From Microbacterium sp. LKL04 (GTDB lineage: Bacteria; Actinomycetota; Actinomycetes; Actinomycetales; Microbacteriaceae): a stretch of 64,000 bases of DNA. Shown one piece after another: positions 1 to 64,000 of the stretch (within the stretch, counting starts at the first letter, position 1; the number at the start of each line of letters is the position of its first letter). The translations under genes and the position numbers were made by a program. The stretch is taken from the NCBI RefSeq assembly GCF_900102005.1, contig NZ_LT627736.1, positions 2,232,001-2,296,000 of the forward strand, read 5' to 3'. The notes below the pieces were generated by a model that saw only the letters and a program-made list of their open reading frames with translations, was not told the DNA's origin and did not search any database.

Positions 1-67
1 CGATCCGCTCGCGGTGGGGTACGTTTCCGGTACCGGCCCGTGCGGGCCGAAGGAGGACGAGGCGACG

Positions 68-1705
68 ATGCCCCTGTTCGAGATGGAAGCGACCCCGGCA
101 GGCCGGGTGCGCGTCTTCCTGCGGGCGCAGCTGCCTTTCGTCCTCGGCACGCTGGTCATCCTCGTCGTGGCGTTCATCGCCCAGCCCGATCGCTTGTCGA
201 CGCCCACGACGATCACGGCCTACGTGGTCATCGCCGCCGCGTCGGCCTCGGCTCTCGTCATCCCCTGGGAACGCATCTCGCGCGCGTGGATGATCACCGT
301 CGCGGTGGCCGACATCGTCGCGGTGGCGCTTCTGCGCGCCGAACTCATGACGTTCGTCCCGGCCGTCACCGTGCTGGCGCTGTTCCCGGTCCTGTGGCTC
401 GCCTACGGGTTCCCCTGGTACGGCATGGCGGTCGGGATCGTCGGATCGGTGTTCATCATCGCCTACCGCTTCGTCCACAGCGGGGCGTGGCCGGCGTCCG
501 CAGCCGAGTGGGCGAACATCTTCGCCTTCCCTGCCCTCATCGTCGGCATCGCGATCCTCGTCTTCGTCGCGGCACGACACCTCCGCCGTAACGCGCGGCG
601 CCTCGCCGAGTCGTTCCGTGCACAGGACGAGGCCCTGCGGGAGGCGAAGGATGCCGAGGCGATCGCTCTCGGCATCCTCAACACCGTCAACGCGGGCGTC
701 GCCTTCTACGACCAGGAGGGACGCTTGGACGTCGCGAATGCCCTGGCGCACCGGATGGTGGAGATGGTCGGCTTCCGCCTCGACGAGCCGCCCTACGCCG
801 GCGACGACGTGCTCGCCGAGGACCGCGTGAGCCGGATCCCGTACGACCAGCAGATCATCCCGCGGGCGCTGCGCGGCGAGACCATCGCCAATCACGTCGA
901 GTGGCTCGGTCCCGCGGGCGCGCAGGTCGCGATCCTGGCGTCCTCGGGACGCGTCCATAGCGAGGACGGCCGCCTGCTGGGCACCGTCATCGTCGCCTAC
1001 GACGTCACGGAACTCGCCGATGCGGTCGAGGTGCGCGAGCAGTTCCTCCGGACGGTGTCGCACGAACTGCGCACGCCGATCACGAGCATCACCGGCTTCC
1101 TCGATCTGCTCGCCGACGCCGCCGACCCGAGCGACGAGAAGCTGCAGCGCTACATCGAGATCGTCTCGCGTAAGACCGAGGACCTCTTCCACCGGGTCGG
1201 GGACCTCCTGAACGCGACCGACACGGTGAAGGAGTTGACGATCGCCCAGCTCGACATCGCGGCGATCGCGCGACACGCGGTCGACGAGGTGCGCGGCGCG
1301 GCATCCGCCCGCGGCATGCGCGTCGAGGTGGCGGGGCCGCCCGCGATCACGGCGGAAGGAGACGAACGTCAGCTCCTCGTCGGCGTGACCGAGCTCCTCA
1401 CCAACGCGATCAAGTTCGGCGACGCCGACAGCGTCGTCACCGTGACGACGCGGGCGAACGAGGAAGGCGTCGAGATCGCCGTGTCGAACAGGGGCGTGGG
1501 ACTCGACCACGCCGAGCAGCGGCGTGCCTTCGACCGCTTCTACCGGACGGCGGACGCCCGAGCGCGCCAAATCCAGGGCTTCGGGCTCGGACTGACGAAC
1601 CTCCGGGCGATCGTCGTCGCGCACGGCGGAAGCGTGCGGGTCGACAGCGCGCCGCACATGGGGGCGACCTTCACCGTCTGCCTGCCCCGGCGCACGAAGC
1701 GGTAG
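68..1705 (+). CDS. Membrane sensor histidine kinase with PAS-like domain
   Basis: 545 aa. The first ~175 residues hold about six hydrophobic segments, followed by a basic coiled linker, a PAS-like sensor region (about 200-315) and a complete HisKA/HATPase core. The phospho-acceptor is H332 in SHELRTPI, the N box is near residue 446 (LLTNAIKFG) and the G box near 504 (GFGLGLTNL). It should autophosphorylate in response to a membrane or cytoplasmic signal and pass phosphate to a response regulator. The ATG at 68 is preferred over an upstream in-frame GTG-type start at 14 because AAGGAGGA (49-56) sits at good spacing. No response regulator is adjacent, so within this window it is an orphan kinase. 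The ligand cannot be read from the sequence. Confidence 0.9.
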   Translation: MPLFEMEATPAGRVRVFLRAQLPFVLGTLVILVVAFIAQPDRLSTPTTITAYVVIAAASASALVIPWERISRAWMITVAVADIVAVALLRAELMTFVPAVTVLALFPVLWLAYGFPWYGMAVGIVGSVFIIAYRFVHSGAWPASAAEWANIFAFPALIVGIAILVFVAARHLRRNARRLAESFRAQDEALREAKDAEAIALGILNTVNAGVAFYDQEGRLDVANALAHRMVEMVGFRLDEPPYAGDDVLAEDRVSRIPYDQQIIPRALRGETIANHVEWLGPAGAQVAILASSGRVHSEDGRLLGTVIVAYDVTELADAVEVREQFLRTVSHELRTPITSITGFLDLLADAADPSDEKLQRYIEIVSRKTEDLFHRVGDLLNATDTVKELTIAQLDIAAIARHAVDEVRGAASARGMRVEVAGPPAITAEGDERQLLVGVTELLTNAIKFGDADSVVTVTTRANEEGVEIAVSNRGVGLDHAEQRRAFDRFYRTADARARQIQGFGLGLTNLRAIVVAHGGSVRVDSAPHMGATFTVCLPRRTKR

Positions 1706-1762
1706 ACCCCACACAGAGAATCGCCGCGGTCAACCCGCGACGCCGCGCGCGCGTTCGCCGGT

Positions 1763-1768
1763 TACGGT
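1763..1768 (+). promoter_or_regulatory. Leaderless -10 element (TACGGT) of the PKS operon
   Basis: TACGGT ends 6 nt before the ATG at 1775 and there is no Shine-Dalgarno sequence. This is the usual actinobacterial leaderless arrangement (TANNNT 6-7 nt upstream of the start), so the operon probably has its own promoter despite following the kinase closely. Confidence 0.5.
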
Positions 1769-1774
1769 GAGGCC

Positions 1775-2896
1775 ATGACCCCGCGCATCCTGTCGATCGG
1801 CACCGCCGTGCCCCGCGCCCGCCTGCGACAGGACGAGGTGCGCGACCTGTTCGCCGGGCAGCCCGGCGCCGACCGTCTGACGAAGCGACTGATCGGCGCC
1901 GCGTTCGACGCCTCCGCGATCGAAACGCGGCACACCGTGCTCGACGATCTGGCCGCCGCAGCGGCGGCGACCGCCCTCCCCCGCGAAGATGAGGGGATGC
2001 CGACGGTCACCGACACCGGCACTCTGCTGGCTCCGTCGACCGGCGCTCGCAACGACGCCTACATCCGTCTCGCGCCGCCGCTGTTCGCCGAGGCGGCGCG
2101 GAACGCCCTGGCCGCGGCATCCGTCGATCCTGCCGAGGTCACGCACGTCGTCACCGTCTCGTGCACGGGCATGTTCGCGCCGGGACCGGACTACCGCCTG
2201 GTGCGCGATCTCGGCCTCCCGACGACGGTCGCGCGGTCGCACCTCGGTTTCATGGGGTGCGCCGCTGCAGTGCCCGCTCTCCGGACCGCGAGCCAGATCT
2301 GCGCGGCCCACCCCGACGCGGTCGTGCTCGTCGTCTGCGCGGAGCTCTGCTCACTGCACGTGCGAACGCCGGCGGATCACGACGAGATCGTCTCGGCCTC
2401 CGTCTTCGCCGACGGCGCGGCCGCTGCTGTGGTCAGCGCGGATGTCGCCCGGGCGACCGGCGCGACGTTCGAGCTGGATCGGTTCGCGACCGTGCTGACC
2501 GACGAGGGCGAGAAGGACATGGCCTGGACGATCGGTGACACGGGGTTCGAGATGGTCCTGTCCGCCGAGGTGCCGCGCATCATCGGTCGGGAGATCCGCG
2601 GCGCGGTGGAGTCGTTCCTCGGCGACGAGGGCGTCGAGACCTGGGCCGTGCACCCCGGCGGCCGCAGCGTGCTCGACCGCGTCGAGAGCGGTCTCGACCT
2701 GCCGGGCGACGCCCTGACCGTCTCGCGTGACGTGCTGCGCGACTACGGCAACATGTCGAGCGCGACGATCCTGTTCATCCTGAAAGCACTGCTCGCAGCG
2801 GACCTCGCCGACGGCGACCGCGTGGCGACTCTCGCGTTCGGGCCCGGCCTGACGCTCGAGGCCGCTCGACTGACGTTCCGACGGGCCGCCGCGTGA
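1775..2896 (+). CDS. Type III polyketide synthase (chalcone/stilbene/alkylresorcinol synthase family)
   Basis: 373 aa, a normal length for the family. It shows the thiolase-fold Cys-His-Asn triad: C162 in GFMGCAAA, H293 in AVHPGG and N326 in YGNMSSAT. Family knowledge: these homodimers condense malonyl-CoA units onto an acyl-CoA starter and cyclise the product to resorcinols or pyrones. The gene opens a tight operon (GTGA overlap with the methyltransferase, whose end overlaps the monooxygenase by 8 bp). The same three functions occur in the Streptomyces griseus srs phenolic-lipid operon (SrsA-SrsB-SrsC), so an alkylresorcinol-type product is likely. Starter unit and ring type are not readable here. 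Confidence 0.92.
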   Translation: MTPRILSIGTAVPRARLRQDEVRDLFAGQPGADRLTKRLIGAAFDASAIETRHTVLDDLAAAAAATALPREDEGMPTVTDTGTLLAPSTGARNDAYIRLAPPLFAEAARNALAAASVDPAEVTHVVTVSCTGMFAPGPDYRLVRDLGLPTTVARSHLGFMGCAAAVPALRTASQICAAHPDAVVLVVCAELCSLHVRTPADHDEIVSASVFADGAAAAVVSADVARATGATFELDRFATVLTDEGEKDMAWTIGDTGFEMVLSAEVPRIIGREIRGAVESFLGDEGVETWAVHPGGRSVLDRVESGLDLPGDALTVSRDVLRDYGNMSSATILFILKALLAADLADGDRVATLAFGPGLTLEAARLTFRRAAA

Positions 2897-3585
2897 ACCT
2901 CGCCGCGCGCGACACCGCGCTTCAGGAGCTGATGGACGACCCCGCGTGCGACCCCGTCGCCCTCGCCGCGACCCTGCGCCGGTTCGATCTCGTGAACCGC
3001 GCGATCGGCGGGTGGGGCAGGGTCTGGCGACGCGGCATCCGTCCCCGCCTCAGGGACCTCGGACGACCGGCGCGCGTGCTCGACGTCGGCAGCGGGGGCG
3101 GCGACGTGGTCGCGCGGCTCGCCGAGTGGGCGGAGCGCGACGGTCTCGAGGTCACGTGGCTCGGGATCGATCCCGACCCGCGCGCGCTCGAGGTCGCCCG
3201 GACGCGCGAGAGCGCGACCGTGTCGTTCGCCGCGACGGATGCCGCCGGGCTCCGGGATGCCGGCGAGACGTTCGACCTCGTGCTGTCCAACCACGTGCTC
3301 CACCATCTGGACGCCGAGGAGCTCGCGGGTTTCGCCGACGACACGCGCGCGCTGTCGTCGGGAACCGTCATGCACGCCGACATCGAGCGCGGACCGCTCG
3401 CGTATGCGCTGTACGGCATAGGCATCACAGCGCTCGAACGGGGAACCTTCCTCCGTACCGACGGCCTGCGGTCGATCCGCAGGAGCTATCGGGCGGGAGA
3501 GCTCGAGCAGGCGCTCGGGGCGCCGTGGCGCGTGGCGTCGCCGGCTCCGTTCCGGCTCCTCGCGGTGGCGGACGGCGATGCCTGA
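2893..3585 (+). CDS. Class I SAM-dependent methyltransferase of the polyketide operon
   Basis: 230 aa. SAM-binding motif I is VLDVGSGGGDV from residue 62, followed by an acidic residue in IDPDPRAL and a motif LSNHVLHHL typical of small-molecule methyltransferases. The GTG start at 2893 overlaps the synthase stop in a GTGA tetranucleotide, so the two are translationally coupled. By analogy with SrsB it would methylate the resorcinol ring or a hydroxyl. The exact acceptor position is inference. Confidence 0.85.
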   Translation: MNLAARDTALQELMDDPACDPVALAATLRRFDLVNRAIGGWGRVWRRGIRPRLRDLGRPARVLDVGSGGGDVVARLAEWAERDGLEVTWLGIDPDPRALEVARTRESATVSFAATDAAGLRDAGETFDLVLSNHVLHHLDAEELAGFADDTRALSSGTVMHADIERGPLAYALYGIGITALERGTFLRTDGLRSIRRSYRAGELEQALGAPWRVASPAPFRLLAVADGDA

Positions 3586-4705
3586 GGTCCTCGTCGTCGG
3601 AGCGGGTCCCGTGGGCACGCTGTTGGCCGCTGAACTCACGCGCTTCGGCGTCGACGTCGCGGTCCTCGAGCGACGGCCGGCCGCCGGTGGCGGCTCCCGC
3701 GCGATCGGACTGCACGCGCCGACGCTCGCGGCTCTCGAGTCCGGAGGTGCGACCGAGCGGATCCTGACCCGCGCCGTCCGAGTGCGTCGCGGCGAGGCCC
3801 GCACCAACGGGAGAACGTTGGGTGTCGTCGATTTCGGCCGCCTCGACGCGCGGCATCCGTACGTCGCAACGCTGCCGCAGGGTGAGACCGAAGCCGCACT
3901 GCGCGGTGACGGTCCGGAGCCTGAGCGCGGTCTGACGGTGACGCGCGTGACGCGCGACCGCGACCGGGTGCGCGTCGAGACCGACCACGGCGAGCGCGTC
4001 GCGCCGATCGTGGTCATGGCCGGCGGGGTGGGCGCGCGGGGCCTGGTGTTCCGCTCGACGGCGCTGCGACGGACCGCATACCCGGACCGGTATCTGATGA
4101 CGGATGCCGCCCTCCCGCCGCGCGAGGACGCCGAGACCGCGGTCGTCCATCTCGCACCCGGAGGGGTGCTCGAGTCCTTCCCGCTGCCCGACGGGCAGCG
4201 CCGCTTCGTCGCGTGGGATGCAGGCGGATCGCGCGAGCCGCACGCTCTCACGGCACGGTTGCGCGAGGCCATGCGCGAGCGAGGCGAGAGCGAAGCCGCC
4301 GAGCTGGTCACCTCCGCGACCGAGTTCGGCGTGCGACGGGTGCTGGCACCCGCGCTGCGCCGCGATCGGCTGTTCGTGATCGGCGACGCGGCCCACGAGA
4401 TCAGTCCGATCGGCGGGCAGGGCCTGAATCTCGGACTGCTGGATGCCGCGACCCTTGCCCCGCTGCTCGCGGCGTGGACTCGGCTGGGGTCAGCGCCCGA
4501 ATCGGATCTCGCCGAGTGGGAACGGGATCGCCTCCGCTCGGCCCGCGTGGCCGGACGGCTCGCCGCCGTGAACATGGGCCTCGGCCGTCCGGTGGCGCGA
4601 CGTGCGCACGCGGTGCGGTCGCGGGTGCTCGGCTCCGTGCTCACCGCGACCGGGTCGCTGGTCCCGCACGCCTACGCGATGGGTCTCGACGCCGCCGGGC
4701 GGTGA
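3578..4705 (+). CDS. FAD-dependent monooxygenase/hydroxylase of the polyketide operon
   Basis: 375 aa. The N-terminal Rossmann motif is VVGAGPVGTLLAAEL followed by the ribose-binding Glu in VLERRP; the second FAD motif is IGDAAHEISPIGGQG near residue 268. This is the p-hydroxybenzoate-hydroxylase-like fold, which uses NAD(P)H and O2 to hydroxylate phenols. The start overlaps the methyltransferase end by 8 bp. As with SrsC, it probably oxidises the ring towards a hydroquinone or quinone. It converges on the UbiA-family gene with only about 25 bp between stops. Confidence 0.87.
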   Translation: MPEVLVVGAGPVGTLLAAELTRFGVDVAVLERRPAAGGGSRAIGLHAPTLAALESGGATERILTRAVRVRRGEARTNGRTLGVVDFGRLDARHPYVATLPQGETEAALRGDGPEPERGLTVTRVTRDRDRVRVETDHGERVAPIVVMAGGVGARGLVFRSTALRRTAYPDRYLMTDAALPPREDAETAVVHLAPGGVLESFPLPDGQRRFVAWDAGGSREPHALTARLREAMRERGESEAAELVTSATEFGVRRVLAPALRRDRLFVIGDAAHEISPIGGQGLNLGLLDAATLAPLLAAWTRLGSAPESDLAEWERDRLRSARVAGRLAAVNMGLGRPVARRAHAVRSRVLGSVLTATGSLVPHAYAMGLDAAGR

Positions 4706-4730
4706 AGGTCGGGGTACGACAGCGCGTGGA

Positions 4731-5561
4731 TCATGCCGTGCCGGAGGCGACCACGAGCTGGAGGGCGAGGACGAGTGCGGCACCCATCACGAGGCGGAAT
4801 CCCGAGCGATCGGCGCCGCGCCGCCGCATCCTGATCATCACGGCCCCGGCGATAACGATCACAGCCACCGCGAAGAGGGCCATCACGACCGGAGCGGCGC
4901 CCTCGATCAGACTGCCGACGAGGACGGCGATCGCAGCGATGACGATTCCGGCGACGGCCAGGACGACGGATGCCGAGGGTCCGATCCGGTGCGGCAGCCC
5001 GCGGACGCCCGTGCGCCGGTCGTCCTCGAGATCGGGCAGGACATTCGTGAGGTGCACGGCCGCGCCGAGCATCGCACCGGCGAACGACGCCCAGACGGCT
5101 GCGGTCTGCGGGACCGGCGCGGAGAGGGTCGCGAGTGAGGGGAAGATCCCGAAGCTGACGAGGAAAGGGACGAGCGAGAGGGGTGTCGCTTTCAGGCCCG
5201 CGTTGTAGCTCCACGCGAAGGCCAGGGCGATGACGTGGGCGATGAGCATGGCCCAGCCGAGGACCGCGGACAGGATGAGGGCCACCCCGAGCGCGATGAG
5301 CGCTGCGATCCACGCCGTGCGGACCCGGGTGTCGCCTCGGACGAGCGGCTTGTCGGCCCGCCCGACGGTCGCGTCGCGGAACAGGTCGATCGCGTCGTTC
5401 GACAGCCCGACGAAGATCTGACCCGCGAACACCGCGACGACCAGAACGACGATCCGCCACGGCTCCAACCCGGCAGCGACGCCGAGAGCGAGAGACAGGA
5501 CCGTGACGACGAGCGAGGGACCCGGGTGAGTGGCACCCCACAGGGCCCGAACGGTTCGCAT
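4731..5561 (-). CDS. UbiA-family membrane prenyltransferase
   Basis: 276 aa, almost wholly hydrophobic (8-9 membrane segments). It carries both Asp-rich motifs of UbiA enzymes: NDAIDLFRD in the first half and LPDLEDDRRTG in the second, which bind Mg-diphosphate. Family role: transfer of an isoprenoid chain to an aromatic acceptor. The ATG at 5561 is chosen because AAAGGA lies 6 nt upstream; an in-frame GTG at 5576 would include that site. Its convergent position next to a polyketide-synthase/methyltransferase/hydroxylase operon suggests the phenolic product is prenylated, which would extend the srs-like pathway. A housekeeping UbiA role is the alternative. Confidence 0.85.
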   Translation of the reverse strand: MRTVRALWGATHPGPSLVVTVLSLALGVAAGLEPWRIVVLVVAVFAGQIFVGLSNDAIDLFRDATVGRADKPLVRGDTRVRTAWIAALIALGVALILSAVLGWAMLIAHVIALAFAWSYNAGLKATPLSLVPFLVSFGIFPSLATLSAPVPQTAAVWASFAGAMLGAAVHLTNVLPDLEDDRRTGVRGLPHRIGPSASVVLAVAGIVIAAIAVLVGSLIEGAAPVVMALFAVAVIVIAGAVMIRMRRRGADRSGFRLVMGAALVLALQLVVASGTA

Positions 5562-5727
5562 GCTCGATCCTTTCACGCCTGAGACAGGGCGCGGCCGGGG
5601 GGTCGCTCAGGTCCCACGTCGGCCGGGCGGATAGGTGAGAGCTTTCTCATTCTGGGGGTTGTTCATAACGGGTGGTTTCGGTGATTTTCGGGGTCTGAAT
5701 GTCGGTGGTTGGTGCGAGAGTGCAGGT

Positions 5728-7044
5728 ATGACGGAACCGATGGAAACCCCCGGTGGAGAGTCATATCTCGCCACCGTCGCGGGGATCGTCGCGGACGTCG
5801 AAGACGTGGGCCGCCGGATCGCTGCGGGGCAGATCGCGGAGCTTCGCGTGCTTGCCGCTGCCGGGCGGTTGGCTGATGCGCAGGGCGCACCCCGGAACGC
5901 GAGAGTTCAGGTGCACGACATGGTGCTCCGGTCGATCTCTGCCGAGGTCGCCGGGGTGATGCGGCTCACCGACCGGGCGGTTCAGCGGCGGATCGGTGAG
6001 GCTCGGACCATCATCGAAGGGTTCCCCGCTGCGGTAGCAGCGTGGGAATCAGGGCGGATCGTCCGAGGCCATGTGAAAGCGATCGTCGACGCCGGGCTGA
6101 ACTTGCCCGGAGGAATGTGGGCGGAGTTCGAGGCCATCGCGATCGAACGTTGCGACGGCGAGACGCCGAACCGGGTGCGGGGTGAGCTCGAGATCCTTGC
6201 GCACCGGATGCACCCACGATCGTTCGCGGAACGACATGAAGAGGCTTCGGCGGGTCGGTGCGTGCGACTCATGCCCGGGCGCGATGGCATGTCGGATCTG
6301 ATCGCCACTTTGCCGACCGTGATCGCGGAGGGGATCCACGACCGACTGACACAGCAGGCACGGGCGGTCATCGACACCCGGGGCGAACGATCGGCTGACT
6401 CCGATGTCGTCGCGACCGACGCGCGCTCGACGGACCAGGTCCGCGCCGACGTGTTCGCCGACCTGCTCCTCGCGGGTACCCCGGCGCTCGACGACACCCG
6501 CGACACCACCGCCGGACCCCTCGGGGCGATCCGCGCACGCGTGCAGGTACTCGTCCCCGCGGCGACGCTCACCGGTGCCGATGATGGGCCGTGCGATCTC
6601 GCCGGCCGCTCGCCGATCGACCCCGCGACCGCACGGGTGCTGGCCGGTGCGACCGGAATCTGGGAACGCCTGTTCCACGACCCGACGACCGACGTCACCG
6701 TCGCGACCGACTCCTACCGTGTTCCCTCGGGGATGCGCAGGTTCCTGCAAGCCCGCGACCAGCATTGCCGGTTCCCCGGATGCCGGGTCGCGGCCATCCG
6801 CTGCGAGGTCGACCACACCCACGACCACGCCCTCGGCGGGAAAACAGAACTGAGCAACCTCGCCCACCTGTGCCAGCGGCATCATTCGATGAAGCAGTTC
6901 ACCGCCTGGCGGGTCCGACAACTCCAGGGTGGTGTCCTCGAATGGACCTCACCCCTCGGCAGGACCTACAGAGAAGACGCCCCCACCCCGGCCGTCGCCT
7001 TCACCCCTGCCACAGCACAACCCGGAGACCCGGCACCGTTCTGA
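5728..7044 (+). CDS. DUF222 / HNH endonuclease domain protein (13E12-like)
   Basis: 438 aa. A long helical DUF222-type region (about 30-330) is followed by a C-terminal HNH nuclease: CRFPGC, then EVDHTHDHALGG, LSNLAHLC and QRHHSMK, giving two Cys pairs and the catalytic His. Such proteins are multi-copy in Microbacteriaceae and mycobacteria and their role is unproven (suspected mobile or self-splicing-associated nucleases). The ATG at 5728 is chosen as the start where DUF222 homology begins; the upstream extension to 5635 is low-complexity. It stands alone, with 166 bp upstream and 122 bp downstream showing no recognisable element. Confidence 0.85.
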   Translation: MTEPMETPGGESYLATVAGIVADVEDVGRRIAAGQIAELRVLAAAGRLADAQGAPRNARVQVHDMVLRSISAEVAGVMRLTDRAVQRRIGEARTIIEGFPAAVAAWESGRIVRGHVKAIVDAGLNLPGGMWAEFEAIAIERCDGETPNRVRGELEILAHRMHPRSFAERHEEASAGRCVRLMPGRDGMSDLIATLPTVIAEGIHDRLTQQARAVIDTRGERSADSDVVATDARSTDQVRADVFADLLLAGTPALDDTRDTTAGPLGAIRARVQVLVPAATLTGADDGPCDLAGRSPIDPATARVLAGATGIWERLFHDPTTDVTVATDSYRVPSGMRRFLQARDQHCRFPGCRVAAIRCEVDHTHDHALGGKTELSNLAHLCQRHHSMKQFTAWRVRQLQGGVLEWTSPLGRTYREDAPTPAVAFTPATAQPGDPAPF

Positions 7045-7166
7045 GGCTTCGGCGTGCGCTGAGGTCGCGCAGCGCCCGCCCAACGGTCCTCGTGTGGGAC
7101 GATGCGGGTCGGTTTCGGTCGACTCACGTCCCGGAGACAGCATCGTGTGCAGCGAGACGAGCATCA

Positions 7167-9377
7167 TCAGTCGAGCAGCTCCGCCTCGATGACGTCGTCA
7201 CCGGACTCCTCCGGAGGTGTCGGCCCACTGCTCGTCAGCACCAGCTGCGACCCGTCGACCGCGACATCCACCCGCACCACGTCGCCGTCGTGCACACCAC
7301 CCGAGAGCAGCGCCATTGCCAACCGGTCCTGGATCTCGGACTGGATCAAGCGCCGCAGCGGCCGCGCCCCGAACAGCGGATCGTACCCGCGCTCGGCGAG
7401 CCACGCCCGCGCATCCGGCGTCACCGCCAGCGTCAACCGGCGAGCGTGCAGCCTCCGCTGCAGCGCATCGACCGCCAGCTCCACGATCTGCGCGAGATCC
7501 GACTCTGTCAGTGGCGTGAACATCACGACGTCGTCGAGACGGTTCAGGAACTCCGGCCGGAACGCCTGCCGAACCATGGCCATGACCTGGTCGCGCTTGC
7601 GCTCGTCCGTCAGCGTCGGATCGATCAGCACCGGCGACCCGATGTTGCTCGTCAGGATCAGGATCGTGTTCGTGAAATCGACCGTCCGGCCCTGACCGTC
7701 GGTCAACCGGCCGTCATCGAGCACCTGCAGCAGCACATCGAACACCTCGGGGTGCGCCTTCTCGACCTCGTCGAGCAACACCACCGAGTACGGCCGGCGC
7801 CGCACCGCCTCGGTCAGCTGACCACCCTGCTCGTACCCGACGTACCCCGGCGGGGCTCCGACGAGTCGCGCGACAGCGTGCTTCTCGCCGTACTCGCTCA
7901 TGTCGATGCGCACCATCGCGCGCTCGTCGTCGAACAGGAACTCCGCGAGCGCCTTGGCGAGCTCGGTCTTGCCGACGCCCGTCGGCCCCAGGAACAGGAA
8001 CGACCCCGTCGGCCGATTCGGGTCGCTGATCCCCGCCCGCGATCGGCGCACGGCATCCGCCACCGTCTTCACGGCCGGCTTCTGTCCGATCAACCGCTTT
8101 CCGAGCTCCGACTCGAGGTGCACCAGTCGGGCGCTCTCGCTCTGGAGCAGACGTCCGACCGGGATGCCGGTCCACGCCGCGATGACCTCCGCGATGTCCT
8201 CGTCGGTCACCCGGTCGCCCACCATGCGCTCGGCGCCGTCGCCCGCCGCGCCCTCGGCACGCTCCGCCTCGGCGAGCTTGCGCTCGAGCGCAGGGATCTC
8301 CGCGTACAGCAACCGCGACGCACGCTCAAGGTCGCCCTCGCGCTGCGCGCGCTCCGCCTCGACGCGCAACGCATCGAGCCGGGTCTTGTAGTCGCCGACC
8401 GCGTTCAGCGACGCGCGCTCACGCTCCCACCGCGCCTGCAGTTCGTCGAGCTCCTGCTGCACCTTCACGAGTTGGTCGCGGAGCGCCGCGAGACGCTCCT
8501 TCGACGCGTCGTCCTTCTCCTTCTTCAGCGCCAGCTCCTCGAGCTTCAGCCTGTCCGCGTGCCGGCGCAGCTCGTCGATCTCGAGCGGCGCCGAGTCGAT
8601 CTCCATACGCAGCCGCGACGCCGCCTCATCGATGAGGTCGATCGCCTTGTCCGGAAGCTGTCGCGCCGGGATGTACCGGTGCGACAGAGCCGCCGCCGCC
8701 ACGAGGGCGCCATCCGAGATCGCCACCTTATGGTGCGCCTCGTACCGCTCCTTCAGTCCGCGGAGGATCGCGATCGTGTCCTCGACGCTCGGCTCGCCGA
8801 CGTACACCTGCTGGAAGCGCCGCTCCAAAGCGGCATCCTTCTCGATGAACTCGCGGTACTCGTCGAGGGTCGTCGCACCGATCAGGCGCAGCTCACCGCG
8901 CGCGAGCATGGGCTTCAGCATGTTGGATGCCGCGACAGAGCCCTCGCCGCCGCCGGCACCCATGAGGGTGTGCAGCTCGTCGATGAAGGTGATCACCCGA
9001 CCCTCGGACTCGGTGATCTCCTTCAGCACGCTCTTCAGCCGCTCCTCGAACTGCCCGCGGTACATCGCCCCGGCCACGAGCGCGGAGATGTCGAGCGCGA
9101 TGAGCTCCTTGCCCTTCAGCGACTCGGCGACGTCGCCCGCGACGATGCGCTGCGCGAGCCCTTCGACCACCGCGGTCTTGCCGACGCCCGGCTCACCGAT
9201 GAGCACCGGGTTGTTCTTCGTGCGGCGTGTGAGCACCTGACTGACGCGGCGGATCTCGCCGTCGCGGCCGATGACGGGGTCGAGCTTGCCCTGCCGCGCA
9301 CGGTCGGTGAGGTTGATGCCGAACTGCTCGAGGGCGCTGCCCTGCTCCCCCTGCCCGGGGGCCGGTTGTGCGTTCAT
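7167..9377 (-). CDS. clpB: ClpB-type AAA+ disaggregase lacking the N-domain
   Basis: 736 aa, against about 850-870 for standard ClpB. It starts directly with the linker to NBD1, so the Clp_N double repeat is absent. NBD1 Walker A is [10 protein letters not shown] at 61-70; the coiled-coil M-domain spans roughly 270-400; NBD2 Walker A ([10 protein letters not shown]) begins at residue 464. The M-domain identifies it as ClpB rather than ClpA or ClpC. It resolubilises aggregates with DnaK-DnaJ-GrpE. Two adjacent ATGs (9380, 9377) follow AGGAG (9384-9388); the inner one has the better 6-nt spacing. A HAIR operator at 9405-9425 places it under HspR. Confidence 0.93.
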
Positions 9378-9404
9378 CATCTGCTCCTGAAGGATCGAGA
9401 GAAA

Positions 9405-9425
9405 CTTGAGTCCGTCTGGCTCAAC
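9405..9425. promoter_or_regulatory. HAIR operator (HspR site) upstream of clpB
   Basis: CTTGAGT-N7-GCTCAAC matches the HspR inverted repeat CTTGAGT-N7-ACTCAAG in 12 of 14 arm positions. It lies 25 nt upstream of the clpB start region, inside the 49-bp gap after the glxA-like gene, and suits repression by the HspR encoded at 15550-15984. Confidence 0.85.
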
Positions 9426-9429
9426 TTTA

Positions 9430-10398
9430 TCACGACGCCAGATCGGCGGCGCAGGCGAAGCGGGACCGATACGCCGTCGGCGTCGTCCCCAGCACCCGCG
9501 AGAAGTTCTGCCGCAGCACCGCCGCAGAACCGAACCCGCACTCGTACGCGATCGCGTCGAGCCCGAGGTCGGTCTGCTCGAGCAGACGCTGCGCGTGCAG
9601 GATCCGCTGCCGGCCGAGCCACGCACCCGGTGTCGTGCCGTAGTCGGCCTTGAACCGCCGCGCGAACGTCCGTGGCGACATGTGCGCCTTCGCCGCGAGT
9701 TGATCGACCGACAGGTCCCGCCGCAGGTTCTCCAGCATCCAGTCCGTCACCGGTGTGAGCGACAGCGACGTCGACACGGGCAGCGGTGCCGCGATGAACT
9801 GCGCCTGCCCGCCGTCCCGCTGCGGCGGCACGACCATCCGGCGCGCGATCGTGTTGGCCGCCTCCGCCCCGAGCTCGATCCGCAGCAGGTGGAGGCACGC
9901 GTCGAGTCCCGCCGCCGTTCCCGCGCTCGTGATGATCCGATCAGACTGCACGTACAGCACGTTCGCGTCGACCTCGATGTCGGGGTACATGCTCGCCATC
10001 GTCTCGGCGTACCGCCAATGCGTCGTCGCGCGGCGACCGGACAGAACTCCGGATGCCGCGACCGCGAACGCCCCGCTGCACACCGTCAGCACCCAGGCCC
10101 CCCGCCCGACCGCCCGGCGGATGACGTCGATCACGCGCGGGTCGACGTTCGCCCACGCCTCTCGCGGAATCGGCGTGATGACGACGACGTCCGCCTCGTC
10201 GGCGAAGGCCAGACCCTCCGCGACGTTGATCGAGAACGCCAGGTTGCTCGGAACCGCACCGGGGTCGGGCGCCACGATGCGGAAGTCGAAGTTCGGGATG
10301 CCGTCGTCGCTGCGATCGAGCCCGAACGCCTCACAGGCGAGGCCGAACTCGAACGGGGCGAAACCGGGCTGCACGACGCAGGCGACGGTGCGGATCAT
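9430..10398 (-). CDS. GlxA-family transcriptional regulator (DJ-1/PfpI + AraC HTH)
   Basis: 322 aa. Residues 1-185 form a class I glutamine-amidotransferase-like (DJ-1/PfpI) sensor with a nucleophile-elbow-like Cys in [10 protein letters not shown]. Residues about 215-310 form an AraC/XylS double helix-turn-helix ([14 protein letters not shown] and [16 protein letters not shown]). The ATG at 10398 is preceded by GGAGGT, which overrules the longer frame to 10524. Family members regulate amino-acid, glycine-betaine or nitrogen catabolism; the effector is unknown here. Its 3' end borders the HAIR site, so the clpB promoter probably lies inside this gene. Confidence 0.85.
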
Positions 10399-10498
10399 GG
10401 ACGACCTCCGGGAGACGTGAACCAGCGCAGGACGCACGCTGGCAGGATTCCTACGAACGGTGACGATACGGCCACTCGTGGCAGGATCAGGCCAAGCA

Positions 10499-10504
10499 TA
10501 GCCT
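10499..10504 (+). promoter_or_regulatory. Leaderless -10 element (TAGCCT) for the 44-aa ORF
   Basis: TAGCCT ends 7 nt before the ATG at 10512 with no ribosome-binding site between, as expected for a leaderless transcript. Confidence 0.4.
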
Positions 10505-10511
10505 TCCTGCC

Positions 10512-10646
10512 ATGATCGCCGCACTCCTCCTCATCCTGCTTCTGCTCATCGTCGTCGCCGGCGCCGTGATCGGCACACTCCACCTCGTCGCCGTCGACGG
10601 ATACCGCCGCGAGCCCTCTCGCACCGACCGCGCCCGGTGCCCCTGA
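10512..10646 (+). CDS. Small single-pass membrane protein (44 aa)
   Basis: 44 residues starting MIAALLLILLLLIVVAG: one N-terminal transmembrane helix followed by a short basic tail rich in Arg. Function unknown. Support comes from a leaderless-type -10 (TAGCCT) 7 nt upstream, a hydrophobic helix in the correct frame, and position between divergent and co-directional neighbours with room for a gene. It is shorter than most gene callers accept, so it could be spurious. Confidence 0.5.
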   Translation: MIAALLLILLLLIVVAGAVIGTLHLVAVDGYRREPSRTDRARCP

Positions 10647-10675
10647 CGCCCCTTCCCCGCGTCGGCGGACCGCCC

Positions 10676-10681
10676 TAGACT
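10676..10681 (+). promoter_or_regulatory. -10 element (TAGACT)
   Basis: TAGACT lies about 22 nt before the ATG at 10704 and upstream of GAGAGGA (10692-10698), giving a plausible promoter with a short leader. Confidence 0.35.
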
Positions 10682-10703
10682 CGGGGCCCCGCGAGAGGAC
10701 CCC

Positions 10704-11084
10704 ATGACCGAGCCCGTTCCGCCGTACACACCGCAGCCCTACCCCTACCCGCCGTCGACCGCCGCCCCGTCCGCCAGGAACCTGGCCCTCGTCGCCCTGA
10801 TCGTCGCCGCCGTGCCGGTCCTCCTGCAGGGCGTGTGGCCGGGGATCCAGATCCAGCTCTACCGCGCGATCTACGACCCCGCCGCGATCGGACTGGTGAA
10901 CGCCGTCTTCTCCCTGTTCATGTCAGCCGTCTCGGTCGCCGCCCTGGTCATGGGCATCATCGCGGCGCGGCGGGATGCCGGGGCTCGACTCCTCGGCGGC
11001 ATCGCGATCGGCATCGCCGGATCGACCCTTGTCGGTATCGTCCTCAGCCTCGCGTCCTCGACGATCGGCGGCCGATTCTTCTGA
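10704..11084 (+). CDS. Small multi-pass membrane protein with Pro/Tyr-rich N-terminus
   Basis: 126 aa. The cytoplasmic N-terminus is Pro/Tyr-rich (YTPQPYPYPP), followed by three to four hydrophobic segments (about 25-45, 65-87, 96-118). This layout is common in actinobacterial DUF4190-like membrane proteins, whose function is unknown. The RBS GAGAGGA is 5 nt before the ATG. No operon partner is evident. Confidence 0.7.
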   Translation: MTEPVPPYTPQPYPYPPSTAAPSARNLALVALIVAAVPVLLQGVWPGIQIQLYRAIYDPAAIGLVNAVFSLFMSAVSVAALVMGIIAARRDAGARLLGGIAIGIAGSTLVGIVLSLASSTIGGRFF

Positions 11085-11110
11085 CCGTCGGCCGGACACC
11101 GCGTGGCCGA

Positions 11111-11116
11111 TAGCCT
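11111..11116 (+). promoter_or_regulatory. Leaderless -10 element (TAGCCT)
   Basis: TAGCCT ends 6 nt before the ATG at 11123 with no RBS, matching a leaderless start. Confidence 0.45.
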
Positions 11117-11122
11117 GAGCCC

Positions 11123-11335
11123 ATGGAATTCGGATTCGCTGCCGTCGTCGTCGGGATCGTCGCTGCAAGCCTCCTCATCGCGCGCCGACGCGCGCGCCTC
11201 GACCGAGGCGTCACCGATGAAGAGGGCCACGGTGCCGCCGCTCGGCGCAGCGCCGACTCCGAGGCACGCATGGCGAAGGCGACGGCGACCTACGTCGACA
11301 ACCGCAACAACGCGGGCGGAGCGGGCGGCGTCTGA
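11123..11335 (+). CDS. Small membrane-anchored hypothetical protein (70 aa)
   Basis: 70 aa: a single N-terminal transmembrane helix (residues 3-20), then a basic stretch RRRARLDRG and a hydrophilic tail rich in Ala, Asn and Gly. No recognised domain. The start is supported by a leaderless-type promoter just upstream. It ends 6 bp before the convergent glycosyltransferase stop. Confidence 0.6.
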   Translation: MEFGFAAVVVGIVAASLLIARRRARLDRGVTDEEGHGAAARRSADSEARMAKATATYVDNRNNAGGAGGV

Positions 11336-11341
11336 CCCGGC

Positions 11342-12436
11342 TCAGCGCCGCGTGAGGTCCATCGCCGCTGCCAGCAGGATCTGCGCCGACCGGGCCCAGT
11401 CAAACGAGCGGATGTGGGCGGTCCCCGCCTCGACCAGAGCGTCCCGCACTCCCGGTTCGTCGAGCGAACGCACCGCGTCGGCCACAGCCGTCGGATCGAG
11501 CGGGTCGACGTACAGCGCGCCGTCGCCGGCGACCTCGCGGAAGATCTCCATGTCGGTCACGACGGCGGGCACCCCGAGTTCGAGAGCCTCCGCGACCGGC
11601 AGGCCGTAGCCCTCATCGAGACTCGTCGTCACGAGAGCGGCGTCATCGGCCAGGAGCGTCGCGTAGGCGGCATCCGTCACGCCGTCGTGGAAGACGACCG
11701 ACGCTCCCGCCGCCAGGGACGTCAGTTCGGCGCGCCGCTCGGGCGAGATACGCGACAGCAGGTGCAGGGTGTGGTCGGGCAGCTGCCGCATCGCGGTGAC
11801 GAGCGTCTCGACGTTCTTGTACGGCATGAACGAGCCCATGTACACGAGGTTCCGCACGGGACCCGCGCCGACGGCGGTGCCCTGCGGCAGCAGCTCGGCG
11901 AGTCGCTGCGGCGCGTTGGGGATCACGACGACCGGACGTTTCGTGAGCCGCACGCGCGCGAACTGCCGAGCGCTCGTCTCGCTGACCGTCGCGACGAGGT
12001 CGGCCGCGTTCAGCGTCCACCGCTGCGGCCAGTACGACAGGTGGAACAGCCGCCATCCGAGACGCACGTACCAGGGCAGTGCGCGCGGCGGCGTCCGGTG
12101 GCGGTAGTAGATCGTGTCGTGCAGCGTCAGGATGAGGCGGAACCGACGTCCCGCCGAGCCGATCGTCTGCATCGGCGAGAACAGCACGTCGGGTCGGTGC
12201 CGGTTCAGCAGCAGCGACGAGAACGGTTCCTTCACCGACGTCGGCGCGTGGATCTTCAGGGTGATCGCATCGGCCGGGAGGAAGGCCCGCTGCCGCTCGT
12301 CGTGGATCAGGTAGGTGACCTCGGTCCGGTGGGCGGACGCGGCATCCGACACCGCCTGTGCGAGCTCGGCCGAGTAGCGACTGATGCCGTCGTGGAAGTC
12401 CGTGCGGATGTAGCGCGCGTCGAAGAACAGCCGCAT
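11342..12436 (-). CDS. Glycosyltransferase family 4 protein (second gene of GT pair)
   Basis: 364 aa, GT-B fold. The acceptor half (1-185) begins MRLFFDARYI; the donor half has MGSFMPYKNVETLV and the GT4 signature TTSLDEGYGLPVAEALELG, whose Glu residues contact the nucleotide sugar. The ATG at 12436 is separated by 1 nt from the stop of the upstream glycosyltransferase, so the pair is co-transcribed. It probably adds a sugar (mannose-type is common in this subgroup) to a cell-envelope lipid or glycan; donor and acceptor are unknown. The in-frame extension to 12757 overlaps the neighbour and is rejected. Confidence 0.88.
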   Translation of the reverse strand: MRLFFDARYIRTDFHDGISRYSAELAQAVSDAASAHRTEVTYLIHDERQRAFLPADAITLKIHAPTSVKEPFSSLLLNRHRPDVLFSPMQTIGSAGRRFRLILTLHDTIYYRHRTPPRALPWYVRLGWRLFHLSYWPQRWTLNAADLVATVSETSARQFARVRLTKRPVVVIPNAPQRLAELLPQGTAVGAGPVRNLVYMGSFMPYKNVETLVTAMRQLPDHTLHLLSRISPERRAELTSLAAGASVVFHDGVTDAAYATLLADDAALVTTSLDEGYGLPVAEALELGVPAVVTDMEIFREVAGDGALYVDPLDPTAVADAVRSLDEPGVRDALVEAGTAHIRSFDWARSAQILLAAAMDLTRR

Positions 12437-12437
12437 G

Positions 12438-13637
12438 TCAGCCGTCGAGCGGTTCGCCGCGGTAGAGCTTCTCGAACGTGTCGAGCGTGCGCTCGATGTC
12501 GTGGATCTCGACACCGTCGAGCGAGGCCTGCTGCATCCGCGAGTAGTCGGCCTGGTCGGCGGTGAGCACGGTGCGGATCTTCTCGGCGAGCTCGTCCGAG
12601 TTGCCCGGCTCGAACAGGTAGCCGTTCTCGCCGTCGTGCACGAGGTGCGGCAGCGCGACGGCGTTCGCGGCGATGACCGGCAGACCCGAGGCCATGGCCT
12701 CCATCGTCGCGATCGACTGCAGCTCGGCCACCGATGCGATGACGAAGACGTCGGCACGGGTGTAGGCCGCGCGGAGCTCTTCCTCCGAGACCCGCCCGAG
12801 GAAGGTGACCCGGTCGGCGAGGCCGAGACGCTCGGTCACCTGTCCGAGGCTCTTGCGCTGGTCGCCGCCGCCGACGATCTCGAACTCGAGGTTCAGGTCG
12901 GGCAGCTTCGCGATCGCCTCGAGCGTGACCTCGACGTGCTTCTCGGTCGTGAGTCGTCCGACGAACAGCACCCGGCGACGGTTCTCGCGCGGCTCGAGGT
13001 TCGGCGTGTAGTTGCTCTTGCGGATGCCGCAGCTGATCGGGACGACCCCATGGATGTCGATCGTGTTCTCGAGGAACTCCGCCGCCTTGCGGGTGGGCGT
13101 CGTGACGGCGCGCGACATCTTGAAGGTGCGCTCCGCGTCGGCCCACGCGAGCTTGAGGAAGATGTCGTACAGGAACTTCGGCAGCAGCGTGAAGTCGAGG
13201 ATGTTGTCGGCCATGATGTGGTTCGTCGCCACGACCGGGATGCCGCGCTGGTTCGCGATGCGCGTCAGCGCGCGGCCAATCACGATGTGCGACTGGCTGT
13301 GGACGACATCGACGTCGACCTGGTCGAGGAGTCGGCGCGCGTAGTGCTTGCCCATCCACGGCAGGACGAAGCGCAGCCAGTCGTGCGGCCGATAGCGCCA
13401 CCCGGGCAGACGGTGGACCGTGAGCGGCTGCCCCTCGATCACCTCGGTGAAGACGCCGTGGTTGCGGTGCCCGACGCTCGGCGTGGCGACGTGCACGTGG
13501 TGGCCGCGCTCGGCGAGGCCGGCGGCGAGACGCTCGGTGAAGCGGGCTCCTCCGTTGACGTCGGGCGCGAACGTGTCGGCCGCGATCACGATGGTGAGGG
13601 GTCCGCGCTCGGGAGCGGGACCGTCCGGGGGCGTCAT
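12438..13637 (-). CDS. Glycosyltransferase family 4 protein (first gene of GT pair)
   Basis: 399 aa. The N-terminal half carries the glycine-rich turn typical of PimB/PimC-like GT4 enzymes (ADTFAPDVNGGARFTERLA); the C-terminal half has LFVGRLTTEKHVEVTLEAI and ASVAELQSIATMEAMASG, the donor-binding E-x7-E region. It is probably a cytosolic, membrane-associated transferase using UDP- or GDP-sugar in glycolipid or envelope polysaccharide synthesis. The ATG at 13637 sits in a normal position for the family; a longer frame to 14258 would run through the divergent gene at 13815. A TAGAAT hexamer (minus strand, 13729-13724) could be the operon -10. Confidence 0.88.
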   Translation of the reverse strand: MTPPDGPAPERGPLTIVIAADTFAPDVNGGARFTERLAAGLAERGHHVHVATPSVGHRNHGVFTEVIEGQPLTVHRLPGWRYRPHDWLRFVLPWMGKHYARRLLDQVDVDVVHSQSHIVIGRALTRIANQRGIPVVATNHIMADNILDFTLLPKFLYDIFLKLAWADAERTFKMSRAVTTPTRKAAEFLENTIDIHGVVPISCGIRKSNYTPNLEPRENRRRVLFVGRLTTEKHVEVTLEAIAKLPDLNLEFEIVGGGDQRKSLGQVTERLGLADRVTFLGRVSEEELRAAYTRADVFVIASVAELQSIATMEAMASGLPVIAANAVALPHLVHDGENGYLFEPGNSDELAEKIRTVLTADQADYSRMQQASLDGVEIHDIERTLDTFEKLYRGEPLDG

Positions 13638-13801
13638 GGTCACGGGGTACGGGCCAATCTGTGCGTCGGAGGCGAGGGGCTCTCGCCGGTGGGGCGCAGG
13701 GATGTGCGGGGCGCCGGGGCTCGATTCTAGCCCGCGAGCCGTTTCGGGCCCGCTGGGAGGTCGGCGCGCCCCGGGCTCAGGACCGTCGAAGGCGACCCCC
13801 C

Positions 13802-13807
13802 TACGCT
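13802..13807 (+). promoter_or_regulatory. Leaderless -10 element (TACGCT)
   Basis: TACGCT ends 7 nt before the ATG at 13815 and there is no RBS. Confidence 0.45.
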
Positions 13808-13814
13808 TGTCGGC

Positions 13815-14405
13815 ATGACCCGCATCTCCGCCCAGGCCGACCCCGCGCAGTGGGTTCCGATCACCGGCTCGTTCGGGTTCCGCGGACGCCGCGCCCGCAA
13901 GAAGGCGATCGGGATGCTGCTCGCCCAGGCGAACGCCGCCTTCGGTCGCGAGCAGCCCGGCAGCAAGGTCGCCGCGTGGGCGATGAGCCAGGCGATCCCC
14001 GCGCTGATGCGCCGCGCCGACGGACGCCTGCTGGCCTGGGTGTGGAAGGACGACCCCGAGCTCCTCGTCGCGATGGCTCAGGTGCAGGAGCTCACGCCGC
14101 AGCTGCGGACCATGCGCGCGAGCATGCCCATCGAGTACGACGACACCGTCTCGTTCACCGGTTCCCCATTGGGCGTCGGCGAGAAGCTCGAGATGCCCCT
14201 GCCGCCGAACCCGCGTCAGACGCCGTTCGCCTCGTACACCTGGGACACCGGCACCCACCTCGTCACCCTCACCGCCGTCATCTCCGACCGCGAGCGGTTC
14301 GGCACCGTCATCCCCGCCGTCGACGCGCTCGCGCGCTCGCTCCGCCTCGTGACCGACCTGACCGTCGGCGAGGGCCCCGGCACCCTCCGCATCGACCCCG
14401 CCTGA
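13815..14405 (+). CDS. Hypothetical protein, 196 aa
   Basis: 196 aa, soluble, with no signal peptide or membrane segment and no domain I recognise. It has a basic patch near the N-terminus (GRRARKKAIG) and a mixed alpha/beta pattern ending in repeated Leu/Val strands. The start is supported by a leaderless-type -10. It is transcribed away from the glycosyltransferase pair and converges on the DUF559-like gene. Codon use matches the neighbours, so it is probably a lineage-specific housekeeping protein. Confidence 0.75.
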   Translation: MTRISAQADPAQWVPITGSFGFRGRRARKKAIGMLLAQANAAFGREQPGSKVAAWAMSQAIPALMRRADGRLLAWVWKDDPELLVAMAQVQELTPQLRTMRASMPIEYDDTVSFTGSPLGVGEKLEMPLPPNPRQTPFASYTWDTGTHLVTLTAVISDRERFGTVIPAVDALARSLRLVTDLTVGEGPGTLRIDPA

Positions 14406-14435
14406 CCCCCGGCATCCGCTCGGCCGTCGTCAAGC

Positions 14436-14482
14436 CGTCGCAGATGGTCACTTTCGCCGCCGCTGCCCGACCATGTGCGACG
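14436..14482. repeat. Inverted repeat A near the 3' end of the DUF559-like gene
   Basis: A 14-bp arm at 14436-14449 (CGTCGCAGATGGTC) pairs with 14469-14482 (GACCATGTGCGACG), with one mismatch and a loop of about 19 nt. It overlaps the last codons and stop of the gene ending at 14448. A related element occurs at 15471-15516. It may act as a terminator or be a dispersed palindromic repeat. Confidence 0.55.
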
Positions 14483-15374
14483 TCTCGGCGCGCCAGCCCC
14501 GCGCGACCAGGGTGCTGCGCACGCGTTCCAGGATGGCTCGACGGGCGGGACCGCGATGCGAGCGGTTCACGCGGATGACGCGCCAGCCGGCGGCGGCGAG
14601 GTCGTCGAGGCGTTCGACGTCGCGCGCATACTGGCGGTCGTCGAGGCGGTGCTGCTGCCCGTCGTACTCGAGGACGACCTTCGTGGGCGCATGGACGAGG
14701 TCGCCGTATGCCAGGAACCGGCCGTGCGCATCCCGGATCTCGGCGTTCACCTCGAAGAGCGGCAGTCCCGCTTCTCGCGCGTCCAGTCGAAGGAATGTCT
14801 CGGCGACGGAATCCGTGCGGGGCTCTACAAGCGCGAGCGCACGTCGCAGTCGACGCACGCCGCGCGCCCCGTCCCGACCGCCGACTTCCGCCTCGAGAGC
14901 ATCGACGGTGAGCACGGGATCATGCCGACGGAGAAGAGAGTCCGCCGCGACCACGAGTTCACGGTCGGTGAGAAGGGATGCCGTTTGGCACCACGCGGCG
15001 GCCGGCTCGGCCACCGGCATCCCGCCGACGAACCGGACGCGTGCCTCCTGCGATTGGTGCCCACGCACGCCCGCCCCCCGAGCGCGCACGGTCGGCGGGA
15101 TCGCGGTCACGTCGAGAACGGCTCGGAGTCGGTCAGGAGCCCAACCACCCGCGAGCACGAGCGCCGTCGCGTGGGAGAAGTACTCTCGTGCCCGCAGCTT
15201 GGGCAGGTACCCGCACGCGAGCGCCACCACGTCGCTCGCCTGCTCGCGCGAGCGGACGCCGTAGAACGGTGCGGCCAACGACGGATGCCGCAAGCGACGG
15301 CGTGTGACACCGGCGTCGAGCGCGTGCCCCACCAGGAAGCGGTCGGGCAGCTCCGGGGGAAGGACGCTCGGCAT
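14448..15374 (-). CDS. AbiEi/DUF559-like protein with C-terminal endonuclease-type domain
   Basis: 308 aa. The N-terminal half looks like the winged-helix/AbiEi-type region found in many actinobacterial proteins of this layout. The C-terminal ~110 residues resemble the DUF559 (Vsr-like PD-(D/E)xK) fold: an acidic YGDLVHAPTKVVLEYDG strand pair followed by RVIRVNRSH. Such genes are abundant in Microbacteriaceae and are sometimes labelled type IV toxin-antitoxin or abortive-infection related, but no partner toxin lies next to it. Function is unproven. It is bracketed by two related palindromic elements (14436-14482 and 15471-15516). Confidence 0.7.
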   Translation of the reverse strand: MPSVLPPELPDRFLVGHALDAGVTRRRLRHPSLAAPFYGVRSREQASDVVALACGYLPKLRAREYFSHATALVLAGGWAPDRLRAVLDVTAIPPTVRARGAGVRGHQSQEARVRFVGGMPVAEPAAAWCQTASLLTDRELVVAADSLLRRHDPVLTVDALEAEVGGRDGARGVRRLRRALALVEPRTDSVAETFLRLDAREAGLPLFEVNAEIRDAHGRFLAYGDLVHAPTKVVLEYDGQQHRLDDRQYARDVERLDDLAAAGWRVIRVNRSHRGPARRAILERVRSTLVARGWRAETSHMVGQRRRK

Positions 15375-15470
15375 CCGACAACGATCCCGCTATCTCCGCT
15401 GTCGCCGACCCCGAACCCGCAGCCCTGTGTACGGCCCTCGCGCGGCGCACCTTCTGGAGAAGCCTCGAGA

Positions 15471-15516
15471 CGTCGCAGTTAGCCGCTTTCTCCCCCGCCG
15501 GGCGACCATCTGCGAC
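15471..15516. repeat. Inverted repeat B, related to repeat A
   Basis: GTCGCAG near 15472 pairs with CTGCGAC at 15510-15516. The downstream segment (CGACCAT.TGCGAC.TCTCGGCG) and the internal CTTTC block match repeat A about 1 kb away. It lies between the hspR stop and the DUF559-like gene, so it could terminate hspR transcription. Confidence 0.5.
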
Positions 15517-15549
15517 CTCTCGGCGGCGTCGCGCCGACGCGTCGCCGCG

Positions 15550-15984
15550 TCAGTCGGTCGGGGGATGCGGGCGGTAGAGCACCACGTCGGTCGCGCGGCG
15601 CACGCGCGTGCCCTGGCGGAGCGTGACGACCGAGCCGGTCGCGCCGGCGGCGAACACGCGGGCGCCGCGGCGGGCGGCGACCTCGTCGCGCAGGCGGCCC
15701 TGCAGTCCCGAGACCTCGCGGCGCAGCATCCGCACCTGGTTCTCGAGGTCGATGATGCGCGAGATGGCCGGCAGGCTCACGCCGTCGGCCGACATCTGCG
15801 CCACCTCGCGCAGCTGCGCGACGTGCCGGAGGGAGTACCGGCGCGACCCACCACGGGTGCGCGCCGGTACCACGAGTCCCAGCCGGTCGTACTGACGCAG
15901 CGTCTGCGGGTGCATGCCGGCGAGCTCAGCGGCCACCGCGATCGCCAGGATCGGGGCGTCTTCGTCGACCTGCTCGTTCGCCAT
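15550..15984 (-). CDS. hspR: HspR, MerR-family heat-shock repressor
   Basis: 144 aa. The MerR winged helix is at the N-terminus (AGMHPQTLRQYDRLGLVVPA, then GGSRRYS), followed by a coiled coil (LENQVRMLRREVSGLQ). HspR represses chaperone genes by binding HAIR repeats together with DnaK, giving feedback control. It is the last gene of dnaK-grpE-dnaJ-hspR. The ATG at 15984 has GAGGTGA upstream and lies just after the dnaJ stop; an in-frame GTG at 15993 overlaps that RBS. HAIR sites occur in front of dnaK and clpB in this window. Confidence 0.95.
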   Translation of the reverse strand: MANEQVDEDAPILAIAVAAELAGMHPQTLRQYDRLGLVVPARTRGGSRRYSLRHVAQLREVAQMSADGVSLPAISRIIDLENQVRMLRREVSGLQGRLRDEVAARRGARVFAAGATGSVVTLRQGTRVRRATDVVLYRPHPPTD

Positions 15985-15994
15985 GCGTCTCACC

Positions 15995-16978
15995 TCACTC
16001 GCGCGCCTTGGCCATCAGGTCGGCGCGGGGATTCTCCTTGGGTTCCAGCTCGTGGAAGCGCTCCAGCGCTTCGCGCGCGGCGGCATCGAGGTGCGTGGGG
16101 ACCGCGACCTGGACCTCGGCGAGCAGGTCGCCGGTGCCCTTCGCCGTCTGCACCCCGCGGCCCTTCACGCGCAGCACGCGCCCCGACGGGGTCCCCGGCG
16201 CGACGCGCAGCTTGACACTGTCGCCGCCGAGCGTCGGGACCTCGATGGTCGCACCCAGCGCCGCCTCCGTGAACGTGACGGGGACATGGATGCGGAGGTT
16301 CAGCCCTTCCCGCGTGAAGACGGGATGCGGGCGCACGCCGACCGTGAGGACGATGTCGCCCGCCTCCCCGCCGTCCGGCGAGGGACGGCCGCGACCGCGG
16401 AGCTTGATCTTCTGCCCGTCTGAGACCCCCGCGGGGATCTTGACCTTGATGGGCTTGCCGTCGTCGCCCTGGAGCGTGATGGTGTCGCCCTTCACGGCGG
16501 TCGTGAAGTCGAGCGTCGTGCGGGCGGTGACGTCGGCCCCGCGCTGCGGTCCGCCGAAGCCGCGGAAACCGCCGCTCGACTGCCCGAACCGACCGGAGCC
16601 GAAGCGTCCGCCGCTCTGCTGCCCGAACATCGCGAAGAGGTCGTCGAAGTCGGCCTGCTGGCCGCCCGCGCCACCCGGCTGGAACCGGCTGAACACGTCC
16701 TCGAACCCGCCGCTCGCCCCGGGCTGGAAGCGGGCGCTTCCGGACCCCATGGCGCGCAGCTGGTCGTACTCGGCTCGTTGCTCCTTGTCGCTGAGCACCG
16801 AGTACGCCTCGCTGACCTCTTTGAACTTCGCCTCGGCCGCGGGGTCCCCCGCGTTCGAGTCGGGGTGGTAGGTGCGCGCCAGCTTGCGGTACGTCTTCTT
16901 CAGGTCGGCATCGGAGACGTCCTTCGACACCCCGAGCACCTTGTAGAAGTCCTTGTCGAACCAATCCTGACTGGCCAT
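15995..16978 (-). CDS. dnaJ: DnaJ-family co-chaperone without zinc-finger (CbpA-like type II)
   Basis: 327 aa. The J-domain (about 10-75) contains the HPD motif in YHPDSN; a Gly/Phe-rich region follows (about 85-155); the two C-terminal beta-barrel substrate domains come next. The CxxCxGxG zinc-binding repeats of classic DnaJ are missing, so this is a type II (CbpA-like) J protein. It stimulates DnaK ATPase and delivers substrates. It lies 12 bp downstream of grpE in the HspR-controlled operon. A zinc-containing DnaJ, if the organism has one, must be elsewhere. Confidence 0.93.
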   Translation of the reverse strand: MASQDWFDKDFYKVLGVSKDVSDADLKKTYRKLARTYHPDSNAGDPAAEAKFKEVSEAYSVLSDKEQRAEYDQLRAMGSGSARFQPGASGGFEDVFSRFQPGGAGGQQADFDDLFAMFGQQSGGRFGSGRFGQSSGGFRGFGGPQRGADVTARTTLDFTTAVKGDTITLQGDDGKPIKVKIPAGVSDGQKIKLRGRGRPSPDGGEAGDIVLTVGVRPHPVFTREGLNLRIHVPVTFTEAALGATIEVPTLGGDSVKLRVAPGTPSGRVLRVKGRGVQTAKGTGDLLAEVQVAVPTHLDAAAREALERFHELEPKENPRADLMAKARE

Positions 16979-16990
16979 CAGCGCGCCTCC

Positions 16991-17581
16991 TTACTCGGCC
17001 GGAACGGCGACCACGACCTTCGCCGGACGCAGCTCGAGGTCACCGAGGCGGTAACCGACCTCTACGACCTCGAGGATCGTCGGCTCGGTCGTGCCGGGTG
17101 TGGGCGCCTGGAAGATCGCCTCGTGCTGCTGCGGGTCGAACGCGTCGCCCGCAGCGCCGTAGCGCTCCACTCCCAGGCGGGCGACGACCGCCCGCATCTT
17201 CTCGGCGATCGCGGCCAGCGCGCTGCCCTCGGCGAGGTCGCCGTGCTTCTCGGCACGATCGAGATCATCGAGCACGGGGAGCATCCCCTTGGCGACGGCG
17301 CCCTTGGCGCGCGCGAGCTCCACCTCGCGCTGCTCCTCGGTGCGGCGACGGTAGTTGGCGTACTCCGCCTGCACGCGCTTGAGGTCGAGGAGCAGGTCGT
17401 GCTCCTCCTCCGGCGCGTCCGCGACGGCGGCCTCGTCGGACTGGGCCGCGCCGAGGATGTCGTCGACCGTGAGCGCTTCCGGCTCCGTGTCGGCATCCTC
17501 GGCGGGCCGGGCCGACTCCTCGGCCGGGGTCGCGGCGACGTCGTCGCCCTCGTCCGGCTTCTCGAAGTCCTTGTCCGCCAT
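16991..17581 (-). CDS. grpE: GrpE nucleotide-exchange factor
   Basis: 196 aa. It has an acidic disordered N-terminus (about 1-55), a long helical dimerisation region (HDLLLDLKRVQAEYANYRRR), and the conserved C-terminal beta domain with VGYRLGDLELRPAKVVVAVP. It catalyses ADP release from DnaK. The start sits 2 bp after the dnaK stop, confirming translational coupling. The C-terminal FNPxxHEA-type signature appears as FDPQQHEAIF, as expected for GrpE. Confidence 0.95.
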   Translation of the reverse strand: MADKDFEKPDEGDDVAATPAEESARPAEDADTEPEALTVDDILGAAQSDEAAVADAPEEEHDLLLDLKRVQAEYANYRRRTEEQREVELARAKGAVAKGMLPVLDDLDRAEKHGDLAEGSALAAIAEKMRAVVARLGVERYGAAGDAFDPQQHEAIFQAPTPGTTEPTILEVVEVGYRLGDLELRPAKVVVAVPAE

Positions 17582-17583
17582 GC

Positions 17584-19551
<1,968 letters not shown>

Positions 19552-19560
19552 TCAAACCAA

Positions 19561-19581
19561 CTTGAGCCGACTCATATCAAG
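19561..19581. promoter_or_regulatory. HAIR operator 2 upstream of dnaK
   Basis: CTTGAGC-N7-TATCAAG; the left arm matches the HspR consensus at 6 of 7 positions and the right arm at 5 of 7. It lies 32 bp (arm to arm) from HAIR 1, so two HspR complexes could bind cooperatively. It is also close to the leaderless promoter of the divergent acetyltransferase. Confidence 0.7.
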
Positions 19582-19614
19582 TTTGCAGACTTCGGCGCCA
19601 CCCCGGTCGATCGT

Positions 19615-19620
19615 TAGCGT
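19615..19620 (+). promoter_or_regulatory. Leaderless -10 element (TAGCGT)
   Basis: TAGCGT ends 6 nt before the ATG at 19627 with no RBS. Upstream promoter DNA is shared with HAIR 2, so heat control of this gene is conceivable. Confidence 0.45.
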
Positions 19621-19626
19621 GGACGG

Positions 19627-20178
19627 ATGCCGATCCGCCTGACGTCCCTCGATCCCACCGGCGCCGACCGCGAGGCGCTGATCTCGTTCATGACGTCGCA
19701 GTCGTTCCCGTTCCACGTGCGGACCGATCCCACGGCGGCGCAGATCGCCGCGGCGATCGACGACGGCGCGTACGCCGACGAGGATCACGCGTCGTTCTGG
19801 ATCGACTCCGACGAGCACGGCCGTATCGGCTTCTTCCGGCTCGAAGACCTCAGCGACGACGCTCCCCTGTTCGACCTGCGACTGGACGCGGCGCACCGCG
19901 GCCACGGGCTCGCGGCGGACGTTCTGCGGGCGGCGACCGACCACGTCTTCACGACGATGCCCGAGGTCAACCGATTCGAAGGGCAGACGCGGGAGGACAA
20001 CATCGCGATGCGGCGGGTGTTCGTCCGCTGCGGCTGGGTGCAGGAGGCCTACTACCGCGAGGGCTGGCCCGCAGACGACGGGCGACTGCTGGCATCCGTC
20101 GCCTACAGCATCCTGCGCCGCGACTGGCGCGACGGCACCGTCACACCCGTGGTCTGGGACGTTCCCGGCGCCGACTGA
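19627..20178 (+). CDS. GNAT-family N-acetyltransferase (RimJ/RimL-like)
   Basis: 183 aa. It has the GNAT fold with the acetyl-CoA pyrophosphate loop region (DLRLDAAHRGHGLAADVLRA) at about 81-100 and the later RFEGQTREDNIAMRRVFVRCG strand-helix typical of RimJ/RimL-type enzymes acting on protein N-termini or small amines. Substrate unknown. It is divergent from dnaK and appears leaderless. It converges on the DUF2510 protein gene with 9 bp between stops. Confidence 0.85.
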   Translation: MPIRLTSLDPTGADREALISFMTSQSFPFHVRTDPTAAQIAAAIDDGAYADEDHASFWIDSDEHGRIGFFRLEDLSDDAPLFDLRLDAAHRGHGLAADVLRAATDHVFTTMPEVNRFEGQTREDNIAMRRVFVRCGWVQEAYYREGWPADDGRLLASVAYSILRRDWRDGTVTPVVWDVPGAD

Positions 20179-20187
20179 GCGTCGGAC

Positions 20188-21141
20188 TCAGCGCCCGCCG
20201 AAGAACTTGGCGAGTCGTCCGAGCAGTCCGCCGCCGGCGGGCTTCGGCTTCGCGACGAAGACCGAACGCCCCTCGGCCGCGCTGACGCGCAGCAGTCCCA
20301 TGAGGCTGAAGGTCGTCAGCAGGCGCCGCGCCTCGCGGGCGTCGAGATCGGCAACGCGCGAGAACTCGTCCTCGGTGAGGGCCGCCTGACCGAGCAGCGA
20401 GATCGCGCGCAGGTGGTGCGGCTGATGCGGCAGCGTGGTCAGGTTCGGCCAGCGGTGCAGGCGGTAGCGGTCGCCCGCCCGCATCCAGGGCGCAGCGGAT
20501 GCCTCGAACGACGCGTGAGCGACGGCCCACAGCAGCGGGTCGAGGTCGCGCCCGGGCTCTGCGGCCAGGTGCGCCTCGCGGTCGACGTCGAGGATCGTCA
20601 TCGACGTGACGCGACCCGGCACGTCGGCGAGCGGGTGGTCCCACCAGTACGCGTGCTGCGCGACGTCGAGCACGAGGGGCGGCAGGTCTCCCGCGCGCAC
20701 CTCGATGAGGTCGTTCTCGCCGGCTTCGATCGCGGTCTTCAGGCGCAGGGCCAGGCGCGACCAGTCGATGTCGTCGGCGACGCCTTCGGGCATGGCGCCG
20801 AGCCCGGCGGCGGCCTCTTCGAGGGTCGTCGCGCGCCGGACGGGTGAGTCGGGGAGGGATGCCGGCCACGGCCCGCGGGTCGGCCCGCCGATCGTGGGCG
20901 CCGCGGGCTCCGCGGCGTAGGGCGCGGCGGCGGGCTGCTCGACCACGGGCGCCGCGGCCGGCGCCGAGACGTGCACCTCGCGCTGCACACCCGCACGGGC
21001 GGCGGGGTCGACGGCCGTCGGAGTCCCGGCATCCGTGTCGGAGGTGTAGCCGGTCCAGCCGGAGCCGTCCCACCAGCGGTAGGCGGCGATCCCCAGTGGG
21101 TCTGGGCGCCATTCGGCCGCGGTCTGCGCGTCAGTGGTCAT
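20188..21141 (-). CDS. DUF2510-domain protein, last gene of the Roadblock/GTPase operon
   Basis: 317 aa. The N-terminal DUF2510 motif is WRPDPLGIAAYRWWDGSGWT (about 11-30); an Ala/Pro-rich linker follows; a central alpha/beta region comes next; and residues about 245-300 look like a winged helix (LTEDEFSRVADLDAREARRL), reminiscent of the DUF742 (CvnC) position in Streptomyces conservons. The ATG at 21141 has GAGGAGA upstream. It is the fourth gene of a minus-strand set with two Roadblock proteins and a GTPase, so it is probably an effector or adaptor of that switch. The winged-helix reading is inference. Confidence 0.75.
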   Translation of the reverse strand: MTTDAQTAAEWRPDPLGIAAYRWWDGSGWTGYTSDTDAGTPTAVDPAARAGVQREVHVSAPAAAPVVEQPAAAPYAAEPAAPTIGGPTRGPWPASLPDSPVRRATTLEEAAAGLGAMPEGVADDIDWSRLALRLKTAIEAGENDLIEVRAGDLPPLVLDVAQHAYWWDHPLADVPGRVTSMTILDVDREAHLAAEPGRDLDPLLWAVAHASFEASAAPWMRAGDRYRLHRWPNLTTLPHQPHHLRAISLLGQAALTEDEFSRVADLDAREARRLLTTFSLMGLLRVSAAEGRSVFVAKPKPAGGGLLGRLAKFFGGR

Positions 21142-21221
21142 CTCGTCTCCTCGTGTGGGCCGGTGCGACGGGTCAGGCGGTGCGGCGGCGGACCCGGTGC
21201 AGGATCCGCCGCCGCGGTCGA

Positions 21222-21581
21222 TCACAGCTCGAGCTGCTTCTCGACCTCGCGGGTCGACAGACGGGCGAGGGCGAGGTTGCCGCGCGCCTTGTCGAGGGCG
21301 ATGTAGATGAAGACCTCGGGCGCCGCGGCCAGCGGACGGATGATGTGGTACTGCGACGACAGCGTGATGAGGATGTCGTCGATTGACTCGTTCAGGCCGA
21401 GGGCCGCGATCGTCTTGAGCTTGGCGCGGACGACCTCGGTGTTGCCGGCAGCGGCGAGCTCGAGGTCCAGGCCGGTGCCCAGGGTGCCGAGGGCCATGCC
21501 CGAGCCGGAGTCGACGAGCGCGACGCCGATGGCGCCGTCGATCGTCATGAGCTTCGCGAGGGAGTCGTGGATGTTTGCCAT
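21222..21581 (-). CDS. Roadblock/LC7-domain protein 1
   Basis: 119 aa. A single Roadblock/LC7 fold: SLAKLMTIDGAIGVALVDSGSG, then AALGLNESIDDILITLSSQYHIIRPL. Roadblock proteins act as homodimeric GTPase-activating or scaffolding partners of Ras-like GTPases (MglB, CvnB). The ATG at 21581 follows AAAGGA. It lies between a second Roadblock gene and the DUF2510 gene in the same operon as a Ras-like GTPase. Confidence 0.85.
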   Translation of the reverse strand: MANIHDSLAKLMTIDGAIGVALVDSGSGMALGTLGTGLDLELAAAGNTEVVRAKLKTIAALGLNESIDDILITLSSQYHIIRPLAAAPEVFIYIALDKARGNLALARLSTREVEKQLEL

Positions 21582-21676
21582 GTCGTGTCCTTTGTCAGAT
21601 GGCGTTCGGGTGGTCTGTCGGCGTTCCCGCCGGGTCGCGCCCGCCGTGCGGCGCGGGGTGAGTCGCAGAGAAGGCA

Positions 21677-22084
21677 TCACCCGGTGCGGGGCAGGCTGCG
21701 ACCGAGATCGGATGCCGCGCGCCGGGCGAGGGCGAGGGCGTGGCCGAGCGTCTCGCCCGAGCCGAAGAGGGCGGCCAGGACGAGCGTGCTGCCCTCGACG
21801 CGCACCTGCACGATGTGACCGGCGTCGCTGAAGACGAGCACGGACGAGGCGCCGCCGAGACGGAGCTCTCGCACGGCGGCCTCGCCGAGGGCCTGCAGCG
21901 AGCTCGCGATGCTGGCGAATCGGCCGCCGTTCTGCGCGACGGCGCCGTGCTGCGAGGCGACCTCGAAGCCGTCGTCGGTGAGCACGCTCGCGTAGGTGAG
22001 GGAGGTGCTGTGGGCGGCGAAGGCGCCGAGGACGTCGGTCGCGAGTGCGATGACGTCGGCGTCCTGGTGCAGGGCGGTGCTCAT
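21677..22084 (-). CDS. Roadblock/LC7-domain protein 2
   Basis: 135 aa, one Roadblock/LC7 domain: TYASVLTDDGFEVASQ, then IASSLQALGEAAVRELRLGG and SSVLVFSDAGHIVQVRV. It is diverged from the neighbouring Roadblock protein, so the pair may form a heterodimer. It lies 19 bp downstream of the GTPase gene. Role by family: GAP or scaffold for the adjacent GTPase. Confidence 0.83.
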   Translation of the reverse strand: MSTALHQDADVIALATDVLGAFAAHSTSLTYASVLTDDGFEVASQHGAVAQNGGRFASIASSLQALGEAAVRELRLGGASSVLVFSDAGHIVQVRVEGSTLVLAALFGSGETLGHALALARRAASDLGRSLPRTG

Positions 22085-22103
22085 GGGGGGTCGTCCTCGC
22101 GTC

Positions 22104-22682
22104 TCAGGCGGCGGTCTCGGAGGCGTCGCTCGTGGCGGACGCGATGATCTCGGCTGCTTCGACGCTCGCGACGAGGGTCAGCAGCAGGGTGCGCATGTGG
22201 TCGGTGCTGCGCGGGTCGGCCGTGAAGACCGGGATGGTGCGATCGGGATGCCACTGCGCCAGCGCGTCGGCGTACGCGCCGAGGTCGGGCGTGGGCGCGA
22301 CGTCGCTGCGGGTGACCCCGATGACGACGGCGCCGCCGGCGACGAGCGCCTCGAACTCACCGAGGTACTCGATGACCTTGGCGATGGGGTCGGGCAGGTC
22401 GTTGTTGACGAGCAGCAGCAGGCCTTTTGCCCGCTCGGCGAGCACCGTCCACATGAAGTCGAACCGCTTCTGGCCGGGGGCGCCGTAGAGGCGCACCTTC
22501 TCGTCGGGTCCGAGCGTGAGCTCGCCGTAGTCCAGGGCGACCGTCGTGGTGTCCTTGTCGGCCTGGGCACGGTCGGTGTTGGCGGCCTCGGTCGAGACGA
22601 CGTCGATCTCGCTCAGGCTGCGGATGGCCGTCGTCTTACCGGCGCCCATCGGCCCGGCGAACAGGATGACGTGTTCCGCCAC
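22104..22682 (-). CDS. Small Ras-like GTPase (CvnD/MglA-type)
   Basis: 192 aa. The P-loop GPMGAGKTT spans 10-18 (Lys16). The G3 region is LYGAPGQKRFDFMW, with Pro-Gly in place of the Ras DxxG Asp, as is usual in bacterial CvnD-type GTPases. The G4-like motif is VTRSDVA. It starts with GTG at 22682 after GGGAG; the longer frame upstream is noncoding. With two Roadblock partners it forms a conservon-like switch that lacks the sensor kinase. It is divergent from the pilin gene across a 405-bp regulatory region, which recalls MglA control of type IV pili in Myxococcus; that link is inference. Confidence 0.85.
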   Translation of the reverse strand: MAEHVILFAGPMGAGKTTAIRSLSEIDVVSTEAANTDRAQADKDTTTVALDYGELTLGPDEKVRLYGAPGQKRFDFMWTVLAERAKGLLLLVNNDLPDPIAKVIEYLGEFEALVAGGAVVIGVTRSDVAPTPDLGAYADALAQWHPDRTIPVFTADPRSTDHMRTLLLTLVASVEAAEIIASATSDASETAA

Positions 22683-22874
22683 GCGCGCTCTCTCCCTCGG
22701 TCGGTGCGACCGGACGCGGCTGATCGGACCACGCGATGGACGCGTGAGCGATCGGATGCGAGCCCCAGCTCGCGGTCCCCCGTCGGCGATTCGGGGTCCC
22801 TCCCCCGCACCGAGACCCGAGCTTAGGGGGACGGATCGACTCGCCGAGGGCCGTTCCGGGCCCCACGCCGGGGA

Positions 22875-22901
22875 CTGAGGAAAGGCTGAGCAACGACTGA
22901 G
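22875..22901. promoter_or_regulatory. CTGAG x3 direct-repeat array, 11-bp period
   Basis: CTGAG begins at 22875, 22886 and 22897, exactly one repeat per 11 bp. This is the spacing recognised by OmpR/PhoB-family regulators. It lies just upstream of the likely pilin promoter. A near-identical array occurs at 33863-33899 next to the response-regulator gene. Confidence 0.6.
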
Positions 22902-22934
22902 CGCCCGGCACCCCTTTTCGCCCCTTCGCCTGGG

Positions 22935-22940
22935 CATAGT
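22935..22940 (+). promoter_or_regulatory. Possible -10 (CATAGT) of the pilin operon
   Basis: CATAGT lies 33 nt downstream of the last CTGAG repeat; no strong -35 is visible, which suits an activator-dependent promoter. Confidence 0.3.
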
Positions 22941-23087
22941 GGGATGCGCGGGGGCCCTGCCCTGGGGAGCCCGTGACCGCACTGGGGTGGTCGACTGGGG
23001 AGTCTCCGGGTGAGCGCCACTTCGGCGTGCCCTGCTGTCCGCGTCGCCTCGCGTCCCAACACATCGGACCAGCAAGGAGATCTGCAC

Positions 23088-23489
23088 ATGCGTGCATCGC
23101 TGAAGAACTACATGGCCGCCTGCAACCGTCGCAAGGAGGAGACCGGCGAGTCCGGCTTCTCGCTCATCGAGCTCATCGTCGTCGTCGTGATCCTCGGCAT
23201 CCTCGCCGCGATCGCCGTCCCCGTGTTCACGGGCCTGCAGGCACAGGCTGAGGACAACGCCCGTGCCACCGTCGCCGCGAACGCAGCTACGCAGGTCGCG
23301 TCGAACCTGTCGCAGAACAAGGCTCAGGACCTCGGCCTGAACAACCTTCGCAACGGGACCAAGTACACGATCACGATCCAGCCGACTTCTGGAGCCACGA
23401 TCACGGACTACTGCGTCACGGTCGCCGAGACGGGCAAGGAGTCCAAGCAGTCTGGCCCGTCCTGCACCGCCGCGCCGACCACGCCGTAA
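23088..23489 (+). CDS. pilA: Major type IV pilin (class III signal peptide)
   Basis: 133 aa. A 23-residue leader ends ETGESG, followed by mature FSLIELIVVVVILGILAA: the classic prepilin-peptidase site G|F with Glu at +5 and an N-terminal hydrophobic helix for pilus assembly. Two Cys residues near the C-terminus (DYC...SCT) could close the D-region disulphide. The RBS AAGGAGA is well spaced before the ATG. It is the first gene of the plus-strand pilus operon, as expected for the most abundant subunit. Confidence 0.93.
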   Translation: MRASLKNYMAACNRRKEETGESGFSLIELIVVVVILGILAAIAVPVFTGLQAQAEDNARATVAANAATQVASNLSQNKAQDLGLNNLRNGTKYTITIQPTSGATITDYCVTVAETGKESKQSGPSCTAAPTTP

Positions 23490-23577
23490 GCACCCGCACC
23501 ACCTCGCCGGGTCGGCTGAGCGCGCAGCTCGCCGGCCCGGCATCCCCGTTCCCACCCCGCGACCGAAGGACGACCCG

Positions 23578-24021
23578 ATGTCCCGCGCGCCTGAGCCGAT
23601 CGGCGACGACGACGGTGTGAGCCTCGTCGAGGTCGTCATCGCGATGTTCCTCTTCGCGCTGCTCGCGGTCGCCATCCTCCCCCTCGCCATCCAGGCGCAG
23701 GCCCTGAGCTCGACGAACCGCGACGCCGCGAGTGCGAGCGCGTTCGCCTCGAGCCTGCTCGCCGAGGTGCGCGCCGAGTTCCGCGACACCGACCTGCAGA
23801 CCTGCGCCGAGGTCAGGAACTTCCTCGCCGCGCGCGGCAGCGCGGGCGTCGTGACCGACCCCGCGGGCTCGGGTCAGACGGCCCGCCTCACCGCCGACAG
23901 CACGTGCCCTGCCGCGGGCGTCAGCGTCGCGACCATCCGCGCGAAGGTCTACTCCTCCCCGGCCGCGACGGGCACGCCGACGGCCACGCTCTCGACGCAG
24001 ATCGTGGTGACCGGCCCGTGA
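23578..24021 (+). CDS. Minor prepilin (PilV/GspI-like)
   Basis: 147 aa. A short acidic leader IGDDDG is followed by mature VSLVEVVIAMFLFALLAV, with Glu at +5 and cleavage after G13. Two Cys pairs of the C-terminal body may form a disulphide. RBS GAAGGA. It is translationally coupled to the next prepilin (GTGA overlap). By position and helix type it is probably a PilV/GspI-like minor pilin that helps initiate filament assembly. Confidence 0.85.
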   Translation: MSRAPEPIGDDDGVSLVEVVIAMFLFALLAVAILPLAIQAQALSSTNRDAASASAFASSLLAEVRAEFRDTDLQTCAEVRNFLAARGSAGVVTDPAGSGQTARLTADSTCPAAGVSVATIRAKVYSSPAATGTPTATLSTQIVVTGP

Positions 24022-24647
24022 CCCCCGCCTCTTCCGACGACCAGCCCACGAACGACCAGCCCGGCGACGACGCCGGGCTCACGCTCGTCGAGCTGCTCGT
24101 CTACATGTTCGTCGGGGCACTGTTCCTCGGCATCCTCGGCGCCGTCTTCGTCGGCGCGCTCCGCGCGGACTCCGTCACCCGCGAGCGCGACCTCGCCACG
24201 GGCCAGCTGCAGGCGATCTCGACCTCGCTGTCGACGACGGTCCGCTCCGCCTCCGCCGTGCGCGTCGAGACGAGCGGCGGCACGACCGTCGTCCGCGCCG
24301 CGCTGCCCGGCGACCGCTGCTCGGCATGGGCATTCACGACGCCCGCCGGGGCGGCCACCGGCATCCGCGAGGTCCGCGTGCGCACCTACGCCGCCTTCGC
24401 GACCGGCAGCGCACCCGCACCAGGGGCGTCGTGGGGCGTGCTCGCGCCGCGGGTGCGCCAGGTCGTGAACCCGACGGGAACCGCGCGGCCCTTCGCCGCG
24501 CTCGCGTCGGCGGACGCACCGCTGACCTGGAACATCGCCGTGCCGCGGCTCGACGCCGCCGCATCATCCGCGCCCGCCGCGTCGATCTCGGGATCCGCCG
24601 TGCCGCTGGGCAAGACCGCTGGGGGATCGGGGAAGAAATGCTGGTGA
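24018..24647 (+). CDS. Minor prepilin (PilW/GspJ-like)
   Basis: 209 aa starting with GTG in a GTGA overlap. The leader ends DDAG; mature LTLVELLVYMFVGALFLG has Glu at +5 (cleavage after residue 20). The following domain of about 150 residues is beta-rich. This size and helix fit PilW/GspJ-type minor pilins at the pilus tip complex. It is coupled to the large PilX-like gene immediately downstream. Confidence 0.82.
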   Translation: MTPASSDDQPTNDQPGDDAGLTLVELLVYMFVGALFLGILGAVFVGALRADSVTRERDLATGQLQAISTSLSTTVRSASAVRVETSGGTTVVRAALPGDRCSAWAFTTPAGAATGIREVRVRTYAAFATGSAPAPGASWGVLAPRVRQVVNPTGTARPFAALASADAPLTWNIAVPRLDAAASSAPAASISGSAVPLGKTAGGSGKKCW

Positions 24648-26236
24648 ACGCACGCAGACGCCGCTCGGGGGACGAGGGCTCGACGCTCGTGTCGGTACTC
24701 GTGATCGTGATGGTGCTGGGGCTCCTCGCGGTGACCCTCGCCGGCGCCGTCGTCGCCACGGCGCAGACCACCGCGGGGGTGCGCGGCAGCCTCGACTCGC
24801 AGGCGGCCTCGGATGCCGGCCTCGCTGCGGCCGTGGCCTCGTCGACCGCGACCGGCGCCGACCCGTGCGTCGTGAAGCCGGCATCCACCTCGGCGCCGAC
24901 CTACGCCGTCACCGCCTCGTGCGCGGGCGATGTCGTCACCTTCGTCTCGACGGGCACCGGGTCCGATGGCAGCAGGACCGTGACGAGCGCCAGCTACGAA
25001 CTGAAGAAGACGACGACCGTCGCGCCCGGACTCGGCGCCGACATGGTCTTCTTCGGCGACGCGACCTTCACGAGCGAAGTCCGCTCGCACGAGCTCGACG
25101 AACGCCTGCTGACGATCATGATGCCCCGCGGCACCTTCGTCTGCCAGAACCACGTGCCGGCGAACATCCTCGCCGGCGGCAACGTGAAGACGAACGGCCA
25201 GTGCACGATCGACGGCACCGTCGCCACCGGCGGGTCGATCTCGATGTCGAACGCGAGCGACACCATCAAGGGGAACCTCTACGCGTCGAGCACTGCCACG
25301 GCGGGCATCTCGGGCATGATCGGCGGCGACATCCACGTCGGCGGTCCCATCGACTTCGGGTGGAGCGGCTTCACCTACCCCGGCAACGTGTTCGCCGGCG
25401 GCAACGTCGACATGACGAGCGTGTCGATCGCGGGCAAGCTGACCCTGCCGCGCGCGTCGACCATCAAGCTCGACGGCCACCTGCAGGTGAAATACCCGAC
25501 GTCCGCCCACGCGCGCGTCGCGAAGGGCACCGCCGGCGGCCTGCAGTGGCCGACCTCCACCGTCCCGCCCACCGCACCGACCTTCCAGAGCTGGTTCGAC
25601 TACAGCTATTCCGCATCCCACTGGCCGGGCTTCGCCGTGAAGACCCTCGCGACCTCGGGCGACGGCCCGTGGACCTGCAACCGGTTCAGGAACAACAATC
25701 CGTCGACGGGCAACGCGGCGGGCTGGCGCGAGCTGTCGGCGCTCACGTCGCCGACCGTCGTCGACGCGCGCTCCTGCGGAACCCTCAGCTCCAACAACGG
25801 CTCGAAGCCCGTCGTCACGCTGCAGACCGACATCGCCTTCCTCGCCAACAACTACGACATCACGGCGCTCACGATGAAGGCCGCCACCGGCAAGACCCCG
25901 AAGGTCTGGTGGATCGTCGAGGACCGCATCGCCGACGGCGCGCCGAGCTGCGTGAGCCCCGCGGGCACCGTCAACATCAACACGACCGTCATGGGTACAG
26001 GCATCTCGGCGATGATCTACACGCCGTGCCGCATCAGCATCACCGGCGGCGGCGAATGGCACGGCACCTTCTACGGCGGCGGGCTGAATCACGGTGGCCT
26101 GATGGACTTCTACGGTCGCCCCCTGCTGCTCCCCGGCCAGGGCGGCGGATCGTCGGGTCCCGGCTCGATGCCCGGCGGCGGCACGACCACGGTGAGCCTC
26201 GGCGGGCTGCTCTCCCGGACGGACGGCGCCGGATGA
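24638..26236 (+). CDS. Large PilX/GspK-like prepilin with beta-helix-like body
   Basis: 532 aa, far longer than usual PilX (about 170-200). The N-terminus is RRRRSGDEG followed by STLVSVLVIVMVLGLLAVTL, a prepilin-type helix lacking Glu at +5, as in PilX/GspK tip subunits. Residues about 160-300 contain short, regular Gly/Asn/Asp turns (ILAGGNVKTNG, GTVATGGS, NVFAGGNVDM) resembling polymer-forming bactofilin or beta-helix repeats. Many Cys residues and a Gly-rich tail (PGGGTTTVSLGG) follow. The ATG at 24638 overlaps the previous stop by 10 bp; a GTG at 24644 is possible. It is likely a tip-located adhesin-like pilin; this role is inferred. Confidence 0.75.
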   Translation: MLVNARRRRSGDEGSTLVSVLVIVMVLGLLAVTLAGAVVATAQTTAGVRGSLDSQAASDAGLAAAVASSTATGADPCVVKPASTSAPTYAVTASCAGDVVTFVSTGTGSDGSRTVTSASYELKKTTTVAPGLGADMVFFGDATFTSEVRSHELDERLLTIMMPRGTFVCQNHVPANILAGGNVKTNGQCTIDGTVATGGSISMSNASDTIKGNLYASSTATAGISGMIGGDIHVGGPIDFGWSGFTYPGNVFAGGNVDMTSVSIAGKLTLPRASTIKLDGHLQVKYPTSAHARVAKGTAGGLQWPTSTVPPTAPTFQSWFDYSYSASHWPGFAVKTLATSGDGPWTCNRFRNNNPSTGNAAGWRELSALTSPTVVDARSCGTLSSNNGSKPVVTLQTDIAFLANNYDITALTMKAATGKTPKVWWIVEDRIADGAPSCVSPAGTVNINTTVMGTGISAMIYTPCRISITGGGEWHGTFYGGGLNHGGLMDFYGRPLLLPGQGGGSSGPGSMPGGGTTTVSLGGLLSRTDGAG

Positions 26237-27171
26237 CCGCCCTCCTCGGCCCGGCGACGATCGTCACGCTCGTCGGAGTGATCGCCGGCGGGTTCGGCCT
26301 GATCATCGGCTCGTACCTCAACGTCGTCGCCTACCGGGTACCCGCCGGCATCTCGCTGCTGCGCGAGAGCCGCTGCCCGTCGTGCGACCAGCCGGTCCGC
26401 TGGTACGAGAACGTGCCCGTCCTGTCGTGGCTGCTCCTGCGCGGCCGATGCGGATCGTGCCGCTCCGCGATCGGCGCGCGCTACCCCCTCGTCGAGCTCG
26501 CGACGGGCGCCTCCTTCGCAGCCGTGGCGCTCGTCTGGCTGCTCGCCACGGGGCGGCCGGGCTCCGGCATCCCGCTCCCCGCCGCACCCTCGCTCGACTC
26601 CGTCGGCGCCGCGTTCGCCGCCATCACCGCCGCCGACGGCCTCGCGGGACCCACGGTCGCGCAGGCGCTCGTCCTGGCGGTGTTCCTGTGGTTCGCGGCG
26701 GCGGGCATCGTCCTGACGCTGATCGACCTCGACACCCGCCGCCTGCCGCACGCGATCACGACCCCGGGCATCCTCGTCACCATCGCTCTGCTCGTCGGCG
26801 CCGTCCTGCTCGGCGCCGACGCGTGGGCGCTCGTGCGCGCGGGCATCGGATTCGTCGCGCTGTACCTCTTCTACGGCCTCCTGCGCCTCATCCGCCCCGA
26901 CGGCATGGGCGGCGGCGACGTGCGACTGGCCGCCTATGCGGGGCTTCTGCTCGGCTGGCTCGGGTGGGGCCCGCTCGTGGTCGGCGCGTTCGCCGCGTTC
27001 GTGCTCGGCGGCGTGTACGGCGTCGCTCTCCTGTTCTCTCGGCGGGCGGGTCGCCGCACCGCCATCCCGTTCGGCCCGTGGATCATCCTCGGAGCGTGGG
27101 TCGGCATCGTCGCCGGCGACGCGATCGCCGACGGCTACCTCACACTTCTCGACGGTCGGCTGATGTCATGA
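26233..27171 (+). CDS. pilD: Prepilin peptidase / N-methyltransferase PilD
   Basis: 312 aa, multi-pass. The cytoplasmic N-terminal domain has the two CxxC motifs (CPSCDQPV and CGSCRSAIGA) and SYLNVV. The aspartyl peptidase residues are in LIDLDTRRLPHAIT and GGGDVRLAAY (A24A family). It cleaves class III leaders of the four upstream prepilins and methylates the new N-terminus. ATGA overlap with the preceding gene. Confidence 0.95.
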   Translation: MTALLGPATIVTLVGVIAGGFGLIIGSYLNVVAYRVPAGISLLRESRCPSCDQPVRWYENVPVLSWLLLRGRCGSCRSAIGARYPLVELATGASFAAVALVWLLATGRPGSGIPLPAAPSLDSVGAAFAAITAADGLAGPTVAQALVLAVFLWFAAAGIVLTLIDLDTRRLPHAITTPGILVTIALLVGAVLLGADAWALVRAGIGFVALYLFYGLLRLIRPDGMGGGDVRLAAYAGLLLGWLGWGPLVVGAFAAFVLGGVYGVALLFSRRAGRRTAIPFGPWIILGAWVGIVAGDAIADGYLTLLDGRLMS

Positions 27172-27199
27172 CCCGTCGCCCAGGCAAGGAGGTCCTCTG

Positions 27200-28297
27200 A
27201 TGGCCAAGACACGTGTGGCGCTCGAGATCACCGAAGACAGCGTTCGCGCCGTCGAGGTGACCGACGGGCGCGCTCCCACCCTGCTCGCCGCCGGCGAGGT
27301 GATGCTGCCCCCGGGCGCGGCGAAGGACTCCGAGATCGTCGACCGCGACGTCGTCGTGGGTGCGCTCCGCCGGCTGTGGACGGATGCCGGGATCAAGGGC
27401 CGCAACGTGGTCCTGGGAGTCGGCGGCCGCCGCGTCCTCGTGCGCGAGCACAGCTCGACGCTGCGCGAGACGGCTCTCGTGCGCCAGGCGCTGCCCTTCG
27501 ACGTGCAGGACCGCCTGCCGGTCCCCGTCGACCAGGCGGTGCTCGACTTCATCCCGACGCACGTCGACGACGAGGGCATGCACGGCCTCATGGTGGCCGC
27601 CGTCTCGGAGCAGATGGAGGACCTCGTCTCGGTCCTGGCCGAGGCGGGGCTCACCGCCGACTCGATCGATCTGCTCGCCTTCGGCTACTGCCGTGCGCTC
27701 GCGGGGCTCGCCCCGAAGGGCGTCACCGGCATGCTCATCGGCATCGGCGAGCACACGACCCAGGTCGTGATCGCCACCGACGGCGTGCCGCAGTTCGCCC
27801 GCGCGATCCCCATCGACGTGCCGCGCGGCGAAGCCCGCGTCACCGAGATCGAGGCCGCCCCGACCGAGCTCGAGACCCTCACCGGGTTCCGGACGGGCGG
27901 GGTCGAGGAGTCCGCCGACGGCGCCATCCGTTCGCGCGGCGACCTGCGCCGTGCCCGGACGGCCGTCGCGACGCCGCCCGCGGGCGTGCCCGAGGCGCCG
28001 GCTGCGGATGCCATGTCGGCCGACTTGCAGGACGTCCTGATCGATCTCGTCACCCGCCTGCGCGGAACGGTCTCGTTCTACCGGGATCGAACGGATGCCG
28101 CGCCCGTCGCCGCGACCTTCATCACGGGCCTGCACACCGACCACCCGCGCCTGCAGGCCGCCCTCGCGCAGGTCGCCGGCACCGAGGTCCGCCGGATCAC
28201 CGGGGCCGACCTGGTCCGGGTGAAGAACGGGCTGCACCCCGCCGTCGACGAGCGCATCGCTCCCACCGTCGCCCTGCTCCTCGGAGGAACCAAATGA
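27200..28297 (+). CDS. pilM: Type IV pilus assembly protein PilM
   Basis: 365 aa, actin-like ATPase fold (RVALEITEDSVRAVEV, GMLIGIGEHTTQVVI). PilM binds the PilN cytoplasmic tail and forms the inner-membrane platform ring with PilN and PilO. Strong RBS AAGGAGGT 7 nt before the ATG. The central region (about 215-275) has an Ala/Pro-rich insertion. ATGA overlap with pilN. Confidence 0.93.
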   Translation: MAKTRVALEITEDSVRAVEVTDGRAPTLLAAGEVMLPPGAAKDSEIVDRDVVVGALRRLWTDAGIKGRNVVLGVGGRRVLVREHSSTLRETALVRQALPFDVQDRLPVPVDQAVLDFIPTHVDDEGMHGLMVAAVSEQMEDLVSVLAEAGLTADSIDLLAFGYCRALAGLAPKGVTGMLIGIGEHTTQVVIATDGVPQFARAIPIDVPRGEARVTEIEAAPTELETLTGFRTGGVEESADGAIRSRGDLRRARTAVATPPAGVPEAPAADAMSADLQDVLIDLVTRLRGTVSFYRDRTDAAPVAATFITGLHTDHPRLQAALAQVAGTEVRRITGADLVRVKNGLHPAVDERIAPTVALLLGGTK

Positions 28298-28950
28298 GCA
28301 CGCTCGTGCGCACCCCCGCCTTCAAGCCGGGGTCCCTCCCCCGCGCCAACCTGCTGCCGCTGTCCGAGACGCGTCGCCGTGACGTCCGGCGCATCGGGCG
28401 GTCGTGGGTCACCATCGGACTCGGCTCGCTCGTGGTCGCACTCCTGCTCATCGGCGGCGCGTTCGCACTGAACGTGCAAGCGGCCCTCCGGCTCGCCGCC
28501 GCGAACGCCGACACCGACCGCGTCATCGCCGACATCGCCGAGCTCGCGCCGGTGAGCCAGGCGGTGGCGCAGCGGACCGAACTGTCGGGGCTCGTCACGC
28601 AGGCCATGGCCGGCGACATCTCCTGGCGGAAGGCCGTGGGAACGATCGCCGACGCGCTGCCCTCCGGCGTCACGGTCACCGGCTACGCGCTGGCCGCGGG
28701 CCAGGTGCCCGGTGACACCGCACCGGACGAGACCGTCGGCGCGGCCGGCTCGGTCACCGTCGTCAGCGACGAGCCCATCAGCCTGGTCGAGGCGACGCGG
28801 GCGCTCCGCGGCGTCGACGCGATCCTCGAGGTGGGCGTGCAGACGCTCGCCGAGGAGGAGGGCCTCTACACCTACACCGTCGAGGTGCAGCTCGACCAGA
28901 CCATCTACTCGGGCGATTTCGCACCCGAGCAGGCGACCGAGACGGAGTGA
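28294..28950 (+). CDS. pilN: Type IV pilus assembly protein PilN
   Basis: 218 aa. The N-terminal cytoplasmic tail contains RANLLPLSETRRRD (the PilN motif INLLP is seen here as ANLLP), then one transmembrane helix (about 40-63), a coiled coil and a C-terminal ferredoxin-like domain. It connects PilM to PilO. It begins in an ATGA overlap with pilM. Confidence 0.9.
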   Translation: MSTLVRTPAFKPGSLPRANLLPLSETRRRDVRRIGRSWVTIGLGSLVVALLLIGGAFALNVQAALRLAAANADTDRVIADIAELAPVSQAVAQRTELSGLVTQAMAGDISWRKAVGTIADALPSGVTVTGYALAAGQVPGDTAPDETVGAAGSVTVVSDEPISLVEATRALRGVDAILEVGVQTLAEEEGLYTYTVEVQLDQTIYSGDFAPEQATETE

Positions 28951-28952
28951 CG

Positions 28953-29633
28953 ATGACGAAGCAGCTGGTCAACCTCATCGGGGCCGTCGCGTCCCTCGGC
29001 ATCCTGCTCGCCGGTGCCCTCCTGTTCGCACTGCCGCAGTTCACGGGCGCGCAGCGGATCACCGCGGACGCCGCGTCCGTCGAGCAGTCCAACGCGACCC
29101 AGCAGGCCGTGCTCGACGGCCTCGCCGCTCAGGCCGCCGATATGACCGAGCTCGACGCGGAGGTCGCGGAACTGCGCCGGGTGGTCCCGGCATCCGTCCG
29201 CGCCGACGACGTCGTCCAGCTCGCCGCCGACGCGGCCTCGGAGCACGACGGCCGCGTCGTGGCCGTCACGGTCGGCGAGACGACGGCCTTCGCGGCCCGC
29301 ACCGTCGATGCGGCCGCGGGTGCCGCCGACGGCACCACCCCGGCCGCCACCGAGACGACGGCCGAGACGACGACGGAGACGTCGGGATCGGACGAGGGAG
29401 CGGATGCCGCGGCTCCCGCCGACCCCGCTGCCGCCCCGGCCGGCGAGGGGCCGCAGCAGGTGAGCATCACCGTCAGCATCACGGCACCCGACAGCACGAA
29501 GGCGACCGCCGTGATCGACGAACTGCGCAAGGGACCGCGCGCGGTCGCCGTCACGAACGCGGGAATCACGACCGACGACGACGGCACCGTCACCGCCGAG
29601 GTGACGCTGCTCGCCTTCTACGTCGCCGGCTGA
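28953..29633 (+). CDS. pilO: Type IV pilus assembly protein PilO
   Basis: 226 aa. Single N-terminal transmembrane helix (LVNLIGAVASLGILLAGALL), coiled coil (about 40-80), Ala/Thr/Glu-rich linker (about 110-160, e.g. TETTAETTTETSG) and a C-terminal ferredoxin-like domain. It dimerises with PilN around the pilus motor. The ATG at 28953 has GGAG at 5-nt spacing; a GTG at 28947 overlapping the pilN stop is the alternative. Last gene of the plus-strand pilus operon. Confidence 0.88.
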   Translation: MTKQLVNLIGAVASLGILLAGALLFALPQFTGAQRITADAASVEQSNATQQAVLDGLAAQAADMTELDAEVAELRRVVPASVRADDVVQLAADAASEHDGRVVAVTVGETTAFAARTVDAAAGAADGTTPAATETTAETTTETSGSDEGADAAAPADPAAAPAGEGPQQVSITVSITAPDSTKATAVIDELRKGPRAVAVTNAGITTDDDGTVTAEVTLLAFYVAG

Positions 29634-29645
29634 CCACCCACGGCA

Positions 29646-29690
29646 CACGCGAAAAGCCCCGGACCTCCAGGGTCCGGGGCTTTTCGCGTG
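29646..29690. terminator. Perfect bidirectional terminator between pilO and pilC
   Basis: A 20-bp perfect stem (29646-29665 against 29671-29690) with a 5-nt loop. The AAAA/TTTT tracts inside the stem would give U-rich ends in both directions. It separates the convergent pilO and pilC. Confidence 0.9.
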
Positions 29691-29694
29691 GGTC

Positions 29695-30924
29695 TCAGCT
29701 GCCGAGCTGCTCGTACATCGTGAACATCGGCATGTAGAGGGCGACCACCATGCCGCCGATGAGGACACCCAGCAGGGTGATCATGATCGGCTCGATCATG
29801 CTGGTCAGCTGCTCGGACGCAGCCTTGACCTCGGTCTCGTAGAAGTCCGCGATCGACTCGAGCATGTCGGGCAGCGTGCCCGACTCCTCACCGACCGACA
29901 CCATCTGCGACACCATGGCCGGGAACACCTCGGCCTTCGCGAGGGGCGTCGAGAACGACCTGCCGTGGCGCACCGACTCGCGCACCTCGCCGAGGGCGTC
30001 CTCGATGGCCTTGTTGTCGGATGCCTTGCCGACGAGCTCGAGCGCCTGGAGGAGGGGCACGCCCGCCTTGAGCATCATCGAGAGGTTGCGGGCGAAGCGG
30101 GCCACGGCGATCTTCGTGATGAACGCGCCGAAGATCGGCATCTTGAGCCGGAACGGGTCGACGGCGCCGCGGAAGCGGTCGGCGTCCTTCACGCGCTGGT
30201 ACCAGACCACCCCGCCCACGACCGCGACGACGAGCAGCGGCCCGATCCAGATCATGTTGCGCGACAGGGTCACGAGGATCTGCGTCGGGATGGGCAGCTC
30301 CCCGCCCATGCTGGCGAACATCTTCTCGAAGATCGGCACGACGAAGGTGATCATCGCGAGCACGCCGAGGATGGCGATGACGAGCACGACGATCGGGTAC
30401 GTCATCGCCGACTTGATCTTCTGCTGCAGGTCGACGTCGGAGCGGTACGACTTCGCGACGGCGACGAGGGACTCGCCGAGGAAACCGCCGGTCTCACCGA
30501 CGTTCACGAGGCTCACCATGAGCGGCGGGAACGCCTTGGGCTGCGCCGCCATGGCGGCCGAGAACGACTTGCCGGCGGCGATGTCGGTCTGCACCGCGAC
30601 GAGGGCGGACGCCAGCTTCTTGCTCTCGGTCTGCTCGGAGATGACGGCGAGCGCGCGCATGAGCGGCAGGCCGGCATTGATCAGCCCGGAGAGCTGCTTC
30701 GCGAAGATGGCGAGGTCCTCGACCTTGACGCCCTTCTCGAACCCGGGGATCGAGATCTCCTGGTGCAGGCCGGTCGTCGACATCGGCGCGACCTGCAGCG
30801 GCGCGAGGCCCTGCGCGCGCAGCTTGGAGACGACGGCGCTCTCGCTGGCCGCCTCGACGGTGCCTTTGACGACGGGGCCGCCGGTCGTGCCGACGGCTCG
30901 GTAGGTGTACTCCTGAAGAGGCAT
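29695..30924 (-). CDS. pilC: Type IV pilus platform protein PilC (GspF family)
   Basis: 409 aa. Two GspF domains (about 65-190 and 270-395) with three transmembrane helices; conserved FAKQLSGLINAGLPLM and FARNLSMMLKAGVPLL, each opening a repeat. PilC anchors the ATPases PilB and PilT and turns their motion into pilin extraction. The ATG at 30924 sits 1 nt after the pilT stop. Last gene of pilB-pilT-pilC. Confidence 0.94.
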   Translation of the reverse strand: MPLQEYTYRAVGTTGGPVVKGTVEAASESAVVSKLRAQGLAPLQVAPMSTTGLHQEISIPGFEKGVKVEDLAIFAKQLSGLINAGLPLMRALAVISEQTESKKLASALVAVQTDIAAGKSFSAAMAAQPKAFPPLMVSLVNVGETGGFLGESLVAVAKSYRSDVDLQQKIKSAMTYPIVVLVIAILGVLAMITFVVPIFEKMFASMGGELPIPTQILVTLSRNMIWIGPLLVVAVVGGVVWYQRVKDADRFRGAVDPFRLKMPIFGAFITKIAVARFARNLSMMLKAGVPLLQALELVGKASDNKAIEDALGEVRESVRHGRSFSTPLAKAEVFPAMVSQMVSVGEESGTLPDMLESIADFYETEVKAASEQLTSMIEPIMITLLGVLIGGMVVALYMPMFTMYEQLGS

Positions 30925-30925
30925 A

Positions 30926-32095
30926 TCAGCGCGTCCACGCATCCATCGGGTCGGCCCACGCGTCGGCGTGCACGCCGGCCGGCTGCACACGCACGCCGTC
31001 GAGGGCCTTCGGGTCGGTCAGGTAGTGCTTGGCGAGGGCGAGGTTCAGTTCACCGCGCTCGACCAGCAGCCGCAGCGACTGGTCGAGCGTGTGCATGCCG
31101 TGCCCTGCCCCGGCCTGCATCGCGTTGTAGAGCTGCGCGATCTGGTTCTCGCGGATGAGGTTCGCGACGGCGGGCGTCGAGACGAGCACCTCGGTCGCGA
31201 TCACCCGGCCGCCCCCGTGAGCGCGCGGCAGCAGGGTCTGGCTGACGACGCCCTGCAGCGCGTCGCCGAGCTGCGTACGGACCTGGTTCTGCTGGTGCGC
31301 GGGGAAGGCGTCGACGATGCGGTTGATGCTCTTGGCCGCGCCCTGCGTGTGCAGGGTGGAGAGGACGAGGTGGCCGGTCTCGGCGGCGGTGAGCGCGGTC
31401 GAGATCGATTCGGGGTCGCGGAGCTCGCCGATGAGGATGACGTCGGGATCCTGACGCAGGACGCGGCGCAGCGCCTCGGCGAACGAGCTCGTGTCGGCGC
31501 CGACCTCGCGCTGGTGGATGAGCGACTGGCGCGACGTGTGGACGAACTCGATCGGGTCCTCGACCGTGACGACGTGGTCCTGCTTGGTCCGGTTGATGAG
31601 GTCGATCATCGCGGTGAGCGTCGTCGACTTGCCGGAGCCCGTCGGGCCGGTGACGAGCACGAGACCGCGCGGGCGCAGGGCGAGCTCGCCTGCCACCTCG
31701 GGCGCTCCGAGCTCGGCGAGTGTGAAGGCACGGCTCGCGATGAGTCGGAAGGCCGCGGCGACCTGGCCGAGCTGGCGGAACACGTTGACGCGGAACCGGC
31801 CGACGCCGGCGACCGTGTACGAGAGGTCGACGTCACCGGTCGCGTGGAAGGACTCCCGGTGCGATGGGGTCATGATCGACACGAGCGCGTCGAGCAGCGT
31901 CGGTCCCGGGATCGGCGCCTCGAAGCCCGTGACCGGGATGAGGTGTCCGTCGTGACGGTGGAGGGTCACGGCATCCGCCGAGAAGTGGATGTCGGAGGAC
32001 CCCATTCCCGCCGCGGTACCGAGGATGCCGTCGAGCAGAGCGGTCGCGCCGGCGTCGGACGACACCGCCCGGGCTCGCAGTTCAGACCGTGACAC
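30926..32095 (-). CDS. pilT: Pilus retraction ATPase PilT
   Basis: 389 aa. Walker A is GPTGSGKSTT; the Asp box VEDPIEF, Walker B LIGELRDPE and His box STLHTQGAAKSINR follow, all typical of PilT/VirB11-like ATPases. The usual AIRNLIRE helix appears as VANLIRENQ. It starts with GTG at 32095, overlapping pilB by 14 bp. Its presence predicts that the pilus can retract, giving twitching or DNA uptake. Confidence 0.93.
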   Translation of the reverse strand: MSRSELRARAVSSDAGATALLDGILGTAAGMGSSDIHFSADAVTLHRHDGHLIPVTGFEAPIPGPTLLDALVSIMTPSHRESFHATGDVDLSYTVAGVGRFRVNVFRQLGQVAAAFRLIASRAFTLAELGAPEVAGELALRPRGLVLVTGPTGSGKSTTLTAMIDLINRTKQDHVVTVEDPIEFVHTSRQSLIHQREVGADTSSFAEALRRVLRQDPDVILIGELRDPESISTALTAAETGHLVLSTLHTQGAAKSINRIVDAFPAHQQNQVRTQLGDALQGVVSQTLLPRAHGGGRVIATEVLVSTPAVANLIRENQIAQLYNAMQAGAGHGMHTLDQSLRLLVERGELNLALAKHYLTDPKALDGVRVQPAGVHADAWADPMDAWTR

Positions 32096-33743
32096 GCAGG
32101 ACCTCCTCGATCGTCGTCGCCCCCAGCACGACCTTCGACCAGCCGTCCTCGCGGAGGCTCGTCATCCCGTCGCGGAGCGCCGCCGCGCGGACGTCGCTGC
32201 CGGTCGCGTGCGAGACCACGAGCTGTTCGATCTCGTCGGACATCGCCATGACCTCGTGCAGGCCGACGCGGCCGCGGTAGCCCGTGCCGGAGCATTCGGG
32301 ACATCCGCCCTTGCGGAACAGCTCGGGCGGATCGCTCGGATCGAACGGGAAGCCGAGGCGCTCGAGGACGGCGGGATCCTCGCGGTACGGCTGGCGGCAC
32401 GCCGTGCACAGGCGCCGAGCGAGGCGCTGGGCGACGACCGCCGACAGTGCTGTCGCCACGAGGAAGGGCTCGGCGCCGATCTCGGTGAGACGCGCGACGG
32501 CGCCGGGGGCGTCGTTGGTGTGCAGCGTCGAGAGCACGAGGTGACCGGTGAGGGCCGCCTCGATCGAGATGATCGCCGTCTCGGTGTCACGGATCTCGCC
32601 GACGAGGACGATGTCGGGGTCGGAGCGGAGGATGCTGCGCAGCGCCGATTGGAAGGTGAGGCCCGCCTTCGCGTTGACCTGCACCTGATTGATCCCGGGG
32701 ATCCGATACTCGACCGGGTCCTCGACGGTGATGACGTTGACGGCGGGGTTCGCGACCTCGCGGAGCGCCGTGTAGAGCGTCGTCGACTTGCCGGAGCCGG
32801 TGGGGCCGGTCACGAGCACCAGTCCGTGCGGGCGGGTGATCGCCGAGCGGAACCGCCCCAGGTTCCCCCGCCCCATCTGCAGGTCGCGCAAGGACAGGCT
32901 CACGCCGGTGTTGTCGAGGATGCGCATGACGATCTTCTCGCCCCACACGGTGGGCAGCGTCGCCACGCGCAGGTCGATCTTGCGACCGACGTGGGTCACC
33001 GAGAGCCGGCCGTCCTGGGGCTTGCGGCGCTCGGCGATGTCGATCGAGGCCATGATCTTCAGGCGCGAGACGACACCGTCCTGGATCGCGCGGTCGGCGC
33101 GCTGCATCTCGTGCAGCACCCCGTCGATGCGGTAGCGGACGGCGAGGTGGGTCTCGCCGGGTTCGACGTGGATGTCGCTCGCGCGGTCGTCGATCGCCTG
33201 CGTGATGAGGAGGTTGACGAAGCGGACGATGGGCGCGTCGCTGTCGGACTGGTCGAGCTCCTCGACCGAGACCTCCGCCGCGGCGGACTCCTCGAGGGCG
33301 GCCGACAGGTCGGAGATCTCGTCGTCCGAGCGGACGTAGCGCTGAAAAGCGCTCTCGAGCGCATCCAGGGCGACGACGACAGGCGAGATGTGCAGGTCGG
33401 TGATCGTCGCGACATCGTCGAGGGCGATGATGTCGGACGGGTCCGCCATCGCGAGGACGAGCCGGTCACCGGTGCGCTCGACCGGCAGCACGCGGTGCTT
33501 GCGGCACATGCCGCCGGGCAGCAGCGCGACGACCGCTGCGTCGAGCTGGCGTCCCGAGAGGTCCATGTAGCGGTGCCCGGTGTGGAGGGCCACCGCCTCG
33601 GCCAGCTGGTTCGGCGAGACGACGCCCCGCGCCAGCAGCTGCTGCATCAGCTCGTCCGTCTCGCCGTATTCGTCGACGAGCGTCGCGACCTCGCCGGCGA
33701 GCACGGCCCCGGTCAACACCAGTGTCTGTGCGATCCCCCGCAT
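32082..33743 (-). CDS. pilB: Pilus extension ATPase PilB (GspE family)
   Basis: 553 aa. The N-terminal MshEN-like domain (about 20-150) is followed by the ATPase core: Walker A GPTGSGKST, Asp box VEDPVEYRI, Walker B LVGEIRDTET, and the tetracysteine zinc site CTACRQ...CPECSGTG. The ATG at 33743 follows a GGGGGTG-type RBS; the longer frame to 33848 would run into the regulatory region. First gene of the minus-strand operon, divergent from the response-regulator gene. A TACTCT on the minus strand (33824-33819) could be its -10. Confidence 0.94.
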   Translation of the reverse strand: MRGIAQTLVLTGAVLAGEVATLVDEYGETDELMQQLLARGVVSPNQLAEAVALHTGHRYMDLSGRQLDAAVVALLPGGMCRKHRVLPVERTGDRLVLAMADPSDIIALDDVATITDLHISPVVVALDALESAFQRYVRSDDEISDLSAALEESAAAEVSVEELDQSDSDAPIVRFVNLLITQAIDDRASDIHVEPGETHLAVRYRIDGVLHEMQRADRAIQDGVVSRLKIMASIDIAERRKPQDGRLSVTHVGRKIDLRVATLPTVWGEKIVMRILDNTGVSLSLRDLQMGRGNLGRFRSAITRPHGLVLVTGPTGSGKSTTLYTALREVANPAVNVITVEDPVEYRIPGINQVQVNAKAGLTFQSALRSILRSDPDIVLVGEIRDTETAIISIEAALTGHLVLSTLHTNDAPGAVARLTEIGAEPFLVATALSAVVAQRLARRLCTACRQPYREDPAVLERLGFPFDPSDPPELFRKGGCPECSGTGYRGRVGLHEVMAMSDEIEQLVVSHATGSDVRAAALRDGMTSLREDGWSKVVLGATTIEEVLRVTV

Positions 33744-33862
33744 CCTGCACCCCCTGTATCGGCGGCCGGACTCAGGTCGGGGCGCGCACGTGCCCACCCA
33801 GTCCGAGCGCGCCTCGCCAGAGTAGACAGCAGGGCTGCAGCGACACACGGCGCCGACCGCAA

Positions 33863-33899
33863 CTGAGGCAAAGCTGAGGTAGTGCTGGGGCGCGCTGAG
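33863..33899. promoter_or_regulatory. CTGAG direct-repeat array between pilB and the regulator gene
   Basis: CTGAG at 33863 and 33874, CTGGG at 33885 and CTGAG at 33895; the first three keep an 11-bp period. The first 16 bp (CTGAGGCAAAGCTGAG) match the array at 22875 (CTGAGGAAAGGCTGAG) at 14 positions. It lies upstream of both divergent genes. Confidence 0.6.
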
Positions 33900-33925
33900 T
33901 TGCGCCGGAAGATTAATGCATTTTA

Positions 33926-34741
33926 ATGAAAGCGGGGGAAGCGACAGTCGTGGACCCCATCGGACTACACATGACTCTTCTCGAACACCCCGCTCCCGCG
34001 CGAACCCTGGGACCGGTCACACGCGTGGCCGTCCTCGTCGAGGACGCCGGCACGGCTCGCGACCGCCTCTCCACCACGCTGCAGCAGCACGGCTTCCAGG
34101 TGCATTCGTTCTCCGACGGCTTCGCGGCGGTCGAGGCCGTCGACCGCCTGCAGCCCGACCTCGTCACCGTCGACACCACCCTTGCGGGGATCGACGGGTT
34201 CGAAGTGGTGCGCCGCATCCGCTCGTTCCACGCCGGATCGGTCGTCATCCTCTCGGACATGACCGAGGAGACGGCCGCCGTCGAGGCCTTCCGCAGTGGC
34301 GCGGACGACTACATCCTGCGCCCGTGGCGCCCCTTCGAGCTGCGCGCCCGGCTCGATGCGATCCTGCGTCGTACGCTCGGCGCCGCCGACGCCCTGCCGC
34401 CGACCGAGTCGGACTGGCTCGTCGTCGACGGACTGCGGCTGCACCCGGCATCCCGTCGGGCGGAGCTCGCCAACCGCCGCATCGACCTCACTCGGTCGGA
34501 GTTCGATCTGCTGCTGGCCCTCGTCAGGAACCCCGACGTCGTCCTCGAGAAGTCCTGGATCGTGCTGCTGCTGCGTCGCCAGAACGGTGGCAACGGCGAT
34601 CACGTGAACGCGCACGACCTGCACGCCATCGAGGTGCACGTCATGAATCTGCGGCGCAAGCTCGGCGGCACGGCCCGGCGATGCCGCTGGATCGAGACGG
34701 TCCGCGGGATCGGCTACCGCTTCGCGCCGGCGAAGCTCTGA
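33926..34741 (+). CDS. Orphan OmpR-family response regulator with atypical receiver
   Basis: 271 aa. Receiver at about 35-150 with phospho-acceptor D83 (VTVDTTL), S110 in ILSDMTEE, and R132 (DDYILRPW) where almost all receivers have Lys. The C-terminal winged helix (about 165-268) has the OmpR pattern LTRSEFDLLLALVRN and ETVRGIGYRF. No kinase is adjacent. The start at 33926 has GGAAGA and an AT-rich ATTAAT (33912-33917) upstream; ATG 33971 is an alternative. It is divergent from pilB with a CTGAG array in the promoter, so a pilus regulator is the best guess. Confidence 0.85.
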   Translation: MKAGEATVVDPIGLHMTLLEHPAPARTLGPVTRVAVLVEDAGTARDRLSTTLQQHGFQVHSFSDGFAAVEAVDRLQPDLVTVDTTLAGIDGFEVVRRIRSFHAGSVVILSDMTEETAAVEAFRSGADDYILRPWRPFELRARLDAILRRTLGAADALPPTESDWLVVDGLRLHPASRRAELANRRIDLTRSEFDLLLALVRNPDVVLEKSWIVLLLRRQNGGNGDHVNAHDLHAIEVHVMNLRRKLGGTARRCRWIETVRGIGYRFAPAKL

Positions 34742-34748
34742 CGCGGTC

Positions 34749-36491
34749 TCAGACCGACGCGCCCTTCCGGCGCACGTGCCGACCTTGCCCTGGGATCGCG
34801 GCGATGAGCGCCTGCGTGTAGGGATCGGTCGGCGCCGTCAGGATCTGCGCCGCCGCACCCGCCTCGACGAGGCGTCCGTGGCGCATGACGGCCACCCGGT
34901 CGGCGATCTCGGCGACGACGCCCAGATCGTGCGTGATGAAGAGGTAGCTGAGCGAGCGCTCGGCCTGCAGGGTGATGAGCAGATCGAGGATCTGCGCCTG
35001 CACCGACACATCGAGCGCCGAGACCGCCTCGTCGAGCACGAGGAACTCCGGATCGAGCGCGAGAGCACGCGCGATCGCGACGCGCTGTCGCTGTCCGCCC
35101 GAGAGCTCGTCGGGGTAGCGCGCGAGCACGCCCTGCGGCAGCGCGGTCTGCTCGACGAGCTCCCGCACCTTGCGGAGCCGCCCGGCGCCGTCGATCGAAC
35201 CGAGCGAGTGCAGCGGCTCGGAGATGAGCTGCTCGATCGTGAGCCGCGGGTTCAGCGAGTCGTACGGGCTCTGATAGACGAGCTGGAACTTGCGCCGGAG
35301 CTGCCGCAGCGGTGCCGGCGCGAGCTCGGTGATGTCGGCGCCGTCGAACTCGATCGAGCCCGAGCTCGGCTCCTCGAGCCGCAGCACGAGGCGCGCGAGC
35401 GTCGACTTGCCGCTGCCGGACTCCCCGACCACGGCGAGCGTCTCGCCGCGGCGGATGTCGAGTGAGATGTCGTCGACGGCGGTGACCTCGCGCGCGCCGT
35501 CGCGACGCGACGAGGCCGGCAGCGGGAAGGTCTTCACGAGGTGCGACAGCCGGACGATGCAGTCGCTGTCGTCGAGGCCGCGCCGGGTCGTCGCCTCGGC
35601 GCGGCGCACGTGCGAGGAGATGTCGGGGGATGCCGCGATCAGCTGGCGCGTGTATTCGGCGGTCGGCGACGAGATCACCTGTGCGGCGGGCCCGGCATCC
35701 ACCACCGCGCCGTCCTTCATCACGATGATGCGGTCGGCCCGGTCGGCGGCGACGCCGAGGTCGTGCGTGATGAGCAGGACCGAGGTGCCGAACTCGTCGG
35801 CGAGGTGGTCGAGGTGATCGAGCACCTGCTTCTGCACCGTGACGTCGAGGGCGCTCGTCGGCTCGTCGGCGATGATCAGCTCGGGACGTGCGGCGAGCGC
35901 GGTCGCGATGAGGGCGCGTTGCCGCATCCCGCCGGAGAACTGGTACGGGTATTGCTTGGCGCGCTCGGCCGGGTGGGTGATCCCGGCCATCTCGAGCAGC
36001 TCGACCGCCCGGGCGTTCGCCTCAGCGCGGGTCGCCAGCTTGTGGATGCGGAGCGGCTCGGCGACCTGCGGCCCGACGCGGCGCACCGGGTTGAGCGAGA
36101 GCGACGGGTCCTGCGGCACGAGGCCGATGCGCTTGCCCCGGACCTTCCGCCACTGCGCCTCGGGCTTCGCCGTCAGGTCGTCGCCGCCGAGACTCACGCT
36201 CCCCGACGTCACGCGCGCGTTGGGCGGGAGGAGGTTGATGATGGCGTGCGCGATGGTGCTCTTGCCCGACCCGGACTCGCCGACGACGGCGACGACCTCG
36301 CCCGCGCCGATCGTCAGGTCGATGTGGTGGACGGCTTCGACCTCGCGGTCGCCCATGCGGTACGCCACGGTGAGGTCGCGGACCTCGAGGAGGACGGCCC
36401 GCTCGGTGCGGGAGGGGACGGATGCCTCGGCGCGCGGCGCGGCGGTGGTGGTCGACACGGGGGACTCCTCTGCGGACGACGGCGTGCTCAT
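34749..36491 (-). CDS. Fused dual-ATPase of peptide/opine-type ABC importer (DppD-DppF)
   Basis: 580 aa with two complete ABC domains. Domain 1 has Walker [10 protein letters not shown] (71-79) and signature [10 protein letters not shown]; domain 2 has a second GESGSGKST (from about residue 355) and [10 protein letters not shown]. Each is followed by the oligopeptide C-terminal element ([24 protein letters not shown]). It supplies energy to the permeases encoded at 42905-44843. It starts in an ATGA overlap with glucarate dehydratase, so transport and catabolism are co-expressed. Confidence 0.92.
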
Positions 36492-37834
36492 GCGGTGCGC
36501 TCCAGCTGGGATCGCTGCAGGGCGGGGCGCTTGGGGTGGAACTCCCAGTCGGGCACGAGGTAGCGCATGGCGTGCGCGTCGTCCCGACCGGCCAGCCCTT
36601 CGCGCAGGTAGAGCTCGTGTGCGGCGGCGACCTGCGCGTCGTCGAGCTCGATCCCGAGCCCGGGCGCCGACGAGACGGCGATCCGGCCGTCCCGGATGAC
36701 CGGCGGCTGCACGGTGAGGCGCTGCCCGTCTTGCCAGATCCAGTGGGTGTCGACGGCGGTCGGCGTCCCCGGGGCCGCGGCGGCGACGTGCGTGAACATC
36801 GCGAGGCTCACGTCGAAGTGGTTGTTGGAGTGCGACCCCCACTGCAGGCCGAAGTCGTCGCAGAGCTGGGCGACACGGACCGAGCCGGCCATCGTCCAGA
36901 AATGCGGGTCGGCGAGCGGGATGTCGACGGCCTGCGTGCGGACCGCGTGGGCCATCTCGCGCCAGTCGGTCGCGATCATGTTCGTCGCCGTGCGCATGCC
37001 CGTCGCCCGTCGGAACTCGGCCATCGTCTCGCGGCCGGAGTAGCGACCCTCGGGCCCCACGGGATCCTCGGCGTAGGCCAGCACGTCGCGCAGGCGTCCA
37101 CCCAGCCGGATGGCCTCGGCGAGCGGCCAGCTGCCGTTCGGGTCGAGTGTGACCCGCGCGCCGGGGAACGCCTCGGCGAGCGCCGTGACGACGTCGGCCT
37201 CGGTCTCGGGCAGCAGGACGCCGCCCTTCAGCTTGAAGTCCCGGAATCCGTAGCGCTCCTGCGCAGCGCGGGCGAGCCCGACGACGGCGTCCGCGTCGAG
37301 TGCCGTTCGGCGCCGCACGTGCTCCCACGACCCGGCGGCGCCCTCCGACTGCAGATACGGCAGGTCAGTGGAAGCGGCGTCGCCGATGAAGAAGAGGTAG
37401 CCGAGCACGTCGACCTCGTCGCGCTGACGTCCGTCACCCAGGAGGGCGCTCACCGGCAGGCCGAGCTGCTTGCCGTGCAGGTCGAGCAGCGCACTCTCCC
37501 AGGCGGTCACGGCGTGCACGGCGATGCGCTGATCGAAGGTCTGGTCGCCCCGCCCCGCGGCGTCGAGGTGGGCGAGGGATGCCGCGAGCGACCGCAGCGT
37601 CTCGCGGTACGCCGCGACGGGCGTGCCGATGAGCAGCGCACCCGAGGCTTCGAGTGCGGCGCGGATGGGCTCGCCGCCGGGCACCTCGCCGATGCCGACG
37701 CGACCGTCGACGTCCGTCAGGCGCACGAGGTTGCGCGTGAAGCAGGGGGCGTGTGCACCGCTGAGGTTCAGCAGCATGCTGTCGTGACCCGCCACGGGGA
37801 TCACGTCGTAGGAGACCACAACGGGGGTGCTCAT
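36488..37834 (-). CDS. gudD: Glucarate dehydratase
   Basis: 448 aa, enolase superfamily. Motifs match glucarate dehydratase closely: FKLKGGV (KxK base), [15 protein letters not shown] and ATNMIATDW (metal ligands D, E, N), LADPHFWTM and the catalytic His in [15 protein letters not shown]. It converts D-glucarate (and L-idarate) to 5-dehydro-4-deoxy-D-glucarate. ATG 37834 after GAGGAT. It lies downstream of a LysR gene and is coupled to the ABC ATPase. Confidence 0.93.
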
Positions 37835-37916
37835 CCGATCCTCGCCTTCGACGTCGGTAGTGGCCCCACCCTACGCACAGCCGACCGGTGCCATCAAAGG
37901 CCGTTAGGGCATCGAC

Positions 37917-38858
37917 TCATGCGCCGACGGCATCGATCCCAGACTCGGCGGCGTGCTGCTCCAACGTCGCGTCCAGGACGCGCAGCGCCTCGGGAAGCAG
38001 CGGATTGGTCGACTCGGTCGCCCACGCGACGTCGAGCCGCACCCGGTTGACGTCGTCGGACCGGTCGTCCGGCGAGAGCCGCCGGAAGGTCACGCCCGCG
38101 ATGGGAAGCCCCTGCGCCGACTCCGGGACGAGCGTGAACCCGAGACCCGCGCTCACGAGTGCCAGCAGCGCGGGCACCTGACCGGCGTACTGGACGATGC
38201 GCGGGTGCACGCCGGCGCGGACGAACATCGACAGCAGCAGGTCGTGGAAGTACCGCGCGCCGCCCGGCGAGTACATGAGCAGCGGCTGGTCGCTTGTGTC
38301 GGAGAGGAAGATCGGGTCGGCGAGCTCCGCCAGTCGGGAATCGGACGGCACGGCCAGCACGAGCTTCTCGTCGAGGACGGACCGCGACGAGACCCCCGGG
38401 CGCTCGACGATCGGCCGCAGGAGGCCGACGTCCACGGTCCCCTTCTCGAGCTCCTCCATCTGATCGGCGGTCACGAGTTCGCGCAGCAGCAGCGTCGCGC
38501 CGGGCAGCTCGCGCGCCGCGCGCCGCAGGAACGCGGGCAGCACGCTCTGCCCCGCCATCGCCGTGTACGAGACGGTGAGCGTGCCGGACGCCCCGTGCCC
38601 GACCGAGCGGACGTCGGCGGTGGCTTTGGCGGCGAGGTCGATGATGCGCCGGGCGCTCGGCAGCAGTGTGCGGCCGGCCTCCGTCAGCTGCACGCGCCGG
38701 CTCGTCCGCTCGAAGAGGCGGGTGTCGAGTTCGCGCTCGAGCTGCTGGATCTGCCGGCTGAGCGGCGGCTGGGTCATGCGCAGCCGGGCGGCGGCCTGGC
38801 CGAAATGCAGCTCCTCCGCGACGGCGACGAAGCACTCCAGTTGGACGAGCGACAGCAT
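37917..38858 (-). CDS. LysR-family regulator of the glucarate region
   Basis: 313 aa. N-terminal winged helix (residues 1-60: LECFVAVAEELHFGQAAARL, QPPLSRQIQQLERELDTRLF) and a periplasmic-binding-like effector domain (about 90-300). It is divergent from the kdgD-like gene with an inverted repeat TTGCGAT-N7-ATCGCAA (38896-38916) between them, and upstream of gudD on its own strand. It probably senses glucarate or a breakdown intermediate and activates both sides. Effector is inferred from context only. Confidence 0.9.
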   Translation of the reverse strand: MLSLVQLECFVAVAEELHFGQAAARLRMTQPPLSRQIQQLERELDTRLFERTSRRVQLTEAGRTLLPSARRIIDLAAKATADVRSVGHGASGTLTVSYTAMAGQSVLPAFLRRAARELPGATLLLRELVTADQMEELEKGTVDVGLLRPIVERPGVSSRSVLDEKLVLAVPSDSRLAELADPIFLSDTSDQPLLMYSPGGARYFHDLLLSMFVRAGVHPRIVQYAGQVPALLALVSAGLGFTLVPESAQGLPIAGVTFRRLSPDDRSDDVNRVRLDVAWATESTNPLLPEALRVLDATLEQHAAESGIDAVGA

Positions 38859-38895
38859 CCATACCCTCCCGATATCAATCGGTGCAAATTATGGT

Positions 38896-38916
38896 TTGCG
38901 ATTGTATCCATCGCAA
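38896..38916. promoter_or_regulatory. Candidate LysR operator
   Basis: TTGCGAT-N7-ATCGCAA, a perfect 7-bp inverted repeat in the 119-bp divergent region; a second AT-rich element (TGCAAATTATGG) lies beside it. TAGCGT at 38919-38924 could be the -10 of the plus-strand operon. Confidence 0.6.
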
Positions 38917-38977
38917 CCCTAGCGTCGAGCGTGATCGGCCTCCGCATCGGAGCGGGCCGAGGATCTAGGGAGTTGCC

Positions 38978-39910
38978 GTGCTGGACCGAATCCTCTTCTT
39001 CCCCGTGACCCCGTTCACCCGGGAGGACACCGTGGACCGCGTCGCCCTCGGCGACCACATCGCCCAGGGCCTCGAGCACCGGCCGGGCGGCATCTTCGCC
39101 GCCTGCGGCACGGGCGAGTTCCACGCGCTCGGGCAGACCGACTACGCCACGGTCGTCGAGACGAGCGCCGCCGTGATCGGCGGGCGCACCCCGCTGTTCG
39201 TCGGCGCGGGCGGTCCGCTGCCGGCGGCGATCGAGCAGGTGCAGGTCGCCGAGCGCGCGGGGGCCACCGGCATCCTGCTGCTGCCGCCGTACCTCACGGC
39301 GGGTCCCGACGCCGGGCTCGTCGAGTACGTCCGACGCGTGGCGTCGGCGACGAGCCTGCCGATCATCGCCTACCACCGCGGCACCGCGCGCTTCACTGAG
39401 GCGACGACCCTCGAGATTGCCCGCATCCCGAACGTCGTCGGACTGAAGGACGGCGTCGGCGAGATCGACGTCATCACCCGGATCATCCGCGCCGTCCGCG
39501 ACAGCGACGTGCCGGGTGCCGCCGACTTCCAGTTCTTCAACGGCCTCCCCACGGCCGAGATCGCGCAGGTGGCCTACCGGGCGATCGGCGTGCCGCTGTA
39601 CTCGTCGGCATCCTTCGCGTTCGCGCCCGACATCGCGCTGGCGTACTTCGCCGCGGTCGAGAACGAGGACACCGCGACGATCGCAGCGCTCGACGCCGCG
39701 TTCTTCCACCCGCTGGTCCGGCTTCGGAACCTCGTCCCGGGGTACGCGGTCTCGCTGATCAAGGCGGGTGTCACGCGGTTCACCGGAGTGGATGCCGGGC
39801 ACGTCCGACCTCCCCTGGTCGACGCACTGCCGGAGCACGCCGACCACCTCGAGCAGCTCGTCTCGGACGCCCGCCGCGTGCTGGCGGACTCGTTCGTCGC
39901 CGCGCGCTGA
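38978..39910 (+). CDS. 5-dehydro-4-deoxyglucarate dehydratase (DapA/KdgD family)
   Basis: 310 aa, TIM barrel of the DHDPS/NAL family. Schiff-base Lys is K157 (VVGLKDGVGEID); the carboxylate-binding loop is ACGTGEFHAL. The FFPVTPF opening, KDGVGE and FNGLPTAE patterns are those of KdgD, which dehydrates and decarboxylates 5-dehydro-4-deoxy-D-glucarate to 2,5-dioxopentanoate. GTG start with AGGGAG upstream. First gene of a plus-strand operon with an enolase-superfamily dehydratase and a hydroxyacid dehydrogenase. Confidence 0.9.
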   Translation: MLDRILFFPVTPFTREDTVDRVALGDHIAQGLEHRPGGIFAACGTGEFHALGQTDYATVVETSAAVIGGRTPLFVGAGGPLPAAIEQVQVAERAGATGILLLPPYLTAGPDAGLVEYVRRVASATSLPIIAYHRGTARFTEATTLEIARIPNVVGLKDGVGEIDVITRIIRAVRDSDVPGAADFQFFNGLPTAEIAQVAYRAIGVPLYSSASFAFAPDIALAYFAAVENEDTATIAALDAAFFHPLVRLRNLVPGYAVSLIKAGVTRFTGVDAGHVRPPLVDALPEHADHLEQLVSDARRVLADSFVAAR

Positions 39911-39918
39911 GGCCCATC

Positions 39919-41196
39919 GTGCGCCGCGCCGAGCACGCCATCCGCGACGTCCGGGTCGTCCCGGTCGCCTTCGCCGACCTCCCCCTGCTGAACACCGTCG
40001 GGGTCCACGAGCCGTACGCGCTGCGCGCGATCGTGCAGATCCGCACCGAGAGCGGCCTGACCGGACTCGGGGAGACCTACGGCGACGAGGGGCACCTCCG
40101 TCGCCTCGAAGCCGCGGCGGCGCTGCTGATCGGATGCGACGTCTTCGCGACGAACGAGCTGCGTGCCCGTGTCCGCGCGTCGCTGCGCTCGGACACGGGC
40201 ACCGGCGGCCACGGGATGTCGGGCATGGTCACCGGCAGCAGCACCGCAGACCGCGTGCTGTCGGCGTTCGACGTCGCAGCCCTCGACGTGCGCGGCAAGG
40301 CGCTCGGTCTGCCGGTGAGCGATCTGCTCGGCGGCGCCGTCCGCGAGACGGTGCCCTTCAGCGGCTATCTCTTCTACAAATGGGAGGGTCACCCCGGCTC
40401 GCCCGCCGACGCCTGGGGACCGGCGCTCGACCCCGAGGGGATCGTCGCGCAGGCGCGGCGGATCGTCGACGAGTACGGGTTCGGCGCGCTGAAGCTCAAG
40501 GCGGGCGTGTTCGACCCGGACGACGAGATCGCGGCCGTCCTGGCCCTTCGCGACGCGTTCCCCGAGCATCCGCTGCGCATCGATCCGAACGGCGCGTGGA
40601 GCGTCGAGACCTCGGTGCGGGTCGCCGACGCGCTCACCGGCGTCATCGAGTACCTCGAGGACCCGACCCCCGGCATCGAGGGCATGGCCGCGGTGCGGGC
40701 GAGCACCGGCATCCCGCTCGCTACGAACATGTGCGTCGTGAGCTTCGCCGACGTCGCTCCCGCGATCCGCGCCGGCGCGATCGACGTCGTCCTCTCGGAC
40801 CACCACTTCTGGGGCGGACTCGAACGGTCGCGCCTGCTCGCCGGCATCGCCGAGACGGTCGGCTGGGGGCTGTCGATGCACTCGAACTCGCACCTCGGCA
40901 TCAGCCTCGCCGCGATGGTGCACCTGGCGGGGGCGACCGAAGTCCTCGACTACGCCTGCGACACGCACTGGCCGTGGAAGCGCGCGGACGAGGACGTCAT
41001 CGTCCCGGGCGCGCTGTCGTTCTCGGACGGCGCGGTCGCCGTGCCGACGGGCCCCGGCCTCGGGGTGGAACTCGACGAGGACGCCCTGCAGCGCCTGCAC
41101 CGCCAGTACCTCGACTCCGGCATCCGCGAGCGGGACGACACCGGCTACATGCAGCGGCACGTCCCCGAGTACACGCTCGCCAGCCCGCGGTGGTGA
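39919..41196 (+). CDS. Second glucarate-dehydratase-like enolase-superfamily enzyme
   Basis: 425 aa. It has the barrel residues of the glucarate-dehydratase subgroup: LKLKAGVF (KxK), IDPNGAW, YLEDPTPG, ATNMCVV and LSDHHFWGG, with His in MHSNSHLGIS. It is clearly diverged from the canonical GudD at 36488-37834 (ATDW replaced by VVSF after ATNM). It may act on another aldarate or uronate-derived acid; substrate not predictable. GTG start 8 nt after the kdgD-like stop. Confidence 0.85.
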   Translation: MRRAEHAIRDVRVVPVAFADLPLLNTVGVHEPYALRAIVQIRTESGLTGLGETYGDEGHLRRLEAAAALLIGCDVFATNELRARVRASLRSDTGTGGHGMSGMVTGSSTADRVLSAFDVAALDVRGKALGLPVSDLLGGAVRETVPFSGYLFYKWEGHPGSPADAWGPALDPEGIVAQARRIVDEYGFGALKLKAGVFDPDDEIAAVLALRDAFPEHPLRIDPNGAWSVETSVRVADALTGVIEYLEDPTPGIEGMAAVRASTGIPLATNMCVVSFADVAPAIRAGAIDVVLSDHHFWGGLERSRLLAGIAETVGWGLSMHSNSHLGISLAAMVHLAGATEVLDYACDTHWPWKRADEDVIVPGALSFSDGAVAVPTGPGLGVELDEDALQRLHRQYLDSGIRERDDTGYMQRHVPEYTLASPRW

Positions 41197-41203
41197 CCCC
41201 GTC

Positions 41204-42157
41204 GTGAAGGTCGTCGTCACCGATCCCGTCATCAGCGGCTTCGCCGACGTCCTCGGCGAAGCCGTGCTGCTGCCCGGAGCGACCGACGACGAGATCGCCG
41301 ACGCGCTCGCCGACGCCGACGCGGTCGTGTGCTCGCGGCTGACGCCGGCGATGACGAGGGATGCCGGGCGCCTCCGCCTCGTCCACGTGACGGGCGCGGG
41401 CGTCGACCGCCTCGAGCCGGGGTCGGTGCCGGACGGTGCCGCCGTGTGCAACACCGGTCACCACGGTGAGGCGATCGCCGAGCACGTGCTCATGACGACG
41501 CTCATGCTCCGTCGCCGCGCCCGCCAGGCCGATGCCGAGATGCGAGCCGGGGCGTGGCGCACGGTCATGAACACGGACGACGTGCCGTTCCACCGCGCGC
41601 TCGCCGGGCGCACCATCGGCATCGCCGGCGCCGGCGAGATCGGCGGCGCCGTCGCCCGGCTCGCGCAGGCCTTCGGGATGCGCATCGCATTCCTCCGCCG
41701 GCATGTGACCGGAGCGCTGCCCGACGGCGTTACGGACGCGACGGTGTACGGCGAGGACGAGCGCAATTCGTTCTTCGCGGCATCCGACGTGCTCGTGGTG
41801 ACCATTCCGCTCAGCGACGCCACCCGCGGCGCGATCGGGGCGCACGAGCTGGCCCTCCTGCCGCCGGGCGCGATCGTCGTCAACGTCGCGCGTGGTCCGG
41901 TCATCGACCTCGACGCGCTCTGCGAGGCGCTGGCCGGCGACCGGCTCGCCGGGGCCGCGATCGACGTCTGGTGGGGGGCTCCGACCGGCGTCGAGGCACC
42001 GGCATCCGTCGCCCGCCTGGCCGCGTTCGAGCACACCGTCCTCACCCCGCACCACTCGGGGCACGCGCGCGAGGTCTTCGCCGCACGCGCCGCCGACATC
42101 GCTCGCAACCTCGAGCTGCTCGCCGCCGGCGCGCCACTCGAGCGCCGCGTGCGCTGA
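41204..42157 (+). CDS. D-isomer-specific 2-hydroxyacid dehydrogenase
   Basis: 317 aa. The NAD-binding Rossmann motif is GIAGAGEIGGAVARLA (about 142-157). Catalytic Arg is in VNVARGPVIDL, Glu in the usual D-x-W region (IDVWWGAP), and His in LTPHHSGH. It oxidises or reduces a 2-hydroxy/2-keto acid; in this setting perhaps a sugar-acid or hydroxypyruvate-type intermediate. GTG start 7 nt downstream of the second dehydratase, same operon. Confidence 0.87.
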   Translation: MKVVVTDPVISGFADVLGEAVLLPGATDDEIADALADADAVVCSRLTPAMTRDAGRLRLVHVTGAGVDRLEPGSVPDGAAVCNTGHHGEAIAEHVLMTTLMLRRRARQADAEMRAGAWRTVMNTDDVPFHRALAGRTIGIAGAGEIGGAVARLAQAFGMRIAFLRRHVTGALPDGVTDATVYGEDERNSFFAASDVLVVTIPLSDATRGAIGAHELALLPPGAIVVNVARGPVIDLDALCEALAGDRLAGAAIDVWWGAPTGVEAPASVARLAAFEHTVLTPHHSGHAREVFAARAADIARNLELLAAGAPLERRVR

Positions 42158-42162
42158 GCCGC

Positions 42163-42894
42163 TCAGCCGGCGAGCAGCGCGGCCGTCTGCGTGCCGATGA
42201 GCAGCACCGCGCCGAGGAGTGAGGCGCCGAGCGCGACGAGACGGACGCGGCGCTTGTCGAGGTGGCGGACGGCGAAGCGCGACGCGACGATACCGAGCGC
42301 CGCAGGGAGCACCAGCAGGCCCGTGACCTGCAGAGTGTGCAGGGAGATCTGACCGAGCACCGCCAGCGCGATCGTCGAGACCACCGACCCGACGAGGAAG
42401 AACGCCGACATCGTGCCCCGCAGGCGCGGTCCGTCAGACCCCTGCCAGACGAGCGCCATCGGCGCACCGCCGATCGAGGTCGCGGTGCCCATGACCCCCG
42501 AGAGGCCCCCGGCGACGACCTGCGTGGTCCGGGTGACCCGCGGCATCCATCCCCGGAGGGACGCGACGACGCCGACGAGGACGGTCGCGGCGACGAGCCA
42601 GCCGATGGCCTGGGCCGACACGACGGCGACGAGGACCGCACCGAGGATGCTGCCGGGCACCCGTCCGACGAGCGCCCACCCCGCGCCCCGCACATCGAGC
42701 GCGGCCCGTTCGACCACCGCGATGACCGCCGACACCATGATCGCGAGCATGATGACGACCGCCGGCAGGAGCGACGCGTCGACGATCGCGACGAAGGGGG
42801 CGGCGACCATGCCGAGCCCGAACCCGATCGCGGCCTGCAGGCACGAGGCGACGAAGACGATGAGCGCGAGGAAGAGGAGCGCCTCGACGCTCAC
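42163..42894 (-). CDS. TauE/SafE (TSUP) family membrane transporter
   Basis: 243 aa, about eight transmembrane helices in two repeats. The first repeat opens ASCLQAAIGFGLGMVAAP, the second GGLSGVMGTATSIGGAPMAL, both typical of TSUP permeases that export sulfite, sulfoacetate or other organic anions. GTG start. It lies 10 bp downstream of the ABC permease genes, so it is probably co-transcribed with the importer and may expel an acid by-product. Confidence 0.85.
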   Translation of the reverse strand: MSVEALLFLALIVFVASCLQAAIGFGLGMVAAPFVAIVDASLLPAVVIMLAIMVSAVIAVVERAALDVRGAGWALVGRVPGSILGAVLVAVVSAQAIGWLVAATVLVGVVASLRGWMPRVTRTTQVVAGGLSGVMGTATSIGGAPMALVWQGSDGPRLRGTMSAFFLVGSVVSTIALAVLGQISLHTLQVTGLLVLPAALGIVASRFAVRHLDKRRVRLVALGASLLGAVLLIGTQTAALLAG

Positions 42895-42904
42895 CGGACG
42901 GTCC

Positions 42905-43873
42905 TCAACGCGTGGCGCGCGGCGTCACCCGGCCGATGAACCGGCGGCGCCCCTTCGAAGCGAGCCGCCAGCGCTGACCGGGGTCGGTCGCGAGGCGCAG
43001 CCACGCGGCCAGCACGTTCGCCGCCACGGTCGTGATGACGATCGCGAGGCCCGGCAGGACCGACAGCCACCACGCCTGCGAGAGGTACTCGCGTCCCTGC
43101 GCGACCATGAGGCCCCAGCTGACGTCCGGCGGCTGGATGCCGATGCCGAGGAAGCTGAGCGACGATTCGGCGAGCATGACGTAGCAGAACTCGAGCGTGG
43201 CGAGGGTGACGAGGGTCGGCAGGACGTTCGGGACGATGTGCCGGCGGATGACGGCGTTCGGACGCGTGCCGAAGTTGCGCGCCGCGTCGACGAACATCCG
43301 CGAGCGCAGCTCGGCCGCCTCGGCGCGTGCGGTGCGGAGGTAGACCGGGATGCGGGTGACCGCCAGGACCAGCACGATGTTCGCCGCGCTCGGGTTGAAG
43401 ATGTACAGCACGACGACGGCGAGCAGCAGCGACGGGAAGCTCATGATGACGTCGGCGATGCGCATCGAGACCGCCTCGCGCCAGCCGCGGTGGAAGCCGG
43501 CCCAGATGCCCCAGGCCGAACCGACGAGGGCTGCCACCAGCACCGCGGGCACCGCGACGCCGAGCGTCGTGCCGGCCGCGACCATCATGCGCGCGATCAT
43601 GCTGCGGCCGAGGCTGTCGCTGCCGAGGATGTACTGCCTCCCTTCAGCGACACTGAAGGGAGGCAGGTTGCGGGCGCCGAGATCCTGCGCGCGGGCGAGG
43701 TCGCCGAGCAGGGGCGGCGCGACGATCGCGGTCAGGCCGACGACGACGAGGATGACGGCGGACGCCGTGGCGACCGGGTCGTTCAGCAGCATCCGGAACA
43801 GGCTCGCCCGCCGGCCCGTCTGGGCGCGGTCCTCGAGCGCGAGGATGTTCTGCGTGGCCGGGAGTTCAGACAT
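42905..43873 (-). CDS. ABC importer permease (DppC/OppC-like)
   Basis: 322 aa, six transmembrane helices with an N-terminal OppC-type extension. Signature GSDSLGRSMIARMM and the EAA-loop region AEAAELRSRMFVDAARNFG...RRHIVPN. It pairs with the upstream DppB-like permease (overlap of 8 bp) to form the channel. Confidence 0.92.
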   Translation of the reverse strand: MSELPATQNILALEDRAQTGRRASLFRMLLNDPVATASAVILVVVGLTAIVAPPLLGDLARAQDLGARNLPPFSVAEGRQYILGSDSLGRSMIARMMVAAGTTLGVAVPAVLVAALVGSAWGIWAGFHRGWREAVSMRIADVIMSFPSLLLAVVVLYIFNPSAANIVLVLAVTRIPVYLRTARAEAAELRSRMFVDAARNFGTRPNAVIRRHIVPNVLPTLVTLATLEFCYVMLAESSLSFLGIGIQPPDVSWGLMVAQGREYLSQAWWLSVLPGLAIVITTVAANVLAAWLRLATDPGQRWRLASKGRRRFIGRVTPRATR

Positions 43874-44843
43874 GGGCCGGCTCCTTCGTCGACTCGGTGG
43901 TGGGCTTCGACGTCCGGCGTCGCTTCGCCGCGGGGCGGACCCGCGGATCGAGCAGCGCGTAGCAGACGTCGATCAGGATGTTGAGGGCGAAGATCGCGAT
44001 CGCGGTGAGCAGGACGGCGGCCTGCAGCACGGGGAAGTCGCGCATGAGGATGGAGTCGATCATCAGCTTGCCGATGCCGGGCCACCCGAAGATCGACTCG
44101 ATCACGACGGCGCCGTTGATGAATCCGACCGTGAGATCGCCCGCGACCGTGAGCGCCGGAGCCGCAGCGTTCCGTAGCGCATGCCGGGACACGATGTAGA
44201 ACTCGCCCGCTCCCTTGCTGCGGGCGACCTTCACGTACGGCTGGCCGAGGGCGGTGACCATCGAGCCCCGGACGACCTGGGTGAGCACGCCGACGGGGCG
44301 CATCATGAGCACCGCGACCGGCAGGATCCAGGCCGCGGCGCCCGCGGTGCCGGACGTCGGCAGCACACCCAGCCAGATGGCGAAGATCCAGATGCCCATG
44401 ATCGCGAGCCAGAAGTCCGGCACGCTGGCCGCGGTCATGGAGGTGAAGCTCGCCACCCGGTCGGCGGCGCCGTTCGGCTTCAGCGCGGCCCAGCATCCGA
44501 CCACCGCGGCGATGATCACCGCGAGCAGCATCGTCGCCGCAGCCAGCTGCAGGGTGGCCGGGAAGGCCCGCAGCACCATGTCGGCTGCGGGCTCTCCTGT
44601 GCGCATCGAGACGCCGAAGTCGAACCGGACGACGCCGGCCAGGTAGTCGCCCAGTTGCGCCCAGACGGGCTTGTCGAGCCCGTACCGCTCGCTGAAGTCG
44701 GCCCTCATCTCCTCCGTCGCGTTGAGCGGAAGGTAGAGGCTGGCGGGGTCGCCGGTCAGGCGCGCCAGGAGGAAGACTCCCAGCACCACCGCGACCAGGG
44801 GCAGTGCGCTCTGCAGGATGCGTCCGCGCAGGTAGCTCCACAT
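43866..44843 (-). CDS. ABC importer permease (DppB/OppB-like)
   Basis: 325 aa, six transmembrane helices. N-terminal RILQSALPLVAVVLGVFLLARL and YGLDKPVWAQLGDYLAG are hallmarks of DppB; the EAA loop is MVTALGQPYVKVARSKGAG. It forms the membrane channel with the gene at 42905. It follows the binding-protein gene by 41 bp. Confidence 0.92.
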   Translation of the reverse strand: MWSYLRGRILQSALPLVAVVLGVFLLARLTGDPASLYLPLNATEEMRADFSERYGLDKPVWAQLGDYLAGVVRFDFGVSMRTGEPAADMVLRAFPATLQLAAATMLLAVIIAAVVGCWAALKPNGAADRVASFTSMTAASVPDFWLAIMGIWIFAIWLGVLPTSGTAGAAAWILPVAVLMMRPVGVLTQVVRGSMVTALGQPYVKVARSKGAGEFYIVSRHALRNAAAPALTVAGDLTVGFINGAVVIESIFGWPGIGKLMIDSILMRDFPVLQAAVLLTAIAIFALNILIDVCYALLDPRVRPAAKRRRTSKPTTESTKEPAHV

Positions 44844-44884
44844 GGCTGATTCCTCCCGAATTCGGCGAGCGGTACGACTCGGCG

Positions 44885-46441
44885 TCAGCCGGCCAGGGTG
44901 ACCTGCGAGATCCGCAGCTCGTCGCCCGAGGCCGAGTTCGGCTCGTACGACACGCGGTCGGAGATGCCGAGCATGCCGGTCTGGTGGGCGATGAAGGAGA
45001 ACTGCACGATCTCCTCGTTCTGGTACTCGAAGATGTCGGCGTAGGCCTGCTGGCGCTCGTCGCCCGACAGCTGCGAGGCAGCGTCCAGGATCGCGTCGAA
45101 CTCGTCCGTGCCGAAGGTGCTCTGCGCGCCCGTGGAGGACATGTACTGCTCGACGGTGAACTGCGCGTCACCGGCCTGGTTGCCGTGCTGGACCAGCAGG
45201 GCGATCGGCCCTTCGTTGGTCACGAACGGACGCAGCTGGTACTGCAGGTGCTGCGTCGTGTCGACCATCCGCAGCTCGACCTTCAAGCCCGCCGCGGCCA
45301 TCTGCTCGCGCAGGACCTCTGCCATCTCGCCGACCTTCGGGAACTGCGCGTTGCGGGCGACGAGCGTGATCGGGGTGTCGACGGCCACGCCGTCGGCGGC
45401 GGCCTCCTGCACCAGCTCGGCGGCGCGCTCGGGGTCGTACTCCCACGGCTCGAGGTCGGGGTTGTGGCCCACGACGCCCTCGGGGATCAGCTGCGCGGCC
45501 ACGACGTCGCCGTCGGGGTAGAGCGACGAGACGATGCCCTCACGGTCGACCGCGTAGTTGATGGCCTGACGGATGCGGATGTCGTCGAGCGGCGCGATGT
45601 CGCCGGTGAAGCGGAGCGCCACGGTCTCGTTGTTCGGGTACGCCACGCCGAGGTCGCCGATGCCGTCGTCGACGCTCAGGCCGGTCGCGATGTCGGCCTC
45701 GTCGCTCGTGATCATCGCCGCGCGCACGGTGCCCTCGTCACGCCACTGGTACTCGACGGACGCGAACTCCGGGGCGTCGCCCCAGTAGTCGTCGTACCGC
45801 TCGAGCGTGAGGCGGGTCCCGGCATCCCACTGCGCGACGGCGTAGGGGCCGGTGCCGATCGGCTCGCGGACCTTCGCCGACGTGTCGGTCGAGGTCGGCA
45901 CGATCTCGATGAACGAGAGCTTCAGCGGGAGGATCGGGTCGGGGCTCGGAGTCGTGATCACGAGGGTCGTGTCGTCGACGGCCTCGACGCCCAGGTCGTC
46001 GTCGCCGAAGACGTAGCCCTCGACGTTGCAGCCGAGGTCGGAGTTGACGGCGCGGTCGATCGAGAACGCGGCGGCCTCGGCGTTGAAGGGCGAGCCATCC
46101 TGGAAGGTGACGCCCTCCTGCAGGGTGAAGGTCCACTCGGTGTCGCCGGTCTGCTCCCACGCGGTCGCCAGCAGCGGGTCGAGTTCACCGGTGGTGGGGT
46201 CGCGCTCGACGAGCGGCTCGGTGATGTTGCTGCGCACCACCACGCCGGTCGAGGTCAGGTTCGCCTCGCAGGGCTCGAGGGTCGGCGGCTCCTGCGAGAG
46301 CACGACGCGCAGGGCGTCGCTGTCGGCGCCGGTCGACGTTCCCTCGGAGTTCGCGACGGCGCATCCGGTGAACAGGACAGCGGCGGCGGCGCCGGCGGCG
46401 ACTCCCGCGAATCGGCGGGTTCGGGGTGAAGAAGAAGACAT
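44885..46441 (-). CDS. Family 5 extracellular solute-binding lipoprotein
   Basis: 518 aa. Lipoprotein signal peptide with lipobox LFTG|CAV near residue 25. The mature domain has family 5 features: PPTLEPCEANLTS, FTLQEGVTFQDGSPFNAEA and RQAINYAVDREGIV. It captures the ligand outside the membrane for the importer. ATG 46441 after GGAGGAAC. Family 5 proteins usually bind peptides but some bind sugars or acids; the surroundings suggest an acidic sugar derivative (inference). Confidence 0.92.
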   Translation of the reverse strand: MSSSSPRTRRFAGVAAGAAAAVLFTGCAVANSEGTSTGADSDALRVVLSQEPPTLEPCEANLTSTGVVVRSNITEPLVERDPTTGELDPLLATAWEQTGDTEWTFTLQEGVTFQDGSPFNAEAAAFSIDRAVNSDLGCNVEGYVFGDDDLGVEAVDDTTLVITTPSPDPILPLKLSFIEIVPTSTDTSAKVREPIGTGPYAVAQWDAGTRLTLERYDDYWGDAPEFASVEYQWRDEGTVRAAMITSDEADIATGLSVDDGIGDLGVAYPNNETVALRFTGDIAPLDDIRIRQAINYAVDREGIVSSLYPDGDVVAAQLIPEGVVGHNPDLEPWEYDPERAAELVQEAAADGVAVDTPITLVARNAQFPKVGEMAEVLREQMAAAGLKVELRMVDTTQHLQYQLRPFVTNEGPIALLVQHGNQAGDAQFTVEQYMSSTGAQSTFGTDEFDAILDAASQLSGDERQQAYADIFEYQNEEIVQFSFIAHQTGMLGISDRVSYEPNSASGDELRISQVTLAG

Positions 46442-46712
46442 CGTTGTTCCTCCAGAATCGAGTCTCCTGCGGCATCGCGGGTCCGGAGCCGGTGGGGCAC
46501 TCTCGGGTCGGAGACGGTCCCAGGATGTGGAAGACCGCCGAGTCAGGTCAATACGCCGGGACCCGCGGGATTCCGCGCGATTCCGAGGGACGGCTCTCTC
46601 GGACGCCACCGCGCCGCCGTCTTCCGCAGGATCACGCGGATCGCGGGCTTGCATGTCGTAAGCGGATCGATCCATGCCTTTTCGATCTTGGACGCGCATC
46701 GTTGCGCGAACC

Positions 46713-46718
46713 TAGCAT
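46713..46718 (+). promoter_or_regulatory. Leaderless -10 element (TAGCAT)
   Basis: TAGCAT ends 7 nt before the ATG at 46726, with TTGGAC about 19 nt upstream as a weak -35. Confidence 0.5.
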
Positions 46719-46725
46719 CGGCCGC

Positions 46726-47709
46726 ATGACGACGCCCCCCGCATCCCGTCCCGCCCCCGGTGAGATCGTTCAGGTCGGCCCCCTGCTGCCGGGCCTCGCG
46801 GCGACCCTCCGCGAGGACTTCGCCGCCGCGCTCCTGCCGGCGGACCGCACCGACCCCGGCTTCGCCGCCGTCGCCGAGGCCGCCCGGATCGTCGTCACGA
46901 GCGGACGCACCGGCGTCGACGCCGACCTCATCGAGCGGATGCCGCGCCTCGAGGCCGTGGTGAACTTCGGCGTCGGCTACGACACGACCGATGTGGACGC
47001 GGCATCCCGTCGCGGCATCGTCGTCTCGCACACGCCGGACGTCCTCACCGACTGCGTCGCCGACACCGCCCTGGGGCTCCTGCTCGACGTCTTCCGCGGC
47101 TTCTCGGCCGCCGACCGCTTCGTCCGCGCGGGGCGGTGGGAGGCATCCGCCTTCCCCCTCACACGGCGCTTCTCGGGCTCGCGGCTCGGCGTCCTCGGGC
47201 TCGGCCGCATCGGCCGCGCGATCGCCGCACGGGCCGACGCCTTCGGCGTGCAGGTCTCGTACTCGGGCAGGCGGCCCGTCGAGGGCGTGCCGTACCGGTT
47301 CGTTCCGGACCCCGTGGCCCTCGCCCGTGAGAGCGACGCGCTCGTCGTGGCCGTCGCCGGCGGTGCGGGCACCGTCGGCCTGGTGGATGCCGCGGTCATC
47401 GACGCGCTCGGGCCGGAGGGCTACCTCGTCAACATCGCCCGCGGGTCGGTCGTCGATGAGGACGCCCTCGTGGCCGCGCTGGAGGCGGGCCGCCTCGGCG
47501 GCGCCGGGCTCGACGTCTTCGCCGACGAGCCGCACGTGCCGAGCGCCCTCCTCGGTCGCGACGACGTCGTGCTGCTCCCCCACCTCGGCAGCGGCACCGT
47601 CGACACCCGCGCCGACATGGCGGCTCTCGTGCTCGACAACCTGCGCGCCTACCTCGCGGACGGCCGGCTGGTCACACCGGTTCCCGAGACCGCCGCGCTC
47701 GCCCGGTAG
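46726..47709 (+). CDS. 2-hydroxyacid dehydrogenase (glyoxylate/hydroxypyruvate reductase-like)
   Basis: 327 aa. NAD(P) motif GVLGLGRIGRAIAARADAFG; after the second strand SGRRP suggests an NADPH preference. Catalytic Arg in NIARGSVVDEDALV, Glu in FADEPHVP and His in LLPHLGSGT. It probably reduces hydroxypyruvate or glyoxylate, or oxidises a sugar acid. It is divergent from the binding-protein gene across 284 bp and converges on the aldehyde dehydrogenase. Confidence 0.88.
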   Translation: MTTPPASRPAPGEIVQVGPLLPGLAATLREDFAAALLPADRTDPGFAAVAEAARIVVTSGRTGVDADLIERMPRLEAVVNFGVGYDTTDVDAASRRGIVVSHTPDVLTDCVADTALGLLLDVFRGFSAADRFVRAGRWEASAFPLTRRFSGSRLGVLGLGRIGRAIAARADAFGVQVSYSGRRPVEGVPYRFVPDPVALARESDALVVAVAGGAGTVGLVDAAVIDALGPEGYLVNIARGSVVDEDALVAALEAGRLGGAGLDVFADEPHVPSALLGRDDVVLLPHLGSGTVDTRADMAALVLDNLRAYLADGRLVTPVPETAALAR

Positions 47710-47729
47710 CGCGCGCGGCGGCGCCGGCG

Positions 47730-49307
47730 TCAGGGCAGCACGATCCCGCCGTCGACGCGCTGCGGGACGCCCCACGGATTGTCGTCGCGGACGACCTCGG
47801 GCAGCAGCCCGGCGGGCACGTTCTGGTACGCCACCGGCCGCAGGAAGCGTTCGATCGCGGCGGCGCCCACCGACGTGCTGCGCGAGTCCGAGGTGGCCGG
47901 GAACGGTCCGCCGTGGACCATCGTCCACGTCACCTCGACCCCCGTCGGCCAGCCGTTGAACAGGATGCGCCCCACGCGCCGCTCGAGCACCGGGAGCAGG
48001 CCGCGGGCCACCTCGTGGTCGGCCTCCGCGGCGAACACCGTGGCGGTCAGCTGCCCCTCGAGGCCGTCGACGAGGCCGTGCAGCTGCTCGGCCGAGTCGT
48101 ACCGCAGCACCAGTCCCGCGGCCCCGAAGACCTCGTCGGCCAGCGCGTCGCCGAACGATGCGGCATCCGCCTCGAACACGATCGGCGCAGGCGCGTGGGG
48201 GCCCTCGCCGGGCGCACCCTCGCCGACGATCGCCGTGTCGGCGGCTCGGCGCGCGTCGACGCCCTCACGGAAGGCGGAGTGGATGCCGGGGGTCAGCATG
48301 GTCTGCCCCGTCCGGCCGCGGACGAGCTCGGCGACGCGGCCCAGCAACTCGTCTCCTGCGGCGGAGCGCGGCACCACGAGGATGCCCGGGTTCGTGCAGA
48401 ACTGCCCCGAGCCGAGCGTCAGCGAGTCGACGTACCCGGCCGCGATGGCTCCGCCGTCGGCCTCGACGGCGGCGGGCAGGACGACGACCGGGTTGATGCT
48501 GCTCATCTCGGCGTAGACCGGGATCGGCACGGGGCGCTGCTGTGCGGTGCGGACGAGGGACAGCCCGCCCGCGCGCGAGCCGGTGAAGCCGACGGCGGCG
48601 ATCCGCGGGTCGGCGACCAGGCGCTGGCCGATGTCGCGGCCCGAGCCGAAGACCTGCGAGAACACGCCGCCGGGCAGTCTCGACGCCTCGACGGCTTCGG
48701 CGATCGCGTCGCCGATGAGCGAGGCGACGCCGGGATGCCCCTGGTGGGCCTTCACGATGACGGGGCACCCGGCGGCGAGCGCCGACGCGGTGTCGCCGCC
48801 GGCGGTCGAGAACGCGAGCGGGAAGTTGCTGGCGCCGAAGACGGCGACCGGGCCGAGGGGCACGAGGCGGCGGCGGAGGTCCGGCCGCGGCGCGGGCGCA
48901 CGGTCGGGCAGTGCGCGGTCGATGCGCGCACCCGCCCAGCTGCCCTCGCGGAGGACGGCGGCGAACAGGCGCAGCTGGCCGGTCGTGCGGCCGCGCTCGT
49001 TCTCGAGGCGCGCCGCGGGCAGGCCGGTCTCGACGACGCCGCGCTCCGTGATCTCGGCGCCGCGCGCCTCGATCGCGTCCGCGATCCGCTCGAGGAAGGC
49101 GGCGCGCGTCTCGTGGTCTGTCGCGCGGTAGGCGTCGAACGCGTCGGCGGCTGCGGATGCGGCGCGCTCGAACTCCTCGGGGCTCGTCGCCCGGTAGGCG
49201 GGTTCGAGCGGTGCGCCGTCGAAGGCGGCCACGGCCGAGATCTCCTCGCCGGAGCCGGCGACCGGCGCCCCCGCGATGATCGAGTGGATGGAGAGTGTGC
49301 GCTCCAT
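47730..49307 (-). CDS. Aldehyde dehydrogenase, 2,5-dioxopentanoate (alpha-ketoglutarate semialdehyde) type
   Basis: 525 aa. Aldehyde-dehydrogenase fold with VFGASNFPLAFS, catalytic Cys in GQFCTNPGI and the Glu equivalent in PVYAEMSSINPV; the overall pattern is that of NADP-type KGSA dehydrogenases. It would oxidise 2,5-dioxopentanoate, the KdgD product, to 2-oxoglutarate and complete the glucarate route of this region. ATG 49307 with GGAG upstream. Confidence 0.9.
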   Translation of the reverse strand: MERTLSIHSIIAGAPVAGSGEEISAVAAFDGAPLEPAYRATSPEEFERAASAAADAFDAYRATDHETRAAFLERIADAIEARGAEITERGVVETGLPAARLENERGRTTGQLRLFAAVLREGSWAGARIDRALPDRAPAPRPDLRRRLVPLGPVAVFGASNFPLAFSTAGGDTASALAAGCPVIVKAHQGHPGVASLIGDAIAEAVEASRLPGGVFSQVFGSGRDIGQRLVADPRIAAVGFTGSRAGGLSLVRTAQQRPVPIPVYAEMSSINPVVVLPAAVEADGGAIAAGYVDSLTLGSGQFCTNPGILVVPRSAAGDELLGRVAELVRGRTGQTMLTPGIHSAFREGVDARRAADTAIVGEGAPGEGPHAPAPIVFEADAASFGDALADEVFGAAGLVLRYDSAEQLHGLVDGLEGQLTATVFAAEADHEVARGLLPVLERRVGRILFNGWPTGVEVTWTMVHGGPFPATSDSRSTSVGAAAIERFLRPVAYQNVPAGLLPEVVRDDNPWGVPQRVDGGIVLP

Positions 49308-49466
49308 GATGCTCCGTTTCCCGGGCGCGACGTCGCCCCGGTTCCAGCGTAGGAGCGGCCCCGACCCCCGCCGTGGCCGATGTTGCATCGTCCGATGCGG
49401 ATGCGGCATCCGCCCGGCTCTCCGGAGCCGCACCCGCGGCGTCACCGCGAGGACCCCGCCGCGGGG

Positions 49467-49472
49467 TAGGGT
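49467..49472 (+). promoter_or_regulatory. Leaderless -10 element (TAGGGT)
   Basis: TAGGGT ends 7 nt before the ATG at 49480; no RBS. Confidence 0.45.
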
Positions 49473-49479
49473 GCGGCTC

Positions 49480-50886
49480 ATGACGCGCACCAACGGCGGG
49501 ACGCCCGAGATCCCCGCCACCGCCGACAGCGGCGCCCTCCCCGTGATGTTCCAGGACCTCGAGGAACGACCGGTCGCCCGCAGGAACGTCGTGTCCTGGG
49601 CGATGTGGGACTGGGCGACGCAGCCGTTCAACTCGGTCATACTGACCTTCGTCTTCGTCTCGCTGTACCTCGTGTCGGACACGTTCCTCCCCGAGAACGT
49701 CGCCCGCCTCGCCGACGACGACCCGATCAAGGAGTCCGCGCTCGCGGAGCTGTCGAGCGGATACGGCCTCGTCTCGACGATCGCCGGACTCGCGATCCTG
49801 CTGCTCGCGCCGATCCTCGGACAGGTCGCCGACCGCAAGGGCCGCAAGAAGCGGTGGCTGCTCATCGCGACGGCGCTGCTCGCCCTTCTGCAGTTCAGCC
49901 TCTTCTTCGTCTTCGCCGACCCGACCTACTTCTGGTTCGGCGCGATCATCGTCTCGCTCGGCGCCGTGGCCTCCGAGATCGCCGGCGTCAACTACAACGC
50001 GCTGCTCGTCAGCGTCTCGACGCCCCGCACGGTCGGCAAGGTGTCGGGACTCGGCTGGGGACTCGGCTACATCGGCGGCATCCTCGCCCTCGTCGCCGTC
50101 GTCGTCCTCAATGCCGTCGAGTGGTTCGGTCTCGACACGTCCGACGGCCTCGCGTACCGGCTCATCGCCGCGGGCTGCGCCGTGTGGACGATCGTCTTCG
50201 CGATCCCGCTCTTCCGGAACGTCCCCGAACCGCCGGCGCCCCCGGGAGAGCCGCCACTCGGGTTCACCGCCTGGTTCCGCGCGTTCTTCCGCTCGATCCG
50301 CGACCTGTTCCGCTCGCACCGCCCGACGGCGTGGTTCCTGCTCGCGAGCGCCGTCTACCGCGACGGCCTCGGCGGCGTCTTCGCCTTCGGCGGTGTGCTC
50401 GCCGCCGTCGCGTTCGGGTTCTCGCCGAACGAGGTCATCCTCTTCGGCATCGCCGCGAACCTCGTGGCCGGCATCTCGACGGTGCTCGCCGGTCGCCTCG
50501 ACGACCGCTTCGGCGCCCGCGCGATCATCCTCACGTCGCTCGTGGGTCTCGTCGCGTCGGCCCTGGGGGTGTTCCTCCTGCACGACGCGGGCAAACTGCC
50601 GTTCTGGATCCTCGGTCTCGCGCTCTGCGCCTTCGTCGGTCCCGCGCAGGCCTCGACGCGCTCACTCCTGGCTCGCGTGACCCCGGAGCACATGCAGGGC
50701 GAGGTGTTCGGCCTCTACGCGACGACCGGACGCGTCGTCAGCTTCCTGGCGCCGGGCATGTGGACGCTGTTCATCACGGTCTTCGGTGCGACCTACTGGG
50801 GCATCCTCGGCATCGCGATCGTGCTCGTGGTGGGCCTCGTCCTCATGCTCTTCGTGAAGCTGCCGCGGCCGGCGCACCTGCGCTGA
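49480..50886 (+). CDS. MFS transporter, UMF1/Atg22-like family
   Basis: 468 aa, about 12 transmembrane helices. The first helix region contains WAMWDWATQPFNSVILTF, typical of UMF1 transporters, followed by the MFS loop GQVADRKGRKKRW. Substrate unknown. Apparently leaderless. Divergent from the aldehyde dehydrogenase gene (172 bp between starts). Confidence 0.87.
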   Translation: MTRTNGGTPEIPATADSGALPVMFQDLEERPVARRNVVSWAMWDWATQPFNSVILTFVFVSLYLVSDTFLPENVARLADDDPIKESALAELSSGYGLVSTIAGLAILLLAPILGQVADRKGRKKRWLLIATALLALLQFSLFFVFADPTYFWFGAIIVSLGAVASEIAGVNYNALLVSVSTPRTVGKVSGLGWGLGYIGGILALVAVVVLNAVEWFGLDTSDGLAYRLIAAGCAVWTIVFAIPLFRNVPEPPAPPGEPPLGFTAWFRAFFRSIRDLFRSHRPTAWFLLASAVYRDGLGGVFAFGGVLAAVAFGFSPNEVILFGIAANLVAGISTVLAGRLDDRFGARAIILTSLVGLVASALGVFLLHDAGKLPFWILGLALCAFVGPAQASTRSLLARVTPEHMQGEVFGLYATTGRVVSFLAPGMWTLFITVFGATYWGILGIAIVLVVGLVLMLFVKLPRPAHLR

Positions 50887-50907
50887 CCGCGACAGCTCCC
50901 GCGACGC

Positions 50908-50970
50908 CGTCGAGCCGACGCAATCGGCATCCATCCGAAGAAGATGAGCGCAGATCGCGTCGGCTCGACG
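50908..50970. terminator. Long inverted repeat between convergent genes
   Basis: A 14-bp perfect stem (50908-50921 against 50957-50970, CGTCGAGCCGACGC) with a 35-nt loop, in the 97-bp gap between convergent stops. Probably a bidirectional terminator, although it lacks a U-tract and the loop is long. Confidence 0.55.
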
Positions 50971-50983
50971 CGGATGCCGGGGC

Positions 50984-51619
50984 TCAGCGCTCGGCGCGGG
51001 CGAGGTTCTCGCGCAGCTCGTCGGCGTTCTGGCGGATGACGTAGGCGGGCTGGTCGCGCTCGACGCGCCAGCTCTCGTCGAGGCCGCCGACGTTGACGGT
51101 GTCGAAGCCGAAGTCGTCGTAGACCTTGGTGATGAAGGTGACGGCGTCGGCCGAGTCGCTCGAGGTCGCCAGTGCGCGACGGCCGGGCGTGCCGGCGGGG
51201 GCGCCGTCGGTGGTGATGTCGGCGGCGGGGATGTGGTTGAACCCCTTCACGACGGTCGACTGCGGCAGGCGCTCCTGCAGCATGCGCGAGGTCGTGGTCT
51301 TCTTCTCGTCGAGCTCGGCGATGTGGCCGTCGCGCTCCCAGTAGTAGTTGTTCGTGTCGACGACGATCTTGCCGGCGAGCTCGTCGACGGGGAGGTCGTC
51401 GATGGCCTTCAGCGGGACGGTGACGACGACCCACTCGCCGAATGCTGCGGCATCCTTCGCGGTCATGGCCTGAGCGTTCTCACCGAGTTCGGCGACGAGA
51501 TCGCTGAGCGTCTCGGGACCGCGCGAGTTGCTGATCGCGACCTGGTGCCCCTGCGCGACGAGTCCGCGCGCGACAGCCGAACCGATGTGACCTGCTCCGA
51601 TGATTCCTACGTGTGTCAT
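50984..51619 (-). CDS. NADPH-dependent F420-reductase-like NAD(P)-binding oxidoreductase
   Basis: 211 aa. N-terminal Rossmann motif GIIGAGHIGSAVARGL followed by ISNSRGPETL (a phosphate-binding Ser/Arg pattern suggesting NADPH). Later VVVTVPLKAIDDLP and VVDTNNYYWERDG match the F420-dependent NADP reductase family. Whether it uses F420 cannot be told here. No obvious partner; convergent with the MFS gene. Confidence 0.8.
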   Translation of the reverse strand: MTHVGIIGAGHIGSAVARGLVAQGHQVAISNSRGPETLSDLVAELGENAQAMTAKDAAAFGEWVVVTVPLKAIDDLPVDELAGKIVVDTNNYYWERDGHIAELDEKKTTTSRMLQERLPQSTVVKGFNHIPAADITTDGAPAGTPGRRALATSSDSADAVTFITKVYDDFGFDTVNVGGLDESWRVERDQPAYVIRQNADELRENLARAER

Positions 51620-51677
51620 ACGTCGGGGAAACGCATCCGTCACGCGCGCATTCCCGACACACGCTGTGCGAAGGCGA

Positions 51678-54023
51678 TCACTCGCCGATGAGGACGCTCC
51701 ACGCATCGTCGAGCGTCGCCTCGATCTCGCGGTCGCCCACCCGGAAGGTGCGCGCGCCGTGCGCCGACGCAACCCGGGCACGTGCGCGGGCGGAGGTCAC
51801 GGCGCCGGCGTCGTCCCACGCGAGGTCGACCTCGACACCGGGACGCGCCACGAGACCGCGCACCGAACCCGCTCCGAGCGCCGACGGCCACGACGGCACC
51901 AGCCCGATCGCGTCGCCGTGCGAGTGGACGAGGCACTCGGCGAGGCCGGCGACGTAGCCGAGGTTGCCGTCGATCTGGAACGGCGGGTGCGCGGCGAGCA
52001 GGTTGTCGTAGAGGCCGCCGGAGTGGCCGCCGCGGGCGACCGACATGTCACGGAACACGAGCGCGAGCAGGTCCGCGACGCGATCCTCCTGACCGAGCCG
52101 GGCGCGCAGGGCGATCTTCCACGCGAGCGACCATCCGGTCGACTCGTCCTCGCGAAGGTCGAGGAAGCGGGATGCCGCAGCCCCGAGCTCCGGCGTGAGG
52201 GGTTCCGTCCCCGGGTAGGCGAACACGAGCGGCGAGACGTGACGATGGTGGGGGTCGACGGCTTCCCGGCCACCGGGCCACTCGGCGATCGAGCCGTCCT
52301 CAAGGGGGATCTCGGGCAGGCCGGCACGGGCGTCCTGCGCGCGCGCGACGAGCGGATCGTCCTCCTGCCCCAGGAGGTGTGCGAGGCGCACGAACTCGTC
52401 GAGGTGCGCCCGCAGCAGCACGATGTCAAGCGTGGCCGACTCGGCGACGGCAGCCGAACCGCCGTCTCGGGTGCGGAACGTGTTCTCGGGCGACGTCGAC
52501 AGCGCGGTGCCCCGCTCGCCCGACTCGGCGCGTGTCATCCACGCGAGGGCGAAGGCGGTCGCGCCCCGCAGCAGACGGAACGCACGGCGCCGCTCGGACT
52601 CGTCGGCGACACCGAACGCGTCGCGCTCGGCGAGGTGCAGGCAGAGCCAGAAGCCCGCCATCGGCCAGAACGCCCAGGAGGGATCGTGCACACCGTCACC
52701 GACGGGCTGCGTGTAGCCCCAGGCATCCGTGTTGTGGTGGGCGACCCAGCCGGGGGCGTCGTACAGCCGACGCGCGGTCTCGGCGCCGCTGTCGGCGAGC
52801 GCCTCGATGAGGTCGAGGAGCGGTTCCTCCGTCTCGCTGAGGTTGGCGCTATGGGCGCCCCAGTAGTTCATCTCGACGTTGATGTTCGTCGTGTAGTTCG
52901 AGCTCCAGTCGGGGCGGAGGTCCTGGTTCCAGATGCCCTGGAGCGTGGCGGGGAGCCCCCCGGGCCGCGAGGACGAGATCAGCAGGTAGCGGCCGTAGTG
53001 GAAGAGGAGCGCAGCGAGCCCCGGGTCGCGGCCGATGTCGACGGCGCCGTCGTCGGCGAGGTCGCGCAGGCGCTCGGCCGTGTCGCGCTCGGGATCGGGC
53101 GCGGCGCCGAGCGCGAGCTCGGTCCGGTCGTACAGCGCCGCGTGATCGGCGAGCTGCGCCGCCCGCACCTCGTCGAGCCCCGCGGCGATCGCGGCGTCGA
53201 CGAGCTCGGCCGCGCGGCGGGCCGCGGCACGCTCGGTGCCCGCCGGCATCCGTCCCATGCCGGTGAAGGTCGTCGCGGTCGCGAGCACGACCGTCACACG
53301 GGTCGCGCGCAGCACGCGGCCGCCGCGGACCGGGGTGCCGTCGGTGACGATGCGGGCGTGCAGGGCTCCGCGCACCGAGACGGCGTCGTCCTCGTACACG
53401 ACGGGCTCGTCGACGACGTCGTGCGGGGGCGTCACGTCGGAGGGTGCCTGCACGAGCAGAGTCGTCGCGGTGTCGATCTCGACGCGGCCGAGCTCGCGCA
53501 GCTGCGTCTCGAGCTCGACGCGGACGTCGATCGGCTCGTCGCTCTCGAGCTCGTGGACGAGCACGCCGTGCGGGGCGCTGATCCATGTGCGGTGGCTCAG
53601 CGCCGCCCCGGCGCGCGTGCCGGCGGCGACGTGGGTCGCCGTGGCCAGATCGAGCTCGCGGCGGTAGTCCTCGACCTGGTCGGGGGTCGCGCCGTCGATG
53701 CGCAGGCGCAGGTCGGCGAACGGGAGGAACGACTGCGCGTGGCGGTGCTGCAGACGGCGGAGGTGACGGTCGGCATCCTCTTCACGCCCGTCGGCGACGG
53801 CGGCACGGGCCTCGGCGAGCGCCTCGCGGGCCTCGTCGGCGGTGACGACGGGCGCGGCGAGTTCGCTCGCGGGGCTCCCCGACCAGAGGGTCTCGTCGTT
53901 CAGACGCAGGAGCGCGTCGGTCGCACCGCCGAAGCACATGGCTCCCAGCGCACCGTTGCCGAGGGGCAGTGCCTCGTTCCAGGTCTCCGCGGGGCGGCGG
54001 TACCACAGGACGTGCTCGGTCAT
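51678..54023 (-). CDS. GH95 family alpha-L-fucosidase
   Basis: 781 aa, full-length GH95. N-terminal beta domain begins LWYRRPAETWNEALPLGNG; the (alpha/alpha)6 catalytic domain holds N380/N382 in TTNINVEMNYWG, E513 in TSPENTF and D685 in PPFQIDGN, which correspond in context to the catalytic Asn, Glu and Asp of bifidobacterial AfcA. No signal peptide, so it probably acts on imported fucosylated oligosaccharides; some GH95 members are L-galactosidases. ATGA overlap with the downstream-strand partner aldo/keto reductase. Confidence 0.92.
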   Translation of the reverse strand: MTEHVLWYRRPAETWNEALPLGNGALGAMCFGGATDALLRLNDETLWSGSPASELAAPVVTADEAREALAEARAAVADGREEDADRHLRRLQHRHAQSFLPFADLRLRIDGATPDQVEDYRRELDLATATHVAAGTRAGAALSHRTWISAPHGVLVHELESDEPIDVRVELETQLRELGRVEIDTATTLLVQAPSDVTPPHDVVDEPVVYEDDAVSVRGALHARIVTDGTPVRGGRVLRATRVTVVLATATTFTGMGRMPAGTERAAARRAAELVDAAIAAGLDEVRAAQLADHAALYDRTELALGAAPDPERDTAERLRDLADDGAVDIGRDPGLAALLFHYGRYLLISSSRPGGLPATLQGIWNQDLRPDWSSNYTTNINVEMNYWGAHSANLSETEEPLLDLIEALADSGAETARRLYDAPGWVAHHNTDAWGYTQPVGDGVHDPSWAFWPMAGFWLCLHLAERDAFGVADESERRRAFRLLRGATAFALAWMTRAESGERGTALSTSPENTFRTRDGGSAAVAESATLDIVLLRAHLDEFVRLAHLLGQEDDPLVARAQDARAGLPEIPLEDGSIAEWPGGREAVDPHHRHVSPLVFAYPGTEPLTPELGAAASRFLDLREDESTGWSLAWKIALRARLGQEDRVADLLALVFRDMSVARGGHSGGLYDNLLAAHPPFQIDGNLGYVAGLAECLVHSHGDAIGLVPSWPSALGAGSVRGLVARPGVEVDLAWDDAGAVTSARARARVASAHGARTFRVGDREIEATLDDAWSVLIGE

Positions 54024-55006
54024 CGTTCTCCTTCGGGCACCAGGCCCTCCTCTTCGAGACCGCGCCAGAACTCCTCGGTCGGCGGCTCGCTGACGTATCC
54101 GGCTGTCTGCGCCACGTGCGACGCCCTGCCGAGTCCCACCGTCACGTTCACCACGGCCGGATGCCGCAGCGGAAAGTGCAGGGCGGCGACGGGCAACGGC
54201 ACTCCACGCGCCGCGCACGCGTCTGCAAGACGTACAGCTCGACGATAGACGGCTTCGGGCGCGGAGCCGTATTCATAGGGCGCGGCGGGATCCGGATGCG
54301 GGGTCGCGAGGAGCCCCGAGTTGTAGACGCCGACGGCGATGATGTCGACTCCGTGGGCGAGCGCGGCGGGCAGGACGTCGTCGGCGGCGGGCTGCTCGAG
54401 GAGCGTGTACCGCCCCGCGACCATGGCCACGTCGACCATGCCGGTCTCGATGATGCGGGTGAGGGTGGCGGTGTCCTTGGACCCGACGCCGACGGCGGAG
54501 ATGACACCCGCCTCTCGCAGCGCGACGAGGGCGGGGAGGGCGCCATCGATCGCCTCGTCGACGCGGCCCTCGGGGTCGTGCAGGTGCACGATGTCGACCC
54601 GGTCCATCCCCAGCCGCTCGAGTGAGGACTCGAGCGATCGGCGCGCGCCGTCGGCCGAGAAGTCCCACCGGCGCCGGGTCGTCGCCTCGACCATGAACCC
54701 CTCGTCGTCGAGGCGACCGGCACCGCTCGGGTCGGGTTCGAGCAGCCGCCCGACCTTGGTCAAGAGGACGAACTCGTCGCGCGGTCGGCGGGCGAGCGCG
54801 GCGCCGAGGCGCCGCTCGCTGAGGCCGAGTCCGTAGTGGGGCGCGGTGTCGAAGACGCGGATGCCGCTGTCCCAGGCACCGTCGACGATCGCCGCGGCCT
54901 CGGCGTCGGCGATCTCCTGGAAGAGGTTGCCGAGAGGTGCGGCCCCGAGACCGAACCGACCGGCGCGGCGCAGGGACGCGGTGGGTGAAGAGGAGGTGGG
55001 GGCCAC
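54020..55006 (-). CDS. Aldo/keto reductase, L-fucose (D-threo-aldose) dehydrogenase type
   Basis: 328 aa. AKR TIM barrel: FGLGAAPLGNL, VFDTAPHYGLGLSERRLG (Asp and catalytic Tyr), LLTKVGRLL (Lys) and DIVHLHDPEG (His). The APHYGLGLSE pattern is that of D-threo-aldose 1-dehydrogenases that oxidise L-fucose to the lactone. The GTG at 55006 has GGAG at 7 nt; the ORF extends further upstream but into promoter DNA. First gene before the GH95 fucosidase, so fucose release and oxidation are coupled. Confidence 0.88.
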   Translation of the reverse strand: MAPTSSSPTASLRRAGRFGLGAAPLGNLFQEIADAEAAAIVDGAWDSGIRVFDTAPHYGLGLSERRLGAALARRPRDEFVLLTKVGRLLEPDPSGAGRLDDEGFMVEATTRRRWDFSADGARRSLESSLERLGMDRVDIVHLHDPEGRVDEAIDGALPALVALREAGVISAVGVGSKDTATLTRIIETGMVDVAMVAGRYTLLEQPAADDVLPAALAHGVDIIAVGVYNSGLLATPHPDPAAPYEYGSAPEAVYRRAVRLADACAARGVPLPVAALHFPLRHPAVVNVTVGLGRASHVAQTAGYVSEPPTEEFWRGLEEEGLVPEGER

Positions 55007-55103
55007 GGCTGCTCCGATGTCGGGGACGGCGCCGGCGGTCTTGCGGGAGCGCCATCCGTCTGCTTTTATCTCAGAGTAAGACGAAAAGGGCGTCAGGGGA
55101 ACG

Positions 55104-56249
55104 ATGAGCGGCGAACGCGCGGCGAGCAAGGGCACGGCGACCAACGCCGACGTCACCCGCATCAACCGCACCGCGATCCTCGACGCCCTGCAGGCGGGTG
55201 GCGCTCTCACCCGCGCGGAGCTCATCGAAGCGACCGGGCTCGCCTCGGCGACGGTCCACCGCCTGTGCGCACGGATGGTCGCCGACGGGCTCCTCGCCGT
55301 CGAGCGCGACTCCGGCGGCGTCGGTCGCCCGACGCACCGCTACCGGCCGCTCGGTGAGGCACGCACCGTCGTCGCCCTCGACGTCACCGCCACCGTCGCC
55401 CGCGGAGCGCTCATCGACCTGAACGGCGACATCCGCCACGAGGCCCGCGAATCCCTCCGCGGCGAGGACGGGATGCCGTCGGCATCGTCTCGCCTCGAGG
55501 GCATCGGCCGGCTCGCGGACGGGCTCGTCCGCACGGCCGCCGAGCTCGGGACCCCCGCGCAGGGCATCGGAATGTCGGTTCCCGGCGTCGTCGCCCCGGA
55601 CGGGACCGTCAGCGACTCAGTCGAGCTCGACTGGCACGGCCTCGCCGTCCGCGACCTGATGCACCGGCGCACGGGGCTCCCCGTCGTCGTCGAGAACGAC
55701 GCCAACGCCGTCACGATCGGCGAGTGGACCCGCGGCGCCGGGCAGGGCACCGGAGACCTCGCGGCCCTCGTCTTCGGGGTGGGCGTGGGCGCCGGGATCG
55801 TCTCGGGCGACCGCCTCGTGCGCGGAGCGGGTTCCGCCGCGGGCGAGATCGGCTACCTCATCACCGATCCGGCGGCGTTCGCGCAGGACCACGGCACAGG
55901 CGGGGACCTCGAGACGCGCGTGCTCGCGCTCGGCGCCGCAACGGTCGACGACGCCTCGACGATGGCGGTTCTCGATCAGGGCGACGACGCCCGCGCGGAG
56001 CGACTGCTCGACCACATCGCGATGTCGGTCGCCGCGCTCGCCGTGATCCTCGACTGCCGCGTCGTGATCCTCGCCGGACGCCTGCCGCGGCGCACCGACC
56101 GGCTCGTCGACGGTGTCACGGAACGCCTGGCGGGGCGGATCCCCCGCCCTCCCGCCCTGGTCGTCGGGGCGCTCGGCGAGGACGCAGCCCTCGTGGGCAT
56201 CGGCCAGCTCACCATCGATCACGTGCAGGGGGCGGTCTACCTTGCCTGA
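55104..56249 (+). CDS. ROK-family transcriptional repressor (NagC/XylR-like)
   Basis: 381 aa. N-terminal winged helix (ALTRAELIEATGLASATVHR, VGRPTHRYR), then the ROK sugar-kinase-like domain (VALDVTATVARGALIDL, VVENDANAVTIGEW, VFGVGVGAGIV). The ROK zinc-binding Cys cluster (CxCGxxGC) is absent; the corresponding stretch reads DHGTGGDLETR. It is divergent from the fucosidase operon and 54 bp upstream of nagB. An AT-rich patch at about 55061-55090 is the likely operator. It probably responds to a sugar or amino-sugar phosphate. Confidence 0.88.
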   Translation: MSGERAASKGTATNADVTRINRTAILDALQAGGALTRAELIEATGLASATVHRLCARMVADGLLAVERDSGGVGRPTHRYRPLGEARTVVALDVTATVARGALIDLNGDIRHEARESLRGEDGMPSASSRLEGIGRLADGLVRTAAELGTPAQGIGMSVPGVVAPDGTVSDSVELDWHGLAVRDLMHRRTGLPVVVENDANAVTIGEWTRGAGQGTGDLAALVFGVGVGAGIVSGDRLVRGAGSAAGEIGYLITDPAAFAQDHGTGGDLETRVLALGAATVDDASTMAVLDQGDDARAERLLDHIAMSVAALAVILDCRVVILAGRLPRRTDRLVDGVTERLAGRIPRPPALVVGALGEDAALVGIGQLTIDHVQGAVYLA

Positions 56250-56303
56250 GATCCGGTACCCGAGCCTCAGCGCGCTCGCCCCCTCTCTCGGAAAGGCGCT
56301 CTC

Positions 56304-57062
56304 GTGAGAATCCTGCTCTCCCCCGACGCCACCGGCGCCGGTGTCGCCGCAGCCGCGGTGATCGCTTCGTCCCTCGGCGATCGCCCCGCACCCGTGCTCG
56401 GCGTCGCGACCGGATCGAGCCCGCAGCCGCTCTACCGGGCGCTCGCCGACCGCGTGCGGGCCGGCCTCGACCTCGCGCGCGCGACAGCGTTCGCGCTCGA
56501 CGAGTACGTCGGCCTGCCGGTCGACCACCCGGAGAGCTACCACTCCGTCATCGCCCGCGAGGTGATCGGCCCCCTCGGCCTCGACCCCTCCCGCGCGCAC
56601 GTCCCCGAGGGGATCTCCGCCGACCCCGTCGCCGCAGCGGCGCGTTACGAGGCGGCGATCGCCGCGGCGGGCGGCGTCGACCTGCAGATCCTCGGCATCG
56701 GGGCGAACGGGCACATCGGGTTCAACGAGCCCGGCTCCGCCCCCGACTCCCGCACTCGCGTCGTCGACCTGGCTCCGCGGACCGTCGCCGACAACAGCCG
56801 CTTCTTCGACGGCGACGCCGGCCTCGTGCCGACCCGGGCGTTGACGCAGGGCATCGGGACGATCCTCGAGGCGCGCGAGATCGTCCTCATCGCGTGGGGC
56901 GAGTCGAAGGCCGACGCCGTGGCGCGCGCCGTCGAGGGTCCGCAGACCGCCGAGCTCCCGGCATCCTTCCTGCAGCGCCACGACCGCGTCATGCTCGTCC
57001 TCGACGCCGCGGCCGCCTCGAGGCTGAGCTCCGCCTCGCTCCCCGTCGACGCCGGCCGGTGA
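56304..57062 (+). CDS. nagB: Glucosamine-6-phosphate deaminase
   Basis: 252 aa. GVATGSSPQPLY phosphate loop, catalytic Asp in FALDEYVGLP, and GIGANGHIGFNEPG carrying the Asp/His/Glu relay region. It converts glucosamine-6-P to fructose-6-P and ammonia, the last step of amino-sugar catabolism. GTG start with AAAGG upstream. Downstream of the ROK regulator and probably in the same transcript. Confidence 0.93.
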   Translation: MRILLSPDATGAGVAAAAVIASSLGDRPAPVLGVATGSSPQPLYRALADRVRAGLDLARATAFALDEYVGLPVDHPESYHSVIAREVIGPLGLDPSRAHVPEGISADPVAAAARYEAAIAAAGGVDLQILGIGANGHIGFNEPGSAPDSRTRVVDLAPRTVADNSRFFDGDAGLVPTRALTQGIGTILEAREIVLIAWGESKADAVARAVEGPQTAELPASFLQRHDRVMLVLDAAAASRLSSASLPVDAGR

Positions 57063-57078
57063 CCGCAGCGGAAGCCGG

Positions 57079-58746
57079 TCAGTCGGCCCGCTTCCGTCCC
57101 CAAGGCAGTCGGATGCCGCGCTCGTTCTCGGACTCGACTTCGAGGCCGTAGTGCTCCCCGATGTGATCCAGCAGCTGCGCCCGCTCGGCCTTTTCGTAGA
57201 TGCGTCTCTCGCGCTGGAACGCGACGACGGTCGACCAGCAGATGAGCAGCATCACGATGCTGAACGGCAGGGCGATGATGATGGCCGCCGTCTGCAGCGC
57301 CGTCAGCCCGCCCGCGATCAGGAGCGCGATCGCGAGGAGCGCGGTGATGAGAGTGAAGAGCGTGCGCACGGGCTTGCTCGGCTCGGGGTCGCCGCCCGTT
57401 GCGATCATGCCCATGACGAGCGCACCCGAGTCCGCTGAGGTGACGAAGAACAGCGCGATGAGGATGAGAGCCCCGATGGTGAGCAGCAGCGGTGCGGGCA
57501 GGTGTTCGAACAGTTGGAACAGCGCGCCTTCGACGTTCACCGATCCGTCGGCCTGCGTCATCACGCCCGGCTCGTCGAGCTGGAGCTTGATCGCGGAGCC
57601 ACCGAGGACCGCGAACCAGAGCACACCGACGAGCGTCGGCACGATGAGCACTCCCATGACGAATTCGCGCACCGTGCGACCACGGCTGACGCGGGCGATG
57701 AAGATGCCGACGAACGGCGCCCACGAGATCCACCAGCCCCAGTAGAACGAGGTCCAGGTCGCCTGCCAGGCCTGGCCCTCCGCGCCCTGGAAGGCGCTGA
57801 CGCTGAAGCTCAGCCCGACGAAGTTCTGCAGGTACGAGCCGATCGACTGCACCCACTCGCGCAGCAGGTAGAACGTGTCGTTCGTGAACAGGACGAACAG
57901 CAGCAAGAGCCCGGCGAGGATCAGGTTCAGCGACGACAGCCACTTCATGCCCTTCGTCACGCCCGACAGCACCGAGAAGAGCACGGCGGTCGTGATGACG
58001 GCGATGATGATGACCTGCACGAGCAGGCTGGGATCCTTGATGATCCCCGCGCTGTCTAGGCCGGAGCTGATCTGCAGCACTCCCAGACCGAGGCTCGTCG
58101 CGACGCCGAACAGCGTGCCGACGAGGGCGATGGCGTCGATGGCGTTGCCCCACCCGCCGCGCACACGCCGACCGAGGATGGGCTCGAGCGCCCACCGGAT
58201 CGACAGCGGGCGTCCGCGGCGGTGGATCGCGTAGGCGAGGGCGATGCCGACGACCACGTAGACGGCCCACGCCTGAACGCCCCAGTGCAGGTAGGTCTGC
58301 GTCAGCGCCGACTGTGCGAGCTGCGCGGACGTGCCCTCGACGCCGGGCTTCGGGTCCACGAAGTGGCTGAGCGGCTCGCTCACGCCGTAGAAGACGAGGC
58401 CGATCCCCATCCCCGCGGCGAAGAGGAGCGAGAACCAGGCACCCGTCGAGAATTCGGGCTTGTCGTCATCCTTGCCGAGGCGGATGTCGCCGAATCGACT
58501 GAACCCGAGGAAGAGGCAGAAGGCGACGAAGAAGGCGGTGATGAGGACGTAGTACCAGCTGAAGGTGTCGATGATCGCACCCTGGATCGTCCCGAAGAAC
58601 GCCTCGGCCTGGGCAGGAAGCGCGATCGCGAACGCGCTGAAGACGACCGCGACCACGGCTGCCGGCGCGATCACCCACACGCTGGCCTTCGCCCGCGACG
58701 CGGGTGGGTGGGCGACGGTCTCTGACGGTGAGGCGCTGTCGGACAT
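57079..58746 (-). CDS. BCCT-family (betaine/choline/carnitine) transporter
   Basis: 555 aa, 12 transmembrane helices. Conserved GMGIGLVFYGVSEPL (Gly-rich TM3 region), SFYWGWWISWAPFVG with the Trp box in the substrate pocket, and FIARVSRGRTVREF. Usually Na+-coupled uptake of betaine-type osmolytes. The C-terminal charged tail (ERRIYEKAERAQLLDHIGE) could serve as an osmosensor, as in BetP. Stands alone. Confidence 0.93.
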   Translation of the reverse strand: MSDSASPSETVAHPPASRAKASVWVIAPAAVVAVVFSAFAIALPAQAEAFFGTIQGAIIDTFSWYYVLITAFFVAFCLFLGFSRFGDIRLGKDDDKPEFSTGAWFSLLFAAGMGIGLVFYGVSEPLSHFVDPKPGVEGTSAQLAQSALTQTYLHWGVQAWAVYVVVGIALAYAIHRRGRPLSIRWALEPILGRRVRGGWGNAIDAIALVGTLFGVATSLGLGVLQISSGLDSAGIIKDPSLLVQVIIIAVITTAVLFSVLSGVTKGMKWLSSLNLILAGLLLLFVLFTNDTFYLLREWVQSIGSYLQNFVGLSFSVSAFQGAEGQAWQATWTSFYWGWWISWAPFVGIFIARVSRGRTVREFVMGVLIVPTLVGVLWFAVLGGSAIKLQLDEPGVMTQADGSVNVEGALFQLFEHLPAPLLLTIGALILIALFFVTSADSGALVMGMIATGGDPEPSKPVRTLFTLITALLAIALLIAGGLTALQTAAIIIALPFSIVMLLICWSTVVAFQRERRIYEKAERAQLLDHIGEHYGLEVESENERGIRLPWGRKRAD

Positions 58747-58816
58747 GCCGTCAGGCTACTGACGGAGGGGGATCCGCTCACCTTCTTGCGTTCCGGGGGT
58801 CGGCCGGGTTAGCGCC

Positions 58817-59335
58817 TCATTCGCGGGGCCAGGATGCCGCGAGCTTGCCGAGTAGGCGGACGAGCTCTGCGCGCTCCTCGGCCGTGAAGTCGGCCAGCGC
58901 GCGGGAGAGCCGCTCGCGTCGCTCGCCTCGGAAGTCCCCGGCACGGCGGCGCCCCTCGGAGGTCAGCGCGATGCGCGTGCGCCGCGCATCGTCGGGGTCT
59001 GCCTCACGAGCGGCGAGCCCGAGTTCGACAGCCTGTTGCACGAGCCGCGATGCGCGCGGCTGGTCGACGCCGATCGCGTCCGCGATCTCGCTCACCGAGA
59101 GCGGGTGCGCGGCGTGGACCAGCGCGTCGAGCAGACGGATGCGGGCGGGAGCGCCCGCGAGGCGCGCGCCGGGACCGAAGCCGCGCTCGCCGCGCATCCA
59201 CGGCGGCGGTCCGCCATCCGAGTGCGGGCCGTGGGCGTGCGGCCCGCCGGGGTGATGCCGATGCGGTCCGCCGCGTCCGCGCATCTGCGCGAAGGCCGCG
59301 AGGAGGGCGTCGAGGTCGCCGGTGGGATCGGTCAC
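58817..59335 (-). CDS. MarR-family regulator with His-rich N-terminus
   Basis: 172 aa. The N-terminal ~45 residues are His/Gly/Pro-rich (GGPHRHHPGGPHAHGPH). The MarR winged helix follows (LSVSEIADAIGVDQPRASRLVQ, then DPDDARRTRIALT wing). GTG start at 59335. Divergent from a His-rich protein across 144 bp containing several ACATGCA half-sites, so autoregulation and control of that neighbour are likely. The His tract could bind a metal (inference). Confidence 0.87.
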   Translation of the reverse strand: MTDPTGDLDALLAAFAQMRGRGGPHRHHPGGPHAHGPHSDGGPPPWMRGERGFGPGARLAGAPARIRLLDALVHAAHPLSVSEIADAIGVDQPRASRLVQQAVELGLAAREADPDDARRTRIALTSEGRRRAGDFRGERRERLSRALADFTAEERAELVRLLGKLAASWPRE

Positions 59336-59364
59336 GCTTCGACGATACCGGCAGCGACGGCATC

Positions 59365-59427
59365 CATGTCACTTGACATGCACCACCGATGCATGTCACG
59401 CTGCATGTACTTGCACACTGACATGCA
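59365..59427. promoter_or_regulatory. Operator array of ACATGCA half-sites
   Basis: Half-sites: CATGTCA 59365-59371; TGACATGCA 59374-59382; TGCATGTCA 59390-59398; TGCATGTAC 59402-59410; TGACATGCA 59419-59427. The second and third form a perfect 9-bp inverted repeat with a 7-nt spacer. Located between the MarR-type gene and the His-rich protein gene. Confidence 0.75.
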
Positions 59428-59479
59428 ATGGTCATCGCGGAACGTCCGCCGGTGACACGACGTCCCGGAAGGACACCTC

Positions 59480-59968
59480 ATGAACACCACATCCAACGAC
59501 ACCCTCGGATACCGCCTCAAGCTCGTTCACCGCCTCGTGGCGCGCGAGCTCCACGAGCAGGCCGCGCAGGCCGGGACGGAGGCGCGGCGCGACGACATCG
59601 TCGCCGCCGTGCAGGCGCGGGTCTCCGCCGCCGTCCCCGAGGACGACTACGACACCCTGCTCCGCTCGCTCGACGCGATCGCGCGGGAACTCGGCTGGGA
59701 CGACTCGCAGCCGATGCCGCCCCGTCCCGGACGCGGCCACCGTCGCGGCTTCGGTCCGCGCCACGGGTTCGGGCCGCACCGCGGAGACGGCTTCGGTCCG
59801 CACCGCGGCCACGGCTTCGGCCACCACGACCGGCACGGCGACCACGGTCGTGACTGCGGCCACCGGCACGGTCACAGCGAGCGGCGCGGCTTCGCGCAGC
59901 ATCCCGCCGTCGCCGAGGCCTTCGAGCGCGGCTTCACCCGCGGCTACGAGCAGGCGCAGCGCGACTGA
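59480..59968 (+). CDS. His/Gly-rich protein controlled by the MarR-type regulator
   Basis: 162 aa. Residues 1-75 are helical (YRLKLVHRLVARELHEQ...). Residues about 78-140 are low-complexity His/Gly/Arg/Phe with repeats RGFGPRHGFGPHRGDGFGPH and HDRHGDHGRDCGHRHGH. A C-terminal amphipathic helix follows. No known domain. RBS GGAAGGA. The His density suggests metal binding or buffering, but this is inference; the paired regulator also has a His-rich leader. Confidence 0.8.
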   Translation: MNTTSNDTLGYRLKLVHRLVARELHEQAAQAGTEARRDDIVAAVQARVSAAVPEDDYDTLLRSLDAIARELGWDDSQPMPPRPGRGHRRGFGPRHGFGPHRGDGFGPHRGHGFGHHDRHGDHGRDCGHRHGHSERRGFAQHPAVAEAFERGFTRGYEQAQRD

Positions 59969-60023
59969 GCGCCACCCCACCCCCACCGCACCGACACCGG
60001 CGCGGTAGGGGGTGCCGCCGCTC

Positions 60024-61878
<1,855 letters not shown>

Positions 61879-61890
61879 CGACGAGCGCGG

Positions 61891-62496
61891 TCAGTTCCCC
61901 TTCGCGCCGGCGTCGGTCGTCCCGACGTCGGTGCGGTGGAAGTTCTGGAACGAGCGGGATGCCGTCGGCCCCCGCTGCCCCTGGTACCGGTTCTTGTACG
62001 GGCCGGTGCCGTAGGGGTTCTCGGCCGGCGAGCTCAGGCGGAAGAAGCAGAACTGCCCGATCTTCATGCCCGGCCACAGCTTGATGGGAAGGGTCGCGAC
62101 GTTCGCGAGCTCGAGCGTCACGTGACCCGAGAAACCGGGGTCGATGAAGCCCGCCGTCGAGTGGGTGATGAGGCCCAGTCGACCGAGGGAGCTCTTGCCC
62201 TCGAGGCGCGCGGCGACGTCATCGGGCAGCGTGATCTGCTCGAAGGTCGCGCCGAGCGCGAACTCCCCCGGATGCAGGATGAACGGCTCGTCCGGCGCGA
62301 CCTCGATGAGGCGCGTCAGCTCGGGCTGGTCCTCGGACGGGTCGATGAACGGGTACTTGTGGTTGTCGAACAGCCGGAAGTACCGGTCGAGCCGCACGTC
62401 GACGCTCGACGGCTGGACCATCGCCGGGTCCCACGGGTCGAGGCCGATACGGCCTCCGTCGATCTCGCCTCGGATGTCGCGGTCGCTGAGCAGCAC
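61891..62496 (-). CDS. dcd: dCTP deaminase
   Basis: 201 aa. Trimeric dUTPase-like fold with [12 protein letters not shown] and [18 protein letters not shown] (catalytic Glu in the latter) and a C-terminal lid QNFHRTDVG. It deaminates dCTP towards dUTP; actinobacterial forms are often bifunctional and give dUMP. GTG start at 62496 with a leaderless -10 (TAGGCT) 6 nt away. The start region is the first unit of a 32-bp tandem repeat extending upstream. Confidence 0.95.
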
Positions 62497-62674
62497 GCGG
62501 CCAGCCTACTGGCCGCCGAAGGCAGCACGCGGCCAGCCTCCCGGCCGCCGAAGGCAGCACGCGGCCAGCCTCCCGCCCGCCGAAGGCAGCACGCGGCCAG
62601 CCTCCCGCCCGCCGAAGGCAGCACGCGGCCAGCCTCCCGGCCGCCGAAGGCAGCACGCGGCCAGCCTCCCGGCG
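62491..62674. repeat. 32-bp tandem repeat containing copies of the dcd start region
   Basis: CAGCACGCGGCCAGCCT recurs at 62491, 62523, 62555, 62587, 62619 and 62651, exactly 32 bp apart, about 5.7 units, nearly identical. Read on the minus strand, each unit contains the dcd GTG context and its preceding hexamer. Units 2-6 have GAGGCT where the native -10 reads TAGGCT. Confidence 0.95.
62503..62508 (-). promoter_or_regulatory. Leaderless -10 element (TAGGCT) of dcd
   Basis: TAGGCT on the minus strand, 6 nt before the GTG at 62496; only the gene-proximal repeat unit keeps the leading T. Confidence 0.55.
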
Positions 62675-62684
62675 CATCACACCC

Positions 62685-64000
62685 TCAGCGCGCGACGCGG
62701 ACGACCACCACTCCCCGCGGCGGCACCGTGACGACACCGGATGCCGCGGCGCCGCCGACGAGCACGTCGCCGACCACCGGCGCCGCGACCTCGTCGTCGG
62801 TGCGGTTGGAGAGGAAGACGTAGCGCGCCTCGTCGTCGCCGCGCTCGATGACGTCGAGTCGGCCGTCCGCCGACCGCGGGTCGCCGGCGAGCGCCTCGAG
62901 ACCGAGCCCCGCGAGCACCGCGCGGACGCCGTCGCGGCCGATGTCGGCCGACACGTATGTCGCCGACCCGCCCGCGGGCAGACTGCGCCGCGTCACCGCC
63001 GGCGCACCGGCGAGGTCGCCGTCGGCGTAGGTGTCGAGCAGCTCGACGTCGTCGCCGACGTGCACGATCCGCTCGGTCCAGCCGTGCGCAACGGCTCCCG
63101 AGGCGAGGGCGATGCGCTCCTCGGGCAGCAACGGCACGAACTCTTCGACCATGACGCCGAGCAGCTCGCGCAGCGCGCCGGGGTAGCCGCCCAGCCAGAC
63201 GCGGTCGTTCTCGTCGACGATGCCCGAGAAGTACGTCGTGACGAGGTGGCCACCGGCATCCGTATATGCCTCGAGACGCGACCGCAGGTCTTCGGGGACG
63301 ACGTGCAGCATCGGGGCGATGAGCACCTCGTACCCGTCGAACGCGGCACCGACAGGGATGACGTCGGCGCGGACGCCGAGGTCGAGGAGGGCCCGGTACC
63401 AGGCGAGCGACTCGACATCGTAGGCGGGCGAGTCCGACGGGTGCGCGTCGCGCCCGCTGACCCACCACGACTCGTAGTCGACGACGATCGCGACGTGCGC
63501 CTTCTGGCGACGCGAACCGGTGACCGGCGATACGTCGCGCAGCGCTCCGCCGAGGGCGACGACGTCGCGGAACACGCGGCTGTTCTCACCGGCGTGGGGC
63601 ACCATGCCGGAGTGGTAGCGCTCGCCGCCGGCGCGCGACTGCCGCCACTGGAAGTAGCAGACCGCGTCGGCGCCGTGCCCGACGTGCGTGAGGGCGTCGC
63701 GCACGAGCTCGCCGGAGCGCTTGGGCGGGTTGACCTCGCGCCAGTTGACGGCGCTCGTCGCGTGCTCCATGAGGAACCACGGCAGTCCGCCGGCGATGTT
63801 GCCCGTGAGGTTCGCCCAGAACGAGAGGTCGTCGCGCCCGAACTCGCCGGGTCGCAGGTAGTGATCGTTCGAGACGAAGTCGACGTCGGGCACCCAGGAC
63901 GGGTAGTCGATGTCGCGGACGTTCTGCGCGACCATGAAGTTCGTCGTCCGCGGGATGCCGGGGGTCACCTCGTCGAGCACGGCCGCCTCGGCGCGCAGGT
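62685..64000 (-). CDS. GH42 beta-galactosidase (N-terminus beyond window)
   Basis: About 438 C-terminal residues of a GH42 enzyme, open at the window edge (reading ...LRAEAAVLDEVTPG at the border). The catalytic-domain end contains the nucleophile Glu in WFLMEHATSAVNW; the trimerisation (Glyco_hydro_42M) domain follows (HVAIVVDYESWWVSG, APMLHVVPEDL, LVTTYFSGIVDENDRVW), then a small C-terminal beta domain. It hydrolyses terminal beta-galactosides intracellularly. Partial only because the window ends. Confidence 0.93.
   Translation of the reverse strand, partial: LRAEAAVLDEVTPGIPRTTNFMVAQNVRDIDYPSWVPDVDFVSNDHYLRPGEFGRDDLSFWANLTGNIAGGLPWFLMEHATSAVNWREVNPPKRSGELVRDALTHVGHGADAVCYFQWRQSRAGGERYHSGMVPHAGENSRVFRDVVALGGALRDVSPVTGSRRQKAHVAIVVDYESWWVSGRDAHPSDSPAYDVESLAWYRALLDLGVRADVIPVGAAFDGYEVLIAPMLHVVPEDLRSRLEAYTDAGGHLVTTYFSGIVDENDRVWLGGYPGALRELLGVMVEEFVPLLPEERIALASGAVAHGWTERIVHVGDDVELLDTYADGDLAGAPAVTRRSLPAGGSATYVSADIGRDGVRAVLAGLGLEALAGDPRSADGRLDVIERGDDEARYVFLSNRTDDEVAAPVVGDVLVGGAAASGVVTVPPRGVVVVRVAR

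Follow-up and report, generated by a model that had tools for sequence, protein, structure and literature searches.

The pilus locus of Microbacterium sp. LKL04 is bordered by two arrays of short repeats, which raises the question of which protein reads them and which genes are controlled through them. The original prediction, made on a window of 64,000 nucleotides (the whole stretch of DNA analysed), held that the pilin operon, the GTPase operon, the pilB operon and the gene of an adjacent OmpR-family regulator make up one autoregulated regulon. In the present analysis, the arrays are very probably operators of this regulator, P0001 (33926–34741), which would control its own gene and most likely activate the pilin gene.

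The repeat arrays and the neighbouring genes

Array 1 (22875–22901, plus strand) lies between the GTPase operon and pilA and consists of three CTGAG units starting at 22875, 22886 and 22897. Array 2 (33863–33899, plus strand) comprises CTGAG at 33863 and 33874, CTGGG at 33885 and CTGAG at 33895. All unit positions reported earlier for the two ends of the locus were found in the sequence, and the 11-bp period claimed for them holds for every step except that from 33885 to 33895, which measures 10 bp. Every unit is on the plus strand, array 1 reading towards pilA and array 2 towards the regulator gene, and both arrays show the in-register direct repetition with a period near 11 bp that characterises operators of the OmpR/PhoB type.

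The gene beside array 2 (33926–34741, plus strand) does encode an OmpR/PhoB-family response regulator, in which a receiver domain (Response_reg, PF00072, E 3.4e-21) is followed by a winged helix (Trans_reg_C, PF00486, E 7.6e-15). Its translation probably starts at ATG 33971, because the reading frame in the related locus L006 is closed further upstream. The receiver contains Glu-Asp, Asp83 and Ser110, with Arg132 at the position where Lys is usual; the relatives in loci L007, L008 and L009 have Ser, Cys and Gly, respectively, in place of the phosphoacceptor Asp.

The first gene downstream of array 1 is the pilA-like prepilin gene (23088–23489, plus strand), which encodes an N_methyl domain. 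Divergent from it on the minus strand is a GTPase-like gene (22104–22682), which has an ATP_bind_1 match only and owes its name to the original prediction; the same operon includes a Roadblock/LC7-like gene (21677–22084, minus strand; 23.2 bits at a cut-off of 23). The locus also has a pilM-like gene (27200–28297, plus strand, PilM_2) and three genes on the minus strand: a pilC-like gene (29695–30924), used as the query to find pil loci, a pilT-like ATPase gene (30926–32095), named from its sequence and co-location, and a gene for a pilB-like ATPase with T2SSE and MshEN domains (32082–33764, the start being predicted), divergent from the regulator gene.

Conservation and promoter geometry in related species

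Many related species have similar arrays at genes of the same types, and clear arrays are missing in many relatives. L006 has an identical array 1 and retains the CTGAG/CTGGG cores in array 2. Loci L007–L009 have three-unit arrays before pilA, within one mismatch, while the units found there in the pilB–regulator interval are looser; SN12 (L010/G075) has no more than two loose units before pilA, and none were seen at pilB or the regulator gene. The spacers between units have diverged while the arrays are conserved.

Upstream of 70 related regulator genes, 84 same-strand TGAG pairs were counted at a spacing of 11 bp and 39 at 22 bp, with at most 10 at any other spacing, and both peaks are confined to same-strand pairs. 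Such a pair occurs upstream of 48 of these genes. The outcome named as refuting the original prediction, absence of the arrays from relatives, for the most part did not arise, although no same-strand pair was found in 22 of the 70 regulator promoters or in 28 of the 39 pilA promoters of regulator-bearing genomes.

The units are also phased to promoter elements. In 40 of the 48 pair-bearing regulator promoters, the distance from the last unit to the start of a TANNNT hexamer is exactly 15 nt; in LKL04, a possible −10 element of the regulator gene, ATTAAT (33912–33917, plus strand), lies 27 nt past the last unit in 11-bp register. At pilA, 10 of the 11 pair-bearing promoters have TTGAC in the same slot, at 15, 16 or 26 nt from the last unit. 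The corresponding −35 slot of LKL04 (22912–22917) reads CCCTTT and is weak, and the candidate −10 element CATAGT (22935–22940, plus strand), chosen by analogy with the pilA promoters of relatives, begins 38 nt downstream of where the third unit starts; in L006 this distance is one base shorter. Counting against the proposed role of the arrays, opposite-strand matrix matches above the threshold were found in 5 of 40 pilA upstream regions, a set that includes the misplaced G140 stretch.

Predicted targets and competing explanations

Putative operators are conserved at both the regulator and the pilA promoters of relatives, and an autoregulated pilin regulon of the OmpR type is very likely, as judged from these sequence comparisons. 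P0001 would bind the array in the −35 region of its own promoter, which would result in autoregulation, and the array just upstream of the −35 slot of pilA, from where it would most likely activate pilin transcription. Of the four units proposed earlier, pilA and the regulator gene are the best-supported predicted targets, and placing all four under the arrays claims too much. Each array separates a divergent gene pair, and this geometry alone makes the GTPase and pilB operons its neighbours. The pilB operon is a possible target; pairs pointing at pilB were seen in 4 of 67 pil loci retrieved from the genus. The GTPase operon is unsupported as a candidate target: a GTPase match was found in one of the 67 loci and was absent from the fetched L007–L009 loci, though the pilA array persists there.

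Repression of pilA and of its own gene by P0001, acting through the same arrays, is unlikely. Many regulators do repress their own genes, and the units of the regulator promoters overlap the −35 region. However, no clear −35 element was found between the array and TANNNT in these promoters, and the units before pilA end short of the TTGAC/−35 slot and leave it uncovered; both arrangements are typical of activator sites and argue for activation.

Also rather improbable is the suggestion that another protein binding direct repeats, such as an OmpR-family regulator other than P0001, a SARP or a BldC-like protein, reads the arrays and that the regulator gene is merely one of its targets. SARP and BldC bind direct repeats, any protein of this sort could recognise the motif, and relatives keep arrays at other genes too, namely SipW-type operons and pilB. 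Against this, the arrays follow the regulator gene through three neighbourhoods, by pilB, dnaK/grpE or coaE; among 19 stretches of the coaE/g4 slot, a pair is present only in G144, which has a full regulator there. Within the DNA-binding domain, the EVH..NLR.K stretch hardly varies among the 37 proteins compared. Moreover, same-strand pairs at pilA occur in 11 of 39 regulator-bearing genomes vs 0 of 21 in which no full-length relative was found (1 of 21 on either strand), counts that carry no correction for kinship and leave out G140, where the pilA match is at the locus edge. Before two post-hoc reassignments, among them that of G144, which was put into the regulator group after its array had been seen, the figures were 10 of 37 vs 1 of 23 (p 0.026). 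Pairs at pilA are present also where the regulator gene is more than 100 kb away (G177, G094).

CTGAG pairs alone are at chance level, with 6 observed in the window at up to one mismatch vs 4.70 expected and 5 exact pairs in the whole genome vs 6 for the reversed motif, so the case is built on triples, conservation and phasing. The scan for triples proposed earlier, run on the 2,922,023-base genome with YTGAGN6YTGAGN6YTGAG and up to one mismatch, gave two matches, both being the two arrays, and 0 for the reversed motif. A matrix built from the regulator promoters of other genomes placed the arrays at the top of the window (array 2 at ranks 1 and 4, array 1 at ranks 2 and 3). Across the genus, 24 of 247 genomes contain exact triples, at 32 places in all vs 6 for the reversed motif; of the 32, 12 are upstream of a regulator gene, 3 upstream of pilA, including that of LKL04 itself, and 1 upstream of a SipW-type gene. 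Most of the 16 places elsewhere resemble tandem duplications. Under a one-mismatch criterion, which is too strict for most sites, 6 of 42 pil loci with the regulator have a triple somewhere in the locus, five near pilA and one upstream of the regulator gene, vs 0 of 25 loci that lack the regulator; the reversed motif occurs in 0 of 67. The 14 regulator-bearing genomes without a pilC match contain 33 one-mismatch triples vs 14 of the reversed motif, so single matches there mean little. That the arrays are due to chance or to functionless simple tandem duplication is scarcely credible. The level of the pairs and the 16 triples elsewhere agree with this, but the spacing peak, the phasing to promoter elements and the conservation with diverged spacers do not.

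Relation to known systems, candidate sensor and regulator history

PhoP of mycobacteria and, at the pho box, PhoB of E. coli are described as using direct repeats with an 11-bp period (a 7-bp motif and a 4-bp spacer), bound in tandem and more tightly when three or four repeats are present (PMC4832192). P0001 shares the domain plan and the arrays share the period, but the unit, YTGAG and 6 bp, is neither CTGTCAT nor the PhoP motif, and the candidate target is a pilin gene. ArcA of E. coli is reported to recognise two to five direct-repeat elements, mostly 11 bp from centre to centre (PMC3798270); the motif and regulon differ from those described, and only two strong sites occur in the Microbacterium genome. 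The best solved-structure match of P0001 is actinobacterial MtrA (2gwr_A, E 2.5e-28), which has the same domain plan. P0001 scored 129.7 bits against the NCBIfam MtrA equivalog, below the cut-off of 300, and was therefore not filed as MtrA. In Gram-negative bacteria, pilA is controlled by PilS/PilR, PilR being an NtrC-type protein working with sigma-54; two-component control of a pilin gene is predicted here as well, but by an OmpR-type regulator.

According to a review, those type IV pili that have been studied in Actinobacteria belong to the Tad/Flp kind (PMC6916266), so that control of a PilA/PilB/PilC/PilT/PilM-type system is open ground there. Among the open-licence papers listed, no title or abstract opening described a regulator of pilA in Microbacterium or another actinobacterium with such a pilus. 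For this system, in a genus that is not pathogenic, a candidate regulator, putative operators at single-base resolution, the geometry of the promoters and a possible sensor can be named.

As a guess, the sensor of P0001 may be a PAS histidine kinase (G000:C1:664985-666643) encoded 1.6 Mb away, whose gene lies beside one for a membrane protein that matches GGDEF weakly; many relatives have this gene pair next to a regulator of the same subfamily. The phosphorylation site has apparently been lost in the three relatives of L007–L009. An OmpR-family protein active without phosphorylation, AgrR of Cupriavidus, is described as autoregulating and binding an inverted repeat (PMC7380067), unlike the direct repeats found here; P0001 keeps Asp83, and these three relatives are the only ones to lack it. 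Tentatively, a Microbacterium regulator subfamily with one fixed operator code (YTGAGN6 repeats) may control surface fibres generally, either type IVa-like pilins or, in species without this pilus, SipW-type secreted-fibre operons; in one clade the regulator gene would reside inside the pilus locus, apart from its likely kinase, and members without the phosphorylation site would act as a phosphorylation-independent, self-amplifying pilus switch. This wider scheme is possible but doubtful.

The data suggest that the regulator gene has kept its operator code while its neighbourhood changed. A move from the coaE/g4/kinase locus to the pilus locus was considered. The tree, however, places P0001 in a clade separate from the kinase-linked regulators, and the three dnaK-linked members checked (G220, G058 and G145) have a second regulator at g4, so that paralogy would fit equally well, as would a transfer after which the other copy was lost. 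G220 and G215 (L336, L357) also have a pair before a gene resembling dnaB.

Arrays at the pilus locus of the window

Two arrays of CTGAG units are located on the forward strand of the window. The first, with units starting at 22875, 22886 and 22897, lies between pilA and a divergent GTPase-like/roadblock-like operon; the second, with units at 33863, 33874 and 33895 and a CTGGG variant at 33885, lies between the divergent pilB and P0001 genes. All coordinates of the original prediction were reproduced, but the last step measures 10 bp, not 11. The regulator adjoining the second array, P0001 (33926-34741, forward strand), belongs to the OmpR/PhoB family, as had been proposed. In all likelihood, the arrays are functional and represent predicted operators of this neighbouring OmpR-type regulator, at its own promoter and at the pilin promoter.

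According to counts in the window and the genome, CTGAG pairs on their own occur at chance level. The suggested genome scan, run with in-register YTGAG triples allowing at most one mismatch, found two matches in the 2.92-Mb genome, which are the two arrays, and none with the reversed motif. Besides, a matrix built from 127 units of regulator promoters, with the own genome (G000), G236, G183 and G075 left out, ranked 33863 first and 22875 second of all pair sites on both strands of the window.

The source genome is close to M. oleivorans Wellendorf (locus L006, PilC 99% identical), where array 1 is unchanged and array 2 keeps its cores with different spacer bases. The loci L007, L008 and L009, with PilC 75-76% identical, keep three-unit arrays (at most one mismatch) before pilA; in the pilB-regulator interval, their TGAG units are looser. 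Strain SN12 (L010) shows two loose units upstream of pilA, and at pilB or the regulator none was seen. The idea of one autoregulated regulon of four units was supported for the regulator and pilin promoters; its extension to all four operons was not. In the three loci L007-L009, no GTPase match was found.

Distribution of the regulator and its array

Matches to P0001 at E 1e-30 or better were found in 107 of 247 Microbacterium genomes, no more than 10 candidates per genome being scored. A cut made by eye at E 8.1e-47 defined a set of 70 genomes and dropped 37, and at least two true members are outside it (G144 and G011, with regulators 70-71% identical to that of G012). Few members of the subfamily occur beyond Microbacterium: matches at E 1e-45 were found in 4 of 199 genomes of the family, including the own one. 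In the 800 bp preceding each of the 70 genes, same-strand TGAG pairs were counted 84 times at a spacing of 11 bp and 39 times at 22 bp, and no other spacing between 6 and 35 bp gave more than 10; opposite-strand pairs at 11 bp number 3. At least one 11-bp pair precedes 48 of the 70 genes (3 of 70 on the other strand) and is absent from 22; upstream of eight weaker-scoring regulators, no same-strand pairs were found.

The array travels with the regulator gene, not with the genomic place. Among the loci examined, the regulator has three kinds of neighbour: pilB (the window, L006-L009 and G236); dnaK/grpE together with an MFS gene (G220, G215, G058, G206 and G145); or coaE, a histidine kinase and the unknown gene g4. 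Each kind of setting includes arrays. Most of 19 stretches around the coaE/g4 slot contain an empty slot, a receiver match only or a distant second regulator. A pair was found in one of the 19, L315 of G144, which carries a full regulator; the stretch L316 of G011, also with a full regulator, has no pair. In L306, L317, L319, L320, L321 and L326, the slot matches the receiver domain only, leaving no space for a DNA-binding domain; such matches would be remnants or single-domain regulators. The space from array to regulator gene in coaE-type loci (G012, G193, G177 and others) holds a short reading frame, in which a stretch resembling R.G.VAIVGAIAT recurs.

Pilin promoters and other candidate targets

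The pilC gene was found in 70 of 247 genomes. Regulator and pilC occur together in 44 genomes, the regulator only in 26, pilC only in 25 and neither in 152 (p 1e-13, a statistic that ignores relatedness); these counts leave out one weak pilC match (G079) and still enter G144 and G011 as lacking the regulator. Sixty-seven pil loci were fetched, the own genome and G075 not included, and 61 pilA upstream stretches were read, G140 being dropped. Same-strand YTGAGN6YTGAG pairs were present at pilA in 11/39 genomes with the regulator vs 0/21 without it (p 0.005), and pairs on either strand in 16/39 vs 1/21 (p 0.002). With better-matching pil loci only, the figures were 11/37 vs 0/16 (p 0.011) and 16/37 vs 1/16 (p 0.007). 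Both groupings place G144 and G011 with the regulator; the regrouping of G144 was prompted by its array, and its regulator was afterwards found independently next to g4. The original groups gave 10/37 vs 1/23 (p 0.026) and 15/37 vs 2/23 (p 0.007). Of the shuffled promoters, 0.2% contained a pair when both strands were counted. The same matrix exceeded the shuffled 99% level in 11/40 pilA regions with the regulator and 0/21 without, and on the opposite strand in 5/40 with it. In G177 and G094, more than 100 kb separate the regulator gene from pilA. The genomes G073, G094, G177 and G218 carry two pilC copies about 10.6 kb apart, and their pil locus seems to be partly duplicated in tandem.

Four genomes (G094, G016, G177 and G218) have a pair that is oriented towards pilB and located 50-53 bp ahead of its inferred start; the opposite-strand pilA matches of G016 and G218 are these pairs. 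Two or three YTGAG units also precede genes of SipW-dependent-type secreted proteins in G145, G215 and G220 (L361, L362 and L363), three genomes with no pilC match; the genes of G215 and G220 are homologues of that in G145. The latter is followed by a signal peptidase gene, and that of G215 by a similar-looking reading frame. The G145 protein was found in three of six genomes searched and not in G058, G206 or the own genome.

Of the 48 regulator promoters with an array, 40 have a TANNNT hexamer that begins exactly 15 nt downstream of the first base of the last unit; in the other eight, including the window, none was found within the stretch examined. At 27 nt past the last 11-bp unit, the window's clade has ATTAAT (window, L006), GATCCT (G220, G215), GATACT (G058), AATACT (G206) and CCTACT (G145), which are tentative, as some make poor -10 elements and there are further candidates close by. 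Eleven pilA promoters carry a same-strand pair. TTGAC begins 15, 15 and 16 nt past the third unit in G094, G177 and G144; seven have it 26 nt past the second of two units, a distance equal to 15 nt and a further 11-bp step, and G236 lacks it. Many of the promoters compared come from related genomes and hence are not independent. In the window, CATAGT is found 38 nt past the third unit of the pilA promoter, which has a weak -35 slot; the distance in L006 is shorter by one base. A palindrome resembling ATGAGAG-N2..4-CTCTCAT, which looks like a second, separate putative operator, was noticed in the pilA promoters of L183, L186, L187, L195 and L199, where -35-like and -10-like elements flank it, and between pilB and the regulator in L007-L009; it occurs in genomes with and without the regulator.

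Known counterparts, the regulator protein and a possible kinase

The arrays are predicted to work like the sites of mycobacterial PhoP and of ArcA. According to PMC4832192, PhoP binds as a tandem dimer to 7-bp direct repeats with a 4-bp spacer, and more tightly to three or four repeats; ArcA sites mostly comprise two to five elements at 11 bp (PMC3798270). Unlike these sites, the present arrays have their own unit sequence and a predicted pilin target. In PMC8467076, a response regulator affects transformability in another actinobacterium, Micrococcus luteus; the passages covered describe no pilin operator.

The EVH..NLR.K stretch of the DNA-binding domain, which we read as the putative recognition helix, is nearly constant among 37 proteins compared. 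P0001 retains the acidic pair, Asp83 and Ser110, with Arg132 at the usual Lys position, and the phosphoacceptor Asp is replaced by Ser, Cys and Gly in the pil-linked relatives L007, L008 and L009, respectively. An OmpR-family regulator active in the unphosphorylated state is described in PMC7380067.

Between an S1-protein gene and coaE-uvrB, the own genome encodes a kinase that shares 47% identity with its counterpart in the coaE-type loci and, after it, a g4 homologue (36%), together spanning G000:C1:664985-667821; no regulator gene is present in this slot. Kinase relatives were found in all five genomes of L006-L010. At 138 of 247, the genomes with g4 homologues greatly outnumber the 70 regulators. 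That this kinase pairs with P0001 is a guess, because the tree places the window's clade apart from the kinase-linked clade. The g4 product (L248:6676-7863 and homologues) is a membrane protein with a weak GGDEF-like match, which in the own genome reaches E 0.018, under the Pfam cut-off. The PilB of the window carries an MshEN domain, which binds c-di-GMP in other proteins.
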